Below, piece after piece: positions 1 to 64,000 of a stretch of 64,000 nucleotides of DNA. Every line of letters begins with the position of its first letter. Positions within the stretch are counted from its first letter, which is position 1. The stretch is from contig NC_015589.1 in NCBI RefSeq assembly GCF_000215085.1, positions 2,740,120 to 2,804,119 on the forward strand, written 5' to 3'. The notes below the pieces were generated by a model, which made no database searches, had not been told where the DNA came from, and was given only the letters and a program-made list of their open reading frames with translations. A program made the translations under genes and the position numbers. Origin of the DNA: Desulforamulus ruminis DSM 2154. GTDB taxonomy: Bacteria > Bacillota > Desulfotomaculia > Desulfotomaculales > Desulfotomaculaceae.

Positions 1-728
1 AGGTAAGCCAGATGCACCCGAATCTGGTGGGTTCTCCCGGTTTCCAGTTCCAGGCGGACCAAGCTGCCGCCGGCAAAAGAGTGCAACACCTCAAAATGGG
101 TTATGGCGGTTTTACCTGCGGGAGAAATCCTCCTCCTGGTAAAACTGCTTTCTTCCCTGGCGATGGGGAGACAGATGCTTCCTCGTTGCCGGTCAAGCTT
201 CCCCTGCACCACCGCCAGGTAGCGGCGGGTTAATAAACCTTGGGCCATTTGCCGGGCCAACTGTTGATGGGCATAAGAACTCCGCGCCACCAGCACCAGT
301 CCGGAAGTATCCCGGTCCAGACGGTGCACCGGCCTGAAGCGGTCTACAATCCCCTGCTGCCGCCAGTGGTACAAAACGCCGTTGGCCAGCGTTCCCTCGA
401 CTTGAGTGGTTAGGGGGTGAACCAGCATACCGGGGGGTTTGTTCACCGCCAGAATATCCCTGTCTTCATAAATAATCTCCAAATCCAGCTTCTGGGGCAT
501 TACCCGGCTTTCTTCCGCTGCCAGCACCAATTCCAGCCGTTGACCCGGCATCACCCGAACATTGCTGTACACCGGTTCTCCGTTGAGTAAAATTCCTTCC
601 TGCCTTTTAGCCCGGCGCAGCAGGGTACGGGAAACTCCCAAGGCCTGGCGCAGCACTTTCTCCACCAGCCAACCGTCCATTTTCTGGTCAATGATAATCT
701 TAATGCGATTCTCTCTATGGTTTTCCAT
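1..728 (-). CDS. RluA/RluD-family RNA pseudouridine synthase (3' end outside window)
   Basis: Converts specific uridines of rRNA (or tRNA) to pseudouridine. The first 242 residues are present; the C-terminus lies beyond base 1. An S4-like RNA-binding segment covers about residues 15-72, and the catalytic signature HRLDRDTSGL lies at residues 135-144, with the nucleophilic Asp in HRLD. The downstream family motif GRTHQIRVHL is also visible just before the edge. The ATG at 728 follows a GGGAGG ribosome site at 733-738. The family is certain; which subgroup (RluD, or YlyB/YjbO-like) and which uridine it modifies cannot be read from the sequence. Confidence 0.93.
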   Translation of the reverse strand, partial: MENHRENRIKIIIDQKMDGWLVEKVLRQALGVSRTLLRRAKRQEGILLNGEPVYSNVRVMPGQRLELVLAAEESRVMPQKLDLEIIYEDRDILAVNKPPGMLVHPLTTQVEGTLANGVLYHWRQQGIVDRFRPVHRLDRDTSGLVLVARSSYAHQQLARQMAQGLLTRRYLAVVQGKLDRQRGSICLPIAREESSFTRRRISPAGKTAITHFEVLHSFAGGSLVRLELETGRTHQIRVHLAY

Positions 729-958
729 AAAACCTCCCAAGTTATTAAACCCTTATTTGAAGGAAAAATTGGCATTAAGACAGGGACGTTCCTCTTCCAT
801 CCCGGAGAATGCCACGAATCAATAACATTATATCAGCCCCTCCCCTCCATGAAGTAGGATTGTAATTTATTACCTTATGAACCCTGCAGGAGTTCCCTGG
901 ACCGGAGTCAAATTTAAAATGTTTAAATGTAGAACTTTGCTCTAAAGGGGGGATTACC

Positions 959-1501
959 GTGATAGCCAACACTTTGGCCGAAAAAAGGGAATTCATTATT
1001 TGGTTCATACGGACCAACCGTCTGAAAAAACCCGAAGCATCCAGGGTGCTGGATTTTATTAAAGACAACAAAAACCTATTGTCCCGGGTACAGTTTACCA
1101 ACAAGTTGTCCAATCAACCCGATGCCCTTCTTGTTTCCGCGGTGTATACCAATACCTTCCCTTTTGATTTTCGTTTGTCTAACGTGAACTATGGTTCTGT
1201 GGATCAGGTAATTCATCAATTGAAAACCAATCCCCCCAAACGTCTCGCCATTTGGTTGTCCTTTGCCAGTCCCCCCCATTGCCGATTTTGCCCCCGTTCC
1301 AAACGAAAGCAGTTGCAGGCAAGCCTTACCCCGGATTCCCAAGCCCAGCGTTTACTGGTGGAAGCGGTCCGCACGGTCAATCAAAGGGAAGCTTACCGCA
1401 GAACGTTGCTGAAAAAAATTGATCAGGCACTGGATGAAAAAAATTCCCAGGAGTTTGAACGTCTTTCCCAAGAGCTTCGCAAACTGGTGTATGAAACATA
1501 G
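959..1501 (+). CDS. YpiB/ReoY-like protein (UPF0302)
   Basis: A 180-residue soluble protein resembling Bacillus YpiB and Listeria ReoY. The ReoY-like domain (about residues 1-110) is followed by a short C-terminal IDEAL-like segment (about 140-178, rich in charged residues). In Listeria, ReoY acts with ReoM in ClpCP-dependent turnover of MurA; that role is known from the family and only inferred here. The start is the GTG at 959, supported by AAAGGGGGGA just upstream. One Cys pair (C-x-x-C, in HCRFCP) sits mid-protein and is not a family hallmark I recognise. The gene stands alone and ends in its own terminator. Confidence 0.72.
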   Translation: MIANTLAEKREFIIWFIRTNRLKKPEASRVLDFIKDNKNLLSRVQFTNKLSNQPDALLVSAVYTNTFPFDFRLSNVNYGSVDQVIHQLKTNPPKRLAIWLSFASPPHCRFCPRSKRKQLQASLTPDSQAQRLLVEAVRTVNQREAYRRTLLKKIDQALDEKNSQEFERLSQELRKLVYET

Positions 1502-1510
1502 CCACTGATC

Positions 1511-1542
1511 TTCCCCCGGTTGATTATCTCCGGGGGTTTTTT
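1511..1542 (+). terminator. Rho-independent terminator of the YpiB-like gene
   Basis: CCCCCGG (1513-1519) pairs with CCGGGGG (1530-1536), followed by six T residues. It starts 10 bases after the stop codon. Confidence 0.9.
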
Positions 1543-1677
1543 ATGCCTGGATCCACTGAATAAATATTTAATCACTACAAAATTTTCCCTTTTTCCAACT
1601 TTCTGAAAATTAAATGAAGGAAGATTAATGAATTTTGTCGTAGATATTCTAAAATGTTCCATATGGCAGGTGATGCT

Positions 1678-4600
1678 ATGAGTATCGGTAGAAAGTTTAT
1701 CCTGACTGTATTTATCACCGGGCTGGTACTGGTAGGGGAAATTTTGTTTTTATTTCACCATTACATTATTCCCTGGCAGGTGGATCATATTGTTGAAAAG
1801 GCCAGGGCCATCGCTTATTTTCTCCAGGAAACCACGCCTCTGCTGCAAGATGATGAAAAACAAAAACTGGTCGCCAATCTGAACGGTAAAGAACCGGATC
1901 TCAGTTATTTATTAATTATGGATAAAAACGCCAAAGCCCTGATTCACAGCGATCCAGACCGGGTTGGCATGGTTTTTCCCGATCAAGGAAAACTTTCTTC
2001 CGCCCGGGACGGTAAAACCGTAGAGCAGATTTACACCCGGGATGAGAATAATCCCAATTCAAGATATCATGGAGAACGCACCATCGACATCGTTATCCCC
2101 TATTTTGACGCTTCCGGAAATCATACCGGGGCCATCAATGTAGGTCTTTCCTTAAAGCGCATCGATCTGCTGAGGGATCAATATTACACGGTCATCGGTC
2201 TCAGCGCCTTGTTCCTAACCCTTCTTTTTTCATTTATTATTTATAAAGGCCGGCAAGATGTCATTATGCCCCTAAAATCCCTTTCAGTCATGGCCAGACG
2301 CCTGGGCAACGGCGATTTAAATCAATTGATTAAGATTGATAAAAACGATGAGATCGGGGATCTGGCCCAGGAATTTAACACCATGGCCAAAAAATTAAAC
2401 TCTCTGATGAACCGCTTAAAAGACAAAGAACACCAGCTTAAAGAATACATTGATCAACTCATCACCCTTAACGCTAAAATTGCTCCGGACGGGACACTGC
2501 TGATGGTGAATGAAACCGCCGCCCAACTAATGCATTTGCCGTCGGAACAACTGGTGGGCCGGAAACTTTGGGAAACACCCTGGTGCAGCAACTCCAAAGC
2601 CAGACAATGGCTGGAAGAGGCCGTTCAGAAAGCCGCAGCCGGGGAGACCATCCATTATGAAACCGAAACTCCCCTGGGCCAAACCAAACCCATTATGATT
2701 GATTTTTCCCTGAAACCGGTCTTTAACCGGGAGCAGCAGGTCATTTATCTGGTGGCTGAGGGTCGGGATATCACCGAGCGCAAATATATGGAGCAGGAAC
2801 TCACGGCTTCCAATGAGGAGCTTACGGCCACCAATGAAGAACTGGTTTCCATTGAAGAGGAATTAAGAGCCACCAACGAAGAACTAAACCACTCCCACCA
2901 GCAAATGAACGTCATCTTTGAAAGTATCACCGACGGTTTTTTATCCTTAGATCCTCGTTGGAAAATTACCTATGTTAACGGAGAGGCGGAAAAACTTCTT
3001 TTACTGCATCCCCAAAGAGTATTGGATAAGAATTTTTGGGAGGTTTTCCCCGAGGTTACCGACTCTCTCCTGCATCAACAGCTTGAAGAGGTTATGGAAC
3101 AACAGGTCCCTGCCAGATTCGAGTATTACTACCCCCTTTTGAATAAGTGGTTTGCCATTCATGCCTACCCTTCGGCCGGTGGAGTCTCCATTTACTTCCA
3201 TGACATTTCCGACAGAAAGCTGGCGGAGGAAAAAATTTATTTTCATAACAAATACTTGGCCTCCCTGCATGAAACGGCCCTGGCTTTGATGAATCGACTG
3301 GATCTGGATGATCTGCTGGAGGCCATTCTTTCCCGGGCGGGCGCTTTATTGGGTACGGAACATGGCTGGATTTACCTGGTTAACAATGATAAATCCCGGG
3401 TGGTTGTGCGTGCCGGGGTAGGCGCCTGCAAACAAACCATCGGCTTCGCCATGAAACCCGGAGAAGGCCTGGCCGGCAAGGTGTGGCTCTCGGGCCAGCC
3501 CATGATTGTTCATGATTATTACAACTGGCAGGGGCGTTCTATCAATTTTATATCCACCGCTATCCATTCCACACTGGCTGTACCTCTTAAGTCCGGTCAG
3601 GAGACCATTGGCATTATTGGTCTGGGTTTTGTGCAAAACAATCGGCAGTTAAATGATGAAGATGTCACTCTTTTAAATGGTTTTGCCCAGTTGGCTTCCA
3701 TTGCTCTGGAAAATGCCCGGTTGTTTAAAACCGCTCAACAAGAATTGTCCGAACGTACCAAGGTTCAAGAACTGATGAGGCACCAGGCCCACCACGATCA
3801 TCTGACGGATCTGCCCAACCGGATTCTTTTTAATCAACAATTAAATCATATTCTTTCCCAGGCAGATAAAAACAAAGAAATGCTGGCGGTCTTTTTCCTG
3901 GATTTAGACTATTTCAAAGTGGTTAACGATACCCTGGGCCATGACATGGGGGACCAGTTGCTGAAAGGGATTGCCCAGCGGCTATCCTCGGTTCTGTACA
4001 AAGAAGACATCATTGCCCGCATTGGCGGTGATGAATTCGCCATCATTGTAAACAATATTTCAGCCAGAGAAACCGCTGCCGTGGTTGCTCAAAAGATTAT
4101 CGATTCCTTAAAGTCTCCCTGGATCCTAGGCAGCCATGAATTCCATATCACCACCAGCATTGGCATCGCCCTCTACCCGGCAGATGGCCAAACCGTTGAA
4201 ATTTTACTTAAAAATGCAGATATGGCCATGTACCAGGCCAAAGACCTGGGTAAGAATAACTACCAATTCTACGAACCCAACATGAAAGACCGCATCTCCC
4301 AGCGCTTGGCTTTGGAACACAGTATCCGGCGGGGCCTGGAGCAGGGTGAATTCGTGATTTACTATCAGCCCCTGTTGGACCTCTCAACGGGGAAAATCGT
4401 CGGGATTGAAGCCCTGATTCGCTGGAACCATCCCCGCAAGGGGCTTATCAGTCCGGCGGAATTTATCCCGGTGGCCGAAGAAACCGGGCTCATCATTCCT
4501 CTGGGGGAATGGATCCTTCGCTCCGCTTGTAAGCGCAATAAAGTCTGGCAGGATAACGGCTATCCGCCCATGCGGATGGCGGTGAATCTATCGGCCCGCC

Positions 4601-5109
4601 AGTTTCAGCAGCAGAAGCTGGTTAAAAAAGTAGCCCGAATTCTTGAAGAAACCGGCCTTGATCCCCGCTGGCTGGAACTGGAGATTACCGAGAGCATTGC
4701 CATGAAGGATGTGGAATTCACCAGTAAAATGCTCTTTGAGCTGCAAAAGATGGGCATCACCATTGCCATTGACGATTTCGGCACCGGCTATTCTTCCTTA
4801 AGTTACCTTAAACGCCTGCCCATCGATATTTTAAAAATTGACCGTTCCTTTATCCGGGACATTATCTCCGATCCGGACGATGCCTCCATCGTGAAAACCA
4901 TTATCATTCTGGCCCATAATTTAAAAATGAAGGTTACCGCCGAAGGCGTTGAAACCCAGGAACAATTGAATTATCTCAGGCAGCAGGGATGTGATGAAAT
5001 ACAGGGCTATTTATTCAGTAAACCCCTCCCCGGGGAAGAAATAGAAGCATTGCTTTCCTCAAGCAGTTTATATCATAAATCCTTTCCTTCATCCAATCAG
5101 AATTTGTGA
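1678..5109 (+). CDS. Membrane-anchored PAS-PAS-GAF-GGDEF-EAL cyclic-di-GMP protein
   Basis: A 1143-residue sensor for making and/or degrading cyclic di-GMP. Order: TM1 (about 7-28), extracytoplasmic Cache-like sensor (30-165), TM2 (172-190), HAMP (191-245), PAS (265-370), a coiled coil with repeated T-x-N-E-E-L units (375-408), PAS (410-515), GAF (535-685), GGDEF (700-860) and EAL (880-1125). GGDEF (783-787) and EAL (911-913, in EALIRW) are intact, as is DDFGTGYSSL, so both activities are possible. The inhibitory RxxD I-site before GGDEF is degenerate (YKED). An in-frame ATG at 1654 lacks a ribosome site; the ATG at 1678 has AGGTGAT at 1669-1675, so the shorter form is preferred. Confidence 0.95.
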   Translation: MSIGRKFILTVFITGLVLVGEILFLFHHYIIPWQVDHIVEKARAIAYFLQETTPLLQDDEKQKLVANLNGKEPDLSYLLIMDKNAKALIHSDPDRVGMVFPDQGKLSSARDGKTVEQIYTRDENNPNSRYHGERTIDIVIPYFDASGNHTGAINVGLSLKRIDLLRDQYYTVIGLSALFLTLLFSFIIYKGRQDVIMPLKSLSVMARRLGNGDLNQLIKIDKNDEIGDLAQEFNTMAKKLNSLMNRLKDKEHQLKEYIDQLITLNAKIAPDGTLLMVNETAAQLMHLPSEQLVGRKLWETPWCSNSKARQWLEEAVQKAAAGETIHYETETPLGQTKPIMIDFSLKPVFNREQQVIYLVAEGRDITERKYMEQELTASNEELTATNEELVSIEEELRATNEELNHSHQQMNVIFESITDGFLSLDPRWKITYVNGEAEKLLLLHPQRVLDKNFWEVFPEVTDSLLHQQLEEVMEQQVPARFEYYYPLLNKWFAIHAYPSAGGVSIYFHDISDRKLAEEKIYFHNKYLASLHETALALMNRLDLDDLLEAILSRAGALLGTEHGWIYLVNNDKSRVVVRAGVGACKQTIGFAMKPGEGLAGKVWLSGQPMIVHDYYNWQGRSINFISTAIHSTLAVPLKSGQETIGIIGLGFVQNNRQLNDEDVTLLNGFAQLASIALENARLFKTAQQELSERTKVQELMRHQAHHDHLTDLPNRILFNQQLNHILSQADKNKEMLAVFFLDLDYFKVVNDTLGHDMGDQLLKGIAQRLSSVLYKEDIIARIGGDEFAIIVNNISARETAAVVAQKIIDSLKSPWILGSHEFHITTSIGIALYPADGQTVEILLKNADMAMYQAKDLGKNNYQFYEPNMKDRISQRLALEHSIRRGLEQGEFVIYYQPLLDLSTGKIVGIEALIRWNHPRKGLISPAEFIPVAEETGLIIPLGEWILRSACKRNKVWQDNGYPPMRMAVNLSARQFQQQKLVKKVARILEETGLDPRWLELEITESIAMKDVEFTSKMLFELQKMGITIAIDDFGTGYSSLSYLKRLPIDILKIDRSFIRDIISDPDDASIVKTIIILAHNLKMKVTAEGVETQEQLNYLRQQGCDEIQGYLFSKPLPGEEIEALLSSSSLYHKSFPSSNQNL

Positions 5110-5149
5110 TTCCATCTAAATCCATTTGTAAACTTTGAATAAAAAGTTA

Positions 5150-5179
5150 GGGCGGCAACCTCCGGAGAGGTTCCCGCCC
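5150..5179. terminator. Bidirectional terminator between convergent genes
   Basis: GGGCGGCAACC pairs with GGTTCCCGCCC (one mismatch) around an 8-base loop, with A-rich sequence on the left. It serves the cyclic-di-GMP gene and the leftward Dabb gene. Confidence 0.8.
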
Positions 5180-5182
5180 TTC

Positions 5183-5470
5183 CTATGCTTCTACTTCATA
5201 ATCCACTGCCGCCACGGCTTCCCTTACGGTGGCAAGATATTCAGCTACTTCCACATGCAGCGGGTGAATTTGATAAGCCTGAAGGTCTTCCAAAGAATTG
5301 AATTTGCTCACCAGTGCCAGATCATAGGAGCGCTCCGTATGAAGCACATCTACACCTACTTCCAGGTGAAGCAGTTGGGGAATCTTCCCCTTTAAATTTA
5401 ACAACATCTCCCTGGCCTTGGCAATATTTTCTCGATCTTTAAACTTGAAGAACACAATGTGTGTAACCAT
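5183..5470 (-). CDS. Dabb-family (stress-responsive A/B barrel) protein
   Basis: A 95-residue protein with the dimeric alpha/beta-barrel fold. It begins VTHIVFFKFK, the typical first strand with its conserved His, and contains the family segment YDLALVSKFNSLEDLQAY. Members are small soluble proteins, mostly of unknown role. A GTG at 5479 would add three residues, but the ATG at 5470 is preceded by GAGG at a usable distance and gives the canonical N-terminus. Monocistronic. Confidence 0.85.
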   Translation of the reverse strand: MVTHIVFFKFKDRENIAKAREMLLNLKGKIPQLLHLEVGVDVLHTERSYDLALVSKFNSLEDLQAYQIHPLHVEVAEYLATVREAVAAVDYEVEA

Positions 5471-5585
5471 AACCCTCACTCCATTTCAACGTATTGGTCC
5501 TTGTCATTGCCTGTCGCAAAACCTTTCACTATTTTTTCAATACAACGGATTCTTATGCAGTTAAAACTCCTGCATAATCAAGCCT

Positions 5586-6383
5586 TTAGCTGCCGCTGTT
5601 CCGCCAAACCCGGATGACCGCCAGGGAATCTCCCTGGAAGGAGCCTGCGGAAATTTTACCTCTCATAAATCCTTTCATGGGAATCGAATCTCCGTGAGAA
5701 AGATTCGCTTTTAAATATTGAATAACCTCTTCGGCGGCCGTCTCACCAAACTTTGAAGCCAGAATATTCCGGGCCTCCTCAAGGGGTTGAGCCGGTGCGG
5801 GTTTTTGGAGATCCACCAGCAGTTCCATTTCAATATCCGCCGGATAAAAGCGGATGGCCGTAATGGAGGCGGCCAGGGGAATGGTATAACCCTCCCGGGT
5901 GAAAAAATCCCTCGCTGTCAGCCGGACGGCGCCATTGGCCTCATCAAAGCTTACCTCATAACCCAGGTTTTCCGCCGTATACCGGAGAGGAAGGTAGGAT
6001 TGTCCGTTTATTAATACCGGAACCGCCTCCATCCGGGCCAGATCACTATAATAGTCCCGGTGTTGCACCAAAAAGTTCTCATGGTTTAAAAGGTACACCA
6101 CCGTATCTTTCCCTTTGGTTAGGGCGATACTTTGGTACTCTAGCTGATCGGACCACTTCACCTCGGCTCCCAGGGCCTCCCCCAGGGAGGCAGTCGGTAA
6201 ATAAATCAGGCCGTCTTTAACGAACCCGGGGGTGTCCATGATTTTGGCCTGGCCATCGGCATAGTAAACTTTTTGCCCTATGGGGAAAACCACTTCATCG
6301 GACGCCAGGGCCGGAAATGAACAGATCCCCATCCCCAGTACCAGAACTGCTAAAAAGGTGCATAAACGAAAAGCGCTCAACAT
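5586..6383 (-). CDS. Exported stalk-domain (copper amine oxidase N-terminal-like) protein
   Basis: A 265-residue secreted protein with a signal peptide (about 1-27, ending FPALAS). Two beta-rich repeats of the Cu_amine_oxidN1 'stalk' type follow: one around IYLPTASLGEALGAEVKW, one around SYLPLRYTAENLGYEV. In Firmicutes these repeats occur on surface proteins and are not by themselves enzymes. The C-terminal 90 residues are unassigned. GGAGGAA precedes the ATG. It is divergent from the deacetylase gene, sharing a ~150-bp intergenic region. Confidence 0.82.
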   Translation of the reverse strand: MLSAFRLCTFLAVLVLGMGICSFPALASDEVVFPIGQKVYYADGQAKIMDTPGFVKDGLIYLPTASLGEALGAEVKWSDQLEYQSIALTKGKDTVVYLLNHENFLVQHRDYYSDLARMEAVPVLINGQSYLPLRYTAENLGYEVSFDEANGAVRLTARDFFTREGYTIPLAASITAIRFYPADIEMELLVDLQKPAPAQPLEEARNILASKFGETAAEEVIQYLKANLSHGDSIPMKGFMRGKISAGSFQGDSLAVIRVWRNSGS

Positions 6384-6541
6384 GTTTGTGTTCCTCCTGC
6401 CACTTCTATTCCTTTGAAAATTTCTCCATGCAAAAGGTTATTCCTTTTTCTTCATAAGATTTAGCAGGGTTTTAGACTTTTTTGTAAAATATTACTAGGA
6501 TGTGTTGAAATTTATAATCTGTCAGCAAGGATGTGTATCGC

Positions 6542-7993
6542 GTGAGGAATTGGTTTTTGGGGTTATTTTTATTCCTACTTTTTATTCAACCGGTTCCGGT
6601 TCAGGCCGGTGAGGGAAACAAAAATACTGCGGCAGGAAAAGAAAGTAATCCTCCCATGGTCCATATCTTTATGTACCACGTCATTGACGAAGGACCCAAC
6701 GGCCTCTATGTTCCGGAAACAGACTTTGAGGAACAAATTAAACTACTTTCTGAACAGGGCTATAAAAGTGCGACCCTGTCCCAACTTCCTGAAATTTTAA
6801 AGGGTGCCAAGGGAAAGCCCGGCGATAAATGGGTCATCCTGACCCTGGATGACGGCTACGTCTCCCTTTATGATAACGCCTTTCCCATTTTGAAGAAATA
6901 CGGTTTTACAGCCACTGCTTTTATTATTACGGAGATGGTGGATACGCCCAACCATGTCACCTGGGAACAATTAAAGGAGCTCCAGCGCTATGGAATAGAG
7001 ATTGGCTGTCATACGGAAACCCACCCTTATTTATATAATCTGGAACAAAAAGATCAACAACGGGAGATTGCCGGGGCGAAAGAAAAACTGGAACAAAAAT
7101 TAAATATCAAAGTGGTTTCTTTTTCTTACCCTTATGGGGCCTATAACGATCAGGTCATCGAAGAGGTCAGAAAAAACGGTTTCACCGAAGCAGTTACGGT
7201 AAACACAGGCATTTCTTCCCCCCTGGATGATGCCTATACGCTGCCCCGGGTGAATATTTACGGCGGCATGCGTCTGGAATCTTTGGCCCAAATCCTGCGA
7301 TTTAAGCCGGGCCAATACGATAACAATCTGGCCGCGGGTTTTAATGCCGTGGACCTTAATCCTCTGGATGAAAAAGCCTATTTGAGCCGAGGGATGGCTT
7401 ATGATAATTTGGGCCGGTATGAACTGGCCCTGGCAGATTACGATAAAGCCATTGAAATCAACCCGGAATTTCCGGATCCCTATAACGGCAAAGGCTATAT
7501 TTATAACAAGCTAGGCCAACAGACCGAGTCCATCGCCAACTATACCAAGTCCTGTGAACTGGCCCCCACCTTCCCCTATCCCTTTAACAACCGGGCTAAG
7601 GTTTATGTGGAAATTGGGGAATATGACAAAGCCATTGGGGATTTAAATAAGGTTATCGAAATGGATCCAAACTTCCCTTACCTGGCCTCCACCTATAATA
7701 AAAAAGGCTATGCTTATGCCAAATTGGGCAATTATCAGCAGGCATTGGCCGATTGCAGCAAGTCCATCGAGTTAAATGCGGATTATGCCGACGCTTATAA
7801 CAGCAGGGGCTACACCTATTACCACAGCGGCCAGGCAGAATTGGCCGAGACGGATTTAAACCGGGCCATTGAGCTGGACCCTAACCAACCCCTTTATTAC
7901 TTTAACCTGAGTAATGTCTACAAAACATTGGGGCAAGAGTACAAGGCTGAGGCCAGCTTAAAAAAAGTGCTTGAGCTGGAAGCCAATAAATGA
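6542..7993 (+). CDS. Exported polysaccharide deacetylase fused to TPR repeats
   Basis: An N-terminal signal or anchor segment (about 1-22) precedes a NodB-type carbohydrate deacetylase domain (about 40-255). The metal triad is visible as LTLDDG (Asp 103/104) and H-x-x-x-H (157/161, in CHTETH). From about residue 265 to the end there are six tetratricopeptide repeats (A-L-A-D-Y-D-K-A-I-E-I-N-P type). It probably deacetylates peptidoglycan or another cell-surface glycan, with the TPR array binding a partner. The GTG at 6542 has AAGGA at 6527-6531 (10-base spacing); an in-frame GTG at 6533 sits too close to that site. Confidence 0.87.
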   Translation: MRNWFLGLFLFLLFIQPVPVQAGEGNKNTAAGKESNPPMVHIFMYHVIDEGPNGLYVPETDFEEQIKLLSEQGYKSATLSQLPEILKGAKGKPGDKWVILTLDDGYVSLYDNAFPILKKYGFTATAFIITEMVDTPNHVTWEQLKELQRYGIEIGCHTETHPYLYNLEQKDQQREIAGAKEKLEQKLNIKVVSFSYPYGAYNDQVIEEVRKNGFTEAVTVNTGISSPLDDAYTLPRVNIYGGMRLESLAQILRFKPGQYDNNLAAGFNAVDLNPLDEKAYLSRGMAYDNLGRYELALADYDKAIEINPEFPDPYNGKGYIYNKLGQQTESIANYTKSCELAPTFPYPFNNRAKVYVEIGEYDKAIGDLNKVIEMDPNFPYLASTYNKKGYAYAKLGNYQQALADCSKSIELNADYADAYNSRGYTYYHSGQAELAETDLNRAIELDPNQPLYYFNLSNVYKTLGQEYKAEASLKKVLELEANK

Positions 7994-8061
7994 TCAACCC
8001 ATCATGGTTGTTTAATCATAAGATGATTCAATAACAAGATACACTTACTGTAACGTCCATG

Positions 8062-8101
8062 ATAGGCCATGAGGTGCGGAATGTCCCCCCTCATGGCCTA
8101 T
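8062..8101. terminator. Long hairpin downstream of the deacetylase gene
   Basis: A perfect 13-bp stem, ATAGGCCATGAGG (8062-8074) with CCTCATGGCCTAT (8089-8101), followed by GCTTTT. It is probably the transcription terminator, though the T run is short. Confidence 0.7.
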
Positions 8102-8253
8102 GCTTTTCATGCTCCGCTTTGTCAAAACCCATTATTTTACAATCATGCCCTTGTGTCATCCGGCAGTTTATATGATAATAATTATATTTCAAGAGCAATC
8201 CTGCAGATAAGCCGAAGATAAAAGGCAATCTGTAAGTAATGGAGAAACAGGAT

Positions 8254-8994
8254 ATGGTGACAATCTTTTTGTGCGATGACAATCAGCAAATGATTGATAA
8301 ATACAGCAGACTGATAACCCAGTATGCCAACAAAAACAGGATAACCATCACCCTTTCCGCTTTTAACAGCGGGGAAGCACTGCTATTCCATCTGTCCGAT
8401 TCTCCGAATCAGGCGGATATTATCTATCTGGATATTTTAATGGGACATTTGAACGGTATGGAAACCGCTAAAAAGCTAAGAAAACTTGGCTGCAATTCAG
8501 AAATCATCTTTCTTACAACCAGCGAAGATTATGTGTTTGAGGCCTTTGATATTACACCGGTTCACTATTTGGTTAAAGACTCAACCTCTTCCGAGAAGTT
8601 TGAACAGATTTTTTTACGGGCTATTTCACTGGCAGAGGCAAAAAAGACCGAGCTATTTGTGTGCGAATCAGGGAGCACCCGCAAAGTTATACCGCTGAAG
8701 GATATTTCCTATTTTGAGATCTGGAAACGGGTGGTCATGGTGCATTATAAGTCGGAAGAAAAATTTGAATATTACGGGACAATGGAACAGCTTGAAAAAC
8801 AAATGCTGGAGAAAGACTTTATCCGGGTACATCGTTCTTACCTGGTTAATCTGTCCTATATTGCAAAGTTCCAGCGGCAAAGCCTGGTTTTAAAGACCGG
8901 CAAGGTCATTCCCATCGGCATCACCTATCTGAAACAGGTCAAGGAAGCTTTCTCTAAGTATATATCCCGCTCTAACATCTACAGCATCGATTAA
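8254..8994 (+). CDS. LytTR-family response regulator (AgrA-like)
   Basis: A 246-residue regulator. The receiver domain (1-120) has the acidic pair in FLCDD, the phosphoacceptor Asp in IYLDILMG and a late Lys in VHYLVKD. A LytTR DNA-binding domain follows (about 135-240, with FIRVHRSYLVN). Such proteins usually act with a GHKL membrane kinase in peptide quorum sensing or bacteriocin control. The next gene is a decayed kinase, so this regulator is probably an orphan. The ATG at 8254 is favoured (GGAG at 8241-8244); an ATG at 8239 lacks a good ribosome site. Confidence 0.9.
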   Translation: MVTIFLCDDNQQMIDKYSRLITQYANKNRITITLSAFNSGEALLFHLSDSPNQADIIYLDILMGHLNGMETAKKLRKLGCNSEIIFLTTSEDYVFEAFDITPVHYLVKDSTSSEKFEQIFLRAISLAEAKKTELFVCESGSTRKVIPLKDISYFEIWKRVVMVHYKSEEKFEYYGTMEQLEKQMLEKDFIRVHRSYLVNLSYIAKFQRQSLVLKTGKVIPIGITYLKQVKEAFSKYISRSNIYSID

Positions 8995-9000
8995 AAAGAG

Positions 9001-9338
9001 GTGATGGTGCTGCTTGTTCCAATTGTTTCCCTGTTGGCTATGACGTCTTTTTTCTTCTTTATTTTAAAGATTTACTTCCACTAAAAGTGAAACACTGGTT
9101 CTTTTATATGGCTGTAATTGCAGTCAACCTTGGGCCGTTGTGGTATCGGATATTTTCGATTTACACTTTATCGGCGTTTTTCTGGTTATGGGTTCCATGA
9201 TGCTGGCCTTTAAGCTGCTCTTCCACATGAATGGGTTACAGGTAATATACACAGGCAGCCTGTATATGTTTTCCTTGTACAGCAGCAGAGGGATTATTGT
9301 TTCCATTTACGCTCTGCTTTTAAAGGAGATTTATTCTT
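9001..9338 (+). pseudogene. Remnant of a GHKL-type sensor histidine kinase (membrane part only)
   Basis: After AAAAGAGGTG a reading frame opens at 9001-9004 but stops near 9084. The coding signal continues in a second frame (about 9060-9200: KVKHWFFYMAVIAVNLGPLW) and then in a third (about 9150-9335: LFHMNGLQVIYTGSLYMFSL). Together they resemble the N-terminal transmembrane region of Agr-type kinases. At least two frameshifts are needed, and the dimerisation and ATPase domains are absent because the thioesterase gene begins at 9339. The assignment rests on hydrophobic pattern and position beside a LytTR regulator. Confidence 0.6.
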
Positions 9339-9905
9339 ATGAAAATTATAAACAAGCAGAACAACAGCAGAATGTGTCTTGTAGGCGATCTGGATAACCA
9401 ATTGGGTCTAAAAGCTTCCTTCTACGGTTTGGAAAACGGCGAATTGGCCGTCACCTTCACTCCAATCGAGCAGCACCAGAGCTATCCGGGCCGCATGCAT
9501 GGCGGTATTTCATCCGCCATTTTAGATGAAACATCGCGGCGTGTGATCATGATTGATGAACCGGAAACTTGGGGTGTCACTGTAGAGTTATCTGTAAAAT
9601 ATAATTTACCGGTTCCGCTGGAACAACCCCTTACCGCCATTGGACGTATCACGCGAAATAACCGGCGTTTTTTTGAGGGTACCGGCGAGATTTACCTGCC
9701 GGATGGCTCTCTGGCTGTTTCTGCCGCAGGGAAATACTTAAAATTACCCATCGACCGGATTGCTGATTTTGATAAACAATCGAAAAGTGGCAAGTGGTAT
9801 ATCATCAAGATGACCCTGTGGAAATCCATCTGCCTTATCAAAAGAAAAATGAATCAGAGGAATCCTAAAACACCCAGTCCTCTCTTTATCATGGAATCTA
9901 CATAG
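9339..9905 (+). CDS. PaaI-like hotdog thioesterase, frameshifted near its C-terminus
   Basis: A hotdog-fold acyl-CoA thioesterase: HGGISSAILDET carries the catalytic loop, and VELSVKYNLPVPL plus the DGSLAVSAAGKYLKLP strand are typical. GGAG at 9325-9328 supports the ATG. After DFDKQ (about 9779) the annotated frame gives a basic, unfamiliar tail ending at 9905. The alternative frame from TGG at 9788 reads WQVVYHQDDPVEIHLPYQKK and stops at 9868, which is the expected family C-terminus. A one-base loss (or two-base gain) near 9780-9787 is therefore likely. The catalytic fold is complete, so the protein may still work. An N-terminal CxxCG-like motif is reduced to CLVGD. Confidence 0.78.
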   Translation: MKIINKQNNSRMCLVGDLDNQLGLKASFYGLENGELAVTFTPIEQHQSYPGRMHGGISSAILDETSRRVIMIDEPETWGVTVELSVKYNLPVPLEQPLTAIGRITRNNRRFFEGTGEIYLPDGSLAVSAAGKYLKLPIDRIADFDKQSKSGKWYIIKMTLWKSICLIKRKMNQRNPKTPSPLFIMEST

Positions 9906-9921
9906 TACGATTTTCTGCTAA

Positions 9922-9955
9922 AAGGAGCTATCCCATCTTGATGGGATAGCTCCTT
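9922..9955. terminator. Perfect 15-bp hairpin after the thioesterase gene
   Basis: AAGGAGCTATCCCAT (9922-9936) and ATGGGATAGCTCCTT (9941-9955) flank a CTTG loop. It lies between a rightward and a leftward gene and probably terminates both, although the T tracts are weak. Confidence 0.75.
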
Positions 9956-10034
9956 AACGTATACTTACAATATGATTTCGCAAGATTGAAAGTAGAAATG
10001 GTTGAAAGGCAGGTATGTTGTCTTGTCAATTGCT

Positions 10035-11087
10035 TTATTCCATGATTTCTCCGTTATTTATTACAATCTGTCCTTCAAACACATAAGCGTTATTCATGGG
10101 AACTACTTTCTTAAAGAATTGCAGTGGTACAAAGGTTTTTCCGCCAATCACCTCGGGAGCAGCTCCCAGTTTAACGGGTGCAGTTTCCAGATAAGTGTAG
10201 TAGTCCTGGCCTAACGTTAAAGTGATGTGATTATCCAATAGGACACCTTGCTTCTCACTGTTCCAGGTCACCTCAAATCCCAGGGCTTCAGCAATAGTTC
10301 TCATGGGAACCATTACGGTCCCGTCCTCTTTGACATAGGGCGCCGGCGCGTCAATGATCTGATCATTCACTACAATATCCATGGTAGGAACACTTTCAGC
10401 CGGTGCAGTCTTTTCTTTTTCCGTCGGCTCTTGAGCTTTTTCCAACAATACAATGACTTTTATGGGATTCGTTTGTGCAGGTATGCTTTTAGTGGTTACA
10501 TCATAAAGAACCACCAGCTTTCCTCCTGTAAGCTTACCGTCAAATGAATTCCCGTTTTGCCAAACAAGCTCCGTCTTGTCTGAAAGATTTAACTTTAGTC
10601 CATTATCCTCGCTGATCAAATTCTCATCAAACCAATCTACTTTGATGTTTTGGCCTTCCGGCAAATTTGCAGCCATCACTTCCGCCTTATACTGAGGCGG
10701 GTAAATCATCAAAGCAGGGCTATTGGCGTCATAAAAGCCAGTAATCTTATCGCCTACCGAGGCTTTTGTGTCTGTAACCCAATAGGTATCCGTGGTTACA
10801 AGAAAGTTTGTCTGAGCTCCTTGCTCATTTTCCGTGAGAACATATTGCCATCCTTCAACTGCCGTGCCATCTGCACCTGTGTAAGGTTTTACCTCCTTAA
10901 CGGTTCCGGAAAAAGAGTGGAAATTGATTCGGCTTTCTGTATCTAACTGGTTGCTAATAGGCTGTATCGCCCTCACCTCATTGGCGGGTTGTACACCCGC
11001 TGTATCAGCAGCAAATGCTCCAACCGGCGAAAGGGACAAGATTGCAGCGGATAAAATTCCTATAATAACTTTGTGAGAAATTCTCAT
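10035..11087 (-). CDS. Exported stalk-domain protein with N-terminal beta domain
   Basis: 350 residues. Signal peptide about 1-26 (ending GAFAA). Residues 50-220 form a beta-rich region with repeated hydrophobic strands. A proline/glutamate linker (about 220-240) leads to a Cu_amine_oxidN1-type stalk domain (about 240-345, with VMVPMRTIAEALGFEVTW). It is likely surface-exposed; no catalytic residues are recognisable. GGAG lies before the ATG. It shares only the stalk fold with the protein at 5586-6383. Confidence 0.82.
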   Translation of the reverse strand: MRISHKVIIGILSAAILSLSPVGAFAADTAGVQPANEVRAIQPISNQLDTESRINFHSFSGTVKEVKPYTGADGTAVEGWQYVLTENEQGAQTNFLVTTDTYWVTDTKASVGDKITGFYDANSPALMIYPPQYKAEVMAANLPEGQNIKVDWFDENLISEDNGLKLNLSDKTELVWQNGNSFDGKLTGGKLVVLYDVTTKSIPAQTNPIKVIVLLEKAQEPTEKEKTAPAESVPTMDIVVNDQIIDAPAPYVKEDGTVMVPMRTIAEALGFEVTWNSEKQGVLLDNHITLTLGQDYYTYLETAPVKLGAAPEVIGGKTFVPLQFFKKVVPMNNAYVFEGQIVINNGEIME

Positions 11088-11471
11088 TGTTTACTCCTTT
11101 CAGTTAGATGTATTGTGTTGCAAGGCCTGTGTATATTATTGGACGATAACCCCTTTTATTTGGTTCCGGTAATACGCTGTTTTATTATATATATGTAATA
11201 AACTGGCATATCCTCGTTGCTAATCGTCGGTGGTGATCTCATGAAAAAATTCAATACAAGCAGTGAATGCTCTCTTTTTCACCATCCAACCCCTTGGCTT
11301 AACTTCCAATGGTTACTGATATTAAAAAACATTATTAATAGACCCTGAATAAAAATGCTACGTTTTAACCCGTAGCAAAAAATAAATTTAATATTTTCGC
11401 TCCGACCAAGAAATAAGCTTTTCATGGCCTCTCCACTGGCCAGCAGCCGGTTCCGCAGATCTAAATTGTCC
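11088..11471. other. Intergenic region between the stalk-protein gene and hslO
   Basis: 384 bases without a convincing gene. An AT-rich stretch upstream of the leftward stalk gene (about 11100-11200) should carry its promoter. A 35-codon rightward ORF at 11240-11347 has GGTGAT before its ATG but matches no family I know, so I do not call it a gene. The hslO terminator lies at 11350-11376. Confidence 0.4.
11350..11376 (-). terminator. Terminator of hslO
   Basis: Read leftward: GCTACG, an 8-base loop, CGTAGC, then ATTTTTATT. It lies about 95 bases beyond the hslO stop codon. Confidence 0.7.
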
Positions 11472-12362
11472 CTAGGGGGTTCTTTCACCCTCAATTCGGT
11501 CCAGTATCTTCATTAAATCTTCCCGTTTAAAATGATACTTTTCAGAACAGAAATGACAGTTAACCTCTGCCTGTCCCTGTTCTTCCAGGATAGAAGAGAT
11601 CTCTTCTTTGCCCAGTCCCACCAAAAGGTTTTCCAACCTTTCCCAGGAACAGTGACAGCAAAAGCTTACAGGGCTGCTTTCCAAAATTTTTACATCCATT
11701 CCCCTGGTTACCCGTTGAATCATTTCCTCCGGAGTTTCCCCCTGAAAAATTAGCGAACTCACCGGGGGAAGCTGGGCCAGGTTTTGTTCCAGTTTTTCCA
11801 GTGTATCCTCCGAAGCCTGAGGCATCCGCTGTAAAAGCATCCCCCCGGCAGCCACCACCGAATTATCGGTCTCTACTAAAACCCCCAGGGATACCGCCGA
11901 AGGGGTCTGTTCCGAAACCGTCAGGTAATGGGCCAAATCATCGGCAATCTCCCCGGAAACCAATTCTACATTCCCTGTAAAGGGCTCCTTTAGCCCCAGA
12001 TCCCTGGTAACGTGCAGGTGTCCTTTGCCCACCGCCGCTCCCACGGGCAATTTCCCTTCCGGTGTACTGGGCAAATGAACCTGGGGTTCCTGAACATAAC
12101 CCCGAACTTCTCCCCTGGCATTGGCTGTTACAATGATGGCTCCCAGGGGCCCTTCCCCTAAAACCCGCAGGGTGAGAATATCTTCGCCCTTTAAATTGGC
12201 CCCCAGCAGAAGGGCTCCGGTCATGGTCCGCCCCAAGGCGGCGGCCGCCACCGGCCAGCAGTTATGTCTTATTCTTGCCTCTTCCACCGTTTTTGTGGTT
12301 CGGGCCGCAAATATCCGAAAGCTGCCGTCGGCAGCAACCGCCCTAATCAGATAATCATTCAT
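11472..12362 (-). CDS. hslO: Hsp33 redox-regulated chaperone
   Basis: 296 residues, the normal length. Hsp33 is a cytoplasmic holdase switched on by oxidation of its zinc-binding cysteines. The C-terminal redox switch is intact as C-x-C (in FCCHCSWE) plus C-x-x-C (CHFC) near residue 270. The N-terminal core carries the expected LGANLKGEDILTLRVLGEGP segment. GGAGG precedes the ATG. In an anaerobe it would protect against oxygen or hypochlorous stress. Confidence 0.97.
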   Translation of the reverse strand: MNDYLIRAVAADGSFRIFAARTTKTVEEARIRHNCWPVAAAALGRTMTGALLLGANLKGEDILTLRVLGEGPLGAIIVTANARGEVRGYVQEPQVHLPSTPEGKLPVGAAVGKGHLHVTRDLGLKEPFTGNVELVSGEIADDLAHYLTVSEQTPSAVSLGVLVETDNSVVAAGGMLLQRMPQASEDTLEKLEQNLAQLPPVSSLIFQGETPEEMIQRVTRGMDVKILESSPVSFCCHCSWERLENLLVGLGKEEISSILEEQGQAEVNCHFCSEKYHFKREDLMKILDRIEGERTP

Positions 12363-12533
12363 AAAATCCCTCCGTAGGCTGTAAAGTCACTGCAGTTATT
12401 CTATCAATCCGGATCCTTGGATGTCAATTTTTTGCAGCCAAGATAATTATCATCCCGGCATAGGATTTAAGGAAAGGAAAAACATCTTTGGGGTAGAATT
12501 TTATATTAAATATTGATTTTGAGGGTGATTTCT

Positions 12534-13244
12534 TTGACAGACCTGGATAAAGCCATTATTGTGTTAAGTATTATTCGAGAAGCCGACAATGCCCCTTCCT
12601 TTTCAACCATTCTTAATCGAGGCAATTTTGTGGAAGATGAATTATTGAACATTCTAGACTCCCTGAAAGCCCAGGGGCTGGTCTTTTCCCTAGATGGGGA
12701 TGAGGGACAGCCGTTAAATTTGCGGAGATTTTTAACCCCCAAGGAATCCAAGCAGACCGTTGATAATCGGGTTGCCGATTATCTGGCGGAACTGGCCGGT
12801 GAGGGCAGGTTGTATTTTGCTTACGGAGCCAATCTAAACCCCGATCAGATGTATCACGAACGCTGCCCGGGCAGTCACTTTCTCTGCAGGGCCCAATTAG
12901 AAGGCTACAGGCTGGTATTTAATAAATCCTCCGGAAAAGGCGGCGGCATTGCCGGTTTAGAAAAATCCTCCGGCGATTCCATCTGGGGTGTCATTTATTG
13001 TCTGCCTGAAAATGGACCGTCCATTTTAGACCAAAAGCAAAATCAGGAAATCCAGTACCGTAAAATTCGCATGGCTGTAAAGACCTCCTTCGGCATTCTT
13101 TGCTGCGACAGCTACCGGACGGTTCCGGAAGGTTCCTTTTTGCCCAGCCGTCAGTACCTTGAAAAAATGTCCAGCGGCGCGCAATTTTTTGGCCTTCATC
13201 AGCAATACCTGCGCTGGCTGGTTACCTTGCCCACGGTGAATTAA
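12534..13244 (+). CDS. Gamma-glutamylcyclotransferase-like (AIG2/GGCT-fold) protein
   Basis: 236 residues. The C-terminal part (about 90-190) has the GGCT fold, with substrate-loop motif YFAYGANLNPDQM and IWGVIYCLPENG. The N-terminal 80 residues look helical, like a winged-helix or regulatory extension. In GGCT enzymes a Glu in the LDxxEG motif is the catalytic acid/base; here that segment reads LDQKQN, so the Glu is Gln and the Gly is Asn. Activity is doubtful. The TTG at 12534 follows GAGGGTGAT; an in-frame TTG at 12513 has no ribosome site. Another role, such as a related GGCT-fold activity, is possible. Confidence 0.7.
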   Translation: MTDLDKAIIVLSIIREADNAPSFSTILNRGNFVEDELLNILDSLKAQGLVFSLDGDEGQPLNLRRFLTPKESKQTVDNRVADYLAELAGEGRLYFAYGANLNPDQMYHERCPGSHFLCRAQLEGYRLVFNKSSGKGGGIAGLEKSSGDSIWGVIYCLPENGPSILDQKQNQEIQYRKIRMAVKTSFGILCCDSYRTVPEGSFLPSRQYLEKMSSGAQFFGLHQQYLRWLVTLPTVN

Positions 13245-13252
13245 ATAAAAAG

Positions 13253-13278
13253 CCCCCACTTCCCTTGAGAAATGGGGG
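13253..13278. terminator. Short hairpin between convergent genes
   Basis: CCCCCA (13253-13258) pairs with TGGGGG (13273-13278), preceded by an A tract. It fills the whole space between the two convergent stop codons. Confidence 0.65.
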
Positions 13279-13740
13279 TTAAATTCTGTTCTCTCTGTGG
13301 CTTGCGGGGGACCATTGAAAGGTTTGGGCGAACCAGGTCAGAGAGGTAAAGGCACCCATATCCACAACCAAGCTGGCCAAAATATGCCAATTCCTGTATT
13401 CCGCCACCCCGGTCTGCAAAATTAATGCTTCCATGGCTAGATACAGCAGGGAAACAACCAAAATATTAATGACTTGCAGGATTGGTTTTCTGGGTAAATA
13501 TTGTGTAAAAAGGATACCCATGGTGAATATAGGACCAAATTTATAAAACATGGAGCATCCGGCCCAGGGGATGATAACGTCATAGAATCGGTACAAGTCA
13601 AGCTGCTGTCCTCCCCAGTCTACCATTGAGCCCAAGGCCAGTGTAAACAATCCTCCAAAAATGGTTCTTTTTAACTGCCATACATCTACCAAAAAATAAA
13701 ATATGATCCAGGACACTATAGCGGCGATCACCCAGGGCAA
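13279..13740 (-). CDS. Integral membrane protein, CBO0543-like
   Basis: 153 residues with four or five hydrophobic segments (about 3-18, 25-40, 58-77, 85-112, 122-142). The segment FGPIFTMGILFTQYLP and the pattern of the last two helices resemble the CBO0543 family of Firmicute membrane proteins, whose function is unknown. The ATG at 13740 is preceded by GGAGGAAG. Monocistronic. Confidence 0.62.
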   Translation of the reverse strand: MPWVIAAIVSWIIFYFLVDVWQLKRTIFGGLFTLALGSMVDWGGQQLDLYRFYDVIIPWAGCSMFYKFGPIFTMGILFTQYLPRKPILQVINILVVSLLYLAMEALILQTGVAEYRNWHILASLVVDMGAFTSLTWFAQTFQWSPASHRENRI

Positions 13741-13852
13741 GGATACTTCCTCCTCTCTCGCTTATCCAGAGTATTATGACAAATATTGCGTAAAGCTATA
13801 CAGAGAAACTGTAAAGGAGAGGATTTACAAAATTTTATGGAATATTATAAAT

Positions 13853-13875
13853 TTTGAAATAAATATCATTTCAAA
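13853..13875. promoter_or_regulatory. Inverted repeat upstream of the CoA-transferase gene
   Basis: TTTGAAAT (13853-13860), 7-base spacer, ATTTCAAA (13868-13875): a perfect dyad ending 23 bases before the start codon. It could be an operator. It is AT-rich, so chance is not excluded. Confidence 0.35.
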
Positions 13876-13898
13876 TTATTTGATAGGGAGGGCTCTCG

Positions 13899-15224
13899 AT
13901 GGCCTGGCATAATAGAGGAATTGTAAGCAGCAGCCCCGATGTACTAAAGGATCAATACAATCGAAGGCGGGTTTCCCCCCAGGAAGCCGTCCAATGCATC
14001 CAAAGTGGGAATGATGTGGTGGTGGGCTTTGGTGTTTCGGAAACACCCATCTTACTGGATGCCATGGTAGACCGGAAAGAAGAGTTAAAGGATGTTCGTA
14101 TTCATCAAATGATACCCATGCGCCCGGCAAAGTACCTGGAACCCGGTATGGAAAAACACTTTACCCATGTATCCTGGTTTACCAGCGGTGCCAGCCGGCA
14201 CGGTGTTCAATCCGGCCGTTTTGACATTATGCCCAATTATTTTTCCCTTTCCCCCCGCCTTTTTGCCGATTATATTGAAGTAGACGTGCTCATGGCCACC
14301 GTTTCACCCATGGATCGCTACGGCTTCTTCAGCTTTGGCGCTTCCGTTGACTATACCACCACCGTGGCGGAAAAGGCCAAGAAAATCATCCTGGTGGTCA
14401 ACCCCAACATGCCTCGAACCCATGGCAATACCTTTATCCACGTAACCCAGGCCGATTTTCTGGTGGAAGACGACGCTTCCCTTCCGGAAATCCCTGCCAA
14501 GGAACTCAGTCGTGAAGACATTGCCATCGGTCAGTATGTGGCGGAGCATATTGGAGACGGCTCCACCATTCAACTGGGAATCGGGAAAATTCCCAATGCG
14601 GTGGCCAAGGCACTCCTTCATAAAAATCATCTGGGAATCCACTCGGAAATCCTTACAGACGGCATGGTGGACTTAATTGAGTCCGGGGCGGTAACCAACA
14701 ACGCCAAAAGCATTCACCGCGGCAAAGCCCTGTCCTGTGCTGCCCTGGGAACAAAAAAATTATATGATTTTATCAATGACAATCCCATGTTCGAGTTTCA
14801 CCCGGTTTCCTATACCAATAATCCAAACATTATCGGCAAAAATATAAAAATGGTTTCCATTAATGCCACTGTGGAAGTGGATCTTTTGGGACAATGTGCT
14901 TCGGAAACCATCGGTCCTATTCAATACAGCGGAACCGGAGGACAGGTTGACTTTGTCCGGGGTGCGGTACAGTCTCCCGAGGGTAAAGCCTTTATTGTTC
15001 TGCATTCAACGGTAAAAGGAAAATCCAAAATTGTTCCCATGTTCCGGGAAGGCACCGTTATCACCACCAGCAAAAACGACGTGGATTACATAGTCACAGA
15101 GTACGGGGCCGCTCATTTATCCGGCAAGACTTTTAAGCAACGGGCCGAAGCTCTGATCAATGTTGCCCACCCTGAACACCGCGACGAATTAAGAGAATCC
15201 GCCAAAAAGATGGGACTTCTTTAA
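13899..15224 (+). CDS. Acetyl-CoA hydrolase/transferase family CoA-transferase (first copy)
   Basis: 441 residues, the usual length for Cat1/4-hydroxybutyrate-type CoA-transferases. It moves CoA between acyl-CoA and free carboxylates in the cytoplasm. Visible: the N-terminal CoA-binding half (VVGFGVSETPILLDAM), a region with HSEILTDGMVDL that should hold the catalytic Glu, and the C-terminal GTGGQVDFVRGA loop. GGGAGGG precedes the ATG at 13899. The substrate cannot be fixed from sequence; acetate, butyrate and propionate are candidates. A paralogue of the same length lies at 47258-48583. Confidence 0.9.
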   Translation: MAWHNRGIVSSSPDVLKDQYNRRRVSPQEAVQCIQSGNDVVVGFGVSETPILLDAMVDRKEELKDVRIHQMIPMRPAKYLEPGMEKHFTHVSWFTSGASRHGVQSGRFDIMPNYFSLSPRLFADYIEVDVLMATVSPMDRYGFFSFGASVDYTTTVAEKAKKIILVVNPNMPRTHGNTFIHVTQADFLVEDDASLPEIPAKELSREDIAIGQYVAEHIGDGSTIQLGIGKIPNAVAKALLHKNHLGIHSEILTDGMVDLIESGAVTNNAKSIHRGKALSCAALGTKKLYDFINDNPMFEFHPVSYTNNPNIIGKNIKMVSINATVEVDLLGQCASETIGPIQYSGTGGQVDFVRGAVQSPEGKAFIVLHSTVKGKSKIVPMFREGTVITTSKNDVDYIVTEYGAAHLSGKTFKQRAEALINVAHPEHRDELRESAKKMGLL

Positions 15225-15292
15225 ATCATGCAGGGGCTATTGCAAAAAGAACTTAAAAGAGTCCTAATGCGCAGCCCCTTATTAAAAACAAA

Positions 15293-15396
15293 GAATAGAA
15301 CGCGGATTGAACGGATAATACAGATTTGCGCGGATTTAAAATATAATTAAAAATCCGCGCGAATCCGTGGAAATCCGTAGAATCCGCGTTCTATTC
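15293..15396. repeat. Dispersed CGGATT palindromic repeat, copy 1 (inverted orientation)
   Basis: Terminal arms GAATAGAACGCGGATT (15293-15308) and AATCCGCGTTCTATTC (15381-15396) are perfectly complementary. The interior carries several further CGGATT/AATCCG units on both arms around an AT-rich centre. Its reverse complement aligns along its whole length with the copies at 41757 and 54369. Confidence 0.85.
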
Positions 15397-15420
15397 CTAT
15401 TTGCAACAAGCCCTTTGCAC

Positions 15421-15807
15421 TTAGTGATTACAGCCGCCGCCATGATGATGATGGTGATGGTGATGATCACCGCCACAGCCGCATTGAACAGGACGGGTAA
15501 CCAGACAATTGTTGGCATAGGCTTCAGAGACACTTTCCAGGGAACCGGAGGCCCCGTTCACCACTTTCAGGCCCATCATCTGCAGGGCCTGCATCATGTG
15601 TCCTCCAATACCGCCGCAAATAATGGCTTCAATTTTTTCATTTTTCAACATGTTGGCAATGCCGCCGTGATCATGCTGCAAACCCTCATTGGAAATCATC
15701 TTCTTATTTATAACCTTGCCGTTTTCCAATTCCAAAATAGCGAACTCCTCGGTGCTTCCAAAATGCTCATTGACCTTGCCGTTTCTTGCGGGTATCGCGA
15801 TTTTCAT
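15421..15807 (-). CDS. NifB/NifX-family iron-molybdenum-cofactor-binding-like protein with His-rich tail
   Basis: 128 residues. The dinitrogenase FeMo-cofactor domain (about 1-105) starts MKIAIPARNGKVNEHFG, with the conserved His in EHFG and IICGGIGGHMMQAL. The tail has Cys and eight consecutive His (CGCGGD then poly-His then GGGCNH) and probably binds metal. No nitrogenase genes are nearby; stand-alone proteins of this family are common in sulfate reducers. AAGGAGGAG precedes the ATG. The neighbouring DUF134 gene lies upstream in the same direction and is a frequent companion. Confidence 0.88.
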   Translation of the reverse strand: MKIAIPARNGKVNEHFGSTEEFAILELENGKVINKKMISNEGLQHDHGGIANMLKNEKIEAIICGGIGGHMMQALQMMGLKVVNGASGSLESVSEAYANNCLVTRPVQCGCGGDHHHHHHHHGGGCNH

Positions 15808-15923
15808 CCAAACTTCTCCTCCTTATTTTTAAATCAATCATAATCAATAGATTCTCATGTCCTTTGCGAGATTGTCTGGAAATCTAAATAAACTTAAAAA
15901 GCCGGTTAAATAAATCCATTTTT

Positions 15924-16325
15924 CTACTGGTCCACTTTCCAGTCCTTTGATTGACATTGGGGACATTTGGTATGCCGGTGGCAGAAAGTCCCCTGCCATT
16001 TATGGCCGCACTGTCCACAAAGAAAGCTTGAAAGAGCGATTTGAAAATTACCGCCGTCTACCCGAATGGCCAGGCCGTTAATCAGTGCCTGGGAAATTTT
16101 TTTACGGGCTGAGTTTAAAATCCTGTGAAAAGTAGGTCGGGATACATTCATCTTTTCGGCACATACCTCTTGGTCCAATTCCTCCAAATCCACCAGACGA
16201 ATGGACTCCAGCTCTTCCACCGTAAGAACCACCTCGGACAACTGGCTCATGGGAATCCCCTGGGGCTTAAAGTATGTAATTACAGGTAAACGCTCTACCA
16301 ATCGCCGTTTAGGAGGTCGCGCCAT
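15924..16325 (-). CDS. DUF134 (UPF0251) putative DNA-binding protein
   Basis: 133 residues. A helix-turn-helix of sigma-region-4 type is visible at about 40-85 (ESIRLVDLEELDQEVCAEKM, then VSRPTFHRILNSARKK). A C-terminal zinc-ribbon-like part follows, with CGQCGH and CPQC. UPF0251 proteins are thought to be regulators and are often linked to NifX-like genes, as here. The targets are unknown. Confidence 0.85.
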   Translation of the reverse strand: MARPPKRRLVERLPVITYFKPQGIPMSQLSEVVLTVEELESIRLVDLEELDQEVCAEKMNVSRPTFHRILNSARKKISQALINGLAIRVDGGNFQIALSSFLCGQCGHKWQGTFCHRHTKCPQCQSKDWKVDQ

Positions 16326-17096
16326 GAATCCACTTCCTGCTTTTTATTTTGGACATTTGCTCATAACCATCTTAAACCTATTTTGAACAAATGTCAATAA
16401 TTTTACATGGTTTATTTTAATCAATGCTTAAAAATAATATTTAATCAATATTTTGTGATTCCTTGCAAAAGATTTATAGATATCAGTCAAGAGAATTTCC
16501 ATGTCAAGTGGAATGCTGACATCAAATTCTTAATAAGCGTCCTTTGCAGCGCGACGCCCGGAATATATCCGGATATACCTATGACCGTCATTTCCCCTGT
16601 GCCGGGCGGGGATTTACACAGCTTATAAACCGCCCGTTGGTAAATGGCCAATTGATCTAGCTACCCTGTAGTCGAAGGCTATGCTTGCCTCTCCCAACGG
16701 GAGGGCTTTCATACCGTGCTTCTTGCTCACCTCCTGCGTAATAATTAATCGCAAATTAAAATTATATATTCTTGTGGTATGATTATCGTACAGACAGAAT
16801 CTGTAAGTCCACAGGGAAGCAAACGGACTTGCAAGCAGGCAGGCGCGAAGGTGTTCTTTGAAAAAGAGATTGAGGCCAATACATTTTTGCAGCAGTACTT
16901 CACCGAGTACAACAAGGTCTATTCCCGGGCAACGGGAAAGTTTGGGGAGGAAATTGGCGGCAAGGACTTGACTGGGGAGCATTCAAGGCCTTGCCTGCCG
17001 CCGCCAGTCAGTCCTGCGGGATTATGTGGAGGGCAAATCTCCGGTGAGGAATGCTCGCAAGAGTAAGGGTTGATTAAAGGCGAAGGAAGATAAGTT
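16326..17096. other. Gap of 770 bases with no convincing gene
   Basis: Upstream of the response regulator, this stretch holds only weak ORFs. On the minus strand 16623-16712 encodes 29 residues (MKALPLGEASIAFDYRVARS, then 9 more) behind AGGAGG, but the spacing is long. On the plus strand 16779-17066 could encode 95 residues of low complexity without a good ribosome site. The lack of any family match and the accessory genes that follow suggest remnants of transferred DNA. An AT-rich block at about 16740-16800 may hold the promoter of the 17097 operon. Confidence 0.4.
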
Positions 17097-17774
17097 ATGA
17101 AACAAGTATTAATCGTTGAAGATGACCGCAATCTTAGTCGAGGCTTGTGCCTTGCTTTAAAGAATCAAGAGCTTCAAATTGTTCCGTGTTTTGATTTAAA
17201 ATCCGCTCGTGAACAGCTTGCCTGCGGTATGACGGGGCTGGTTTTGCTGGACATTAATCTTCCCGATGGCAGCGGATTGGAACTGCTTCGGGAAATTAAA
17301 ACCGTGAGCAATCCTGTTCCAGTGATCCTGTTAACTGCCAATGACACTGAAATGGATGTGGTTATGGGGTTGGAGCACGGTGCGGATGATTACATCACAA
17401 AGCCCTTTAGCCTTGCAATTCTTCGGGCGAGAGTAAAGGCTCAACTACGCCGCGGCATAGCCCAAGCCTCAAAGGTGTTTGTCATTGGCAGCTATCGGTT
17501 TGATTTTGAGCAGATGACATTCTTTAAGTCGGATACTGCGGTGGAGTTAAGCAAAACGGAACAAAAGCTCCTTCGATTGTTGGTGGAAAATCAGGGCGTA
17601 ACCATAAGCCGAGCGGTTCTCCTTGAGCGCATTTGGACGGATGGCGCCGATTTTGTGGATGAAAATGCGCTTTCGGTGACCGTTAAGCGTCTGAGGGACA
17701 AGCTGGACGCGGCGCGGTATATCAAAACAGTGTACGGGCTGGGCTATGTATGGGCGGTAAAACAGGATGACTGA
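17097..17774 (+). CDS. OmpR-family response regulator
   Basis: 225 residues. Receiver (1-118): acidic pair in VEDD, phosphoacceptor Asp in LLDINLPDGSG, Lys in YITKPF. Winged-helix DNA-binding domain (about 130-222), ending KTVYGLGYVWA. It overlaps the kinase gene by 8 bases (17767-17774), so the pair is co-translated. Together with the ABC/FtsX pair downstream this is the usual arrangement for antimicrobial-peptide sensing and resistance. Confidence 0.93.
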   Translation: MKQVLIVEDDRNLSRGLCLALKNQELQIVPCFDLKSAREQLACGMTGLVLLDINLPDGSGLELLREIKTVSNPVPVILLTANDTEMDVVMGLEHGADDYITKPFSLAILRARVKAQLRRGIAQASKVFVIGSYRFDFEQMTFFKSDTAVELSKTEQKLLRLLVENQGVTISRAVLLERIWTDGADFVDENALSVTVKRLRDKLDAARYIKTVYGLGYVWAVKQDD

Positions 17775-18684
17775 GTGGAACCTTGGCCTGCCCATCATTG
17801 CCTTAGCAGCTATTCTGCTATGCTGTATAATCGTGCTCTTTCAACGCCGTAATACTAAAAAAATCATGAAAACGCTCAACCAAATGCTGGATAGCGCCAT
17901 AGACGGCAGCTTTACAGAACATAGCTTTGATGAAAGCCTGCTTTCTTCGGTGGAGAGCAGATTGAACCGATATCTGACTGCTTCGGCGGTATCGGCACGC
18001 AATTTAACAACAGAGAAAGAAAAAATTAAAGAACTGCTGGCCGATATCTCCCATCAGACCAAAACTCCCATTGCCAATATTCTGCTCTATGCACAACTGC
18101 TTGAGGAACAGGCTATACCGGAAGAAAGCAGGGATTGTATCGCTGCGCTGAGGGGGCAAGCAGAAAAGCTGAGCTTCTTGATTACCGCGTTAGTGAAATT
18201 ATCCCGGCTGGAAACCGGGGTTTTAACACTGCATCCGGTCTCAAATACCATTGCGCCTATGCTGGATGAGGTAGCCGCACAGTTCATGCCCAAGGCAGCG
18301 CAAAAAGAAATTCGGCTGACAGTGGATTCCACAGATGCTGATGCGGTATTTGACTTCAAATGGACCACAGAAGCGTTGTGTAATCTGGTGGATAACGCCA
18401 TTAAATATACGTCCTCGGGGGGTAGCATACGCATCAAAGTAAAGGTTTACGATCTGTTTTGCCGCATTGATGTGGCGGATACCGGAATCGGGATTTCAGA
18501 AGCCGAACAGGCAAAAATATTTGCGCGCTTTTACCGTTCCCAGTCCGTCTGCGAACAGGAAGGCGTAGGGATTGGCCTGTACCTGACCCGCCAGATTTTA
18601 GCCGGTCAGAGCGGCTATATCAAAGTAGCGACCTCTTTAGGTGATGGGGCGGTATTTTCGATGTTTCTTCCCCGAAAGAATTAA
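17767..18684 (+). CDS. Sensor histidine kinase with one N-terminal membrane segment
   Basis: 305 residues. A single hydrophobic segment (about 6-27) is followed at once by the cytoplasmic kinase: phosphoacceptor His in ISHQTKTP (about residue 95), N box NLVDNAIKY, G1 box DTGIGIS and G2 box GVGIGLYL. There is no sizeable extracellular sensor. In comparable systems the ABC transporter does the sensing, which would fit the FtsX protein downstream. Confidence 0.93.
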   Translation: MTEWNLGLPIIALAAILLCCIIVLFQRRNTKKIMKTLNQMLDSAIDGSFTEHSFDESLLSSVESRLNRYLTASAVSARNLTTEKEKIKELLADISHQTKTPIANILLYAQLLEEQAIPEESRDCIAALRGQAEKLSFLITALVKLSRLETGVLTLHPVSNTIAPMLDEVAAQFMPKAAQKEIRLTVDSTDADAVFDFKWTTEALCNLVDNAIKYTSSGGSIRIKVKVYDLFCRIDVADTGIGISEAEQAKIFARFYRSQSVCEQEGVGIGLYLTRQILAGQSGYIKVATSLGDGAVFSMFLPRKN

Positions 18685-18746
18685 ATTCTTACAAAACCGT
18701 TAGAATTGTTTGCCCACCGGAAAGATTCTGGAAAGAAACCTATGAT

Positions 18747-18780
18747 AGAGTCTGTATTGCAGTGATGCAGTACAGACTCT
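18747..18780. promoter_or_regulatory. Inverted repeat in the leader of the ABC transporter operon
   Basis: AGAGTCTGTA (18747-18756) and TACAGACTCT (18771-18780) form a perfect 10-bp dyad with a 14-base centre. It ends 7 bases before the GGAGG of the ATPase gene. It may be the binding site of the response regulator encoded upstream, or a leader hairpin. It has no following T run, so it is not a terminator. Confidence 0.5.
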
Positions 18781-18799
18781 ACCTTTGGAGGTACCTATC

Positions 18800-19468
18800 A
18801 TGATAATTTTACAGACTCAGGATTTAAAAAAAATTTACGGCGCTGGGGCAAACACCGTTCATGCTCTCGCAGGCATCAACCTGCAGGTGAAAAAAGGCGA
18901 ATTTGTCGCTATTGTGGGCACCTCCGGCAGCGGCAAGAGCACGCTCCTGCACATGCTGGGCGGGCTGGATCGTCCCACCGGCGGCACAGTCATAGTGGAC
19001 GGCAAGGACATCTTCTCCCTGAAGGACCAAGAGTTGACCATCTTCCGCCGCCGCAAGATCGGCTTTGTGTTCCAGAATTATAACCTGGTTCCCGTACTTA
19101 ACGTCTATGAAAATATTGTGCTGCCTATCCAGTTGGACGGCAACGCGCCGGATGCCGCCTATATAGACAGCATCATCGAAACACTGGGCTTGCAGTCCAA
19201 GCTGCAAAACCTGCCCAATAACCTCTCCGGCGGACAGCAGCAACGGGTTGCCATCGCACGGGCTTTGGCTGCAAAGCCCGCCATCATTTTGGCAGATGAG
19301 CCTACTGGCAACCTGGATTCCAAGACCAGTCAGGATGTGTTGGGGCTGTTAAAGATCACCAGTCAGAAATTTGCCCAAACCATTGTGATGATTACTCACA
19401 ATGAGGAAATTGCTCAGTTGGCTGACCGTATCGTCCGTATTGAGGACGGTTTGATCGTCACTCAATAA
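18800..19468 (+). CDS. ABC transporter ATPase of the MacB/LolD/BceA type
   Basis: 222 residues. Walker [10 protein letters not shown]-loop FQNYNLVP, signature LSGGQQQR, Walker [12 protein letters not shown] and H-loop ITHN are all present. It powers the FtsX-type permease encoded 13 bases downstream. The ATG at 18800 follows GGAGG at 18787-18791. The pair is separated from the kinase by 115 bases carrying an inverted repeat, so it may be a separately induced transcript. Confidence 0.95.
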
Positions 19469-19481
19469 GGAGGTGCAAAGC

Positions 19482-22139
19482 ATGAATGTAGCCAACCAAA
19501 AATGCATTCGCCGGCTGAGTATGAAAAGCATGAAAGCGGCGAAGACAAGAAATCTCATCGCCGTTCTTGCCATTGCGCTGACCACCGTGCTGTTTACTTC
19601 CTTGTTCACGGTGGTGCTGTCCATCAACCATTCCATTCAGCAATCCAACTTCCGGCAGGCCGGTGGCTGGAACCACGGTGCGTTTAAATATCTGACCGAA
19701 GAACAGTTTAACACATTAAAAGCCGACCCGCTCATCAAGCAGTACGGTTTGCGGCATTTTGTAGGCATGGCAGTTGGAACGCCGTTTCAAAAATCCCATG
19801 TGGAGATCGGCTACAGCGACCCAAACGAGGCGCATTGGATGTACTGTGACCCCGTTGAAGGTCGCCTGCCCGCTGAAGGCACCAACGAAGCCGCCACCGA
19901 TACCCGGGTACTGGAGCTCTTGGGCGTCGAGCCTGTACTGGGAAACCGGTTTACCCTGACCTTTGACGTGGACGGAACGGAAATAACGAAAACCTTTACC
20001 CTGAGCGGCTGGTGGAACTATGACGGGGCAATTGTTGCCAACCATGTGCTGATTCCCGACAGCCGCGCCCAGGCCATCTATGATGAAGTGGGCATCGGGC
20101 GCGGTATCGGTGAGGACGGCATGACCGGTTCATGGAACATGTCCGTCATGTTGGGCAGCTCGCTGCACATTGAGCGGGATATGAATAAAATTCTGGAAAA
20201 TCACGGCTACCAAAATAAAAGCCGTTCCGTGGAAAACAACTACATTTCAATTGGTGTCAACTGGGGCTACACCGGCTCGCAGCTTTCGGATAGCATCGAC
20301 CCTATAACCGTTATTGCTATTGCAGGTCTGCTGCTAATTATTATCTTTACAGGCTATCTTATTATCTATAACGTATTCCAAATTTCCGTTTCAAACGACA
20401 TTCGTTTTTACGGGCTGCTCAAGACCATCGGCACTACGGGAAGGCAGTTGCGGCGTATTATCCGACAGCAGGCGCTGCTGTTATCATTGGTTGGTATTCC
20501 CCTTGGACTGCTGATCGGCTATGGCGTCGGCATTAAACTGACCCCTGTGATCCTGTCCCGGCTCAACGGCGTTATACAGAACGCCGTATCGGCAAGTCCG
20601 CTGATTTTCATTGGCTCGGCAGTCTTTGCTCTGGTCACGGTGGTGATCTCCTGCCACAGGCCGGGGCGGATGGCAGCAAGGGTGTCACCGGTGGAGGCTG
20701 TCCGCTACACCGAGGGAACGGATAATAAGAAAACCATACGCAAGGCACAATCCGGTGCATCGCTGCCCAAAATGGCATGGGCGAATCTGGGGCGCAACCG
20801 CAGCAAGGTAACGGTAACAGTGATTTCTCTGTCCCTGGCAGTGCTGCTGCTTAATATGACGGTCACCTTTACGCGCGGCTTTGATATGGATAAATACCTG
20901 TCCAATATGGTTTCAGACTTTATTGTAGCGGATGCAGGTTACTTTCAGACGGAAAGTCTTTGGGACAGCAATACCGCCCTGTCCGAGGACATTATCTCGC
21001 TGCTGGAATCCCAACCCGGTGTTGAAGCCGAAGGACGAGTATATGGCAAATGCAGTCCGGTGGAGGAATTTATCACTGAGGAGTATTATCGTGGGTTAAA
21101 TGCCAGGTGGAACGATACGGCAGCTTTAGATCGAGCCATTGCGTCTATAGAGAAAAATGCAGCCGGTCTGCTTAGCAATCCGGCACAGCTTTACGGTATG
21201 GAGCGCTACGCCATCGACAAGCTCCGGGTGCTGGAGGGCGATTTGTCCAAGCTCTACGAACCGGGCGGGCGGTATGTTGCCGCCGTATACAACGAGGATG
21301 ACTATGGCCATGCCAACATGGATTCCCATTGGGCGAAGCTTGGCGACACTGTCACTCTGCGTTATGTGGAGGAGTACGAATACTATGACCCAGGCACGGG
21401 CAAGATTGTTAATCCCGAGAACATTCCCGACGGTCAACCCTACCGCTATCGGGCAAAGATTTATCAGGACATTGATTACGAAGTGGTTGCACTGATCAGT
21501 GTGCCTCACTCTCTCAGCTACCGCTATTACGGCACCGATGAGTTTGTCATGAACGACCGGACATTTATCCGTGATACGGGCACCCATTCCGTCTTGTATT
21601 ACGCTTGCGATGTCGGCGACCAGGACACAGCCGCTATGGAAGCATTTCTTTCCCATTTGACCAATGAGCAGATGCCGCAGTTCGACTATGAGAGCAAATC
21701 GACCTACGCTGCGGAGTTTGACTCCTTCCGCAATATGTTTCTGATACTGGGCGGCGTGCTAAGCTTTATCATCGGACTTGTGGGTGTGCTCAATTTTCTC
21801 AACGCCATTCTGACGGGCATTCTGACCCGCCGCCGTGAGTTTGCAATACTCCAGTCCATCGGCATGACCGGCAATCAGCTTAAAACCATGCTGATTTGGG
21901 AGGGACTGTATTACACGCTTGGTGCCGTGGCGGTTTCGTTGGTGCTCAGCATCGTTTCCGGCCCCCTGCTGACCAATGTGCTGGACAGCATGTTCTGGTT
22001 CTTTACTTACCGATTTACGATTTGGCCCATCCTCTTGGTTGCGCCGATTTTTGCTGCACTCGGTATTGCTCTGCCGCTCACGGTCTATCGGGCTGTTTCC
22101 AAGTATTCCATCGTTGAACGCCTGAGGCAAACGGAATAA
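19482..22139 (+). CDS. FtsX-family ABC transporter permease
   Basis: 885 residues. N-terminal TM (about 25-50), a large extracellular domain (about 55-270), three TMs in the first FtsX block (about 280-400), a TM near 435, a second large extracellular domain (about 460-745) and a second FtsX block (about 755-875). This is the eight-to-ten-TM layout of BceB/VexP-like exporters for peptides or lipids. AAGGAGGTG at 19468-19476 selects the ATG at 19482. The substrate cannot be told; antimicrobial-peptide detoxification is an inference from the gene set. Confidence 0.9.
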   Translation: MNVANQKCIRRLSMKSMKAAKTRNLIAVLAIALTTVLFTSLFTVVLSINHSIQQSNFRQAGGWNHGAFKYLTEEQFNTLKADPLIKQYGLRHFVGMAVGTPFQKSHVEIGYSDPNEAHWMYCDPVEGRLPAEGTNEAATDTRVLELLGVEPVLGNRFTLTFDVDGTEITKTFTLSGWWNYDGAIVANHVLIPDSRAQAIYDEVGIGRGIGEDGMTGSWNMSVMLGSSLHIERDMNKILENHGYQNKSRSVENNYISIGVNWGYTGSQLSDSIDPITVIAIAGLLLIIIFTGYLIIYNVFQISVSNDIRFYGLLKTIGTTGRQLRRIIRQQALLLSLVGIPLGLLIGYGVGIKLTPVILSRLNGVIQNAVSASPLIFIGSAVFALVTVVISCHRPGRMAARVSPVEAVRYTEGTDNKKTIRKAQSGASLPKMAWANLGRNRSKVTVTVISLSLAVLLLNMTVTFTRGFDMDKYLSNMVSDFIVADAGYFQTESLWDSNTALSEDIISLLESQPGVEAEGRVYGKCSPVEEFITEEYYRGLNARWNDTAALDRAIASIEKNAAGLLSNPAQLYGMERYAIDKLRVLEGDLSKLYEPGGRYVAAVYNEDDYGHANMDSHWAKLGDTVTLRYVEEYEYYDPGTGKIVNPENIPDGQPYRYRAKIYQDIDYEVVALISVPHSLSYRYYGTDEFVMNDRTFIRDTGTHSVLYYACDVGDQDTAAMEAFLSHLTNEQMPQFDYESKSTYAAEFDSFRNMFLILGGVLSFIIGLVGVLNFLNAILTGILTRRREFAILQSIGMTGNQLKTMLIWEGLYYTLGAVAVSLVLSIVSGPLLTNVLDSMFWFFTYRFTIWPILLVAPIFAALGIALPLTVYRAVSKYSIVERLRQTE

Positions 22140-22199
22140 AGGGAAAGGTTACCCTATGCGTATATCCCTTCATATAGCAGATGATTTTCTTTATGCAAT

Positions 22200-22241
22200 A
22201 AAACAGCAGGAGGAATGCATCGGCATTCCTCCTGCTGTTTT
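22200..22241. terminator. Strong hairpin after the FtsX gene
   Basis: A perfect 19-bp stem (22200-22218 with 22223-22241) with tetraloop ATCG, ending TGCTGTTTT. It ends the 17097-22139 block. Confidence 0.88.
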
Positions 22242-22313
22242 CCGTATTCGGTTTACTGTTGGGGTAGGTTCACAATTTATCCTTGTGACTTCCGCATTGT
22301 TTCCGGATATTTT

Positions 22314-22502
22314 TTATTCTTCAGGGATTACAAAGATTAAAATAATGTATATCAACAAGCCTGGGAAGGCAGCAGAAAGCACGGAAGCAATAATGTAAAG
22401 AACTCGAATTACAGTGGGGTCCATGTCTAAATATTCGGCAATTCCTCCGCAAACACCGGCCAGCATTCTCTGACTGCGGGACCGAAATAAGCGTTTTTTC
22501 AA
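22314..22502 (-). CDS. PspC-domain membrane protein
   Basis: 62 residues, the common short form. The PspC core RMLAGVCGGIAEYLDMDPT is followed by one TM (about 35-60). In proteobacteria PspC takes part in envelope stress signalling; in Firmicutes the role is unclear. The reading frame is open much further upstream, but AAAGGGGG at 22513-22519 points to the TTG at 22502, which gives a family-typical N-terminus (KKRLFRSRSQR). Confidence 0.82.
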   Translation of the reverse strand: MKKRLFRSRSQRMLAGVCGGIAEYLDMDPTVIRVLYIIASVLSAAFPGLLIYIILIFVIPEE

Positions 22503-22629
22503 AACTTTTTTGCCCCCTTTCGGCCAATAAAAATTTAGCCGATTTTTAAAATTTATTAGACAAAATAAAACATATTCCCTTATACTATAATTAAATAACA
22601 AATAAATGGCAATATGAGGAGGGATATTG

Positions 22630-22890
22630 ATGGAAGTTTTACTGTGGTATCTTTTGGCAGTCAACGTAATCGCTTTCATCATGTTCAATTTGGATAAATG
22701 GTACGCCAGCACAGGCGGATGGCGCGTATCCGAGTCAACCCTTTTGCTGACTTGTTTGCTTGGCGGCGCTCCGGGCGGCTATTTAGGCATGCGCTATGCC
22801 CGTCACAAAACCAAAAAACCCCTCTTTGCCGTGGGGTTGCCTGCCATGGGCATTATCCAGTTGTTTATCATTTTCCGGATTTCCTTTTAA
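22630..22890 (+). CDS. DUF1294 membrane protein
   Basis: 86 residues. TM1 about 3-20, conserved FNLDKWYA, RVSESTLL, GGAPGGYLGM and RHKTKKPLF, then a final TM: the complete DUF1294 pattern. Function unknown. GAGGAGGG supports the ATG at 22630; a TTG directly before it (22627) is an alternative. A good terminator follows. Confidence 0.88.
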   Translation: MEVLLWYLLAVNVIAFIMFNLDKWYASTGGWRVSESTLLLTCLLGGAPGGYLGMRYARHKTKKPLFAVGLPAMGIIQLFIIFRISF

Positions 22891-22901
22891 TGAGCTTTTA
22901 T

Positions 22902-22928
22902 ACTCCCTGGTAATCAGGGAGTTTTTTT
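22902..22928 (+). terminator. Terminator of the DUF1294 gene
   Basis: ACTCCCTG (22902-22909), loop GTAAT, CAGGGAGT (22915-22922), then seven T. Confidence 0.92.
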
Positions 22929-23008
22929 ATGCCTTTTAATATAAATTATTTAATTTTCCGTTAATTTTTTTCTTAGCAGGATATGATAAAATTTTGTAGA
23001 AACAAACC

Positions 23009-23036
23009 GTTAATGGTATACCGGTATACCATTAAC
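23009..23036. promoter_or_regulatory. Perfect 28-bp palindrome upstream of the ChrA-like gene
   Basis: GTTAATGGTATACC is followed directly by its exact reverse complement GGTATACCATTAAC. The length and perfect symmetry without a loop suit a dimeric repressor operator better than an RNA hairpin. It lies 46 bases before the start codon, where a promoter is expected. Confidence 0.6.
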
Positions 23037-23082
23037 ATATAGATAGTATAAAGTGATACCGTAGAGAAAGGAAGTTGTGCCG

Positions 23083-23706
23083 ATGAATGAACAAAACCAA
23101 AAAGAGGTTGGTTATGAAACCAACCCTAAAGAACCCCTTCGTACAGCCGCCTTTGCCGCTGCCGTTTCGGTGCCCTTGACCCTGGCTCTCTGGCAGCTAT
23201 TTGTAGCTTTTGGCAGGGCCAATATTTTTGGCTTTGGCGGCGGTCCCAGTGTTATCCCTTTAATTCAACAAGAAGTGGTGGATAATTATAGGTGGCTTAG
23301 CACCGAGGAATTTACCGATGCCCTGGCCATGGGCAATGCTTTGCCCGGTCCCATTGCCACCAAAATGGCTGCCTATGTAGGTTATAAAATAGCCGGTTTC
23401 TGGGGAGCCGGTTCCGCTCTGATCGGCACGGTGATTCCCACCGCCGCCGCTATGCTGGGTCTGGCCGGTCTGTACTTTAAATATAAAGATGCGCCCCAAA
23501 TGGTTGGGGCCATTAAGGCCGTTCGACCGGTGGTGGTGGTTTTACTTATTCAAACCGTCTGGGAGATGGGCGTTAAATCCTTTCCCATACCGCTAACCTG
23601 GATTATTGCTTTGGTGGCCATGGTCGCCTTGTTCCAGTTTAAGATGCATCCCATTATACTTATTGTTGCCTCCATGCTTTTTGGTCTATTTTTTCTATCA
23701 AAATGA
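23083..23706 (+). CDS. Single-domain chromate transporter (CHR family)
   Basis: 207 residues, six predicted TMs. One CHR domain with FGFGGGPSVIPLIQ and MGNALPGPIATKMAAYVGYK, the conserved halves of the ChrA signature. Short CHR proteins usually occur as tandem gene pairs, but only one is present here. Chromate export is known for the family; the native substrate in an anaerobe may differ. AGAAAGGAAG at 23065-23074 favours the ATG at 23083 over the GTG at 23077. A perfect palindrome lies upstream. Confidence 0.87.
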   Translation: MNEQNQKEVGYETNPKEPLRTAAFAAAVSVPLTLALWQLFVAFGRANIFGFGGGPSVIPLIQQEVVDNYRWLSTEEFTDALAMGNALPGPIATKMAAYVGYKIAGFWGAGSALIGTVIPTAAAMLGLAGLYFKYKDAPQMVGAIKAVRPVVVVLLIQTVWEMGVKSFPIPLTWIIALVAMVALFQFKMHPIILIVASMLFGLFFLSK

Positions 23707-23809
23707 CTCCTATTCCGCGTTCATCTCATAAAATAATGCAGAACTCCAAGGATTTTTAGGAGAATTATAGAAATTTACTTCCAAGTCATTTTACATGGGG
23801 GTCAATCCA

Positions 23810-24811
23810 TTGGCACAACCACTGGTAAATGTTATTCGGGGCAATCTGGTTGAATCCCAACATTGGGGCCATCTGGCGGTGACCAACCGAGAAGGGAAAA
23901 CCCTTTTCAGTCTGGGCAACCCGAATGTTGTGGCCTTCTGGAGGTCCGCCGCCAAGCCTTTTCAAGCCATTCCCCTGGTGGAACGGGCCGGTATTGAAAA
24001 ATATGGTTTTACCGGTTCGGAAATAGCCTTGATTACTTCTTCCCATAATGGAGAACCGGAGCATCTAAAAACCCTGCGGAATATTTTAGACAAACTGGGG
24101 CTTGCGGAATCCTGTTTGCAGTGCGGCCCGGCATTCCCCATGCATACTGCCAGTGCGCAAAACCTGATAGCCTCCGGAGAAAAATATGCTCCCGCCCATA
24201 ATGCCTGCTCGGGAAAACATGCCGGAATGCTTGCCCTGGCCCTGCTTTTGAATGCTTCCCTGGAGGATTATATCAAAAAAGACCATCCGGTTCAGCAGGA
24301 AATGCTGAAGGTTATTGGTGAAGTCTGTTCTCTGACGCCTGAACAAATCAGCCTGGGAGTAGACGGCTGCGGTGTACCGGTCTTTGCCCTTCCCATCCGG
24401 AGCATGGCCATGGCCTACGCTCGCTTTTCCCTTCCGGAAGGATGTTTTTCCCCGGCCCGGGCGAAGACCTTGCAGATCATCCGTCAGGCCATGACTTCCC
24501 ACCCTTATTTTGTGGCAGGTACCGATCGTCTGGATACCCTTTTAATGGAGACCACCAAAGGCAGGCTGGTGGCGAAACTGGGTGCCGAAGGAGTCTATTG
24601 TATCGGCATGGTTGCTGAAGGAACGGGTCTGACACTAAAAATTCAGGATGGCCATTCCCGGGCCATTGGTCCGGTGGTGATTCATGTTTTAAAAAGGCTG
24701 GGTTATCTTACAGAGCAGGAGTTTCATCAAATGCAGCACTTATATCGTCCCATCCTGCGCAATCACCGGGGTGACGAAATCGGTCACCTGGAAGTAGCCT
24801 TTGCTATGTAA
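23810..24811 (+). CDS. Asparaginase (Asparaginase_II family)
   Basis: 333 residues. It belongs to the Rhizobium etli-type asparaginase family, unrelated to the E. coli enzymes: FWRSAAKPFQAIP, SSHNGEP, ACSGKHAGM and VDGCGVPVFALP are hallmark segments. It hydrolyses L-asparagine to aspartate and ammonia in the cytoplasm. The ATG at 23795 has no ribosome site, while the TTG at 23810 has GGGGG at 23797-23801 (8-base spacing), so the TTG is preferred. Monocistronic. Confidence 0.88.
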   Translation: MAQPLVNVIRGNLVESQHWGHLAVTNREGKTLFSLGNPNVVAFWRSAAKPFQAIPLVERAGIEKYGFTGSEIALITSSHNGEPEHLKTLRNILDKLGLAESCLQCGPAFPMHTASAQNLIASGEKYAPAHNACSGKHAGMLALALLLNASLEDYIKKDHPVQQEMLKVIGEVCSLTPEQISLGVDGCGVPVFALPIRSMAMAYARFSLPEGCFSPARAKTLQIIRQAMTSHPYFVAGTDRLDTLLMETTKGRLVAKLGAEGVYCIGMVAEGTGLTLKIQDGHSRAIGPVVIHVLKRLGYLTEQEFHQMQHLYRPILRNHRGDEIGHLEVAFAM

Positions 24812-24840
24812 GTTTTTCAGGAATAAAAAAGAGCAATAAA

Positions 24841-24874
24841 AAGTCCCCGCTGGTATCATAACCAGCGGGGACTT
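24841..24874. terminator. Bidirectional terminator between asparaginase and sleB-like genes
   Basis: AAGTCCCCGCTGGT (24841-24854) pairs with ACCAGCGGGGACTT (24861-24874). Read leftward it is followed by TTTTTATT; read rightward by a short T run. Confidence 0.9.
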
Positions 24875-24889
24875 TGGTTCTCCCGATTT

Positions 24890-25522
24890 CTACTTGGCAA
24901 AAACATGGCGACCAATTTGGTCGGTTACCGGTCTGGACCAAACCCATTTACTTTTAGCGGTTACAGGGTTCCAGAAATATAAAGCCCCATCGGTAGGATC
25001 ATGCCCATTGATGGCATCTTGAGCGGCACGAATGGACTCTTGGGTCAAGGGCCGTTTATACTGGTCGTTCATAACCGATTCAAAGGCCAGGTCCTCATAA
25101 ACTACACCGGATAAAGTTTTCGGAAACTGTTTGCTTTCCATCCGGTTTAGAATAACCGCTCCCACAGCCACTTTCCCTTTATAGGGCTCATCGGCTGCTT
25201 CACCCTCAATGACCATGGCCAGCAGGCGAACCTCATTGCGATTCAAACCGCCCCTGGAAACCTGCTTTTGTCCGGAAGTTCTCGACTTTTGATTACCTTC
25301 CGGTCTTTGCTCGATGCTTCTAGCTTCCTGTTGGGTATGAGATTCTGGTGCCTTTTTAACTTCTGGTTTGGTATTGGTTGTCATGAACGGTTTAAAAACC
25401 GGCATGACGGATAATGTCATAAAAGACACAATCAAGATTGACACAACGGATTTTTTGATTACGGTTTCTAAGGAACCGTTCTCCAGCTTTTGTTTTAACA
25501 TGGTTATTTGCTTTTTATACAA
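24890..25522 (-). CDS. SleB-type cell wall hydrolase (Hydrolase_2)
   Basis: 210 residues. A membrane or signal segment at about 25-46 is followed by a charged, Gln-rich linker (50-92) and a C-terminal Hydrolase_2 domain (about 97-208) with LLAMVIEGEAADEPYKGKVA and the catalytic-type Glu in VIEGE. GALYFWNP and the final IGRHVFAK are typical. Such enzymes are lytic transglycosylases for spore cortex or peptidoglycan. The peptidoglycan-binding domain of true SleB is missing, so this is closer to CwlJ or the short SleB-like hydrolases. The TTG at 25522 has GGAG at 9-base spacing. Confidence 0.86.
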   Translation of the reverse strand: MYKKQITMLKQKLENGSLETVIKKSVVSILIVSFMTLSVMPVFKPFMTTNTKPEVKKAPESHTQQEARSIEQRPEGNQKSRTSGQKQVSRGGLNRNEVRLLAMVIEGEAADEPYKGKVAVGAVILNRMESKQFPKTLSGVVYEDLAFESVMNDQYKRPLTQESIRAAQDAINGHDPTDGALYFWNPVTAKSKWVWSRPVTDQIGRHVFAK

Positions 25523-25644
25523 TGCAATTCACTCCTCTCTAGAAAAGCCGGTACTTCCATGCTTTTGCTTCGTGGGGAGATGCACGTTTATACCAGGATT
25601 TTATTGCCACAAAAGTCACGTGCAGGGCACGAGTATTAGACTAA

Positions 25645-25658
25645 CATACCTAGGTATG
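25645..25658. promoter_or_regulatory. 14-bp perfect palindrome upstream of the SleB-like gene
   Basis: CATACCTAGGTATG is self-complementary and lies about 125 bases before the SleB-like start. It could be an operator, or chance. Confidence 0.3.
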
Positions 25659-25696
25659 CGCGTAAACCTACAATTTTTGTTAATCCAGCCAATAAT

Positions 25697-25724
25697 AAGA
25701 AAAAGAACCGCCATTGGGCAGTTC
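25697..25724 (-). terminator. Terminator of the TM1266-like gene
   Basis: Read leftward: GAACTGCC, short loop, GGCGGTTC, then TTTTTCTTATT. Confidence 0.85.
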
Positions 25725-25753
25725 CAAAATCTTTTATCCTTAATAATAGGATT

Positions 25754-26029
25754 TTATTTTTGACAAACCTGAAAAGATTCCTGTTGACTGAAATGAATGC
25801 AGTCCACGGTAACGCCATGCAAGTTTTTTAATTCCTGCTCCATTTTTTCATATTCATTGGGAGCCGCCTCCATGGTCAGAGTGATAATTCCCCGCTCTCT
25901 GCTGGGGCTGGGAATGCCGTTTCGGCACAGAATATTGCTGCCGTACCGGGTAATCACCTGCTGCACATCCGGCGCTTTGGTGCTCCTTTCATCGACCATC
26001 AAACCCACCACATAGATATCTTTTTGCAC
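25754..26029 (-). CDS. TM1266-like ACT-fold protein (putative iron-only hydrogenase system regulator)
   Basis: 91 residues. The alternating pattern DIYVVGLMVDER, then RNGIPSPSRERGIITLTMEA, then LHGVTVDCIHF matches the small ACT-like family named after Thermotoga TM1266, often found near [FeFe]-hydrogenase genes. Its molecular role is not established and no hydrogenase is in this window. The frame is open to 26086, but GAGGGG before the GTG at 26029 defines the start. The redox operon ends just upstream on the same strand, behind its own terminator. Confidence 0.65.
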   Translation of the reverse strand: MQKDIYVVGLMVDERSTKAPDVQQVITRYGSNILCRNGIPSPSRERGIITLTMEAAPNEYEKMEQELKNLHGVTVDCIHFSQQESFQVCQK

Positions 26030-26092
26030 AGAAACCCCTCCTTTCTTCCTTTGTTTATCATGGCATTTTAAATCTTTTTTATACAAAAAAAC

Positions 26093-26116
26093 AAGGCCAC
26101 CTATTGAGGTGACCTT
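26093..26116 (-). terminator. Terminator of the Hdr operon
   Basis: Read leftward: AAGGTCACCT, loop CAAT, AGGTGGCCTT, then GTTTTTTTG. One G-T pair in a 10-bp stem. Confidence 0.92.
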
Positions 26117-26135
26117 TAACTGAATGATTAAATGG

Positions 26136-27251
26136 TTAGTGTTTACCTGTGTTTAATTCCGGCAGTTCATGTTCTTGATAAGTAGTTAACGGCAACGTTT
26201 CTTCCAGGTCGCGCCCGGGTTCATATTCAAAACGTTCCTGAACCGGCAGGGCCAGCGCCTGGAACATCAAGCCAACAGGGATATCCATGGGGCAGGCGTT
26301 TTCACACTGGCCGCAGCCCACACAGGACAGCCCCATATGATTGACCCGGGTCAGATGGAACAGGGCGGTATCCGTGGGCAGCTCGATGGCCCCTTTCCTG
26401 CCGGCATATTCCATGTATTTGGTCCCGTTGTGGTCAAAAATAGGTCCGGCGGAGACGCACTCTCTGCAGAAACAGATGGGACAAGCCTGACGGCAATTCT
26501 GGCATTTGATGCAGGCGGCCAGTATTTCGGCCAGATCATCGATGCTGCTGACGGAATGCTTAAATTCATCCACCGCCTTGGCTTTTGCCTGCCCTCTTTC
26601 TTCCGCCAGTTTTTCCAGAAGTTTCACCCGGGAGTCCGGCACGGAAACAGGTTCCAAACCAGCCACAGCAGACAGGTCTTCATCGTCTCCGGCAGTCACC
26701 AGTACTTTGCCGTCCAGTCCCAGCCAGCCCAGGATGATGTCGGCATGACTGGCCTCGGGATAAGTACAAAGGGTGCAGGCCCGACGGAAATCCATTCCGC
26801 TGGGATTTTCTCCACCAGCAGCTCCCTTGACCCATTGGGCGGCATCCACCTTTTTTTGCTTCACCATCTGCCCGTAATCCTTGGGGGCAAAAGTTCCCAA
26901 ACAATCCACCCCAATGATCAGCAGATTTTCCAGTTTGGCCTGCTGCAATTTCACCAATTCCACTAAAGCACGAACTTCACAGGAGCGAAGCACCACCGCC
27001 ACCTTTTCGGGTAAACTCCGGGAAAGATTAGCCACTAACCGGGCGGCATTCAACCCGTTAACCGGGGCAAAGGGATTTGCTTTGTTAAGCATCTCCGGAT
27101 CTCGGATCAAGGCGGGCACCACATTGGTTTTGGCAGCAACTTCCTGAGGCACCAAAAGGGCAGCTACTTTACCCGAGGTAAGCAAGGATTTTAAAAAACC
27201 CTGGACGGCACCGAGGGTGTCGCCATCCGACTTTAACGTATATGTTTTCAT
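26136..27251 (-). CDS. FrhB/FdhB-like iron-sulfur flavoprotein (coenzyme F420 hydrogenase/dehydrogenase beta-subunit family)
   Basis: 371 residues. The C-terminal half carries two 4Fe-4S motifs, CIKCQNCRQACP followed by CFCREC, and CVGCGQCENACP. The N-terminal half has FrhB-like features (VVLRSCEVRALVELVKL, GVDCLGTF) of the F420 hydrogenase/formate dehydrogenase beta subunit. In bacteria such subunits usually bind FAD and pass electrons between ferredoxin or NAD(P)H and partner complexes. It is the last gene of the Hdr operon, 17 bases after mvhD, with GGGAGGC before the ATG. Its electron donor cannot be told from the sequence. Confidence 0.85.
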   Translation of the reverse strand: MKTYTLKSDGDTLGAVQGFLKSLLTSGKVAALLVPQEVAAKTNVVPALIRDPEMLNKANPFAPVNGLNAARLVANLSRSLPEKVAVVLRSCEVRALVELVKLQQAKLENLLIIGVDCLGTFAPKDYGQMVKQKKVDAAQWVKGAAGGENPSGMDFRRACTLCTYPEASHADIILGWLGLDGKVLVTAGDDEDLSAVAGLEPVSVPDSRVKLLEKLAEERGQAKAKAVDEFKHSVSSIDDLAEILAACIKCQNCRQACPICFCRECVSAGPIFDHNGTKYMEYAGRKGAIELPTDTALFHLTRVNHMGLSCVGCGQCENACPMDIPVGLMFQALALPVQERFEYEPGRDLEETLPLTTYQEHELPELNTGKH

Positions 27252-27268
27252 GCTACAACGCCTCCCAC

Positions 27269-27715
27269 CTAGATTTCCCAGTTCTTGCGCAGGGGGTTCG
27301 GTCCTAATTGTTTTAGTTTTTGCGTCATTTCAGTAATCACTTCACCAAAGTAAGCACCTTGGGAAGCACTGATAAACCGCAGCCATAAACGTTCTTCAGG
27401 TATACCCAACTGCTGCAGTACGTTTCTAGCAATGGCCACCTTACGTCTGGCTTTGTAATTGCCACTACCATAGTGGCAGTCGCCCTCGTGTCAGCCACCG
27501 ACGAGAACGGCGTCCCCGCCGTCTAAGATCGGTTTAATCATATACAGCGGGTCAACCGCACCGCTGCACATGACCCGGATAATTCGTACATTCGGGGGAT
27601 ATTGGATACGGGATGTACCCGCCAGGTCTGCACCGGTATAAGTACACCAGTTACAAACAATGGCAATGATCTTCGGTTCAAATTCCGTTTGTATTTTTTC
27701 TTCAGGAACACTCAT
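27269..27715 (-). CDS. mvhD: MvhD-type [2Fe-2S] electron-transfer subunit, selenoprotein (in-frame TGA = Sec75)
   Basis: 148 codons including an internal TGA. MvhD is the adaptor that passes electrons from hydrogenase or formate dehydrogenase to HdrA. The N-terminal part has CNWC (21-24) and VMCSGAVDP (Cys 50). The frame meets TGA at codon 75, but the reading continues without interruption as HEGDCHYGSGNYKARRK and another 55 residues to TAG at 27269. The family motif at that point is G-G-C-H-x-G-D-C-H-Y, so TGA stands exactly at a conserved Cys. A hairpin of bacterial SECIS geometry lies just downstream. A gene caller that stops at TGA would give a truncated 74-residue product. Confidence 0.9.
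27461..27493 (-). promoter_or_regulatory. Candidate bacterial SECIS element in mvhD
   Basis: TGA occupies 27493-27491. Thirteen bases later a perfect stem GCCACTA / TAGTGGC (27477-27471 with 27467-27461) closes a TGG loop. A short apical stem-loop about 20 bases after UGA is the expected layout for SelB recognition in bacteria. The fold is read by eye. Confidence 0.65.
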
Positions 27716-27735
27716 GAATACCCCTCCTTTTTAGC

Positions 27736-30700
27736 CTAGCCGTTACAAGCGTCCAGCATGGCAACAATTTGTTGTTTTTCAAAGCCTTTTTGCTGGCAGG
27801 CGCCGCTGGGGCAGGCCGCCACACAGGCGCCGCAGCCCTGACAAAGCACATCAAGCACTTCAGCCACATTGGTGATTTCATTCATGGTTCTGGCGCCATA
27901 AGAGCAAGCCTCTATACACAGGCCACAACCTTTGCACCACTTCGGATTGACCTGCGCCACGTTGCCAAGGGACTCCAGCTTATCTTTGGACAGCATGGTT
28001 ACAGCCCGCACGGCTGCGGCATTGGCCTGGGCAATGGATTCCTCAATGAGCTTGGGTGAGTGGGCCAAACCGCACAGGTATAAACCATCGGCGGCAAAAT
28101 CCACCGGACGTAGTTTCATATGGGCTTCTAAATAGAAATTATCGGCATTTAAAGAAACCTTAAAAATTTGGCTTAAGCCATCCGTGCCTTGGGCCGGAAT
28201 CAGTCCGGTGCTTAAAATGAGCAGATCGGTCTCCAATTCCAGCTTGCGGTTTAAAATCGGATCCTTTATAGAAACCTTCAATTGATCGCCCAGCGCTTCC
28301 ACTTGGGGTTTCTCTTCCAGGGTGTATCTAACAAAGACAACCCCTTTCTTTCTGGCTTCGGCGTAGTAGGTTTCATAAAAGCCATAGGTGCGAATATCCC
28401 GGTAAAGTACAAAGACATTGGCCTCGGGATTCTGTTCTTTAATTTTCAAGGCATTTTTAACGGCGCTGTAACAACAAATACGGCTGCAGTAGGGGCGTTC
28501 GCTGTCCCTGGAACCCACACATTGAATCATGACAATGTTCCGGGCGGAGCCAATACCGGGACCCGCCAGCTTTTGCTCTAATTCCCTCTGGGTTAAGACC
28601 GCCTCATGCTGTCCGTAGAGATACTCGCCGGTGGTGGCCAGTTCGGCTCCGGTGGCAATAATCACCACCCCGTGGGACACTTCTTTGTCGCCTCCGGGAG
28701 TGCTGAGAGTGGTTTTATAGTTGCCCAGGTAACCGGCCACTTCTTTAATATTGGAATTCAGGTTCAAATCAATATTGCTGTGATTTTGCACGTCCCTGAT
28801 CAGGGATTCCACCAGTTCCAAGGGACGGTTGCCCTTCATGGTGTATTGAATCTCCAAAGCATTGCCGCCCAATTTATCCGTACGTTCAACCAGAATAACC
28901 TTGAAACCCTGATTGGCCAGATTCAAGGCGTTGGTCATACCGGCCACACCGCCGCCGATGACCAGAGCCTGACGGTTAATATCCATAAAGGAGGTATATA
29001 CAGGTTTTAGCAGCCTCACTTTGGCCACCGCCATTTTAACCAAATCCTTGGCTTTTTCGGTGGCTGCCTCGGGATAATTGCGGTGCACCCAGGAGGAATG
29101 CTCCCGGATGTTGGCCTGTTCAAACAGGTAGGGGTTCAATCCGGATTCCTTCAAACTGCTCATAAACAAGGGAGCATGGGTTCTAGGCGTACAAGAAGCC
29201 ACTACCACCCGGTTTAATTGATGCTCTTGTATCCGTTCTTTAATTTTTTCAATACTGTCCTGGGAACAACTAAAGAGGAATTCTTCGGTATGCACCACGC
29301 CGGGCAGGGTTTTGGCAAACTCAGCTACTTCAGGCACCCGGACAACACTGCCGATATTGATGCCGCAGTTGCACACAAAGACACCGATTCTGGGGTCCTC
29401 CTGGGTAACATCCCTTTCCGGCGGGTATTCCTTGATTTGACTGAGGGTTCCCCGCACGTCGCTTAGCAATTGAGCGGCATTGGCTGCGGCGGCGCTGGCA
29501 TCCACCACGGTCTCGGGAATATCCTTGGGCGCACAGAAAGCGCCGCTGGCAAAGACGCCTTCCCGGGTGCTTTGGCCCGGAGCAAATTCCAGGGTCTTGC
29601 AGAAACCGTAAGGATCCAGCTCAATACCGCAGGCTTTAGCCAGTTGAGCATTGCCGGAGGATGGTTTAAGGCCTACCGAGAGAACCATCATATCAAACTC
29701 TTCTTCAGCAAACTTCCCGTCGGGAGTCCTATAGCGAACGATTAAATTTTTGGTGTTGGGATCTTCTTTTATGGAAGAAACCATGGCCTTTTCATACTTG
29801 ACGCCGTGCTGAATTCTGGCCCGGTCGTAATATTTCTCAAAATCCTTGCCATAGGCCCGGACATCCATATAAAAAATTTTAGTTTCCAGGCCTTCCTCAT
29901 GTTCCTGGGCAATAATGGCGTGTTTGGTGGCATACATGCAGCATACCGCCGAGCAGTAAGGATTGCCTTTGGCGCTGTCCCTGGAGCCCACGCATTGAAT
30001 AAAGCCAACTTTCTTGGGTTCCACATGATCTGAAGGGCGTACCAGATGCCCCATGGTGGGACCGCTGGCAGACAGCAGACGCTCAAACTGCAGGCTGGTC
30101 AATACGTTCGCATAGATACCCCAGCCGAATTCTCCCCGCAGCTCTCCGTCCATGGGTTCAAAGCCGGGGCTGAGAATCACCGCGCCCACCGCCAATTCCA
30201 GCCGGGTATCCGGCATGCTGTGGTCGATGGCCCCGGCAGGACATGCCTTGAGGCATTTCCCGCAGGCTTTAGGATTTTTAATCTTTAAGCACTTGCTTTT
30301 GTCAATGGCATAGGCATTGGGCGTCGCCTGGGCGTACAGCTTGTAGATGGCTTTACGCTTGCCCAGGCCGCCGTCAAAGTCGTCATTCACTTTAACCGGG
30401 CACTCCTCGGCGCAGGCGCCGCAGCCGATGCATTTTTCCAGACTTACGCAGCGGGCCTGCTGCGCCACGGTAGCTTTAAAGTTGCCTGGTTCCCCGTCCA
30501 GACCGACCAGTTCGGCACCGGTAATAATTTCAATGTTCAGGTGACGGCCTACGTCAACCAGTTTGGGGGACATTGTGCACATGGCACAATCGTTGGTGGG
30601 AAAGGTTTTATCCAGCCTGGCCATAGTACCCCCGATGGCGGGCTTCTTCTCCACCAGATAAACCCGGTAGCCGGATTCGGCCAGGTCCAGGGCGGACTGC

Positions 30701-30759
30701 ATCCCGGAGATGCCCCCGCCCACAACCAGTACCGCACCAATTTTGTTTTTATCCGTCAT
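27736..30759 (-). CDS. hdrA: HdrA-like flavin/iron-sulfur subunit, two-unit form
   Basis: 1007 residues. HdrA carries the FAD where electron bifurcation takes place in heterodisulfide reductase complexes. This protein is a tandem: a first unit (about 1-450) with GGGISGMQSALDLAESG, CIGCGACAEECP and CGKCLKACP, then a second, complete HdrA unit with VFVCNCGINIGS (about 465), a second FAD fold VIGGGVAGMTNA (about 610) and C-terminal ferredoxin motifs CKGCGLCIEAC and CQGCGACVAACP. The reading frame is open to 30792, inside the upstream gene; AGGAGG at 30772-30777 points to the ATG at 30759. It is closely similar to the 1483-residue neighbour minus its insert. Confidence 0.92.
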   Translation of the reverse strand: MTDKNKIGAVLVVGGGISGMQSALDLAESGYRVYLVEKKPAIGGTMARLDKTFPTNDCAMCTMSPKLVDVGRHLNIEIITGAELVGLDGEPGNFKATVAQQARCVSLEKCIGCGACAEECPVKVNDDFDGGLGKRKAIYKLYAQATPNAYAIDKSKCLKIKNPKACGKCLKACPAGAIDHSMPDTRLELAVGAVILSPGFEPMDGELRGEFGWGIYANVLTSLQFERLLSASGPTMGHLVRPSDHVEPKKVGFIQCVGSRDSAKGNPYCSAVCCMYATKHAIIAQEHEEGLETKIFYMDVRAYGKDFEKYYDRARIQHGVKYEKAMVSSIKEDPNTKNLIVRYRTPDGKFAEEEFDMMVLSVGLKPSSGNAQLAKACGIELDPYGFCKTLEFAPGQSTREGVFASGAFCAPKDIPETVVDASAAAANAAQLLSDVRGTLSQIKEYPPERDVTQEDPRIGVFVCNCGINIGSVVRVPEVAEFAKTLPGVVHTEEFLFSCSQDSIEKIKERIQEHQLNRVVVASCTPRTHAPLFMSSLKESGLNPYLFEQANIREHSSWVHRNYPEAATEKAKDLVKMAVAKVRLLKPVYTSFMDINRQALVIGGGVAGMTNALNLANQGFKVILVERTDKLGGNALEIQYTMKGNRPLELVESLIRDVQNHSNIDLNLNSNIKEVAGYLGNYKTTLSTPGGDKEVSHGVVIIATGAELATTGEYLYGQHEAVLTQRELEQKLAGPGIGSARNIVMIQCVGSRDSERPYCSRICCYSAVKNALKIKEQNPEANVFVLYRDIRTYGFYETYYAEARKKGVVFVRYTLEEKPQVEALGDQLKVSIKDPILNRKLELETDLLILSTGLIPAQGTDGLSQIFKVSLNADNFYLEAHMKLRPVDFAADGLYLCGLAHSPKLIEESIAQANAAAVRAVTMLSKDKLESLGNVAQVNPKWCKGCGLCIEACSYGARTMNEITNVAEVLDVLCQGCGACVAACPSGACQQKGFEKQQIVAMLDACNG

Positions 30760-30775
30760 AGGTTTTTCCAACCTC

Positions 30776-33700
30776 CTATCCCAAAGCCGCATCCATCATA
30801 GCGAGCAGTTGTTCCTTTTCAAAACCCTTCTGCTGGGTGGCGCCGCTGGGGCAGGCTGCCACACAGGCGCCACAGCCCTGACACAGCACCTCACGAACCA
30901 GGGCCACTCCCCTGCGTTCATCCAATACCCGGGCACCATAGACACAGGCTTCGACACAAATTCCGCAGCCCTTGCAGAGTTCCAAATCCACCTCCGCCGT
31001 GATGCCCAGGGATTCCAACCGGCCTTTGGAAAGCAAAGTCCCCGCCCGGACTGAGGCCGCATTGGCCTGGGAAATGGTTTCGCTGATGTTTTTGGGACCA
31101 TGTGCCAGTCCGCACAGGTACAATCCGTCCGCCGCAAAGTCAACCGGCCGCAGCTTCATGTGCGCCTCCAGGAAGAAGCCGTCGGCATTCAGCGGCACTT
31201 TAAACAACTGGCTTAACCGCTCGGTGTCCGGGCGGGGCTTGATACCGTTGCCCAGGGCCAGAATATCCGCATCGATTTCAATGGGCTGCTGCAGCACATG
31301 ATCCGTTATCGTCACCTTAACCCGGTTGCCGTTGGCGGTCACCTTGGGCTTGTCGTCCACACTGTAGCGAATGAAGATGACTCCCTTCCGGCGGGCTTCG
31401 GTGTAGTATTCTTCTTTAAAGCCATAGGTTCGAATATCCCGGTAGAGCACCAGCACATTGGCCTTGGGGTTTAACTCCTTTATTTTTAAGGCATTTTTAA
31501 TGGCATGGGTGCAGCAAACTCGGCTGCAGTAGGGATGTTCGGGCTCCCGGGAACCCACACAGTTGATCATCACTACCGTACCGGCATCTCCTAAACCTTG
31601 ATCCGCCAACTTCTGCTCCAACTGGGTTTGGGTCATTACCGCAGGACTGCTGCCGTAAAGGTAATCCGCCGGCTCAATTTCATCGGCGCCGGTGGCGATA
31701 ATCACCGCGCCGTGATTTACCTCCTCCTTGGAACCGTCCTCCTTAATCAGGGTGGTGATATAATTACCCAGATAACCGGCCACCTCTTCAACTTGAGCGT
31801 TTATACATATATCAATTAGCGTATGATTTCCCACATCGTTCTTGAGCTTCGCCACAAAGGCGGGAATATCTTCGCCCCGTAGGCTATAGCGCAATTCCAT
31901 GGCTCTGCCGCCCAGTTCACCGCTCTTTTCCACCAGGGTAACAGGGAATCCCTGCTCGGCCAGGGACAGGGCGTTGGTCATACCGGCCACACCGCCGCCC
32001 ACCACCAGGGCCCGCTGGTTTACATCAATAAAAGAAGTTTGTACCGGTTTCAGCAGCCTCACTTTGGCCACCGCCATTTTAACCAGATCTTTGGCCTTCT
32101 CGGTGGCTTCTTCGGGAACGTCCCGGTGTACCCAGGAAGACTGCTCGCGAATGTTGGCGTGCTCATACAAATAAGGGTTCAGCCCCGCCTCCTTCATGCT
32201 GCTCTGGAACAGCGGCGCGTGGGTCCGGGGCGTGCAGGAAGCCACCACCACCCGGTTTAAGTCGTGCTCTTTAATCCGTTCCTTGATTTTATCAATATTA
32301 TCCTGGGAACAACTAAACAGGAATTCTTCCGTATGAACCACACCCGGCAGGGTTTTGGCAAAGGCGGCCACTTCCGGCACTTTGACTACACTGCCGATGT
32401 TGATGCCGCAGTTGCAGACAAACACCCCCACCCTGGGCAATTGGTTGCTGACATCCTTCTCCGGCGGGAACTCCTGAACCGCCGCCAGAGTGCCCCGGGC
32501 CGGCGCTAACAGACGGGAAGCCATGGCGGCGGCGGCACTGGCGTCCACGGCCGTTTCCGGAATATCTTTGGGTTCACCAAAAGCCCCGCTGACAAAGATA
32601 CCTGGACGGGAGCTGCAGCCGGGGCTGAATTCATCGCTGCGGCAGAAACCGTAGGAATCCAGTTCAATGCCGGCGGCCTCGCCCAGTTCCTGGGCTCCTT
32701 CCGGGGCGGACAGTCCGATGGAGAGGACCACCATATCATAGGTTTCCGTATAAATCTGGCCATTCTCATCGGCATAACGAATAAATACATCGCCGCTGTC
32801 ATCGGGAACCGGATCAATGCCGTAAATGCGGGAGCGGACAAATCTTACGCCATGCTCCTCCTTGGCCCGGTTCTGGTAGCGTTCAAAATCTTTGCCCGGC
32901 GTACGCATATCCATATAAAACAGTGTTGCTTCCAGGGGGTCATGGCTGTGCTCCTTGGCGATAATGGCCTGCTTAATGGCATACATGCAGCAAACCGACG
33001 AGCAGTATCCCTTGCCAATCCTTTCGTTACGGGAACCAACACACTGAATCCAGGCAATTTTAGCCGGTTCCTTGTGATCCGACGGGCGCACCATATGCCC
33101 GGAAAAGGGACCGCTGGCGGACAAAATCCGTTCAAATTGAATGCTGGTCACCACATTGGGCAGCCGGCCGTAACCATACAGTTTTAAGTCCGTTGGATCA
33201 TAGGGTTTGAAGCCGGGGTTCATCACCAGAGCCCCCACTTCCAGCTCCAGTTCCCGGTCTTGCATACTGTGGTCAATGGCTTTGGGCAGGCAGGCATCCA
33301 CACACTGCATGCACTCGGAACAAACGGCGCAGTTTAAGCAGCGTTCCGCCTCGGCTTGAGCCTGCTCCGGAGTATAGCCCAGACAAACCTCTTCGCTGCC
33401 GGCAGACCTTCTTTGCGCCGGAGCGTGCCCCTGTTTCACCCGGGGCTGCGGGGCATAGGATTCCGCCTTCCGCGGTATGGGAGAAATTCTTTCTTCGGGC
33501 AGCTTAAATTGCCGGCCGGCCCGGAGATCTTCACCCTGAATATAGCGGTGAATACTTTCCGCCGCCCGTTTACCGGCTCCCACGGCATCAATCAGCAGAG
33601 CCGGACCGGTGAAAACATCCCCGCCGGTAAAAATACCGGGTACATTGGTAGCCAGCGTATCGGGATCCGCCACAATGCGGCTGCCCCATTCATTGGCCAG

Positions 33701-35227
33701 GGGTTTGTCTCCGGCAAAGGATAAATCCGCAGCCTGGCCAATGGCCGAGATCACGGTATCCACGCCGGTCCACTTGGTAATCTCATCACCGTAAACAGGC
33801 ACCCAGCGGCCCTTTTGATCCTTTTCCATCCGCAAAACTTGAATGGATTCAACCACATCGATCTTCCCGTTCTTGCCTTTTATCTCTTTAATCAGGGTTT
33901 TAAAATGGAATTGAATGCCCTCTTCAATGGCTTCCTCCACTTCTTCCGCTGCCGCAGGCATTTCACCCCGGGTCCGGCGGTACAGGACATGCACTTCCGC
34001 CCCCATGCGGCGGGCGCTGCGGGCGGCGTCCATGGCCACGTTGCCGCCGCCCACCACCAGAACCTTGCGTCCAACTTTCACTTCTTGGCCCAAACCAATT
34101 TCACGCAGCATATCCACCGCGGAGATAACGCCTTTCAGATCTTCCCCGGGGGTTCTCATGCTGGTTCCCTTCTGGCAGCCGACTCCCAGAAAAATGGCTT
34201 TATATCCTTCTTTAAACAATCCGTCCAGGGTAATATCCTTCCCTAGGGCGGTGTTGACTTTAATCTCCACGCCCAGCCGCCGAATCAAATCAATCTCCAA
34301 ATCCACCCATTTTTTCGGCAGACGGTATTCCGGAATGCCCACCCGCATCATGCCGCCGGTAACCGGCAGGGCCTCAAATATGGTGACCCGGTATCCCTTC
34401 AAAGCCAGGAAATGGGCTGCAGACAAACCCGCCGGGCCGGAACCGATCACCGCGACCTTTTCTTCCCGGTCCGCTTCCTTTTGCGGCAGGGGCAGTTGAT
34501 CGAGATCTTGCTGATAAGCCATGTCCGCGGCTAATCTTTTTAAAGTGGCAATTTGTATGGGTTCATCCACCTGACCCCGGTTGCAGGCCGTCTGGCAGGG
34601 GTGAGCGCAAATGCGGCCGCAGATGGCCGGGAAAGGCATTTCTTCATAGATCATTTTCCAGGCATCAATAAATTTTCCCGATTTAATTAACTGCACATAG
34701 CCCTGCACGTTAATTCCCGCAGGGCAGGCGTTTTTACAAGGGGCGACCCCGCGCTTGTCAATGGCAAAGGCATTGGGCGTGGCCTGGGCATACAGCTTAT
34801 AAGTAGCTTTGCGTGTATCAATCTCGCCGTTAAACTCATTGGGCAGTTCCACCGGGCAAACCCGGGCGCAATCCCCGCAGCCGGTACATTTGGCAATATC
34901 TACATAACGGGCCTTTTGTTCAACCTTTACTTTAAAATGGCCCGGTTCCCCGCTGACTCCCTTTACTTTGGCCCCGGTAATAATCTCAATGTTATTATGG
35001 CGACCGGTATCCACCAGTTTGGGGGACATGATACACATGGCGCAGTCATTGGTCGGAAAGGTTTTATCCAACCGGGCCATGGTGCCCCCAATGGCAGGCT
35101 TTTCATCCAATAGATAAACTTTAAAACCGGATTCAGCCAGGTCCAGAGCGGATTGCATTCCTGAAATGCCGCCTCCCACCACCATCACTGCACCGGTCAT
35201 GTTATTATCGGTTTGGACGTTGCTCAT
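30776..35227 (-). CDS. HdrA-like subunit with NfnB/GltD-type NAD(P)H oxidoreductase inserted in its ferredoxin domain
   Basis: 1483 residues. Residues 1-158 match the first unit of the neighbouring HdrA (GGGISGMQSALDLAESG; CTGCGDCARVCP at 114-125). At 159 the alignment breaks and a complete glutamate-synthase-beta/NfnB-like module follows: N-terminal Fe-S segment CKNACPAGINVQGY and CGRICAHPCQTAC (164-215), FAD fold GSGPAGLSAA (262-271) and NAD(P)H fold GGGNVAMDAARSARRMGA (393-410). The HdrA sequence resumes near 636 (CSECMQCVDAC) and runs through a second HdrA unit to two final ferredoxin motifs. The insert gives the complex its own NAD(P)H site. Co-transcribed with the genes on both sides. 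Confidence 0.93.
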   Translation of the reverse strand: MSNVQTDNNMTGAVMVVGGGISGMQSALDLAESGFKVYLLDEKPAIGGTMARLDKTFPTNDCAMCIMSPKLVDTGRHNNIEIITGAKVKGVSGEPGHFKVKVEQKARYVDIAKCTGCGDCARVCPVELPNEFNGEIDTRKATYKLYAQATPNAFAIDKRGVAPCKNACPAGINVQGYVQLIKSGKFIDAWKMIYEEMPFPAICGRICAHPCQTACNRGQVDEPIQIATLKRLAADMAYQQDLDQLPLPQKEADREEKVAVIGSGPAGLSAAHFLALKGYRVTIFEALPVTGGMMRVGIPEYRLPKKWVDLEIDLIRRLGVEIKVNTALGKDITLDGLFKEGYKAIFLGVGCQKGTSMRTPGEDLKGVISAVDMLREIGLGQEVKVGRKVLVVGGGNVAMDAARSARRMGAEVHVLYRRTRGEMPAAAEEVEEAIEEGIQFHFKTLIKEIKGKNGKIDVVESIQVLRMEKDQKGRWVPVYGDEITKWTGVDTVISAIGQAADLSFAGDKPLANEWGSRIVADPDTLATNVPGIFTGGDVFTGPALLIDAVGAGKRAAESIHRYIQGEDLRAGRQFKLPEERISPIPRKAESYAPQPRVKQGHAPAQRRSAGSEEVCLGYTPEQAQAEAERCLNCAVCSECMQCVDACLPKAIDHSMQDRELELEVGALVMNPGFKPYDPTDLKLYGYGRLPNVVTSIQFERILSASGPFSGHMVRPSDHKEPAKIAWIQCVGSRNERIGKGYCSSVCCMYAIKQAIIAKEHSHDPLEATLFYMDMRTPGKDFERYQNRAKEEHGVRFVRSRIYGIDPVPDDSGDVFIRYADENGQIYTETYDMVVLSIGLSAPEGAQELGEAAGIELDSYGFCRSDEFSPGCSSRPGIFVSGAFGEPKDIPETAVDASAAAAMASRLLAPARGTLAAVQEFPPEKDVSNQLPRVGVFVCNCGINIGSVVKVPEVAAFAKTLPGVVHTEEFLFSCSQDNIDKIKERIKEHDLNRVVVASCTPRTHAPLFQSSMKEAGLNPYLYEHANIREQSSWVHRDVPEEATEKAKDLVKMAVAKVRLLKPVQTSFIDVNQRALVVGGGVAGMTNALSLAEQGFPVTLVEKSGELGGRAMELRYSLRGEDIPAFVAKLKNDVGNHTLIDICINAQVEEVAGYLGNYITTLIKEDGSKEEVNHGAVIIATGADEIEPADYLYGSSPAVMTQTQLEQKLADQGLGDAGTVVMINCVGSREPEHPYCSRVCCTHAIKNALKIKELNPKANVLVLYRDIRTYGFKEEYYTEARRKGVIFIRYSVDDKPKVTANGNRVKVTITDHVLQQPIEIDADILALGNGIKPRPDTERLSQLFKVPLNADGFFLEAHMKLRPVDFAADGLYLCGLAHGPKNISETISQANAASVRAGTLLSKGRLESLGITAEVDLELCKGCGICVEACVYGARVLDERRGVALVREVLCQGCGACVAACPSGATQQKGFEKEQLLAMMDAALG

Positions 35228-35255
35228 CTACGTTAACCTCCATCCCTTTACGAAG

Positions 35256-36104
35256 TTACCCGGCCAGTACGGAATTGATGAGTTTGCTGCTGTCCACCAG
35301 ATGCTTGCTGCACCAATCACGCACCTCCGTCATTCCAAAGGCCAGCCCCATTAATTCAGTAAAGTAAAATACCGGGATATCTTCGCCCGGGGGACGGCGC
35401 ATCTCTAAATTAGTCTGGCAGAGGGGGCAGGAATTCACCACCGCGTTGGCGCCCGCTTCCCGGGCCTTGGCCAGGATCTTGCCTGACAGGCTGGTGACCA
35501 TGGCCGATTTGGCCACCGAATGTCCTGCCCCGCAGCAATCCACTTTATAGGACCACTGAACCGGCGTGGCTCCTAAGGCTTTCATCAATTTATCCATCTG
35601 CATAGGATTTTCCACGCTGTCGATGCCGGTTATTTCACCGGGCCGAACCGACAAACAGCCGTAATAACAGGCAACTTTCAGATCTTTTAAAGGTTTCTGA
35701 ACTTTTTTGCTAATGGCCGGCAGACCAATTTTTTCCACCAAAGCAGCCAACAAATCATGGGTCCGGGGTTGGGCATCATATTTAAAGTTCAGGAGTTTTT
35801 CCATTTCCTCCCGGACGGACAGATCGTTGATCATGCTGTGTTCAGCACTCTTCAGGCGGTTAAAACAGGCGGAGCAGGGCACTGCGCATTCAAGCCCCAT
35901 TTGTTGAATTTGTTTGACCGTCAGGGCCGGTAAGCCCACTGCCAGTCGGTGGTTGGTGGCGTGAGCCGAGGTGGCGCCACAGCAAGTCCAGTCCGGTATT
36001 TCCACCAGTTCCACCTCTAACGCACTGCAGACAGCCCGGACGGAGCGATCATATTCCTTGGCGGTAGCCTCCAGGGAACAGCCCGGATAATAGGCCAATT
36101 TCAT
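35256..36104 (-). CDS. hdrB: HdrB-like subunit with two CCG domains
   Basis: 282 residues. HdrB holds the catalytic noncubane 4Fe-4S clusters that reduce a disulfide or a sulfur-carrier partner. It begins MKLAYYPGCSLEATAKEYD; both CCG motifs are complete (TCCGATSAHA with CSAC, and DCCGAGHS with CPLC). An in-frame start at 36137 is possible, but the ATG at 36104 gives the family N-terminus and has an AAGG/AGGG site upstream. It lies 28 bases before the long hdrA and 39 after hdrC. Confidence 0.93.
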   Translation of the reverse strand: MKLAYYPGCSLEATAKEYDRSVRAVCSALEVELVEIPDWTCCGATSAHATNHRLAVGLPALTVKQIQQMGLECAVPCSACFNRLKSAEHSMINDLSVREEMEKLLNFKYDAQPRTHDLLAALVEKIGLPAISKKVQKPLKDLKVACYYGCLSVRPGEITGIDSVENPMQMDKLMKALGATPVQWSYKVDCCGAGHSVAKSAMVTSLSGKILAKAREAGANAVVNSCPLCQTNLEMRRPPGEDIPVFYFTELMGLAFGMTEVRDWCSKHLVDSSKLINSVLAG

Positions 36105-36143
36105 CAATATCCCTACCTTCCACAATACCGTAATCACCCATTC

Positions 36144-36701
36144 CTATTTCTGGGCCCATTCAAAAATGCGCTGAACATCGGATTTGCTCGGAACACTGTG
36201 GGGAAACAGGGCTAACTTTCCTTTAAAAAACAATTTCACGCCTACACCCACATCGTCCAAAAGATGTCCGCTTTTTAGCTTGTACTTCATCAGCATGGTT
36301 CCTTCGTGAACTCGGCCCAATGACTGAGCAGAGTTTAGGAAACATTGATGAAACAGTTGAATGTCTTTTTCTGCCGGGACAACCTTTTCTTCAATGGCCA
36401 TTTCCCGTAAAGCATCCATGACGGACGCAATGCGGATTCCGTTTGGACAACGGGCGCCGCAGGTTTCACAGCCCACGCAGACCCAAATGGCTTTACTTTT
36501 CAGCAGCTCATCCTTTAAGCCAAATTGAATCATCCGCAGCACCTGGTTGGTATCAACCTCTCCGTATTCAGCAATGGGGCATCCGGAGGCGCATTTCTGG
36601 CACTGGAAACAGGCCTCAATTTCCTGTCCGCTGCGTTCTTTAATTTGCTTTGTGAAATTTAGGTCTAGCGCCTGGGAAACTCCATCGGTTATAATATACA
36701 T
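36144..36701 (-). CDS. hdrC: HdrC-like ferredoxin subunit
   Basis: 185 residues. Two 4Fe-4S motifs, CFQCQKCASGCP and CVGCETCGARCP, with a C-terminal helical part; the usual HdrC layout. It passes electrons from HdrA to HdrB. It is the first gene of the leftward hdrC-hdrB-hdrA-hdrA-mvhD-frhB-like operon. AAGGGGGTGG precedes the ATG. Confidence 0.93.
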   Translation of the reverse strand: MYIITDGVSQALDLNFTKQIKERSGQEIEACFQCQKCASGCPIAEYGEVDTNQVLRMIQFGLKDELLKSKAIWVCVGCETCGARCPNGIRIASVMDALREMAIEEKVVPAEKDIQLFHQCFLNSAQSLGRVHEGTMLMKYKLKSGHLLDDVGVGVKLFFKGKLALFPHSVPSKSDVQRIFEWAQK

Positions 36702-37072
36702 AGGTCCACCCCCTTTATTTCATTTCGAATTTACTTTAGTTTAGTTTATCACACGCTATATTTTGAACAAACTCTCAGGGATATTGACTAGACCCTTAAT
36801 AAAGCTAAATTATGGGTTTTAGTCTATATTTTATTGCATTTCGCTATCATTCTTATTTTTTCTCGCCATTACTTTTATCCGATTAATTCAGAATAATTTT
36901 GAAATTCTACAGTCCTTGATTTATAAGGATTTATCCATGGTCCCAGTTTTTATGCTAGCCTATCCTAAATTAAGGTTTATTTCGCCCTCACCATAAATTG
37001 AATAATTTTCGCTTTTGCATTTTCGCTGGCGAAAATCAAAAGTTGCAAAAGGATAAATATGAACACAAAAAA
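36702..37072. other. AT-rich upstream region of the Hdr operon, with a nested hairpin
   Basis: No gene seen. The first ~60 bases should contain the hdrC promoter. At 37012-37051 two nested inverted repeats occur: CTTTTGCA with TGCAAAAG outside, ATTTTCGC with GCGAAAAT inside. Neither is followed by a T run. A weaker dyad, GACTAGACCC with GGGTTTTAGTC, lies at about 36787-36826. Confidence 0.4.
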
Positions 37073-37094
37073 GGCTAGACCTTGTGGTCTAACC
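37073..37094 (-). terminator. Terminator of the 45-codon membrane protein gene
   Basis: Read leftward: GGTTAGACC, loop ACAA, GGTCTAGCC, then TTTTTTG (one G-T pair). Confidence 0.85.
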
Positions 37095-37158
37095 TCCGTC
37101 TATCTCAAATCATAAAACATCCTGATTTAAATTTTAAAAAGGGATCTCATCCCACCGG

Positions 37159-37296
37159 CTATCCCCTTAAAATAAAACCCGCCAGGGGAAGTACAAAACC
37201 AAGCCCTGTTACTACCAGCCAGAATCGAAAATCAAAGCAGGGTTTATTATTGGTTGCCGTGGATTGTAAGTAGTGTTCATAGTCACGTCCTATCAT
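37159..37296 (-). CDS. Small single-span membrane protein
   Basis: 45 residues, unrecognised. A polar, aromatic N-terminus (MIGRDYEHYLQ) is followed by one hydrophobic stretch (about 24-43, VVTGLGFVLPLAGFIL) and ends RG. GGGAGGTG six bases before the ATG and a proper terminator at 37073-37094 argue that it is a real, monocistronic gene. It could be a spore or membrane-stress peptide, but nothing in the sequence shows this. Confidence 0.62.
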   Translation of the reverse strand: MIGRDYEHYLQSTATNNKPCFDFRFWLVVTGLGFVLPLAGFILRG

Positions 37297-37480
37297 AAGA
37301 ACACCTCCCTGTATTCTGTATACACAGTATATCCCTTTCCTTTCTCTGGGTAAAGTTCATTTATTCACAAGCTTTTGCCTTAAATTGCCTTGATCCTTAA
37401 AGATGATGAGACTCCTTTATCTTACGCCTATTTGCTCACTGATTGAATGGCTTTGCAGACTCCTATAAGGATGAAGAAAA

Positions 37481-37502
37481 CGGTCCACAGGATTGTGGAC
37501 CG
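37481..37502 (-). terminator. Terminator of the SASP gene
   Basis: Read leftward: CGGTCCACA, loop ATCC, TGTGGACCG, then TTTTC. Confidence 0.88.
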
Positions 37503-37519
37503 CTCCTTATCAGGGAAGT

Positions 37520-37678
37520 TTACAACATGCTGCGCTCCGCCCTTTGTATCGCCAGCTTCACAAAGTTACCGCACTCTCTCGAGGTCAGGTTCCCATAGTC
37601 ACTGCCTTGGATACGATCAGCCACGCCCATCTCCTGGGCCAACTCATATTTCAGGGCATCACTCATATATTTACTCAT
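37520..37678 (-). CDS. Alpha/beta-type small acid-soluble spore protein
   Basis: 52 residues. KYELAQEMGV and LTSRECGNFVKLAIQRAE match the two conserved blocks of alpha/beta SASPs, which coat and protect spore DNA. It is shorter than the classical 60-70-residue forms, has no glycine-rich linker and carries a Cys in the second block, resembling SspF-like variants. GGGGGG lies before the ATG. It shows that the host forms endospores. Expression from a sigma-G promoter is expected but I could not assign one. Confidence 0.85.
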   Translation of the reverse strand: MSKYMSDALKYELAQEMGVADRIQGSDYGNLTSRECGNFVKLAIQRAERSML

Positions 37679-37820
37679 GTTTTACCCCCCCTCACTATTA
37701 AATTGACCCTCCTGGGCACACTCTATACAGGCAAAATGTTTTTCTAGACTTTTTTACTTTAAGGGTCAATAATTGAAGTATTGGAGCAAACAAAACAAAA
37801 ACGACAGCAGGAGATCAATC

Positions 37821-38579
37821 ATGTCAAAAACATTAATAAAGGAAATGTTAACCCAAGTTACCCGTGCCATCGCCCATTATAAAATGATTGAACCCGGAGA
37901 CCGGGTGGTGGTGGGACTTTCCGGGGGTAAGGACAGCAGTGCCCTACTGTTTTGTCTAAACCGCTACCGCCAAAAATATTTAAAAAAAATTCCCTTTGAA
38001 CTTCATGGCGTTCATTTAGATATGGGTCTGGGCGCGGACATTGCACCTTTAAAAGAGTACTGCCGCCGTTTGGAAATCCCCTTGACTATTAAGCCAACGG
38101 ATATTGCCACCATTATTTTTGATATCCGCCAGGAGACCAACCCCTGTTCCCTTTGTGCCACCTTGCGCCGGGGAGCCCTTTATAATACCGTCAATGACCT
38201 GGGTTTTAATAAAGTGGCCTTGGCTCATCATCTGGACGATACCATTGAAACTTTTTTTATGAGCTTGCTGTACAACGGAAATCTGAAAACCTTTTCTCCT
38301 AAAACCTACCTGGACCGCTCGGATCTCACCCTGATTCGTCCCTTTGTTTACGTTACCGAGGGCCAGATCCTGGAATTAGTGGCCCAGGAAAATATCCCGG
38401 TGGTTCATAATCCTTGCCCGGCGAACAAAAAAACCAAGCGGGAGGAAACCAAGCAATTAATTGAGGCGCTGTCTCAACAGTATCCCGACATCCGTGAAAA
38501 GTTTTTAACTTCACTGCACAACTTCAATCCGAAAAATCTCTGGCCGGAAAAAGAAAACAAGAAAGGCCGCTGGGGTTAG
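37821..38579 (+). CDS. TtcA-family PP-loop tRNA thiolation enzyme
   Basis: 252 residues. The PP-loop ATP-binding motif SGGKDSS is followed by NPCSLCATLRRGAL (the C-x-x-C that holds the iron-sulfur cluster in TtcA) and ALAHHLDDTIETF. These enzymes adenylate a tRNA cytidine and insert sulfur (2-thiocytidine 32). The third family cysteine may be that in NPCPANKK. GGAG before the ATG at 37821 selects it over an upstream TTG at 37773. Confidence 0.85.
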   Translation: MSKTLIKEMLTQVTRAIAHYKMIEPGDRVVVGLSGGKDSSALLFCLNRYRQKYLKKIPFELHGVHLDMGLGADIAPLKEYCRRLEIPLTIKPTDIATIIFDIRQETNPCSLCATLRRGALYNTVNDLGFNKVALAHHLDDTIETFFMSLLYNGNLKTFSPKTYLDRSDLTLIRPFVYVTEGQILELVAQENIPVVHNPCPANKKTKREETKQLIEALSQQYPDIREKFLTSLHNFNPKNLWPEKENKKGRWG

Positions 38580-38580
38580 G

Positions 38581-38645
38581 CCCGGGATACAAGCTGAATC
38601 CCGGGTTTAAGGAAGGCAGCCGGCAAAATTTGCCGGCTGCCTTCC
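38581..38645 (+). terminator. Two tandem hairpins after the TtcA-like gene
   Basis: CCCGGGAT / ATCCCGGG at 38581-38605, then a 17-bp stem centred on 38628 (GGAAGGCAGCCGGCA with its complement). The second is by far the stronger. T runs are weak. Confidence 0.75.
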
Positions 38646-38758
38646 TGTTATACTGCTATTTTTACATCTTCCCAACAGCATCGAATTCCAATGTCCCGGT
38701 AGCGAATCAAGGTCTTTTGTTCCGTCGTGTCAGCACATTGAATTTGCACTGAAATATT

Positions 38759-39237
38759 CTACAATCGCACCACTAAACAAGCAGGTTTTTTATATATTTT
38801 TTGCCCCAGTACCGCTTTGATATCCGCTACGGTTAACTCCTTCAGTGAGCGTTGAACAATCGTAGGAGCATCGTATTCATCCAGCCAGATATTCCATAGT
38901 TCGATTTCAGCGGCTGTTTTCAAATGCTCTGCAATATACTCCAGGAGTTGTTCCGCCCGCTTTTCTGTGAAATTCCACTGCAGAGAAGAATGAAAGCGCT
39001 TATCCGAATACTGTCCGACATTTGTGGAATCACCTGTAATCTCTATATCGCCCAGGCAGTCCTCATCCGGCGCATAAAGAACAATCTTCTCTTTGCGGTC
39101 GATGGCCATATCTGCGGAATACCAATTGGGCAGGGAAGGCCTCTTGCTTCCGCCTCCTCGATGGATAACAGCTCGATATTCTTGTTTTCCACTGCCTTCA
39201 GTGGGCTGTCGCTGGCTAAGAATTGATAGAGACTCAC
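38759..39237 (-). pseudogene. Small conserved protein gene with a frameshift
   Basis: Two frames make one protein. From the GTG at 39237 (GGGGG upstream): SLYQFLASDSPLKAVENKNI, then ELLSIEEAEARGLP. A one-base shift around 39128-39145 (within CCTTCCCTGCCC, read leftward) leads into LPNWYSADMAIDRKE, and the second frame runs to 38759 with EERAEQL-like and ELWNIWLDEYD segments. I recognise the general shape of a conserved Firmicute protein of unknown function. The gene directly downstream of the DUF3885 gene may form a pair with it. A sequencing error remains possible. Confidence 0.65.
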
Positions 39238-39269
39238 GCTTTTCCCCCTTGTTCCATGTTATTCTAAAG

Positions 39270-40412
39270 CTACCTTGGAAGCATACCCCATCCTTTTCTA
39301 CGTCGATGCCATTCGTTCCAAAAAGCTTGGTAGCCATTTTTATCTAAATCATGGCCGGTTCTTTTGGGCAAGGATTTTTGATAAAAGGCTTCCACCCCAT
39401 CGGCAAACCGGCAAATTTCTTTGCGGTAAAGAGATAAGTTCAGGAGAGTTTCCCTCCCGCTCGGTGTGATGAGGCGTATTTGATCCCCCTCATGCCGCAC
39501 CGTCCAATCAATACCGTTCTCACATCCGCTGATGGTCACCTCGTCCAGCGTCTCTTTTGCGCACAAGCTATGACCGCAGCAGGGAAGCATCTGTTCGCAA
39601 TAGGTCGGCTGATGGTCCTCTGTCAAGGTTTTCAGCATCCGCAAAGCGGCTGCACTGACGGCGCAAGGGTAGGAAAACACTTCCGCGCCGATGGTCACAG
39701 AGGTTATCCCGTGCAGGCATAAATCCTGCGGATCATCCCCGCCATTGATCCAGTGAAAGGCTTCCGTGCCAATAGAAAAGAGGAATTCCTCGCCCGGGAC
39801 ATCATCATGCTCTGGCCCGATGTACGCAAATAAAGTTTCATCCGGCGTGTAAACCGTAAGCCCCCGGTCGTCGTAAAGATGAAAGATACAGGCGGAATCC
39901 ACATCCACGACAAACACCTTGGATGCAAGAGCATATTGACCGCCAATATCCGAAAGAATGATTTCACGGAATAGGCGCTCCGTATCAATCCCCTTTGCGG
40001 CATACATCCTGCGGGTGCAGGTATGGCATTCGTTGTTTACATCTTGTCCGGTGGGGAAGCCGCCCTCCACCGGACGGTGCTTCCATTGAAAAATATCGGT
40101 TTCAGCTTTGCTGGATGCCATCAGGCAGCTTTCAAAAAAGTCAATTTCATTCGTGTTTTTTTCATTGTATGCATCCTCATAGACTACAAGCAGGTGCTTC
40201 CCAAAAGGCAGTCTTCCATACAGTTCAGCAGCAATTTGCAAGCATTGCTCCACATAGCCGGAGCTCACGCCCGCTCCAAAACTTTCCGGTCTATAAGGAC
40301 TACCCGGAGCCAGTCGCTGATGCAGTGCATAGGGGGACGTCAACTGAAACAGGATGCCGTCATAGTTATTGTGCTGCTCCAATACCGCCTGTAACTGTTT
40401 TTTTAGCTTCAT
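39270..40412 (-). CDS. DUF3885-domain protein
   Basis: 380 residues. The N-terminal half (about 1-205) resembles DUF3885: RLFREIILSDIGGQYALAS followed by IFHLYDDRGL near its end. The C-terminal half (210-380) is unassigned, with several Cys and a Trp-rich end. DUF3885 proteins are often found near polymorphic-toxin or immunity loci, but no toxin gene is visible here. The frameshifted gene begins 32 bases downstream on the same strand, so they are probably co-transcribed. A perfect 15-bp palindrome lies about 120 bases upstream of the start. Confidence 0.68.
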   Translation of the reverse strand: MKLKKQLQAVLEQHNNYDGILFQLTSPYALHQRLAPGSPYRPESFGAGVSSGYVEQCLQIAAELYGRLPFGKHLLVVYEDAYNEKNTNEIDFFESCLMASSKAETDIFQWKHRPVEGGFPTGQDVNNECHTCTRRMYAAKGIDTERLFREIILSDIGGQYALASKVFVVDVDSACIFHLYDDRGLTVYTPDETLFAYIGPEHDDVPGEEFLFSIGTEAFHWINGGDDPQDLCLHGITSVTIGAEVFSYPCAVSAAALRMLKTLTEDHQPTYCEQMLPCCGHSLCAKETLDEVTISGCENGIDWTVRHEGDQIRLITPSGRETLLNLSLYRKEICRFADGVEAFYQKSLPKRTGHDLDKNGYQAFWNEWHRRRKGWGMLPR

Positions 40413-40735
40413 CGGTTGATCTCTCTCCCATCAAAACCCATCATGGAATCGTCATCCTAATTCAGATTGGTTGCCATCCTCGTAAATCCTCATATCACAT
40501 AAATATACCGTCTCAGCATACTTCCGCTGTTACTTTACGAATCGTAAAATAAGGAAGCGAAGATCATTAAATTCCTTCTATTCCCGAAGGAAACTTATAG
40601 ACACCCTCCCGGCCTTCCTTGCTCTCTTTGTGGGTACTTGCTGATTTCAATGTGCTTTATTCACTTTAATCCTTTGCCTTCAAACACTTTTTTTCCTAAC
40701 ACCGGGTCTATACCGTTACATTAAGTTTTGTATAG
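40413..40735. other. Intergenic region upstream of the DUF3885 gene
   Basis: About 320 bases, no gene seen. It should hold the leftward promoter of the DUF3885 gene; it includes the palindrome at 40534-40548. Confidence 0.4.
40534..40548. promoter_or_regulatory. 15-bp palindrome, possible operator
   Basis: TTTACGA, central A, TCGTAAA: a perfect dyad upstream of the DUF3885 gene. Size and symmetry suit a small dimeric repressor. Confidence 0.4.
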
Positions 40736-40775
40736 TAAAGCCTCTTGCCAACGTTTAAAATGGCAAGAGGCTTTA
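40736..40775. terminator. Hairpin downstream of sepF
   Basis: TAAAGCCTCTTGCCA (40736-40750) pairs with TGGCAAGAGGCTTTA (40761-40775). It is 48 bases beyond the sepF stop. Confidence 0.75.
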
Positions 40776-40822
40776 TGTTAACATCACAGTTACTCTCTGT
40801 GGAGCGGCTACACATAATGAAA

Positions 40823-41302
40823 TTAAGCGGATTCGGATTTAAACCAACGGGTAGCGGCCTTTGCTTCGGGCGATTCGGTATCCTGCGTAAAGTTTCTCAG
40901 GTCTCCCGCACCAATAATGTCCACTCCGCTGGGAACAAACAGGAAAATCTCCCCGCTTACTTTTTTGGCGGAACCATTTAAGGCAAAGGATACGCCGCTG
41001 GCATAATCCAAAATACGCTGAGCTTCTTCGGGCTGAACCTGAGAAAGATTGACAATCACCGGCTGGCCGCCTTTCAGATGCTCTGCCACCACCTGGACAT
41101 CCGTAAAGGTTTTGGGCTGGGTGGATACGATTTTGGTTTGGCGGCTCGGAGGTACGGCTGCCAGCTCTGGACGGGCACTTAGTTTGCTCCGGATACCCGA
41201 TTCTTTGATATTCGACAGCTCCGGCCCCTTTTCAGGAATCTCTTCTTCCACTTCTTCAAAACCTATAAAACTAAGGAACTTGTCCACAATTTTACTCGAC
41301 AA
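40823..41302 (-). CDS. sepF: SepF, FtsZ-anchoring cell-division protein
   Basis: 159 residues. SepF tethers FtsZ to the membrane in Gram-positives. The N-terminal amphipathic segment is VDKFLSFIGFEEVEEE, followed by a charged linker and the core domain (about 75-150) with GGQPVIVNLSQVQPEEAQRILDYASG and IFLFVPSGVDI. The start is the TTG at 41302 (AGGAGAGGG upstream); the frame extends further but that extension would spoil the membrane-binding helix. Here it stands alone, not in the ylm cluster. Confidence 0.93.
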   Translation of the reverse strand: MSSKIVDKFLSFIGFEEVEEEIPEKGPELSNIKESGIRSKLSARPELAAVPPSRQTKIVSTQPKTFTDVQVVAEHLKGGQPVIVNLSQVQPEEAQRILDYASGVSFALNGSAKKVSGEIFLFVPSGVDIIGAGDLRNFTQDTESPEAKAATRWFKSESA

Positions 41303-41485
41303 AAGACCCTCTCCTTTCAGCCAGATCGCCAAATGATTGATCTGGTATACATAAAACGAGCTATACTGGTATCATACGGAAAAAATTACTAATTTTCTAT
41401 AGGACGAAAGCCCTATTTACAAGTGATGAAATTCCTGATTCCCTGGGCAAACTAGATTTGAATCGGTAAAAAGGAGGTATTTGAT

Positions 41486-41743
41486 GTGGCAGATTACCAC
41501 GTAACTCTTTTTGTATCCCCCTGGAAGCAATCTGAATGTGATCAGGCCAGGAAATATCTTAAGGAAAAAAACCTTCATTTTGAAGAAAAAAACATCCAGG
41601 ATAGCGGCGCCAAAGGAGAACTGCTGCAGAAAACGGGCCGTGATGAATGCCCGGCCATTGATGTAAACGGTCATCTGGTGATAGGTTACCTGCCCCATAA
41701 ATGGGATCACCTTCTTAGCCAGGAACCTCTGGAACTCACTTAA
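41486..41743 (+). CDS. Glutaredoxin-like protein lacking the first active-site Cys
   Basis: 85 residues with the thioredoxin/glutaredoxin secondary-structure pattern: HVTLFVSPWKQSECDQARKY, cis-Pro region DECPAIDVNG, final helix. The usual C-P-x-C is replaced by W-K-Q-S-E-C, so only one Cys remains at the active-site position. It may be a monothiol or non-catalytic member. AAGGAGG sits before the GTG at 41486. Confidence 0.7.
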   Translation: MADYHVTLFVSPWKQSECDQARKYLKEKNLHFEEKNIQDSGAKGELLQKTGRDECPAIDVNGHLVIGYLPHKWDHLLSQEPLELT

Positions 41744-41756
41744 AAATAAAAAAGAA

Positions 41757-41857
41757 TAGAACACGGATTTTACGGATTTCCACGGATTCTCACGGATTGA
41801 ATTAATATTTAAATAAGATCCGCGCAAATCCGTATTATTCGTTCAATCCGTGTTCTA
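41757..41857. repeat. Dispersed CGGATT palindromic repeat, copy 2
   Basis: Arms TAGAACACGGATT (41757-41769) and AATCCGTGTTCTA (41845-41857) are complementary. The left arm has four CGGATT units at about 10-11-base spacing. The homology with copy 3 continues past the right arm (TTATTAGCCG, then TTGGCGCG at 41898-41905). Confidence 0.88.
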
Positions 41858-42105
41858 CTTCTTATTAGCCGATTGTTTTGTGTTATTTCCTTATTCCTTG
41901 GCGCGTTTTTTTATGTCGTTTCCTACTCTCTTTTAAATTGGGAAACCCCACCGAAATCTCTCATAATTATTTTTAAATGATAAAGAGGATTTTGTCCTTT
42001 TGAATCGAATTTTTGATATTTGGAAAAAAATATCTGGCATAATCCTACCTGAATCAGTATACAACAAGGCGGTGCTGCCGGAACACAAGGAGGCAGTCGA
42101 ACCAC

Positions 42106-42744
42106 ATGCAAAACCTTACCATTCTTCGTCATCCTCTGGTAGATGAACAAGTTGGCAAACTGCGTGATAAAGAAAGTGATATTGTAGCCTTTCGTTCGAG
42201 CATTACCCGTTTAGGATACCTGTTGGCTGTAGAAGCCTTGAAAGATGCGCCGGTTTTTGAATCCAAAGTCACCACCCCCATGGAAGTTGAATCTCCGGCC
42301 ATCATCCTAAAGGATGAAAAAATCTTACTGGTTCCCATCCTTAGAGCCGGTTTGGGCCTGGTTGAAAGCTTCTTAACCTTCCTGCCCAAGGCCAAGGTGG
42401 CCCATATTGGTATGTCTCGGGATCATGAAACTTTAGAGGCCAAACTCTACGTTAACAGCCTTCCCCGGAATGTTGCGGATTTTGAACAAATTATTGTGTT
42501 GGATCCCATGCTGGCCACCGGCAACAGTTGTGTTAAAACCCTGGAAGTCCTTTCAGGAGCCGGTATTGAGCATCATAAAATAAAAGTGGTCTGCGCCTTC
42601 TCCGTAAAAGAAGGAATCAATCAAATTGCTGCAAGATTTCCGGATGTAAAAATTGTTACCGCCACTTTGGATCCAGTTCTTAACAATATTGGCTATATTT
42701 CCCCGGGTTGTGGGGATGCCGGAGATCGGTTATACTTACTGTAG
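42106..42744 (+). CDS. upp: Uracil phosphoribosyltransferase
   Basis: 212 residues. It salvages uracil with PRPP to UMP. The phosphoribosyl-binding loop LDPMLATGNS and the C-terminal uracil-binding GYISPGCGDAGDRLY are intact, as is ILRAGLGLVES. AAGGAGG precedes the ATG at a long spacing. It lies upstream of uraA in the same direction, which is functionally coherent, with an attenuator-like element between. Confidence 0.97.
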   Translation: MQNLTILRHPLVDEQVGKLRDKESDIVAFRSSITRLGYLLAVEALKDAPVFESKVTTPMEVESPAIILKDEKILLVPILRAGLGLVESFLTFLPKAKVAHIGMSRDHETLEAKLYVNSLPRNVADFEQIIVLDPMLATGNSCVKTLEVLSGAGIEHHKIKVVCAFSVKEGINQIAARFPDVKIVTATLDPVLNNIGYISPGCGDAGDRLYLL

Positions 42745-42776
42745 CAAAAATTGGATAAAACCTACCGTTTTTTGGC

Positions 42777-42885
42777 ACCTTTAAGTTAGTACAGAGATAC
42801 TAATAAGGTAGCGGTTAAGAGGGATACACCCGTATCCTGACTGAAAAGCGCGCTCCTTACAGAACTCTGTAAGGAGCTTTTTATA
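42777..42885 (+). promoter_or_regulatory. PyrR-type RNA attenuator upstream of uraA
   Basis: A hairpin TTAGTA, hexaloop CAGAGA, TACTAA (42786-42803) sits on a lower stem ACCTT / AAGGT (42777-42781 with 42805-42809), with an asymmetric internal loop TAAG on the 5' side. This is the shape of a PyrR-binding loop (hexaloop CNGNGA). Downstream an intrinsic terminator, GCTCCTTACAG / CTGTAAGGAGC (42852-42877) plus T run, precedes uraA. The AAGGTAGC at 42805-42812 could instead pair with GCTCCTT of the terminator, a plausible antiterminator. High UMP would then reduce uraA transcription. Confidence 0.68.
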
Positions 42886-42914
42886 TGATAAAATAACCAA
42901 GGAGGAACCGGGAA

Positions 42915-44195
42915 ATGGCTAGACGAGAAATTCAAGTGGATGAAAAACTCCCTCTGTTGCAAACCCTGCCCCTAAGCTTTCAGCACTTATTTGCCATGTT
43001 TGGATCAACCGTATTGGTACCGATTATTTTCGAAGTGAATCCTGCCACTATTCTTTTATTTAACGGAATTGGCACTCTATTGTATTTATTCCTATGTAAA
43101 GGCCGCATTCCCGCCTATCTGGGTTCCAGCTTCGCCTTCCTGGCGCCGGTTCTGCTGGTGCTCGGCAAATACGATTACAGTGCTGCCCTGGGTGGATTTA
43201 TCGCGGTGGGCTTCATCTTTACAGCGGTGGCTTTAATTGTCCAGGCGGTAGGCACCAAGTGGATTGATGTGGTCTTCCCGCCGGCTGCCATGGGCGCCAT
43301 TGTGGCGGTCATCGGCTTGGAATTGGCCCCGGTAGCGGCTCAAATGGCCGGTTTGGCTGCGGCAGACGCCACTATCAAATACGTTCCTGATCCCAAGGTC
43401 ATTACGGTTTCCATGTTCACCTTGGGCGTTACCGTCTTGGGTTCCGTGGTCTTCCGCGGTTTTCTGGCCATCATCCCCATTCTTATCGGCATTATTTCCG
43501 GTTACGTGTTGTCCATCTTTATGGGTTTGGTCAGTCTGGCTCCCATTGCGGAAGCCAAATGGATTGCCATGCCGACCCTCTACACCCCTTCCTTTAATTT
43601 AAATGCCATTATGATTATTATCCCGGCTGCCCTGGTGGTAATTGCGGAACACGTTGGTCACCTTTTTGTCACCAGCAACATTGTTGGCCGGGATTTAGCC
43701 AAAGATCCCGGTTTGCACCGCTCCCTTCTGGGGAACGGCTTGTCCACACTGTTTTCCGGCTTTTTCGGTTCCACCCCCAACACCACCTACGGTGAAAACA
43801 TCGGTGTACTGGCCATCACCAAGGTTTACAGTGTCTGGGTGATCGGCGGCGCGGCTGTTCTGGCCATCATCCTGTCCTTCGTAGGGAAGCTGGCCGCAGC
43901 TATCCAGAGCATCCCCACCCCGGTCATGGGCGGCGTATCCCTGCTGTTGTTCGGTATTATTGCCGCTTCCGGTATTCGCATGCTGGTTGAGGCAAAGGTA
44001 GACTACAGTAAAGCCTCCAACCTCATCCTTACTTCCGTAGTATTAATCATTGGCGTAAGCGGGGCGCAAATCCAGCTCGGCGCCGTCAGCCTCAAGGGTA
44101 TGGGCCTGGCCACCGTGGTTGCCATTCTCCTGAGCATTTTGTTCCGGGTTCTGGAGAACCTGAAACTCAACAACGAAACCGACGGCAATCCTTAA
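42915..44195 (+). CDS. uraA: Uracil permease (NCS2 family)
   Basis: 426 residues, about 14 TMs. It imports uracil with protons. LFAMFGSTVLVP, PAYLGSSFAFLAP, IAEHVGHLFVTSNIVGRDL (with the substrate-binding Glu/His) and GSTPNTTYGENIGVLAITKVYS are typical of UraA. AAGGAGG precedes the ATG. It works with Upp and its own terminator is split by an IS element. Confidence 0.96.
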   Translation: MARREIQVDEKLPLLQTLPLSFQHLFAMFGSTVLVPIIFEVNPATILLFNGIGTLLYLFLCKGRIPAYLGSSFAFLAPVLLVLGKYDYSAALGGFIAVGFIFTAVALIVQAVGTKWIDVVFPPAAMGAIVAVIGLELAPVAAQMAGLAAADATIKYVPDPKVITVSMFTLGVTVLGSVVFRGFLAIIPILIGIISGYVLSIFMGLVSLAPIAEAKWIAMPTLYTPSFNLNAIMIIIPAALVVIAEHVGHLFVTSNIVGRDLAKDPGLHRSLLGNGLSTLFSGFFGSTPNTTYGENIGVLAITKVYSVWVIGGAAVLAIILSFVGKLAAAIQSIPTPVMGGVSLLLFGIIAASGIRMLVEAKVDYSKASNLILTSVVLIIGVSGAQIQLGAVSLKGMGLATVVAILLSILFRVLENLKLNNETDGNP

Positions 44196-44250
44196 ACATC
44201 CAGACAAAAGCTCCCCGAAATGAACTGAACCCGAAATGTTGGACAGATAA

Positions 44251-45060
44251 TTAAGCAACTCTGGAGGACTGGATCCTGTATTGAACAGGACTCAGTCCTT
44301 TCAGTTTGCACTTAATCCTTTGATTATTATAGTAATCTATGTAATCTTCGAGCTCCTTTCGGAAATGTTCTACTGAATCGAAGTCTTGAAGATAGAGTAA
44401 TTCTGATTTTAAAAGACCAAAAAAGTTCTCCATTACTGAATTATCTAAGCAGTTACCCTTGCGTGACATGCTCTGGATAATTCCTTTTTTGTTAAGCCTA
44501 TTTTGATAGTTTCTCATCTGGTACTGCCAGCCCTGATCTGAATGGAAGATAAGGTTTGTGTTGTCAGGAATCTTTGAGAATGCCTTATCCAGCATATCTA
44601 TTATCTGATGGAAGGTCGGCCTGTCTGATATGTTGTAGCTGATGATTTCTCCGTTAAATAAATCAAGGATCGGAGAGAGGTACAGCTTTGTTCCAAATAG
44701 GGAGAACTCAGTAATGTCAGTAACCCATTTCTGATTCGGTTTATCTGCCTTGAAATCACGTTGCAGAATATTGGGGGCTACTTTACCCAACTTTTTTTTA
44801 TAGGCGCGATACTTGCGTATTCGCACCTGGCACTTGATGTTGCATTGCCCCATCAGCTTTAAGACCGTCTTATGGTTAATACGGTACCCTCTATTATGCA
44901 GTTCAAGGGTGATTCTCCGGTAGCCGTATCTGCCTTTATGAGCGTGGTATATTTCTTGGATTACAGCTTTGATTTCTTCGTATTTATCAGGCCTGTCCAT
45001 AGCTTTTAGATAGTAGTAGAAGGTACTCCGGGGCAGGCTGGCAAACTTGAGTAATGCCAT
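44251..45060 (-). CDS. IS3-family transposase OrfB (DDE integrase)
   Basis: 269 residues from the first ATG in frame, though normal expression is as an OrfAB fusion. Helix-turn-helix-like N-terminus, HTH_21 region (YGYRRITLELHNRGY), then the integrase core: D in WVTDITEF, D in FHSDQGWQY, E in NSVMENFFGLLKSE, spaced as D-D(35)E. Complete, so probably functional. Confidence 0.93.
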   Translation of the reverse strand: MALLKFASLPRSTFYYYLKAMDRPDKYEEIKAVIQEIYHAHKGRYGYRRITLELHNRGYRINHKTVLKLMGQCNIKCQVRIRKYRAYKKKLGKVAPNILQRDFKADKPNQKWVTDITEFSLFGTKLYLSPILDLFNGEIISYNISDRPTFHQIIDMLDKAFSKIPDNTNLIFHSDQGWQYQMRNYQNRLNKKGIIQSMSRKGNCLDNSVMENFFGLLKSELLYLQDFDSVEHFRKELEDYIDYYNNQRIKCKLKGLSPVQYRIQSSRVA

Positions 45061-45077
45061 CAGGTTAAATTCCTGCC

Positions 45078-45599
45078 TTAGTTCGTTGATGGCAGCCGCT
45101 TTTTCCCACTTTCGCGGGCGATTCTTTCCTGAACTAAGGCATTTAATTTTTTTAGGTAAGCATTCTCCATGCGTAACTGAGCATTTTCAGCTTCCAGCTC
45201 TTGCTCTCTAGTCAGATTCCGCTTAAGTTTCTCAGATTTCTTTGGCATTTTAGGGGGCCTGCCTTTCTTGGTGGCTTGCAGACCTGCCGAACCCATTTCT
45301 AAATATCGCTTTTCCCATTGATACAGAGTACCTTCGTTAGGAATTTCTAATTCGGCAGCTGCTTGTCTATAGGATAAGTGATGCTGCCAGCGATATTCAA
45401 TAGCGGAGATCTTAAATTCTTGTGAGTAATGCTGTTTTTTTAATAACAGTTGTTCAATACCACCATGTTCATAAATTGAAACCCATCGCTGTAAGTTCTT
45501 TTTGGGAATACCATGTGCTCTTGCTACAACAGTTATGGATTGTCCTGATTCGACTTCCATTACAAGCCTAAGCTGAAACTCATCGCTGTATTTTGTCAT
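45078..45599 (-). CDS. IS3-family transposase OrfA
   Basis: 173 residues: two helix-turn-helix segments (ITVVARAHGIPKKNLQRW and LSYRQAAAELEIPNEGTLYQ) and a C-terminal leucine-zipper-like coil (EAENAQLRMENAYLKKL). The ATG at 45599 follows GGAGGTGC. Near its end, GGGAAAAAGC offers an A5G slip site. A -1 shift there continues into AAINELRQEFNLMALLK, joining OrfB without a stop, so a programmed frameshift is likely. Confidence 0.9.
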   Translation of the reverse strand: MTKYSDEFQLRLVMEVESGQSITVVARAHGIPKKNLQRWVSIYEHGGIEQLLLKKQHYSQEFKISAIEYRWQHHLSYRQAAAELEIPNEGTLYQWEKRYLEMGSAGLQATKKGRPPKMPKKSEKLKRNLTREQELEAENAQLRMENAYLKKLNALVQERIARESGKKRLPSTN

Positions 45600-45675
45600 T
45601 AGAAAAGTGCACCTCCAAGTGTTAGTTTTTTTCTCCAACATTTGGGGTGCACTTCAAAAAAGGGAGCTTTTTTGC

Positions 45676-46692
45676 TTAAGGATATTTATCCGTTTCTATG
45701 CGGGTCTGCCGCCAGACCTGGCGGTTTACTGCAGAGATCAACAGGAAAATAATAATGCCGCTGAGAACCGCTGCCGAACTAAGCATTAGGTACCCTGCCA
45801 GGATGGACAAATGAAACTGCTTTAATAGCACGGCGGTACCCGCCAACACCAGCATCACCCCAAAGTACAACCGGATTTTCATGCTGTTGATATAGGCCGT
45901 GGCCACAGATCCGATCTGAACGCCAACGGCAGCCCCGATTAACATAACCAAAGCGCCTACAATTTCCACCTTGCCGGATAAAGCATAAATATAAGCTCCC
46001 CAGGAATTAGAGATTAAAATGGCAAATAAGTCTGTACCCACCGCCATTACGGTAGGCAGGCCCAGAAAATAAATGAACAGGGGAACCCGGACAAAACCGC
46101 CCCCCACTCCTAGAAATCCTGAAATAAAGCCGGTAAAGACACCTAAAAAAACAATTACCCAGAGGGAAACGGCATAAACCTGAGAAGTGGGAAAGGAAAT
46201 AAAAGGAGGTATTTTCACTTTATAAATCCACCGGATCAACTTATAATGGGTTTTCTCCCTTTTCTTCAGTTCATCGGACAAACGGGAATAATGATAGTAT
46301 TCCCAGAGCATAAAAGTGCCGATTAAAAATAAAAGAATAATGTAAATCAGTCGGATGATCGGCCCAATCTGACCGATTTTTTCCAAGTACAGTACCGACT
46401 GTTTGCCCAGAGAAACCCCATACATCCCCAGCAAACCCATGATGAGCCCCAATTTAAAATCCACATGCCGCAGCAGGGCGTGTTTGTAGGTGGCCACAAT
46501 GGATTTCCCAAAGATATGGGCAATATCGGTACCAATGGCAAAGGCCATAGGAAAACCAAATATATTTAAAGCAGGCGTAACCATAAAGGCGCCCCCAATA
46601 CCAAAAAAGCCCCCCAGTACGCCTACACAGAATCCGATCAGCAGTAAGGCCCAAATATTTACATCCGCATTGGCAATGGGTAGATGCAGCAC
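45676..46692 (-). CDS. TSUP-family (TauE/SafE) membrane permease
   Basis: 338 residues, about eight TMs in two inverted halves. Each half has the glycine-rich signature GGFFGIGGAFMVTPAL (about 28-43) or GFLGVGGGFVRVPLF. A cytoplasmic loop rich in Lys/Arg (about 135-170) separates them. TSUP proteins carry sulfite, sulfonates or other organic anions; with a sulfur-metabolising host a sulfur oxyanion is plausible. GTG start at 46692 with GGAGGGATTGGG. It is co-transcribed with the 52-codon membrane protein upstream. Confidence 0.88.
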   Translation of the reverse strand: MLHLPIANADVNIWALLLIGFCVGVLGGFFGIGGAFMVTPALNIFGFPMAFAIGTDIAHIFGKSIVATYKHALLRHVDFKLGLIMGLLGMYGVSLGKQSVLYLEKIGQIGPIIRLIYIILLFLIGTFMLWEYYHYSRLSDELKKREKTHYKLIRWIYKVKIPPFISFPTSQVYAVSLWVIVFLGVFTGFISGFLGVGGGFVRVPLFIYFLGLPTVMAVGTDLFAILISNSWGAYIYALSGKVEIVGALVMLIGAAVGVQIGSVATAYINSMKIRLYFGVMLVLAGTAVLLKQFHLSILAGYLMLSSAAVLSGIIIFLLISAVNRQVWRQTRIETDKYP

Positions 46693-46714
46693 CCCAATCC
46701 CTCCGAATCAAGAA

Positions 46715-46873
46715 TCATTGCTCTCCTTTAATACCCAACAACCGTAATAGGATCTCGGTAAACAGGCCCACGGAAATACCCACCAAGGCCATAAGACTAA
46801 CCACCAGCAAACTGTACTGGGCTTTATGCAGATGATAAATGGCTACAATATATTCATTTAAGCTATCAAACAT
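46715..46873 (-). CDS. Small single-span membrane protein upstream of TSUP
   Basis: 52 residues: a soluble N-terminus (MFDSLNEYIVAIYHLHKAQY) and one TM (about 21-44, SLLVVSLMALVGISVGLF), ending GIKGEQ. An AAGGA lies upstream of the ATG at 46873. The stop codon is 22 bases before the TSUP start, and this gene's 3' end contains AAAGGAGAG. It may be a small accessory subunit of the permease; I know no named family. Confidence 0.62.
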   Translation of the reverse strand: MFDSLNEYIVAIYHLHKAQYSLLVVSLMALVGISVGLFTEILLRLLGIKGEQ

Positions 46874-46970
46874 TTGCCATCCCGTCCTTCCATAGCCTAT
46901 AGCGACAAATTCCTTTCAAGCAAATCTTTAGTTATTTACAAAACAGCCTTATAAATGTAATGACAATTTT

Positions 46971-46986
46971 GTGATGTAATTCACTT
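46971..46986. promoter_or_regulatory. Operator-like dyad, site 1
   Basis: GTGATGTAATTCACTT: GTGA and TCAC flank a 6-base centre. It differs at one position from a second site at 47215-47230. It lies in the divergent region between the TSUP unit and the CoA-transferase. Confidence 0.5.
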
Positions 46987-47212
46987 TACCGCAACGGCTT
47001 ACGGCCCTTTACGGCACATAAGACGAAGTGTATTTGTCACCGTCATGCTAACATAACTAAATTATCTTTTCAAGCTCCATCTTTGCTATAATAAAGATAA
47101 TTATGACGCCCTATGTCAAATCTCTTTTGAATTAATTTAAAATGTTTTTAAGCCAATTTTACAAATTGTTCTTTATAATCCATGACAACAACTTCTTCCA
47201 TTGAGCAAAGCA

Positions 47213-47230
47213 AAGTGATATAATTCACTT
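47213..47230 (+). promoter_or_regulatory. Operator-like dyad, site 2, centred on a -10 hexamer
   Basis: AAGTGA, TATAAT, TCACTT: a perfect 6-bp dyad whose centre is a consensus -10 box, 27 bases before the CoA-transferase start. A repressor here would block RNA polymerase. No good -35 box is seen at 17 bases. Confidence 0.55.
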
Positions 47231-47257
47231 AATAAAAAAAAGACTGAAGGTGATTGT

Positions 47258-48583
47258 TTGGTCTGGTTTAAAGCTGGCCCTCTCTTTGAGGGATCTGAAA
47301 AATTGACCGCTGTATATACGGAAAAACTGGTTTCAGCGGCCGAAGCAGTCAGGGTTATTTCCTCCGGCGACAACATCGTTGTTCCCCCGGGGGCGGCAGA
47401 ACCTGAAGTATTAATGGAGGCCCTGTTTGAGCGAAGAGCAGAACTGAAAGATGTGCGGGTACACCAAATGCTGCCCTTGAGAGAAGCCACTTACCTTAAG
47501 GCCGGTATGGAGCGTCATTTTCGGCATGTTTCTTGGCTGACCAGCAGCATTGTTAAGAGAGGCGTAAAAGAAGGGCGGGCCGGGGTAATGCCCGGTTATC
47601 TCTACGAATATCCCCAGTTTATAAGGGATTTGGATGTGGATGTATTCATGGGGACGGTATCCCCCATGGATGAGCATGGTTATTTTAGTTTCGGCGTATC
47701 GGTAGACTACACCATTGCTGCCGCAGGCTGTGCTAAAAAAGTGATCCTGGTGGTAAATCCCAATATGCCAAGGACCATGGGTTATAGTGTCATTCATATA
47801 TCCCAGGCGGATATGATTGTGGAGGACTACACCCCCCTGCTGGAACTGCCCAAGCCAACTATTGGTTCCATCGACCAGTCCATTGGCGACTATGTGTGCC
47901 AACTGATCGATGATGGATCTACCATTCAACTGGGATTAGGCAGCACCGCCAATGCCGCCGCCCAATGTCTGAAGGAAAAAAAGGGGTTGGGTATTCACAC
48001 CCATTTTGTAACCGATACCCTGGTGGATTTAGTGGAATGTGGGGCGGTAACCAACCGGAGAAAAAATGTCCATCCCGGAAAAATCATCTGCAGCTCCGCC
48101 GTAGGGACCCGGCGGCTGTATCAGTTCATGAACAATAACCCCATGTTTGAAATGCATGCGGTTTCCTACACCAACGACCCGTTAATCATTGCCAGGAATG
48201 ACAACATGGTGGCCATTAATTCGGTGGACGAGATTGATTTGCTGGGTCAGTGTGCTTCCGAACCCATTGGTCCCAAACTCTATTCCGGTACGGGCGAACA
48301 GGTGGATTTTGCCCGGGGCGCCATGCGCGCAACCGGCGGTAAAAGCATCGTGGTGCTTCACTCCACCCATAAGGGCAGGTCCAAAATTGTTCCCATGCTG
48401 GAAAGTGGTTCTGTGGTAAGCCTAAGCAAAAATGATGTTGATTATGTTGTAACGGAATTTGGTATTGCCAAGTTAAAGGGAAAAACCTTCCGCCAAAGGG
48501 CTGAAGCTTTAATCGGCATTGCTCACCCCGATCACCGGGACGGCCTTTCCGAGGCTGCTAAGAAATCCGGTTTAACACGCTGA
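47258..48583 (+). CDS. Acetyl-CoA hydrolase/transferase family CoA-transferase (second copy)
   Basis: 441 residues, the same length as the copy at 13899 and similar throughout (for example NPNMPRT; SPMDEHGYFSFGVSVDYT; GQCASEPIGP). THFVTDTLVDLVECGAVTN replaces the HSEILTDGMVDL segment of copy 1, so the residue expected to be the catalytic Glu is not in the same place (H-T-H-F-V-T-D here). GTGEQVDFARGAM is present. It starts at TTG 47258 behind AAGGTGA. Substrate unknown. Confidence 0.88.
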   Translation: MVWFKAGPLFEGSEKLTAVYTEKLVSAAEAVRVISSGDNIVVPPGAAEPEVLMEALFERRAELKDVRVHQMLPLREATYLKAGMERHFRHVSWLTSSIVKRGVKEGRAGVMPGYLYEYPQFIRDLDVDVFMGTVSPMDEHGYFSFGVSVDYTIAAAGCAKKVILVVNPNMPRTMGYSVIHISQADMIVEDYTPLLELPKPTIGSIDQSIGDYVCQLIDDGSTIQLGLGSTANAAAQCLKEKKGLGIHTHFVTDTLVDLVECGAVTNRRKNVHPGKIICSSAVGTRRLYQFMNNNPMFEMHAVSYTNDPLIIARNDNMVAINSVDEIDLLGQCASEPIGPKLYSGTGEQVDFARGAMRATGGKSIVVLHSTHKGRSKIVPMLESGSVVSLSKNDVDYVVTEFGIAKLKGKTFRQRAEALIGIAHPDHRDGLSEAAKKSGLTR

Positions 48584-48661
48584 CCAATCTTTGCTGATGC
48601 CAGTCCGGACATCAGCACGATCCATGGACTTATATTTTTTATTTTAATATTCCTGCTTCAT

Positions 48662-48689
48662 AGAAACCGCGTTTAGCAACGCGGTTTCT
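48662..48689. terminator. Terminator between convergent genes
   Basis: AGAAACCGCGTT (48662-48673), loop TAGC, AACGCGGTTTCT (48678-48689), then T residues; it abuts the stop codon of the leftward TIGR02186 gene. Confidence 0.85.
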
Positions 48690-49496
48690 TTACTGCCATA
48701 TTTGCCTTAACAGGCGGGCTCTCTTTTCTCTTTCCCTGTGCTGCTGAATCCTTTCCAGTACCGTGGCAATCATCAACAGCAGCATCGGGATCATGAGAAA
48801 GGCAATTACCGTGACCGCATTCATGGACAACTCCTTGGAACCAATGGATAACAGAGAATCCGGTTTAAGCTGGAGCAGTTGAGGTTCTAGGGAAATAATC
48901 CGGTCCTGATCCAAAAGAAAAGCCGTAACCCGGATTTCCTCTAAGGGCATGCCGGAAATCAGTTGTATTTCGGAAAAATAATTTTGGCCGTCTCTCTGAA
49001 TGACACCTTGGCGCAGAGAAAATAAATGCTTCTCGTCTTTATTTTTTAAAGCCAGGCTAATATAATCATCCAAGGTTGCTTCGGAAAGATTGCCCATATC
49101 CTGCCGCATCCGGACCCAAGCCTTGGCACGCAGTTGATTATATTCCGGGTTAATTCCCAGTTCATCCCAGTGATGGCGGCTTATCTCTTCGATGGGCAGA
49201 GATGTCAATACCTGATAAAAACCCGGCAGCCCCTGAACTTCCGCTTCAGAACATTTCAGCAAAGAATCATTTTGAAACTGGCTTACCAGAACAGGCCGGT
49301 TAGGCCCCTCTACCCGGATGATTACGGGCAAATTCTCCGGTGCCTGACCAAAAACCTGAATGGTTTTCTTCGAGGGATTTAATCCTACGCTCACTTCATG
49401 CCGGGATAGACTGCAGGTTAGGTTTTCCCCTCTGGCAGAGGCCGGGATCAGCAGCGATACCAGGGCCAGGGCTACTACTATGAAGAGACTTCTCAC
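48690..49496 (-). CDS. TIGR02186-like membrane protein, partner of TSUP
   Basis: 268 residues. Signal or anchor segment (about 3-22, ending PASARG), a beta-rich extracytoplasmic part (25-225) and one TM near the C-terminus (about 228-252, VIAFLMIPMLLLMIATVL) followed by a basic cytoplasmic tail. This matches the TIGR02186 pattern, found beside TauE/SafE permeases. The GTG at 49496 overlaps the TGA of the permease gene (GTGA), indicating translational coupling; GGAGG is 9 bases upstream. Confidence 0.78.
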   Translation of the reverse strand: MRSLFIVVALALVSLLIPASARGENLTCSLSRHEVSVGLNPSKKTIQVFGQAPENLPVIIRVEGPNRPVLVSQFQNDSLLKCSEAEVQGLPGFYQVLTSLPIEEISRHHWDELGINPEYNQLRAKAWVRMRQDMGNLSEATLDDYISLALKNKDEKHLFSLRQGVIQRDGQNYFSEIQLISGMPLEEIRVTAFLLDQDRIISLEPQLLQLKPDSLLSIGSKELSMNAVTVIAFLMIPMLLLMIATVLERIQQHREREKRARLLRQIWQ

Positions 49497-50422
49497 CCTC
49501 GAACACCTCCAAACCATCCCAGAAGCTGTATGGGGAAACTAAAATGCTTAATGACCGGACCAAGATCCGGTTGACTGGTTATCAGCGCCCAGAGGGTTGC
49601 TGAAGTAATTAACACCAGAACAACGGCAACCGGTGCCGGGTAAGGTTTTTTCTTTTGCATAAAAAAGGATAACCCCAAAAAAATCATGGACGTGCCAAGG
49701 AATAACCAAAGTAAAATTTGTAAATTTAGGGGTAGCAACATGTAACGACCGGTTAGGGAAATGCTTAACATGCCGATAAAATGAAACACCACCGCGGTAC
49801 TTACGGCGCACAGGACGGGTATATCCAGGCAAACCATCAGGGCCGGGCTGAGCAGCAGCACCGCCACCGGTCCAAAAATCTTTCCTGTCAGTCCAAAAAT
49901 AAAACCAAGTCCCAGGGGAACGAAGAGGGATATGGAAATACCACTGGTGTTAAAAAGGGTTTTTGCCGGCAGACCCGTTACCCATTGAACCACTTTTTTT
50001 CTTTGACGGTTGGCAGGTTTAGGCAAAATAGGAAAGGGACGCAGGCGGTAAATGACCGCGCCAACCAACAGCAGCAGGTAAGGCGCCAGCACCATATCCG
50101 TAAACCAGGTGCCATGCACTGCCATTCCTTCGATCCAGTTCCCCAGTGTAATGCCGGGGATCATTCCCAGCAACAGCCAAAGGAGCAGTTTACCATCCAC
50201 ATTGCCGGACTGCCACCTCCCCACCACTCCAGGGACCCACAGGGCCGCCAAATGCGCCAGGGCAATGGGAACGGCCATTTCCGGAGGAATTCCTGTAATC
50301 ATGATGATTAGAGGCAATATCATCAGGGTTCCAATATTGCCGATAATGGGCAAAAACAGTCCTGCCGCTGCCCCGAGCAGTAAAAAAATTACCGTTCCTG
50401 AAAAAAACAAACTATCCATCAT
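49493..50422 (-). CDS. TSUP-family (TauE/SafE) permease, sigma-54-controlled
   Basis: 309 residues with about eight TMs. TSUP signature-like segment IGNIGTLMILPLIIMITGIPPEMAVPIAL near the N-terminus and FGLTGKIFGPVAVLLLSPALM in the second half. It is only distantly related to the TSUP at 45676. GAGGTGG precedes the ATG; a sigma-54 promoter lies upstream, and the regulator-kinase pair next door is of the sigma-54-activating class. Likely substrate: a sulfur oxyanion or organosulfonate (inference). Confidence 0.84.
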   Translation of the reverse strand: MMDSLFFSGTVIFLLLGAAAGLFLPIIGNIGTLMILPLIIMITGIPPEMAVPIALAHLAALWVPGVVGRWQSGNVDGKLLLWLLLGMIPGITLGNWIEGMAVHGTWFTDMVLAPYLLLLVGAVIYRLRPFPILPKPANRQRKKVVQWVTGLPAKTLFNTSGISISLFVPLGLGFIFGLTGKIFGPVAVLLLSPALMVCLDIPVLCAVSTAVVFHFIGMLSISLTGRYMLLPLNLQILLWLFLGTSMIFLGLSFFMQKKKPYPAPVAVVLVLITSATLWALITSQPDLGPVIKHFSFPIQLLGWFGGVRG

Positions 50423-50454
50423 TCAATGCCACCTCTGCTTCCTATCGGCTTAAT

Positions 50455-50470
50455 TAGCAAATGCCATGCC
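50455..50470 (-). promoter_or_regulatory. Sigma-54 (-24/-12) promoter of the TSUP-TIGR02186 operon
   Basis: Read leftward: TGGCATGGCATTTGCT. It fits YTGGCACG-N4-TTGCW, with GG at -24 and GC at -12 exactly 12 bases apart and one change (C to T). The predicted start is near 50445, giving a leader of about 20 bases with the ribosome site. Confidence 0.8.
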
Positions 50471-50651
50471 AAAATACCGGGTAGAAACAAAAGATTTTAA
50501 ATTTTTCTTCCATCCTTTCATCCCTTTTGATTTGTATGGCTTTCATTCTCCCATAAAAATAATTCATTATCACAATTTCTAAAACAAACAAAAAAAATAG
50601 CCTTCAACAGGCCATTTCATTGATTAAATATTGTTTTTTGTAATGACAAAC
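50471..50651. other. Region upstream of the sigma-54 promoter
   Basis: AT-rich, no gene. It should contain upstream activator sites for the NtrC-class regulator, but I see no clear long palindrome. Confidence 0.35.
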
Positions 50652-50689
50652 GAGCAAAAGTTGCCCAACCCGGTGGGCAACTTTTGCTC
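50652..50689. terminator. Hairpin over the stop codon of the NtrC-class gene
   Basis: GAGCAAAAGTTGCCCA (50652-50667) pairs perfectly with TGGGCAACTTTTGCTC (50674-50689). The TGA stop (50690-50688, leftward) lies within the stem. The T tract is short. Confidence 0.78.
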
Positions 50690-52046
50690 ACTCCAACCCC
50701 AATTCCTTTATTTTCGCATACAGGGATCTGCGGTTAATACCCAGGGACTTGGCAGCAGAGGAGCGGCACCAGTTGTTATCCTGTAAAGCCTTTAAAATAA
50801 CCTGACGCTCTACATCGGCAACAATTTGTTTCAGAGGCAGATTTTGCTCGCTCCGGTTCATAAACAAGGGGGCTGCTTTTTTCTCTCCAACGGTAAATTC
50901 AATATCTTCCGGGACAATAATGGTGCCCCGGGTCATGATAACGGCCCTCTCACAGAGATTCTCCAGTTCTCTGACATTTCCCGGCCATTCATATTTCATC
51001 AGCATTCGGGTGGCCTCTTCCGAAAAGCCTTTCACCTGACGGTTAAATTCTTGATTATATTTGGTTAAAAAATGAGCCACCAGGGAAGGAATATCTTCTT
51101 TTCTTTCCCTAAGAGGCGGAATAAACAAGTTCACCACATTCAGCCGAAAAAACAAATCTTCCCTGAAACCGCCCTCTTTAACACTCAACTCCAGCTTTCT
51201 GTTGGTGGCAGCCAAAATCCGAACATCCACCTTGATGGTCTCTGTTCCGCCAATCCGGTCAAACTCTTTCTCCTGAATAGCCCTTAACAGTTTGGCCTGG
51301 GTGGACAAACTGATTTCGCCAATTTCATCAAAAAAGATGGTTCCATGGTGGGCCAGTTCAAACTTTCCTTGTTTTTTTGAAGTTGCGCCGGTAAAAGCAC
51401 CCCTCTCATAACCAAATAACTCGCTCTCCAGCAGGTTATCCGGCAGGTTGGCACAATTAATTTTAATAAAAGGCTTATTCCGGCGGGAACTGTTATAGTG
51501 AATGGCCCTGGCAACCAATTCTTTGCCGGTTCCGCTTTCTCCTTGAATCAAAACCGTGGCCCGGCTGTCGGCAACCCGCCCAATATCTTTATATAAAGCC
51601 TGCATCACCGGTGAGCTGCCAATAATATTCACCTCACTGTGATTTTTACCGGTATCGCCGGGAAAAGCAGCCACCGAGTCAATTTGCATTACGGCCCTCC
51701 GAACCAGTTGAATCATTTCATCCAAATTAAAGGGTTTAATGATATAATCAAAGGCTCCCAATTTCATGGCCTGGATGGCTACATCGGTAGTACCAAAGGC
51801 TGTCATGAGAATAACCGGAGTATTTAAACCGGTGCTCTTAATTTCCTGCAGTAAAGAAAAGCCGTCTTTTTCCGGCATACGAATATCCGTAATTACAACA
51901 TCCGGTTTGTACTGCTGCAGTTTCACCGAGCATTCCTCTCCGTTGACTGCGGTTTCCACCCGGTAACCTTCGTGGGTTAATACATCATAGAGGAATTGTC
52001 TTACACCCTCCTCATCGTCCACAACCAAAATCCGTTTTTGCGTCAT
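50688..52046 (-). CDS. NtrC-class sigma-54-dependent response regulator
   Basis: 452 residues. Receiver (1-120; Asp in VVITDIRMPEKDG, Lys in YIIKPF), AAA+ central domain (about 140-375) with Walker A GESGTGKE, sigma-54-contact loop GAFTGA and Walker B FFDEIGE, and a Fis-type helix-turn-helix at the C-terminus (SSAAKSLGINRRSLYAKIKE). It overlaps the kinase gene by 4 bases. It most likely activates the sigma-54 promoter at 50455-50470. Confidence 0.95.
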   Translation of the reverse strand: MTQKRILVVDDEEGVRQFLYDVLTHEGYRVETAVNGEECSVKLQQYKPDVVITDIRMPEKDGFSLLQEIKSTGLNTPVILMTAFGTTDVAIQAMKLGAFDYIIKPFNLDEMIQLVRRAVMQIDSVAAFPGDTGKNHSEVNIIGSSPVMQALYKDIGRVADSRATVLIQGESGTGKELVARAIHYNSSRRNKPFIKINCANLPDNLLESELFGYERGAFTGATSKKQGKFELAHHGTIFFDEIGEISLSTQAKLLRAIQEKEFDRIGGTETIKVDVRILAATNRKLELSVKEGGFREDLFFRLNVVNLFIPPLRERKEDIPSLVAHFLTKYNQEFNRQVKGFSEEATRMLMKYEWPGNVRELENLCERAVIMTRGTIIVPEDIEFTVGEKKAAPLFMNRSEQNLPLKQIVADVERQVILKALQDNNWCRSSAAKSLGINRRSLYAKIKELGLE

Positions 52047-53905
52047 GCTTGATCGTCCCCCCTGCTAACAAAACAAATTCGCACGGTGCTTCCCTGCCCC
52101 GGTTTGCTTTTAATCTCGATCCTTCCTCCATGGGCCCGCACAATTTCATGGGCAATGGTCAACCCCAAACCGGTTCCTTTGGCCCGGGTGGTAAAGAAAG
52201 GATCAAACAACTTCTCGGTAATTTCTTCAGAAACCCCGCAGCCGGTATCCTCAATATCAATAAAAGTCATTTTTTCTTCGGCCAGATACCCGGTGGAAAC
52301 CCTTACCTCTCCTCCTTTGGGCATGGACTGTACCGCGTTGTAAAGAATGTTCATCAGCACTTGCTCCATTTGATCCGGGTCTATATGGACCTCGGTACTG
52401 TTTTCACCGGGAATAAAATGAAACTTAAACTGCTCGGGATGGGTCTCGGTAAAAAAGTTTAATATTTTACGGATAAAGGAATTGATCTGAACCGGTACCG
52501 GTGTGGTATGGGTTGGTTTGGAGAAGAACAGCAGCTTATTCACAATGGAATCCAGCCGCCGGACCTCCCGGTAAATAGTATTCAGGGACTCTGCCGTGGG
52601 CGCCTTGCTTTTCTGCCAGAATTGGATGTAGCCGCTGATGGAGGTTAACGGGTTTTTAATTTCATGGGCAACCCCTGCCACCAGTTTACCCAGGGAGGCC
52701 AACCGCTCTTGTCTTCTCATTTGTTCTTCTAACCGCTTCCGCAGTGTTACATCCCGGCAGCTTAAAACCGCCCCCACTACCCTCTTCCTGGTATCAAAGA
52801 GAATGGAGGTGCTGGCCAGCAGGTATACTTCCTTTGCTCCGGCCATGGAGGTCATGACATCTTTGGTCTCCCGGCCCTCCAGACAAGCGCTTAACATTTT
52901 GACAATGTCTGAATCAACCGGAAAGACCTCCGTATATTTTTGCTCCAGTACATTATCCGGCAGTTGAAATATTTCACGGGCCGTGGAACTTAAACTGACA
53001 ATTTTGCCCTTTAAATCCACCGCAATAATTCCGGCATCAATACTGGCCATGATGCTTTCATTGTAGTTCTGGGCACTCACCAGTCTGGAGGCCAGGTCGT
53101 TAATGGCTTTAGATATCTCCCCCAATTCCCCCATGGAAGGGGGGATATGATAAGTAAGGTCATTTTGTAATTTTTGCAGCCCCAATTTAATATTCGCCAC
53201 TGTATCCAGGTAATTCTTCAGCAAAAAGAACGTACTGCAAAGCCCCAGCATAAACCCAAAGAAAATAACGGTATAGGCAAAGCTCTCGGCCTGCAGGATC
53301 TCCTGGTTTATGCCCCCCAGACGTTCTCCGGCCCATACCACAGCCTGTACTTTATCCTCAGCCAGCAGAGGCGAAAAAATAACCAGCTTCTGGTTTCCCG
53401 GTGATCCCAAGACAATTTCCAGCGGTTTCCGGGTCCAGATCACTTTGTCAAAGGCATCCTTCCACTGGGCTTGCTCCGACCACTGGGTATCCTCGGAAAC
53501 ATCCACCAGTATGTCTTTAAAATCCATATAAGGCAGATGACCGTCCTGACCCATCTGAACCACCACGGCCTTAACATCCGGCGAGTAATACCCCAGTTCA
53601 ATCCCGGGGTACTTCTGAAATACCTTCATGGCCGCACCGGCCAGTTCCCTGTTTAAAGCTTTAATTTGTTCCGTACGGTTAGGGGCACTGGCCACGGTTT
53701 GTTTCTTCATGAGCAAAGAAATATCCGACGGCAGCAGTTGGGATAATTCAAGCACTGCTTGGGATAAATTTTCCCGTTGTTCATCCAAAACCACCGGTTT
53801 GGTGTGATTGGTCATATAATGCATGGCGCCGATAATTAAAATGGGCAGTATCATAAAAATAGCAATGAGAAAAATAAGTTGATTTTTAAATTTATTGATC
53901 ATCAT
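52043..53905 (-). CDS. Membrane sensor histidine kinase, AtoS/ZraS-like
   Basis: 620 residues. TM1 (about 9-29), extracytoplasmic sensor domain (30-205), TM2 (about 208-230), HAMP-like linker (231-280), PAS (285-395), HisKA with phosphoacceptor His in AGVAHEIKNPLT (about 415) and HATPase with NILYNAVQSMP, DTGCGVSE and GTGLGL. It is the cognate partner of the NtrC-class regulator (ATGA overlap, 52043-52046). AGGTGA precedes the two possible ATG starts (53905, 53902). The signal is unknown. Confidence 0.95.
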   Translation of the reverse strand: MMINKFKNQLIFLIAIFMILPILIIGAMHYMTNHTKPVVLDEQRENLSQAVLELSQLLPSDISLLMKKQTVASAPNRTEQIKALNRELAGAAMKVFQKYPGIELGYYSPDVKAVVVQMGQDGHLPYMDFKDILVDVSEDTQWSEQAQWKDAFDKVIWTRKPLEIVLGSPGNQKLVIFSPLLAEDKVQAVVWAGERLGGINQEILQAESFAYTVIFFGFMLGLCSTFFLLKNYLDTVANIKLGLQKLQNDLTYHIPPSMGELGEISKAINDLASRLVSAQNYNESIMASIDAGIIAVDLKGKIVSLSSTAREIFQLPDNVLEQKYTEVFPVDSDIVKMLSACLEGRETKDVMTSMAGAKEVYLLASTSILFDTRKRVVGAVLSCRDVTLRKRLEEQMRRQERLASLGKLVAGVAHEIKNPLTSISGYIQFWQKSKAPTAESLNTIYREVRRLDSIVNKLLFFSKPTHTTPVPVQINSFIRKILNFFTETHPEQFKFHFIPGENSTEVHIDPDQMEQVLMNILYNAVQSMPKGGEVRVSTGYLAEEKMTFIDIEDTGCGVSEEITEKLFDPFFTTRAKGTGLGLTIAHEIVRAHGGRIEIKSKPGQGSTVRICFVSRGDDQA

Positions 53906-54030
53906 CTCACCTGATTATTTTGGTTTGTACCTATCTTAGCATGTCAGCTTTTAATGTTCCATTAAAAAATCCTGGTCATTAGCTGGTGCTATTTGGGCAA
54001 AATAAACTTAAATTCAGGGAGGTGAAGCCA

Positions 54031-54252
54031 ATGACAACCATTGATCAATATCCTAAAGGAGAAATCCATGAACTGCCGGAAATTGAAAAAAATTTGCACC
54101 GGCCGGTTGGTCATCCCCAAGCCAGGGAAATTAAATCCCAGAAAGCCCAATTAAATAGTGTTCACCGCCACGGAACACAAAAAAGTGTCAAGATGGGTAT
54201 CGCCATTAAAACCGGCATGCGGGATATGAAGCACGATATTAACCGGGATTAA
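54031..54252 (+). CDS. Small hydrophilic protein, unrecognised
   Basis: 73 residues, charged, no Cys, no membrane segment; HRPVGHPQAREIKSQKAQ mid-protein and a Lys/Met/Asp-rich end (GMRDMKHDINRD). GGGAGGTGA just before the ATG at 54031 supports it and excludes the in-frame ATG at 53986. I know no family. It may be a spore or nucleoid-associated small protein, but this is a guess. Confidence 0.6.
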   Translation: MTTIDQYPKGEIHELPEIEKNLHRPVGHPQAREIKSQKAQLNSVHRHGTQKSVKMGIAIKTGMRDMKHDINRD

Positions 54253-54368
54253 TTTTTCTCGGTCCTGCGGTTCTGCGGCTAAAGAATCGGAAATAAACCC
54301 CTTGCAAAGTGAATGGCGGTTGCAAATAGGATGGTTCGTATTACGCAGCTCTTTTTCTAAAAAATAAC

Positions 54369-54477
54369 AAAAATAGAACACGGATGTTACGGATTCCCAC
54401 GGATCTCACGGATTTTTAAATCTTTATTTAAAATCCGCGTAAATCCGTATCATCCGTTCAATCCGTGTTCTATTTTT
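54369..54477. repeat. Dispersed CGGATT palindromic repeat, copy 3
   Basis: Arms AAAAATAGAACACGGAT (54369-54385) and ATCCGTGTTCTATTTTT (54461-54477) are perfectly complementary (17 bp). The interior units repeat CGGAT at ~10-base spacing. Like copy 2 it is followed by TTATTAGCCG and TTGGCGCG. Confidence 0.88.
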
Positions 54478-54536
54478 ATTAGCCGGTTCTTTGGCGCGCT
54501 TTTGAAAAATAGTTTTGCGACATTTATTTCAATGTT

Positions 54537-55391
54537 TTATAGACTGCTTTCTTCCTGATACTGCTGCACCTTTTGACCCGCCTTAACCGGGTACCGCTGC
54601 CACTGACATAGGACCAGGGTCCCCAGCAGCAAAAATACCGAGGTCATCACGATGGCTCCACCGGGAGCCAGGTTGATATAAAAGGAAGCGAACAGACCGA
54701 TCACCACCGCCATTTCCGATAGGATCACGGAAATGATCAGGGCCATGCGGAAGCTCTTCGCCAATCTCATGGCCGCTGCCACCGGCAGCACCAGCAGCGA
54801 AGAAACCAGTAAAATCCCCACCACCCGAATGGCAATGGCAATGGTCAGGGCCGTCAATACGGTAAAGGTAACGGTAATGGGCTTTATCGCTATACCGCTC
54901 ATGCGGGCAGACTCTTCATCAAAGGAAATATAAAAAAGCTCTTTTTTTAACAGCAAAATCACACCCAGGATAAAAAATCCCATGATCATCACGATTTGCA
55001 GGTCCTTCACATTGATGGCCACAATACTGCCAAAAAGATAACTCATAAAATTAGCACTGTACCCTTTGCCTAAATCCAGCAAGATGGCCCCCAGGGCAAC
55101 CCCGGTGGATAAAATAATGGCAATGGATATTTCGGAATAATTTTTAAAGGCATCTCTTAATTTTTCGATGGCCAAGGCACCGGCAACAGCAAAAGCCGAA
55201 GCGCTTAAAATGGGATGTATCCCTGTCATTAGGCCTGCTGCAATCCCTGATAGACAGACATGGGACAGTGCGTCCGAGATCATGGACATCCTTCTCAGGG
55301 TTACAAACAGACCCACCGTGGGACAAATGAGGCCAACGATGATTCCGGCTAAAAAGGCCCGGTGCATAAACTCATACTGAAAGATTTCCAT
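54537..55391 (-). CDS. znuB: Zinc ABC transporter permease
   Basis: 284 residues, about eight TMs, ABC-3 family. SDALSHVCLSGIAAG and the final transmembrane block with the Gly/Pro-rich IRVVGILLVSSLLVLPVAAA are typical of ZnuB/TroC. It starts at the ATG 55391 (GGGAGTT upstream), 14 bases after znuC. The frame stays open upstream into znuC but without a matching ribosome site. No substrate-binding ZnuA gene lies next to it. Confidence 0.9.
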   Translation of the reverse strand: MEIFQYEFMHRAFLAGIIVGLICPTVGLFVTLRRMSMISDALSHVCLSGIAAGLMTGIHPILSASAFAVAGALAIEKLRDAFKNYSEISIAIILSTGVALGAILLDLGKGYSANFMSYLFGSIVAINVKDLQIVMIMGFFILGVILLLKKELFYISFDEESARMSGIAIKPITVTFTVLTALTIAIAIRVVGILLVSSLLVLPVAAAMRLAKSFRMALIISVILSEMAVVIGLFASFYINLAPGGAIVMTSVFLLLGTLVLCQWQRYPVKAGQKVQQYQEESSL

Positions 55392-55405
55392 CTTTAACTC
55401 CCGTT

Positions 55406-56149
55406 TTATTTGGCATAATTTAATTCCAAACCTTTGACGCAGTTTTGCTGCTGAAGTTGAGGAGAGGTATAGGAATGACAACTGCAATCACAGGGTTGTC
55501 CGTTCAAATACAATTGGCGTGTGATCAGCGAGGACAACTCCTCCAGTTCATGGGAAACAATCAGCAGGGTCAGGCCTTGTTCCCGATTCAGGCTCCGCAG
55601 AAGATCACAAAAAGCGGCCACAGCAGCCGCATCGATTCCTACGGTTGGCTCATCCAAAACCAGCATGACCGGTTCCGCCACCAGGGCCCTGGCAATAAAC
55701 ACCCTCTGTTGCTGCCCACCGGACAAGCAGCCCACCGGTTGGTTTTGATATTCTTTTAAACCCAACATTTCCAATGTCCGATCCACTACAGCATAGTCCG
55801 TCCTCAATAACGGCCTGAACAAGCCCCGGCCGGCAACCCGACCGGAGGCAACCACTTCCCTCAGTGTGGCCGGAAAGTCGTTATTAAAATGGGTCGCCCG
55901 TTGGGAAACATAACCGACCCGATGCCGCCGCCTCAAACGATGGGCCTCTTCACCTAAAATATATACCCTGCCCCCTTGAGGCTTTAACTGCCCCAAGATA
56001 AGTTTTAGCAGGGTGGTTTTCCCGGCTCCGTTGGGACCTACCAGGCCCACCGCCTCACCCGGTTCAATGGCCAGGCTAATGTTGTTTAATACCGGGTGGC
56101 ACCCGTAAGAAAAACTTACCTTTTCCAATGCTACAATGGATTTTTTCAT
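55406..56149 (-). CDS. znuC: Zinc ABC transporter ATPase
   Basis: 247 residues: Walker A GPNGAGKTT, Q-loop YVSQRAT, signature LSGGQQQR, Walker B LVLDEPTVGID, H-loop SHELEEL. A C-terminal Cys/Gln tail (CDCSCHSY) is unusual and may bind metal. The ATG at 56149 has GGGAGTTTGG. It lies between zur and znuB in one operon. Confidence 0.92.
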   Translation of the reverse strand: MKKSIVALEKVSFSYGCHPVLNNISLAIEPGEAVGLVGPNGAGKTTLLKLILGQLKPQGGRVYILGEEAHRLRRRHRVGYVSQRATHFNNDFPATLREVVASGRVAGRGLFRPLLRTDYAVVDRTLEMLGLKEYQNQPVGCLSGGQQQRVFIARALVAEPVMLVLDEPTVGIDAAAVAAFCDLLRSLNREQGLTLLIVSHELEELSSLITRQLYLNGQPCDCSCHSYTSPQLQQQNCVKGLELNYAK

Positions 56150-56184
56150 AAACCAAACTCCCGTTTTCAATGGCCTTAGAGGAC

Positions 56185-56610
56185 TTATTCCATACAGTTT
56201 GCACAAATACCAAAAATTTCAAAACTATGTTTTTCCATTTTAAAGTTTTTTACTGCCTTTTGATCTAAATATTTCAAAGGACAAAAGTCAATCTCCTGGG
56301 ATTCACCACACTTGGTGCAGATCAGATGATGGTGGTGGTGATGTCCGGCTTTGTTCATCTCAAATAAGTTTTTCCGGTCTCCAAAGTTTAACTCCGTCAA
56401 AATCCCCAGTTCCTGCAACACGGCTAAATTTCTGTAAACCGTATCCAAACTCATGCTGGGAAACTTTTTAACAATTTGATTATAAATATCCTCGGCACTT
56501 AGATGCTTCTCCTGACTTTCCAAAAAGGTCCTTAGCAGCTCTTGTCTCTGGGGCGTTATTTTATAACCCTTGGCTTGGAGCTGGTTAAGGAAATACATTT
56601 CACCGGTCAA
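56185..56610 (-). CDS. zur: Fur-family regulator, zinc-type (Zur)
   Basis: 141 residues. Winged helix (about 1-80: KITPQRQELLRTFLES; SLDTVYRNLAVLQELGILTEL) and dimerisation domain with HHHHHHLICTKCG and final CANC, the structural zinc site. The gene order zur-znuC-znuB and the Zur-like box upstream favour Zur over PerR or Fur. The TTG at 56610 follows AGGAGGG at 7 bases; a later ATG at 56598 is possible. Confidence 0.87.
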   Translation of the reverse strand: MTGEMYFLNQLQAKGYKITPQRQELLRTFLESQEKHLSAEDIYNQIVKKFPSMSLDTVYRNLAVLQELGILTELNFGDRKNLFEMNKAGHHHHHHLICTKCGESQEIDFCPLKYLDQKAVKNFKMEKHSFEIFGICANCME

Positions 56611-56627
56611 GGGTGTTCCCTCCTAAT

Positions 56628-56642
56628 TCGTAATTATTACTA
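56628..56642. promoter_or_regulatory. Zur box upstream of zur-znuCB
   Basis: TCGTAATTATTACTA matches TCGTAATNATTACGA, the Bacillus Zur consensus, at all but one position. It lies 17 bases before the zur start, over the likely promoter/leader, so the operon is probably self-repressed when zinc is plentiful. Confidence 0.7.
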
Positions 56643-56741
56643 TTAAAATTATACTACTAATATACCATTTCCTCAAGAATATGTACTTGGGTCCAGTTTT
56701 TATCTATTCAGAAATATTCAAATTGCTTTTCTAAAAAAACA

Positions 56742-56758
56742 GGAACCCCTGGGGTTCC
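56742..56758 (-). terminator. Terminator of the BON gene
   Basis: GGAACCCC around a central T with GGGGTTCC; read leftward it is followed by TGTTTTTTTAG. Confidence 0.85.
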
Positions 56759-56764
56759 CGTTAA

Positions 56765-57304
56765 CTACATCAGTGTATTTTCAATATCCAGCCCGTCTTT
56801 TACATCCTTTTCTTCACGGTCATTGTTGACCTGACTATGAAAAATCTCTTTCAGAGAAGCATCTTCCTCTTCAACCATCTGCACTTGATTAATTACGTCC
56901 CTGACTCCCCGGGCTCTGGTTGCCGCTTCCATGGCATTCTGTATTTCCTCCGAGTTATTGGCCCGTCCCCGCAGGAATACCGTTCCACCTACGGTTTCGG
57001 CCCCGATATGCTTTAAATTTACATTCCCATGGGCCATTTCCTGATAAACTTCCGCCGTGACCTCACCATCATTAATCTGACCGTCCGTGCTGATGGTTAC
57101 CCCGTTTTCAATGCTTTTAATTCCGGAAACCCGAGATACCAATTCCTGCAGTTGTCTTCTTTCGTGAAGCGTATCCACCATTCCCGACAGATGTACTTCT
57201 CCCTTTTGCACCAGAGTTTTAATCCCATAATCTTTTAATCCGTTGGTCTGATCAATCAAGGCCTGAACCTGTGCCTTTAATTCCTGGTCCTGCTGTTTAG
57301 ACAT
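56765..57304 (-). CDS. Double BON-domain protein
   Basis: 179 residues with two BON domains (about 5-75 and 82-145; VHLSGMVDTLHERRQLQELV and VFLRGRANNSEEIQNA) and a charged C-terminal tail. BON domains usually bind phospholipid and sit at membranes or on secreted proteins. There is no signal peptide here, so a cytoplasmic face is likely. GAAGGAGATG precedes the ATG. Confidence 0.87.
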   Translation of the reverse strand: MSKQQDQELKAQVQALIDQTNGLKDYGIKTLVQKGEVHLSGMVDTLHERRQLQELVSRVSGIKSIENGVTISTDGQINDGEVTAEVYQEMAHGNVNLKHIGAETVGGTVFLRGRANNSEEIQNAMEAATRARGVRDVINQVQMVEEEDASLKEIFHSQVNNDREEKDVKDGLDIENTLM

Positions 57305-57378
57305 CTTTTCATCTCCTTCGGGGCTAAGTTAATTTTTATTATTCCCCTAAAAGAAGATCAATCACTATAAAAATAAAA

Positions 57379-57879
57379 TTAAAAATGTTCTTCAGCAATA
57401 TCCTGCAATATCTGGCGGGTCAATTTTTCTTCGGAAATCACTTTAATAGAATGTTGGGTCAACAGGGCAGCGGTAACGCCCATCCCTGGCACCAGAGTGC
57501 GCCGGTCCGCTGCGTGATCTTCTAAAGTCCGATTATAGATCTTTGAACTTCCGCAGGAGGGACTTCGCTCTTTTAGAATGGCCAGTTGTATACCGGCTTC
57601 CAGGGCCATCTCCAGCACCTTTTGCGCTCCCCTAACAAACAGATCCGTTACATCCTGGCCGTCTTCCGACAGGCACCGGCTTGTACCCGCCAGAACCGCA
57701 AACCCGTCTTCTGTTTCGATGTCCACCGGTTCCCTGGGCGTGCCCATCCCCCCCAGTTCCTCCGGGCATAAGGCAATGGCCTTGCCCCTTTCAACCAGCC
57801 CGGCAATTTCCTCCACCCGGTTATCACCACCGTGATATTTGCATTTTACACCGGCCAAACAAGCACTCACCAAGATCAT
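57379..57879 (-). CDS. DUF523-family protein
   Basis: 166 residues. It starts MILVSACLAGVKCKYHGG; the Cys residues in SACLAG, CPEELGG and ERSPSCGSSKIYN are the DUF523 signature. The function is unknown; the Cys pattern suggests metal or thiol chemistry. The ATG at 57879 has GGGGG at 7-base spacing, which excludes the longer frame from 57909. Monocistronic. Confidence 0.87.
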   Translation of the reverse strand: MILVSACLAGVKCKYHGGDNRVEEIAGLVERGKAIALCPEELGGMGTPREPVDIETEDGFAVLAGTSRCLSEDGQDVTDLFVRGAQKVLEMALEAGIQLAILKERSPSCGSSKIYNRTLEDHAADRRTLVPGMGVTAALLTQHSIKVISEEKLTRQILQDIAEEHF

Positions 57880-57944
57880 GGTTTTCCCCCGCTTCTTGAA
57901 TAACCCCATTTTAACACAAAAACCGGGCCATTGTAGGCATAAAA

Positions 57945-57972
57945 AAGCAGCCGGAAGTTATCCCGGCTGCTT
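57945..57972 (-). terminator. Terminator of the CDF gene
   Basis: AAGCAGCCGG (57945-57954) pairs with CCGGCTGCTT (57963-57972); read leftward it is followed by TTTT. Confidence 0.9.
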
Positions 57973-57977
57973 GAAAC

Positions 57978-58940
57978 TTATGGTAAGACAGGCTTACCGG
58001 CCCAGTCTTTCATATGATTATCACTGATGATGCTCACCAAAGCATGAGCCACTTCTTCAAACTGTTCCTTTAACAACCTTGAAACCCTCTGATTGATACG
58101 ATCACACTCCGTCAGGCAGAGCCGCTCATTGGCCTCAATAATCAGCTCCACCAGATACTTCTTAGGACCAATGCACATGGATCGTATGCTGTGAACATCC
58201 TTAACCCCCTCCAGAGCTAAGACATAATCCCCCACCTGCCGTATTAAGGCCGGATCAGCCGCTTCACCCAAGATTGCAGCAACATTTTCCCTGGCCGTAG
58301 CCAAGCCGATCAACAAAAGCATCATGCCAATTAAAATAGAAGCCAGTCCGTCAAAAAGAATATTTCCCGTTAAAACCGATAAAATAATGGCGCTGCCCGC
58401 CAGAATCAGCCCCATTAAGGCCGCTGTATCCTCTAAAAAGATAAAGCGCGTGGCCGGAGTAGCTTTGGCCAGTACAGAAAATACCCGCCAAAACATGCTT
58501 ATTCCCCTTGCCGATTCTCCACTTTCCTGCATGATCGCCTTTACCGCCATATACATGGAGTAACATTCAAACAAAATACTGATGCCAACGATGCCTAAAT
58601 TAAGACCAATATATTTCAAATGTTCAGGATGAATTATTTTTTCAATTCCTCCGTAGATAGATAAGGCTCCACCAATAAATAACATGCCCAGGCTGGCAAT
58701 AAAACTCCAAAAAAAGACCCTCTTGCCATGTCCGAACTGATAACGATCATCCACCGGACGTTGAGATTGCCTGATGCCGATCAAAAGAAAAAAGCCGTTG
58801 GCCCAATCCCCCACCGAGTGCTTAAACTCAGCCATCATGGAAGCACTGCCGCTGAGAATCGCCCCGCCCAATTTCATCAGCATGATCACACCGTTGGCCA
58901 AAAGGGCCGCTTTAATTGCCGCTTCACTGCTGTGGGCCAT
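57978..58940 (-). CDS. Cation diffusion facilitator (CDF) family transporter
   Basis: 320 residues: six TMs (about 12-235) and a C-terminal cytoplasmic domain (240-310). The metal site in TM2 is AEFKHSVGD (H-x-x-x-D). In TM5 the usual H/D-x-x-x-D is EDTAALMG, close to the ZnT9-like subgroup, so one ligand differs and metal specificity is uncertain. The ATG at 58940 follows GGGGTGGAG; an in-frame ATG at 58958 is less well placed. Confidence 0.87.
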   Translation of the reverse strand: MAHSSEAAIKAALLANGVIMLMKLGGAILSGSASMMAEFKHSVGDWANGFFLLIGIRQSQRPVDDRYQFGHGKRVFFWSFIASLGMLFIGGALSIYGGIEKIIHPEHLKYIGLNLGIVGISILFECYSMYMAVKAIMQESGESARGISMFWRVFSVLAKATPATRFIFLEDTAALMGLILAGSAIILSVLTGNILFDGLASILIGMMLLLIGLATARENVAAILGEAADPALIRQVGDYVLALEGVKDVHSIRSMCIGPKKYLVELIIEANERLCLTECDRINQRVSRLLKEQFEEVAHALVSIISDNHMKDWAGKPVLP

Positions 58941-59040
58941 TACTCCACCCCTTGTCATAAATTTTTAATCCTATTACGGCCTTTGATTGTCCGGCATATT
59001 TATTTTAACTTGTTGCGCCCGGGAGAATTCATCTTTTCTA

Positions 59041-59276
59041 AAAACAATATCCCCGGGGTCATCCATACCCCGGGGATTAACATGCTACCCGCTTAGCCGT
59101 CCGCCTGGTGTTTTTAATACCTGCTTCTCACAGGTGGGTGCCCTCTAAACCCTTTCTACCTTCCACTCTCCGGCGGCCTGGTATACACGGTTTAAGCGAA
59201 GCTCCCTTAAAACACACTGTGGTTTAAAAATCAACAAGCAACGCACAAAGCAGGAACTGATTTTTTTCTGCTGGCC
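59041..59276 (-). ncRNA. Candidate 6S RNA (ssrS-like)
   Basis: A ~235-nt untranslated transcript predicted from strong signals: a sigma-A promoter (59283-59311) directly after the stop of the upstream gene, no ORF, and a terminator at its end (ATCCCCGGGGT / ACCCCGGGGAT, 59049-59077, then TTGTTTTT). The two ends can form a long interrupted closing stem (for example TTGTTGATTTTTAA with TTAAAAACACC). The 3' part has GAGGGCACCCACCT and a small hairpin ACCTG / CAGGT, as I recall in Gram-positive 6S RNAs. 6S would bind the sigma-A holoenzyme. I give moderate confidence because the fold is by eye. Confidence 0.5.
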
Positions 59277-59282
59277 AAAAGT

Positions 59283-59311
59283 ATCATAACAAAAAGTCCA
59301 GTTCGCTACAA
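59283..59311 (-). promoter_or_regulatory. Sigma-A promoter of the candidate 6S RNA
   Basis: Read leftward: TTGTAG (59311-59306), 17-base spacer, TATGAT (59288-59283). Near-consensus; the predicted start is at G 59276. Confidence 0.75.
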
Positions 59312-59314
59312 GAG

Positions 59315-59500
59315 TTAATTTTTTTCTTCCAGATGCATTAATTGTCTGATTTGCCAGTAATGCAGCCTTTGCAAGGTTTTAATCTTTTTAGTAATTTCCT
59401 TTTTTTCAGTCTCACAAGAACTGATTTTTAATTGATACATTAATTCAAAGATCTCCAGCCGGGTTTGAAACATTGCTTCTTTTAGTTCCAGAGCATTCAT
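59315..59500 (-). CDS. Small helical protein, unrecognised
   Basis: 61 residues, mostly a predicted alpha-helical coil (LELKEAMFQTRLEIFELMYQ and EKKEITKKIKTLQRLH). One Cys. GGAG is about 10 bases before the ATG. The stop lies four bases before the 6S promoter. No family known to me. Confidence 0.62.
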   Translation of the reverse strand: MNALELKEAMFQTRLEIFELMYQLKISSCETEKKEITKKIKTLQRLHYWQIRQLMHLEEKN

Positions 59501-59687
59501 TGATCCACTACTCCATTGCTATTAAATACAGGTGCTAAAAATAATATTGCTTATTATCATACCATTTTGGCGATATACTTTTTATTACTTTTTGCAACAT
59601 TTTTAGATTTAAAGCAAAACCATGGAATAAGGTGTTGCATTGTCCAAAATTTGGGGTTAACATAATTAAAAACGGAGTGTAATCATC

Positions 59688-60077
59688 ATGAGGAATTGTC
59701 CCCATGCAACCGGCGTCTGTGCTTGTGATGCCTTGAGAAGCAGCGGTTTTGCCCGTACTTCCGTATCGGTGCCTGAAAACTGGTGGAATAAGTATTGTGT
59801 CTCCGGCAGGTACTCTCAGTGCCCAAATCTTAAAGCAGCTCAGGACATGAAAGAAGAAAGGCGGCGCAGCACCGGAGCAAGGTTGGGCGAGAAGGAAAAT
59901 TCCAAAGCCGCACCTAATTTAAATGCCTTAAAATTTAAACAGACGAAAAATAATAAAACTACCGCAGTCCATTCCCATGGCGGGGAGGCACCCCATTTCT
60001 GTGAAAAACCCTGGCGCTCTTCCGGTCTACGTTTTCGCATCATACGCTCATTATTTTATTTAAAACCCTGGAAATAA
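59688..60077 (+). CDS. Cys-containing small basic protein, unrecognised
   Basis: 129 residues. The N-terminal 50 residues carry six Cys (CPHATGVCACDA, then WWNKYCVSGRYSQCPN), which could bind a metal or an iron-sulfur cluster. The middle is Lys/Arg/Asn-rich and probably disordered, the end basic. GGAGTG precedes the ATG and a good terminator follows, so it is a real gene. The function is unknown. Confidence 0.65.
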   Translation: MRNCPHATGVCACDALRSSGFARTSVSVPENWWNKYCVSGRYSQCPNLKAAQDMKEERRRSTGARLGEKENSKAAPNLNALKFKQTKNNKTTAVHSHGGEAPHFCEKPWRSSGLRFRIIRSLFYLKPWK

Positions 60078-60085
60078 AGCAGTAA

Positions 60086-60133
60086 AAACCTGGCTGCCTC
60101 CTGCCTGATAAGGTTGAGGAAGCCAGGTTTTTT
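60086..60133. terminator. Bidirectional terminator
   Basis: AAACCTGGCTGCCTC (60086-60100) pairs with GAGGAAGCCAGGTTT (60116-60130) with one mismatch, then TTT; an A tract precedes it. Between convergent genes. Confidence 0.88.
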
Positions 60134-60153
60134 ACTGCTTCTTTGGTGGCCTG

Positions 60154-60471
60154 CTAATATTTGTTCTTCTTTTGGCTTTCTTTAATCATTTCTTCCACTT
60201 CTTCGGCGCCTTCCTGGTAAAACTTTTCTTCATCCGGGGCCAGTTCTTTTAACAATCTTAAAAATTCGCCGGCATGGACCCGTTCCTCATCAGCAATATC
60301 TTTGAGTACTTCTTGGGTTAAGGTGTGGTCGGTGGATTCGGCCAACTGCATGTAAAGCTGCACCGCTTCATACTCCGCAGCCACTAAGAACCTTATGGCC
60401 CGGATTAATTCCCCTTGGGTCAGCTTTTGTTTGGCCGCAAAGCCCGCAAAGGGATTGCCAAAATCAGGCAT
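60154..60471 (-). CDS. Encapsulated-ferritin-like (EncFtn) protein
   Basis: 105 residues. Two helices with the ferritin-like ligands: RAIRFLVAAEYEAVQLY and ADEERVHAGEF (E-E-x-x-H), followed by a short acidic third helix. Length and pattern match EncFtn, which forms an open decameric ring with ferroxidase activity and is normally housed in an encapsulin shell. No encapsulin gene is adjacent, and the C-terminal tail (SQKKNKY) lacks an obvious targeting peptide. It could also be a stand-alone rubrerythrin-like protein. Confidence 0.78.
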   Translation of the reverse strand: MPDFGNPFAGFAAKQKLTQGELIRAIRFLVAAEYEAVQLYMQLAESTDHTLTQEVLKDIADEERVHAGEFLRLLKELAPDEEKFYQEGAEEVEEMIKESQKKNKY

Positions 60472-60666
60472 GACGAAACAACTCCCCTCTGAATTGATCT
60501 GAAACTAATTCTTTAGCCTAGGCTATGACTTTACAGATCAAATGGATACTGAAACTGTTACTAAGATTCCACTTATCAATGGTTATTAAACATTAAAACT
60601 GTAAAAAATTGCATCCCTATTTTCGCTTCTGCCATTGCCCCCCCAAATCTTCCACGTATGATTGGT
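60472..60666. other. Region between the EncFtn-like gene and the PAS pseudogene
   Basis: No gene seen. It should hold the leftward EncFtn promoter. It includes the out-of-frame continuation of the neighbouring pseudogene. Confidence 0.35.
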
Positions 60667-60907
60667 TTATTTACGAACAAAATTAGGGATCTCCGGAGGA
60701 ACTTCAAAACCATCTCGGTAATTCCCATAAAAATTCCCTCTTGATACCATGGGGTTGGATAAATAAAATTTTTTCCTTCTTCTTGAATGATATAATAATT
60801 GCTGGTCTGCTTTTCCAGCATCTCCTTTATCTTTCTTCTGGCCCCTCTGCATTGCAGACGGTAATTGTAACAGGGATTTCCTTAAACCAGGAATTTTCCA
60901 GCGTCAT
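60667..60907 (-). pseudogene. Deleted and frameshifted PAS-like protein gene
   Basis: AGGAGGG before the ATG at 60907 starts TLENSWFKEIPVTITVCNAEG, which then reaches a stop. The second frame picks up KEMLEKQTSNYYIIQEEG, then FIYPTPWYQEGIFMGITEMV. A third frame gives EVPPEIPNFVRK and a stop at 60667. Put together they resemble a small PAS-fold protein whose middle (about 40 codons between VCNAEG and KEMLE) is missing. At least one deletion and one further frameshift are needed. Confidence 0.65.
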
Positions 60908-61232
60908 AAACCCTCCTTTGAGTTTTTATATACGTGTTTTACCATCAGGATAAAAAATATAAAGTACCAGCAACCTTGTAACACACAGAACTTGACTTCC
61001 ATATTATGGAGCAAAGAGGATTCCACGGCCCCAGATTAATCCGTCTCGGATTTTACCGTCAGGTGCTTGGGCGCCCTGGAAGTTCGATTTTGAAAAACCC
61101 CTGGCTGCGGCCAGGGGTTAGTATTTTAATATCTTTATTGACATAACAATATTGTCCCTTAACCATTGACATCCATTCCATTTGAAGGTTAACTTAATTT
61201 AACGCCATTAAATTTCTAATGGGGGTATAAAA
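60908..61232. other. Gap between PAS pseudogene and cheY-like gene
   Basis: No gene seen. The hairpin at 61096-61119 is the only clear structure. AT-rich sequence at 61120-61200 should carry the cheY-like promoter. Confidence 0.35.
61096..61119. terminator. Hairpin, terminator-like
   Basis: AACCCCTGGC (61096-61105), loop TGCG, GCCAGGGGTT (61110-61119). Read leftward it ends in TTTTTC; no leftward gene lies immediately upstream, so its transcript is not identified. Confidence 0.6.
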
Positions 61233-61601
61233 ATGCGTCACCGTTTTTTTATCGTGGATGATAGTTTATTACAAAGAACTTTTCTTAAAAGCATCCTTAC
61301 CAGCCATAATCATGAGGTAGTGGGTGAAGCGACCAATGGTTCCGAGGCCATTGCCATGTATCCGGAGCTTCAACCGGACTTGGTTATTCTGGACATCAAT
61401 CTGCCGGACATCACCGGGGTACAAGTTCTGAATGAAATTCTTTGTATTGACGGCAAAGCGAAAATCATTATGGTTACATCCATGGGGCAATCTGCCTATC
61501 TTAAAGAGTGTTTGCTTCTAGGTGCCCGGGATTTTGTAATTAAGCCGGTAGCAGAACACCGTTTATTAAAAAGCATTGAAGCGGTCATGGGCAGCTTATA
61601 G
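61233..61601 (+). CDS. Single-domain response regulator (CheY-like)
   Basis: 122 residues, receiver only: acidic pair in FFIVDDS, phosphoacceptor Asp in LVILDINLPDITG, Thr in VTSMGQ, Lys in FVIKPV. No output domain. It could act in chemotaxis or as a relay protein; no che or flagellar genes are nearby. GGGGG is 7 bases upstream of the ATG. Confidence 0.92.
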   Translation: MRHRFFIVDDSLLQRTFLKSILTSHNHEVVGEATNGSEAIAMYPELQPDLVILDINLPDITGVQVLNEILCIDGKAKIIMVTSMGQSAYLKECLLLGARDFVIKPVAEHRLLKSIEAVMGSL

Positions 61602-61636
61602 AAAGCCGACGGATACAGTATGATTGAGTCTCTCTA

Positions 61637-62272
61637 TTATGATTCTTTGCTTAAAAACACTAGGCGGGCACCTAAGAAAGTATATATTCCGGCTTTAGCC
61701 CGATTGATCCAAAGAGCTGATTTTTCATGATTGAAGAGATATTTACCAAATCGATTGGCCAACAAGGCAACTGTCGTAAAAACAACCAAGGACTGCAGCA
61801 TAAAAAGGACTCCCAGCAAGGCCATTTGTAATGCTACTGAACCTGCCCGGGGTGAAACAAATTGCGGCAGGAAGGCTAAAAAGAAGAGGCTGACCTTTGG
61901 ATTCAAAAGATTCATGAAAATTCCACGGCGATACAGGGCAAAAAAAGTTTGCTGTGCAGAGGCGGAAAGAACCTCTTCCTTGCTGTTTCCTCTCTCCCTT
62001 AAGGCCTGCCAGGCAAGATAAAAAAGATACAAGGCCCCGGCAAACTTAACCACTTGAAAGGCTACCGCCGAATGATACAATACCGCCGCAATTCCCAAAG
62101 CCGCAGCCGTTGTATGCACAATCAGACCGGTACATAATCCAAGAGCTATAAAAATTCCGGTTTTTTGGCTTTTCGATATACTTTCAGTAATAACAAAAAG
62201 AATATCGGGGCCGGGCATCAGCGTAAGCAAGACAGATGCTCCGAGAAAATACAAAATATTCATTATATCCAT
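61637..62272 (-). CDS. LysE/RhtB-family amino acid exporter
   Basis: 211 residues, about six TMs. LTLMPGPDILFVITES and GALYLFYLAWQALRER, then FMNLLNPKVSLFFLAFLPQF, are the hallmark segments. It exports an amino acid or derivative; the substrate is not determinable. GGGAGG sits 8 bases before the ATG. Confidence 0.9.
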   Translation of the reverse strand: MDIMNILYFLGASVLLTLMPGPDILFVITESISKSQKTGIFIALGLCTGLIVHTTAAALGIAAVLYHSAVAFQVVKFAGALYLFYLAWQALRERGNSKEEVLSASAQQTFFALYRRGIFMNLLNPKVSLFFLAFLPQFVSPRAGSVALQMALLGVLFMLQSLVVFTTVALLANRFGKYLFNHEKSALWINRAKAGIYTFLGARLVFLSKES

Positions 62273-62454
62273 GTAAGCAACCTCCCGGTAAAATCTATTG
62301 GCCTTATTTTATCGATCAATCAACGAAAATACAAGGTTGGGTAAAAGATTTATAAATCCCTTATAATTTAAGAAAGGAAATGGTCCAATTCCCAATATCT
62401 TTACCGTTTTTCTTTTATAGAAAAGTTAAAACTAAAGTCTAAGGAGGTGTTTGG

Positions 62455-62598
62455 ATGCATTATTTTCATCGATATCATCACGGACATGCTGGAATTGGCT
62501 TATTCATGCTAACTTCCATCGGTCTAACCATCCCTTTCCTGTGTATCATGAAAAGAATCGCCAACTCCTTAGAAATTCTTGCTGAAAAGAGACCTTAG
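62455..62598 (+). CDS. Small His-rich membrane protein
   Basis: 47 residues. A His-rich N-terminus (MHYFHRYHHGHAG) precedes one TM (about 14-32) and a short basic tail. AAGGAGGTG seven bases before the ATG is a near-perfect ribosome site, and a terminator follows directly (62606-62627), so it is probably expressed. The clustered His could bind metal. No family known to me. Confidence 0.68.
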   Translation: MHYFHRYHHGHAGIGLFMLTSIGLTIPFLCIMKRIANSLEILAEKRP

Positions 62599-62605
62599 CA
62601 AGAAA

Positions 62606-62627
62606 AGTCACCCATTTCCGGGTGACT
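62606..62627. terminator. Terminator between convergent genes
   Basis: AGTCACCC (62606-62613), loop ATTTCC, GGGTGACT (62620-62627). Confidence 0.8.
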
Positions 62628-62663
62628 CTACATAATGTACCATGAAACGATAAACAGAGGAAA

Positions 62664-63173
62664 TTACCAGCGTTCATATCTTACCAATTCGGACAAGGGC
62701 TTGCGGCTGGTGTGGGTGGGCGTGTCCACCGGATACCCCAATGGAGTGAAAGCAACTGGCTCAACCTCATCGGGTAGTCCCAAAATTTCACGGGCGGCAT
62801 CCGGGTCAAAAGCAGCCACCCAACAAGTCCCAAGCCCAAGCTCTGTTGCCGCCAGAATTAAGTGATCCATAGCAATGGTTGCGTCAACCAGGCCATAGTT
62901 CTTTCCGTCTTTTCTGGACCAGGCCTGGGCAGGAATCACACAGATGCAAATTAATACCGGTGCCTCACTGAAAAAATTGCCTTTATAAATACGCTTTAAC
63001 TCCTCTTTCCTGCCTTCTGTGTGAATTACAATCAACTGAAAAGGCTGCTTGTTTACGGCAGTGGGCGCAAGGCGTGCCGCCTCAAGAACCTGCTGCAGCG
63101 CCTCCGGGGGAACCGGATCGCTTTTATAAGCCCGGACACTGTATCTTTTTTGAATAAGCTCTTGAAAGTTCAC
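62664..63173 (-). CDS. Nitroreductase-family flavoprotein
   Basis: 169 residues, a compact FMN nitroreductase. RYSVRAYKSDPVPPEAL, APTAVNKQPFQLIVI (FMN-binding) and ATELGLGTCWVAAFD are conserved. Typically an NAD(P)H-dependent reductase of nitro or quinone compounds; the physiological substrate is unknown. GTG start at 63173 behind GGGAGGG. Confidence 0.9.
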   Translation of the reverse strand: MNFQELIQKRYSVRAYKSDPVPPEALQQVLEAARLAPTAVNKQPFQLIVIHTEGRKEELKRIYKGNFFSEAPVLICICVIPAQAWSRKDGKNYGLVDATIAMDHLILAATELGLGTCWVAAFDPDAAREILGLPDEVEPVAFTPLGYPVDTPTHTSRKPLSELVRYERW

Positions 63174-63258
63174 ATAAATCCCTCCCTGTCATTATTATAT
63201 GAATTTCCAATTCCTTTTATCTGTAGGTCCTACAAAATCCTTAAACTGCAAAAATAAC

Positions 63259-63293
63259 GATAAGAGAAATGCCGGAAAGACATTTCTCTTATC
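63259..63293. terminator. Terminator of ribB
   Basis: GATAAGAGAAATG (63259-63271) pairs with CATTTCTCTTATC (63281-63293), 13 bp. Read leftward it is followed by GTTATTTTTGC. Confidence 0.85.
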
Positions 63294-63296
63294 CTT

Positions 63297-63938
63297 TTAT
63301 TCGTTCATTTCCCGATAACGGATTACATCCTCTACAGTAACCAGCGGCATATCATTTTTTTCGGAGAAGGCCAAAATTTCCGGTAAACGGGCCATGGTAC
63401 CATCCGGGTTAGTAAGCTCACACAGTACACCGTAAGGTTTTAATCCGGCAAGCCGCATTAAATCAACATTGGCTTCGGTGTGGCCCGGACGTTCCAGCAC
63501 CCCACCCGGCTTGGCTTTTAAAGGAAAGACGTGGCCGGGGCGCCGAAGGTCTTGGGGGCCTGCCTGATCGGCAACGGCCGCCTTTACCGTGGCAACCCGG
63601 TCAGCGGCCGACACTCCGGTAGTAACTCCCCGGGCGGCTTCAATGGAAACCGTAAAAGCCGTTTGAAAAGAACTGGTGTTGTTTTGAACCATCATGGGCA
63701 GTTCCAAAGCCCGAACTTTTTCCTCCGGCAGACAAAGACAGACAATCCCGCTGCCTTCACGAATCAACATGGCCATTTGACCAGTCGTCAGAGACTCCGC
63801 AGCAAAGAAAATATCCCCTTCGTTTTCCCGTTGTTCATCATCGGTTACCAGAACACCACGGCCCTGGCGCAGTGCGTCCAGAGCCCTCTCGACCCGCTCC
63901 TCCGGGTTACCAAATTGGGTTAGTAAAGTCTGATTCAA
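63297..63938 (-). CDS. ribB: 3,4-dihydroxy-2-butanone-4-phosphate synthase, monofunctional
   Basis: 213 residues. It makes the four-carbon riboflavin precursor from ribulose 5-phosphate. [10 protein letters not shown] (metal and substrate site), [21 protein letters not shown] and HTEANVDL are all present. Length and sequence from the first residues ([20 protein letters not shown]) resemble the free-standing RibB of enterobacteria, whereas Firmicutes mostly have a RibBA fusion. This points to lateral origin. TTG start at 63938 behind AGGAGG. Confidence 0.92.
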
Positions 63939-64000
63939 AGTAATACGCCTCCTATAGAATAGTCGGACCTACCAGAATCGGGGCAATGAGACAGGCAGCA
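63939..64000 (-). promoter_or_regulatory. Leader of ribB, possible tail of an FMN riboswitch
   Basis: The visible part, read leftward, has GCCCCGATTCTGGTAG followed by the ribosome site. As I recall, this is the stretch after the FMN aptamer in enterobacterial ribB leaders. The aptamer itself would lie beyond base 64000, so this is a suggestion only. Confidence 0.35.

Follow-up and report, generated by a model that had tools for sequence, protein, structure and literature searches.

CGGATT palindromes of Desulforamulus ruminis resemble repeats that bracket genes for GxxExxY, a predicted nuclease, in other phyla

The CGGATT palindromes of Desulforamulus ruminis have the look of a mobile DNA element linked to a nuclease, not of repeats that arose by chance. 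We lean towards reading this palindrome of about 100 bp as the D. ruminis member of a cross-phylum palindromic family that brackets genes for GxxExxY, a predicted PD-(D/E)XK nuclease. The arms of the family follow the pattern AATAGAACRCGGAT..CGGAT..CGGAT..CGGAT. The cross-phylum link between palindrome and gene is a new result; in the open-access literature, we found no paper that describes it or ties GxxExxY (PF13366, TIGR04256) to a DNA repeat, the titles found being on other subjects. Desulfotomaculum species such as D. ruminis are now assigned to Desulforamulus.

An earlier note, made from the letters of the DNA, had described three dispersed palindromes in the window, the whole stretch of 64,000 nucleotides of D. 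ruminis DSM 2154 that was analysed. All three lie where it placed them and are homologous from end to end. Their cores, measured from TAGAAC to GTTCTA, are 98-101 bp long. Each arm holds four CGGATT-type units spaced about 9-11 bp apart, which bears out the periodicity that had been noticed, and CACGGATT occurs seven times in the window against 1.8 expected. As single-stranded DNA, copies 1, 2 and 3 all fold much better than shuffles do, with z values of -10.4, -5.6 and -9.8, respectively. All three copies are intergenic, as had been claimed. The additional sequence common to the right-hand sides of copies 2 and 3 proved to be a genuine flank, which we call A, and a second flank, B, is present in copies 1 and 3. 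Copy 1 was also rightly called inverted, its core being flipped relative to its own flanks. Flank A is missing from copy 1, and flank B was undetected at copy 2. The features in the window are:

15233..15278, + strand: copy 1 flank B, hairpin GGGGCTATTGCAAAAAG...TGCGCAGCCCC and left end of the larger unit
15293..15396, + strand: copy 1 core (CGGATT palindrome), flipped with respect to the B flank of the same copy
15400..15413, + strand: copy 1 possible right end TTTGCAACAAGCCC, inverted-repeat-like (tentative, read from the sequence)
41757..41857, + strand: copy 2 core (CGGATT palindrome), which begins about 14 bp past a stop codon
41858..41935, + strand: copy 2 flank A and approximate right end (boundary approximate)
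54313..54351, + strand: copy 3 flank B, degenerate (boundary approximate)
54369..54477, + strand: copy 3 core (CGGATT palindrome), whose AT ends are extended
54478..54525, + strand: copy 3 flank A and right end (TAGTTTTGCGACA) (boundary approximate)

The genome paper (PMC3569383) gives a single chromosome of 3,969,014 bases for D. ruminis DL and, on text search, contains no description of a CGGATT palindrome. A genome-wide BLAST search, as the earlier note had proposed, returned 112 candidates, and all 40 that were scored match over the full length. With a covariance model built from 31 aligned D. ruminis cores only (R1), we identified at least 83 distinct loci in this genome, three of which are the window copies; at least four further copies, more eroded, lie beyond these 83. 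As they derive from searches, these copy numbers are lower bounds. It had been allowed that the three copies might be the only ones and have no relatives, and neither is the case. The aligned arm consensus is AATAGAACRCGGATT-nn-ACGGAT-nnn-ACGGATT-nn-CRCGGATTTT, followed by an AT-rich loop of about 10-20 bases and then by the inverse, and the spacers distinguish the two arms (alpha TTTTACGGATTTCCACGG, beta TTGAACGGATGATACGG). A BLAST search of copy 3 against plasmids gave no match. At the D. ruminis loci L201, L202, L203 and L205, the flanks look intact and the palindrome between them is lost in part or nearly in full, which is what instability of palindromes would lead one to expect.

No convincing copy of the palindrome was found in eight other genomes of the genus, which, like the phylum below, was sampled at one genome per species. 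Two weak R1 matches in congeners (L120 and L121) were rejected, as no CGGATT units were seen on reading. Around copies 2 and 3, a stretch of 15 kb has matching collinear blocks in each of the six congeners that were searched. A check for empty sites, which had been proposed for related strains, was made in these sister species and showed the element to be absent from the aligned intergenic region at copy 2 in five congeners and at copy 3 in three. Exact empty-site junctions were not found, since the flanking intergenic sequence is too diverged among congeners. This pattern is most simply read as insertion in D. ruminis, with loss elsewhere less likely.

The same observations bear on whether the palindromes are a fixed regulatory or structural DNA element (a terminator, a protein-binding array or a nucleoid site) that selection maintains at the ends of genes, a reading which we consider improbable. 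Such an element would suit the gene context of 31 copies as judged by ORF heuristics (14 convergent, 16 tandem and one nominally divergent), the strong hairpins and the unit spacing near one helical turn. However, the bias towards gene ends is also expected from selection against disruptive insertions. A fixed element also sits poorly with its absence from all congeners and orthologous sites, with the frequent erosion or truncation of copies, and with copy 1, where a simple terminator was undetected and no terminator-like site is seen. The earlier idea of a structured RNA is likewise unsupported, Rfam models giving no match at the three sites.

The description of the palindromes as a REP- or MITE-like mobile unit stands as far as their number (at least 83 intergenic copies), their related terminal inverted repeats and their absence at orthologous sister-species sites are concerned, and is unsupported as regards a REP-associated transposase. 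Two Y1-transposase matches occur in the D. ruminis genome, one of them interrupted by an internal stop. The other, an intact RAYT-like gene (L031, 1380-2345), has inverted GGGTCAGGCTTGATTTATTGAC ends on both sides and no CGGATT palindrome nearby. That the palindromes are REP elements of the RAYT (Y1 transposase) type is hardly credible, even with Y1 genes in the genome and with one feature of such systems, interspersed high-copy intergenic palindromes, present in D. ruminis. Two defining features are absent, namely a Y1 (PF01797) gene flanked by the repeats and a palindrome of 20-40 bp, the length given for REPs in PMC3733652, against about 100 bp here.

Most D. ruminis cores sit within a larger unit of 230-260 bp, composed of flank B, the palindrome and flank A. 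Flank B is a hairpin that starts with GGGGCTGNTGCAAAA and ends with TGCGCAGCCCC, and B and A terminate on their outer sides in inverted repeats that are related to each other (AAGGG..TG..GCAAAA) and divergent between copies. Calling flanks above the 99% level of a null drawn from neighbouring sequence, we found both flanks in 38 of the 83 copies, A only in 18, B only in 13 and neither in 14; at least one flank is kept in 69. The core is inverted relative to the B/A flanks in 13 of the 60 scorable copies: copy 1 (w1) and 12 of the 59 others, including L016 and L002. This fits recombination or template switching at the palindrome, with neither preferred.

The larger unit looks like a non-autonomous transposon. 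On reading its flanks, which are too diverged from congeners for exact junctions, no target-site duplication was evident. A DNA search for the full unit in 60 genomes matched D. ruminis only, apart from one chance-like match of 30 bp. We also looked for an 'empty' MITE, meaning a B/A unit that never had a core, and found none, as the candidates examined had eroded cores or no A flank.

An ordinary IS-derived MITE would account for part of this. The unit would then be an internally deleted IS, possibly IS1182-like, moved in trans by the transposase of that IS, with the palindrome as mere filling and the link to GxxExxY irrelevant to D. ruminis. Like MITEs and other IS-derived elements, the unit is short, non-coding, high in copy number and absent from sister species, its inverted ends are related, and most copies keep a flank. 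Moreover, a decayed IS1182-type element adjoining mutS2 (L096 1-1907; G000:C1 about 2501083-2502960) has ends, AAAAAGGGCGTGTCGCAAAACG and GAGGGGCTGTCGCAC, that resemble those of the palindrome-bearing unit. Against this, the 14 copies with neither flank have a well-kept core, and the core also occurs alone, without B/A, in other phyla. Nor does the unit have an established target duplication or an intact parent IS: in D. ruminis, no intact element with B/A-type ends was found, only the decayed one being similar. The association with GxxExxY described below would also be left unexplained. We regard the IS-derived reading as plausible for the D. ruminis unit and compatible with part of a nuclease-linked mechanism; as the whole explanation, we think it rather unlikely. 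The three intact IS1182-type copies (L093, L094 and L095), which are near-identical, 1.5 kb long and have TCAGACTGTCAAA ends, were rejected as the parent because their ends differ. These copies adjoin or lie inside hairpin (terminator-like) sequences.

A suspected likeness of the CGGATT palindrome to repeats around GxxExxY genes was tested. The D. ruminis-only model R1 detects the same palindromes adjoining GxxExxY genes in Chloroflexi, Ignavibacteria, Acidobacteria and others. In a set of 80 named GxxExxY loci from many phyla, the gene has about three times the background level of CGGAT on its upstream side and of ATCCG on its downstream side, and the end motif ATAGAACRCGGAT is common to many of the arms and to the D. 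ruminis palindromes. R1 detects complete palindromes no more than 150 bp from the gene at 19 of the 80 loci (22 of 34 matches at E<0.01), and they flank it on both sides in L250, L255 and L249. A binomial P for this nearness overstates the case, because more of the sequence around the gene is intergenic than elsewhere in the loci. Arms of two units on both sides of the gene point inward in 19 of the 80 loci and outward in three, and were found in none of 278 shifted control windows; the shifted-window control is inflated in the same way, whereas the orientation test is unaffected.

Arm-to-arm spans are 424-628 bp, with the larger values where complete palindromes flank the gene. Two layouts were seen. 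In one, arm, gene and arm together make up about 420-560 bp, with the GxxExxY gene in the loop; in the other, the gene is flanked by one or two complete palindromes. In the Firmicute G216 (contig HGW-Firmicutes-8, L214), the gene has CGGAT arrays pointing inward on both its sides, and a sister element that lacks the gene is found about 0.9 kb from the gene-bearing one. More than half of the 80 loci are without clear arms, which counts against a nuclease-linked reading. It could also be that gene and palindrome merely have the same intergenic preference or a common carrier.

R1 palindromes were found in 22 of 25 GxxExxY genomes, a figure that is biased upward as this set was mostly chosen for arms. 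One genome has 141 matches and another 129, corresponding to about half as many loci, since each palindrome usually matches on both strands. Among the 248 genomes of the phylum sample besides D. ruminis, only two (G157 and G264) are R1-positive, and both carry GxxExxY, which is above the cut-off in 12 of the 248 (P = 0.002 for the overlap). With its stricter filters and few positives, the co-occurrence in this 249-genome sample is supportive, not conclusive. Solo palindromes in other phyla terminate in a AATAGAAC-type end or one of its variants, and are located between ORFs, mostly within tens of bases of one. Two-sided changes that preserve pairing across phyla fill 64 cells, compared with 28 in shuffles, in an alignment that was fitted to the structure and holds both strands of most copies. 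Homology supports solo palindromes, such as those in D. ruminis, as the gene-less form of the element.

The GxxExxY gene has no match in the D. ruminis genome. Because the gene is absent there, the proposed partner cannot act in D. ruminis now, and its palindrome is at most an orphan member of the GxxExxY-associated family. Our best reading is that the nuclease was lost from D. ruminis or was never there. We suspect the 23S intervening-sequence (S23) protein to be a further partner gene.

The GxxExxY protein is about 120-130 aa long, and 39 aligned sequences show no variation at the GxxExxY residues, at one D and at E-x-K. It is assigned to Pfam PF13366 (PDDEXK_3) and NCBIfam TIGR04256 (GxxExxY), a family defined on protein sequence only, and its genes are the ones bracketed by relatives of the D. 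ruminis palindrome. A pattern scan yielded at least 590 matches from many phyla, at least 569 of them confirmed relatives. The predicted structure (pLDDT 92.6) best matches the Cas4-family protein SSO0001 (4ic1; Foldseek E-value of 8e-5, VIA-align Z of 9.7). Restriction enzymes and Hjc match less well, at Z of about 6-8 (Hjc 1gef, Z of 7.3), where values below 8 are weak evidence and a common fold says nothing on function. A PD-(D/E)XK nuclease fold, in common with Cas4-type nucleases (SSO0001) and Holliday-junction resolvases (Hjc), is well supported by the model, and nuclease activity is predicted only; identity to both groups is low. A sequence search for a solved structure of a GxxExxY relative gave none that was convincing. 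In line with a Cas4-like fold, PMC8934634 reports a GxxExxY domain next to a CRISPR-associated reverse transcriptase (GAN31766.1), at a place for which cas4 was suggested by another tool. The matched gene contains a stop in four of the 80 loci (L234, L281, L301 and L303), near its very end in L234.

By analogy, our best reading is that the nuclease-associated element would operate like a REP/RAYT system with an unrelated enzyme. As in REP/RAYT systems (PMC2817692, PMC3116915), solo palindromes are intergenic and high in copy number, gene and repeat are strongly linked, and a small-nuclease gene is flanked by the same palindromes in inverted orientation. Unlike these systems, where the enzyme is an HUH Y1 transposase, the CGGAT family has a predicted PD-(D/E)XK nuclease. 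Its palindrome is about 100 bp long with four CGGAT units per arm, the loop of a single palindrome contains the gene at many loci, and D. ruminis has the repeats without the gene.

Under this nuclease-linked reading, GxxExxY would recognise the array of CGGAT units, which recur about once per helical turn, or the cruciform or hairpin that it forms, and would cut at the array or at the extruded hairpin. Repair or replication after the cut might copy or delete the palindrome, much as has been proposed for RAYT enzymes acting on REPs, and gene-less copies could use the enzyme in trans. The palindrome in D. ruminis may be carried by a miniature transposon with IS-like ends. As most palindromes there lie inside a unit with transposon-like inverted ends, their recent spread was probably through a transposase acting on the outer ends of the 230-260-bp unit. 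Recombination or replication slippage on the hairpin might explain the inverted cores and shortened palindromes.

More tentatively, CGGAT palindromes and GxxExxY nucleases could together make up a class of minimal mobile element not described before, present in bacteria and perhaps in archaea, a proposal that we hold to be possible, if somewhat short of probable. Members of the class would be solo palindromes lacking the gene and a unit of about 450 bp whose own palindrome carries the nuclease gene in its loop, and they would spread by nuclease-triggered repair with no DDE or HUH transposase. If true, this would be a second REP/RAYT-like arrangement, with an unrelated enzyme, and would explain a class of 10-bp-periodic CGGAT repeats across phyla. 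For GxxExxY, which is widespread and has no assigned role in the libraries searched, the link to the palindrome would supply a concrete, testable substrate.

Two further observations concern the window. Its only Rfam match is a 6S RNA gene at 59082-59259 on the - strand (RF00013, 72.6 bits). The long adjacent ORFs at 27736-30792 and 30776-35227, both on the - strand, have several diverged repeated stretches in common (71-81% identity, spaced about 3.04 kb), which suggests related large proteins or an internal duplication.

Follow-up and report, generated by a model that had tools for sequence, protein, structure and literature searches.

A second 6S RNA gene of a distinct paralogous type in Desulforamulus ruminis

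6S RNA in Firmicutes and the locus in D. ruminis

6S RNA is common in bacteria, where it imitates an open promoter and restrains RNA polymerase. Several Firmicutes are reported to carry two 6S copies (PMC8414754). In Bacillus subtilis, 6S-1 (bsrA) and 6S-2 (bsrB) are described as both associating with the sigma-A polymerase and as differing in timing and expression (PMC11077062), and the Bacillus cereus group is reported to have tandem 6S genes, ssrSA and ssrSB, in one operon (PMC7726162). In Streptococcaceae, 6S is reported to adjoin tRNA-Lys (PMC8414754). Among the titles and abstracts covered, none dealt with 6S in Desulforamulus or Desulfotomaculum or with linkage of rnpB and 6S; most subscription papers fell outside this scope.

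We analyzed a 64,000-nt stretch of the Desulforamulus ruminis genome, hereafter the window. Of 4227 Rfam families, only 6S (RF00013) exceeds its cut-off anywhere in the window, on the minus strand at 59259–59082 (72.6 bits, cut-off 46.4, E = 2.2e-12, full-length model 1–187). The original prediction had judged 6S to be the best fit and had named this model, run on the minus strand, as the check; the match spans all 187 positions, scores above the curated cut-off, and upholds that judgment. The segment GAGGGCACCCACCT that it had pointed out is present and aligns with conserved letters of the Rfam 6S model at that point, and, as it had also claimed, the RNA holds no reading frame: no listed ORF of at least 60 aa lies inside it, and the only ORF touching its edge is a mechanical one on the plus strand (58728–59096). 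Between 58900 and 59700 the remaining matches to Rfam families (E up to 10) all lie far under their own cut-offs, and no tRNA genes were found within the 64,000-nt window. The RNA shares the closing stem, central bulge, and internal arm of the family (6S / SsrS), with no defining difference. Its identity as 6S is thus well supported by the covariance model together with covariation among its relatives (below), and, judging by its score, the locus would be picked up by routine Rfam-based annotation. The features, in window positions and in order of transcription, are as follows.

59306–59311, minus strand: -35 element TTGTAG, weak (3/6 consensus positions), spacing 17
59283–59291, minus strand: extended -10 element TGTTATGAT, of the form TGnTATnAT
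59260–59276, minus strand: predicted 5′ leader of the precursor (start approximate to a few nt), with 23 nt from the -10 element to the model start
59082–59259, minus strand: type B paralog of 6S RNA (SsrS family), approximate extent of the mature form, from RF00013 and covariation in 25 type B sequences
59219–59233, minus strand: predicted product RNA (pRNA) template UGAUUUUUAAACCAC
59049–59077, minus strand: intrinsic terminator from a terminator scan, 11-pair stem, then a T run to about 59040
57978–58958, minus strand: cation diffusion facilitator gene (Pfam Cation_efflux 2.2e-37; TIGR01297 above cut-off), downstream neighbor and not part of the RNA

The promoter had been described as a strong sigma-A promoter. 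Its parts are present on the minus strand, TTGTAG (59311–59306), 17 nt, and TATGAT (59288–59283), but it is not strong: the -35 element matches consensus at 3/6 positions and the -10 element at 5/6, the latter with a TG-n extension. A consensus promoter scan of the region did not include TTGTAG-17-TATGAT among its listed promoters, and we therefore used conservation across the genus as promoter evidence. Since the -10 element ends at 59283, transcription would start near 59276, and a precursor ending near 59040 is predicted to measure about 235 nt, the length originally proposed. The terminator claimed for the locus was likewise found, its 11-pair stem (59077–59049) being followed by ATTGTTTTTA; the terminator count (one found) is weak evidence by itself because shuffles of the region average 1.2.

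Two 6S types across the order and beyond

RF00013 matches the genome, a single contig of 3,969,014 bases, at two places 437 kb apart.

3236505–3236317, minus strand, genome numbering: 6S, higher-scoring copy (type A, locus L001), RF00013, 102.7 bits
2799378–2799201, minus strand, genome numbering: 6S, window copy (type B), RF00013, 72.6 bits

Two paralogs per genome are also found in B. subtilis (6S-1 and 6S-2) and as ssrSA and ssrSB in B. cereus, although the latter pair is reported from one operon. Because two-copy, tandem, and tRNA-adjacent 6S genes have already been reported in Firmicutes, the locus at 59259–59082, the second 6S gene of its genome, counts as an ordinary case within a known family.

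We sampled 60 genomes, comprising nine of the genus, one further member of the family, and 50 of the order. At least one 6S gene was found in 59/60, and two in all nine genus members, counts that are lower bounds under the stricter filters applied; the only genome without a match is 57% complete. The 84 RF00013 matches from the sample were excised, aligned, and placed in a tree, which midpoint rooting divides into type A (59 sequences) and type B (25 sequences). The 25-member clade, containing most of the sequences labeled B by regular expression, has a support of 0.999. Typing by regular expression left 8/84 sequences unlabeled and three with both labels, and the tree split was used in its place. 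Each of the 59 genomes with 6S has exactly one type A copy. Type B occurs in 22 genomes (nine of family f1, five of f3, two of f12, five of f16, and one of f18), as one copy in 19 and two in three, and each of the nine genus members has one copy of either type. The window RNA scores 154.2 bits with a type B model and 85.7 with a type A model, against 83.0 and 155.6, respectively, for L001, a separation favored by the fact that the alignment behind each model contained one of this genome's two 6S sequences. The window 6S is therefore one of two copies in the genome and belongs to a distinct paralogous type, a point absent from the original prediction.

Two loci in the sample have unusual arrangements. 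The relative G027 carries two type B 6S genes in tandem (L068, 1501–1939, minus strand), an arrangement like that reported for ssrSA and ssrSB. In L077 (1501–1767, minus strand), a type A 6S of 267 nt has repeated hairpin-like units inserted in its internal arm, as judged by eye.

The 6S rod (closing stem, central bulge, and internal arm) is found in type B with the backing of covariation. The alignment of 25 type B sequences has 34 consensus pairs, and 18/34 have changed on both sides. Paired cells amount to 95.9% compared with 82.4% in shuffles, a gap that is still large even though the consensus structure was derived from the same 25-sequence alignment, which favors the structure. None of 500 shuffles attains any of five measures, and pairing falls to 35 to 46% when partners are slid against each other. 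Most of this signal comes from the internal arm, where 12/15 pairs have changed on both sides; the closing stem is nearly constant (4/9 pairs never vary) and less informative. Across these 25 aligned sequences, covariation upholds the type B fold. The "long complementary ends" noted originally also appear in the predicted fold of the window RNA, which reaches -84.7 kcal/mol with the terminator (z = -3.19), but energy alone is no proof: without the terminator z is -2.09 and 7/200 shuffles fold as well, so that folding energy cannot by itself prove a structure. Only mildly unusual in that form, it was dropped as sole evidence for 6S.

Beyond the order, 199 genomes of the phylum were sampled, of which 183 have a match to the type B model and 190 to the type A model; the two models cross-match, so the figures tell how many genomes hold something 6S-like, not how many hold each type. 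From the matches listed we added 20 loci outside the order, chosen because they scored highly with the type B model or were another copy in such a genome. In the resulting 104-sequence tree, 13/20 group with all 25 type B sequences and without any type A (support 0.947), with partly low support inside this wider clade (0.64 one node in). Five genomes outside the order (G189, G090, G173, G185, and G146) have copies both inside and outside the type B clade. These groupings point to a likely deep split between type A and type B in the phylum; its depth is likely rather than proven because the 20 loci were chosen, inner support is partly low, and sequences of 180 nt give a weak tree.

Promoters, templates, and neighbors of the two types

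The two types differ in their promoters. Every type A copy (59/59) has a TGnTAnnAT element within 100 nt upstream, where shuffles predict 3.3; among type B copies only 11/25 do (1.6 predicted). TGnTAACAT is found in 41/59 type A copies, 33 of these 41 also having TTGnnA across a 17- or 18-nt spacer, and in 0/25 type B copies; TGnTATnAT is found in 10/25 type B copies, including eight of the nine genus members. The type A promoter is very constant in that TAACAT replaces TATAAT, as TGnTAACAT, in those 41 copies. Across the eight genus members with TGnTATnAT, the distance from the -10 element to the 6S model start ranges from 10 to 77 nt and therefore implies 5′ trimming or leaders of unequal length. 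No TGnTAnnAT-type element was found upstream of type B in G003 (the ninth genus member), G037, or G020 (L079), where the 6S model starts 9, 6, and 16 nt past a tRNA gene, respectively. Lack of a -10 element combined with such close tRNA genes suggests that type B 6S is cotranscribed with tRNA in these three genomes. The type B 6S of L079 (136–319, minus strand) is situated between tRNA-Leu and tRNA-Gly, 16 nt from each, near a partial 16S rRNA match. By eye, T-run hairpins follow many type B copies.

The predicted templates differ as well. By analogy with the B. subtilis 6S-1 pRNA as reported in PMC12005410, the window template would yield a pRNA 5′-GUGGUUUAAAAAUCA, with a start possibly off by one or two. 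Among the 25 type B sequences the template C never varies and the A that follows it is conserved in at least 90%; the templates have the form UUUU...ACC-(N)-AC. In known pRNAs, GG is reported at positions 4/5 or 5/6 (PMC8414754). In the predicted pRNA of the window it falls at 3/4, as in 6/25 type B sequences, the rest having it at 4/5; the predicted start may therefore be displaced by one or two, or the template may have diverged. The type A template of L001, GUUUUGAGCCAAC, has a predicted pRNA GUUGGCUCAAAAC that resembles the B. subtilis 6S-1 pRNA GUUCGGUCAAAACUA as given in PMC12005410, and the first 13 letters of that published pRNA (PMC12005410) have their exact complement in L121, as GUUUUGACCGAAC, a sequence that groups outside the type B clade.

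Type B genes also tend to lie near stable RNA genes. A tRNA gene occurs within about 1.5 kb of 9/24 type B loci (25 copies) vs. 0/59 type A loci, some loci ending at a contig edge. In 14/22 type B genomes, rnpB (RF00011) lies upstream on the same strand and contig, at about 0.1 kb to 59 kb: the gap is about 90 to 140 bp in all five f16 genomes, and 0.2 to 1.1 kb in G001, G002, G003, G004, and G008, with longer gaps in G036 (9.7 kb), G006 (16.9 kb), G005 (20.6 kb), and the window's genome (59 kb). In the other 8/22, rnpB is on another contig or more than 1 Mb off (G011, G020, G027, G032, G037, and G045, the matches of G011 and G037 falling under the cut-off), was not found (G053), or is missing from the 13.9-kb contig (G007). 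A search spanning 5 kb around type A in the nine genus members found no rnpB. Nor was any found beside 6S in the 20 loci outside the order (about 1 kb or less per side in most; 13 in the type B clade), and the linkage of rnpB and type B is thus documented for the order alone. A tRNA-Ala(GGC) gene comes after rnpB in the window's genome, as tRNA-Ala does in G001–G006 and G008. Both f12 genomes (L063 and L044) have tRNA-Lys about 150 nt downstream of type B, resembling the arrangement reported for Streptococcaceae; in contrast, the window's genus usually has rnpB and tRNA-Ala, upstream.

Downstream of the window 6S, relatives of the cation efflux gene are found within 5 kb of type B in 4/8 other genus members, and relatives of a following BON-domain gene in 7/8. 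Genes of the 2-thiouracil desulfurase family, the Fur family, and an ABC transporter also follow, with relatives near type B in some genus members. In G003, none of these genes (BON, efflux, desulfurase-family, Fur-family, and ABC) follows type B. On the other side of the 6S gene, a 61-aa ORF (59315–59500, minus strand) ends just upstream of the promoter and matches no Pfam or NCBIfam family; it probably encodes a real small protein, because 69–73% identical copies, not adjoining 6S, exist in four other genus members (G008, G007, G005, and G002). Further away are a 129-aa ORF that begins with a cysteine-rich segment and matches no family (59688–60077, plus strand) and an encapsulin ferritin-like cargo protein of the EncB family (60154–60471, minus strand; NF058679, 94.7 bits, cut-off 90).

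We infer that the simplest history for the genus starts from the order rnpB, tRNA-Ala, 6S, and a metal-transport block; some lineages would then have acquired DNA between tRNA-Ala and 6S. A wider scenario is possible, though on present evidence we lean against it: type B could be an ancient second kind of 6S in the phylum that ancestrally, in at least part of the order, was made in a transcript of RNase P RNA, tRNA-Ala, and 6S, its supply tied to growth-linked synthesis of stable RNA, with type A retaining a conserved promoter of its own. Some 59 kb would then have come between tRNA-Ala and 6S in the window's lineage, leaving this 6S gene dependent on its own promoter.

Proposed mechanism and alternative explanations

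We have high confidence that the locus is a second (type B) 6S gene, presumably transcribed by sigma-A polymerase from its own promoter, whose trimmed RNA would act as an RNA polymerase decoy released through a product RNA. Most likely, sigma-A RNA polymerase transcribes it from the extended -10 promoter; the precursor of about 235 nt would stop at the terminator and be trimmed to a rod of about 180–190 nt. Imitating an open promoter, the rod would bind sigma-A RNA polymerase and shut promoters, until nucleotides return and the polymerase copies the bulge into a short product RNA and releases 6S. These steps, as well as the function and growth-phase roles of both copies and a division of labor between the types, we infer from established knowledge of 6S. 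Because templates and promoters differ between type A and type B, analogy with 6S-1 and 6S-2 of B. subtilis suggests that the two are produced and released under differing conditions. Against this explanation as a whole stand a score below that of the paralog (72.6 vs. 102.7 bits), a poor -35 element, the mild folding energy without the terminator, and the GG at 3/4 in the predicted pRNA.

The lower bit score and the weak -35 element could also mark a decaying duplicate, homologous to 6S but with transcription or function lost. This is very improbable given that type B is kept in 9/9 genus members and 22/60 sampled genomes, that 18/34 of its pairs have changed on both sides, and that it has its own promoter element and a terminator. 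A somewhat different possibility is that a 6S-derived RNA has kept the fold and acquired a new role, not as a sigma-A decoy but, e.g., as a decoy for an alternative sigma factor. That type B forms a separate clade with a different template sequence, and is absent from 37 of the 59 genomes with 6S while type A is in all of them, would fit such a role; the 6S core and the template C are nevertheless conserved, and B. subtilis 6S-2 is reported still to associate with the sigma-A polymerase (PMC11077062), and we consider it improbable.

Finally, the RNA shares its strand with the cation efflux gene and lies directly upstream of it, as would an attenuator of that gene, or it might belong to another structured RNA family. 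Either seems scarcely credible, since the RF00013 match itself argues against both and no other Rfam family passes in the window, the 11-pair terminator stands between the RNA and the efflux gene, and no efflux relative was seen in the 10-kb loci around type B 6S of family f16 and G003. The locus shows that the genus bears two types of 6S with different predicted templates and promoters. Why some bacteria retain two 6S RNAs could be tested simply through the linkage of type B with rnpB and tRNA genes: one RNA may be supplied together with stable RNAs as cells grow, and the other may follow a schedule of its own.
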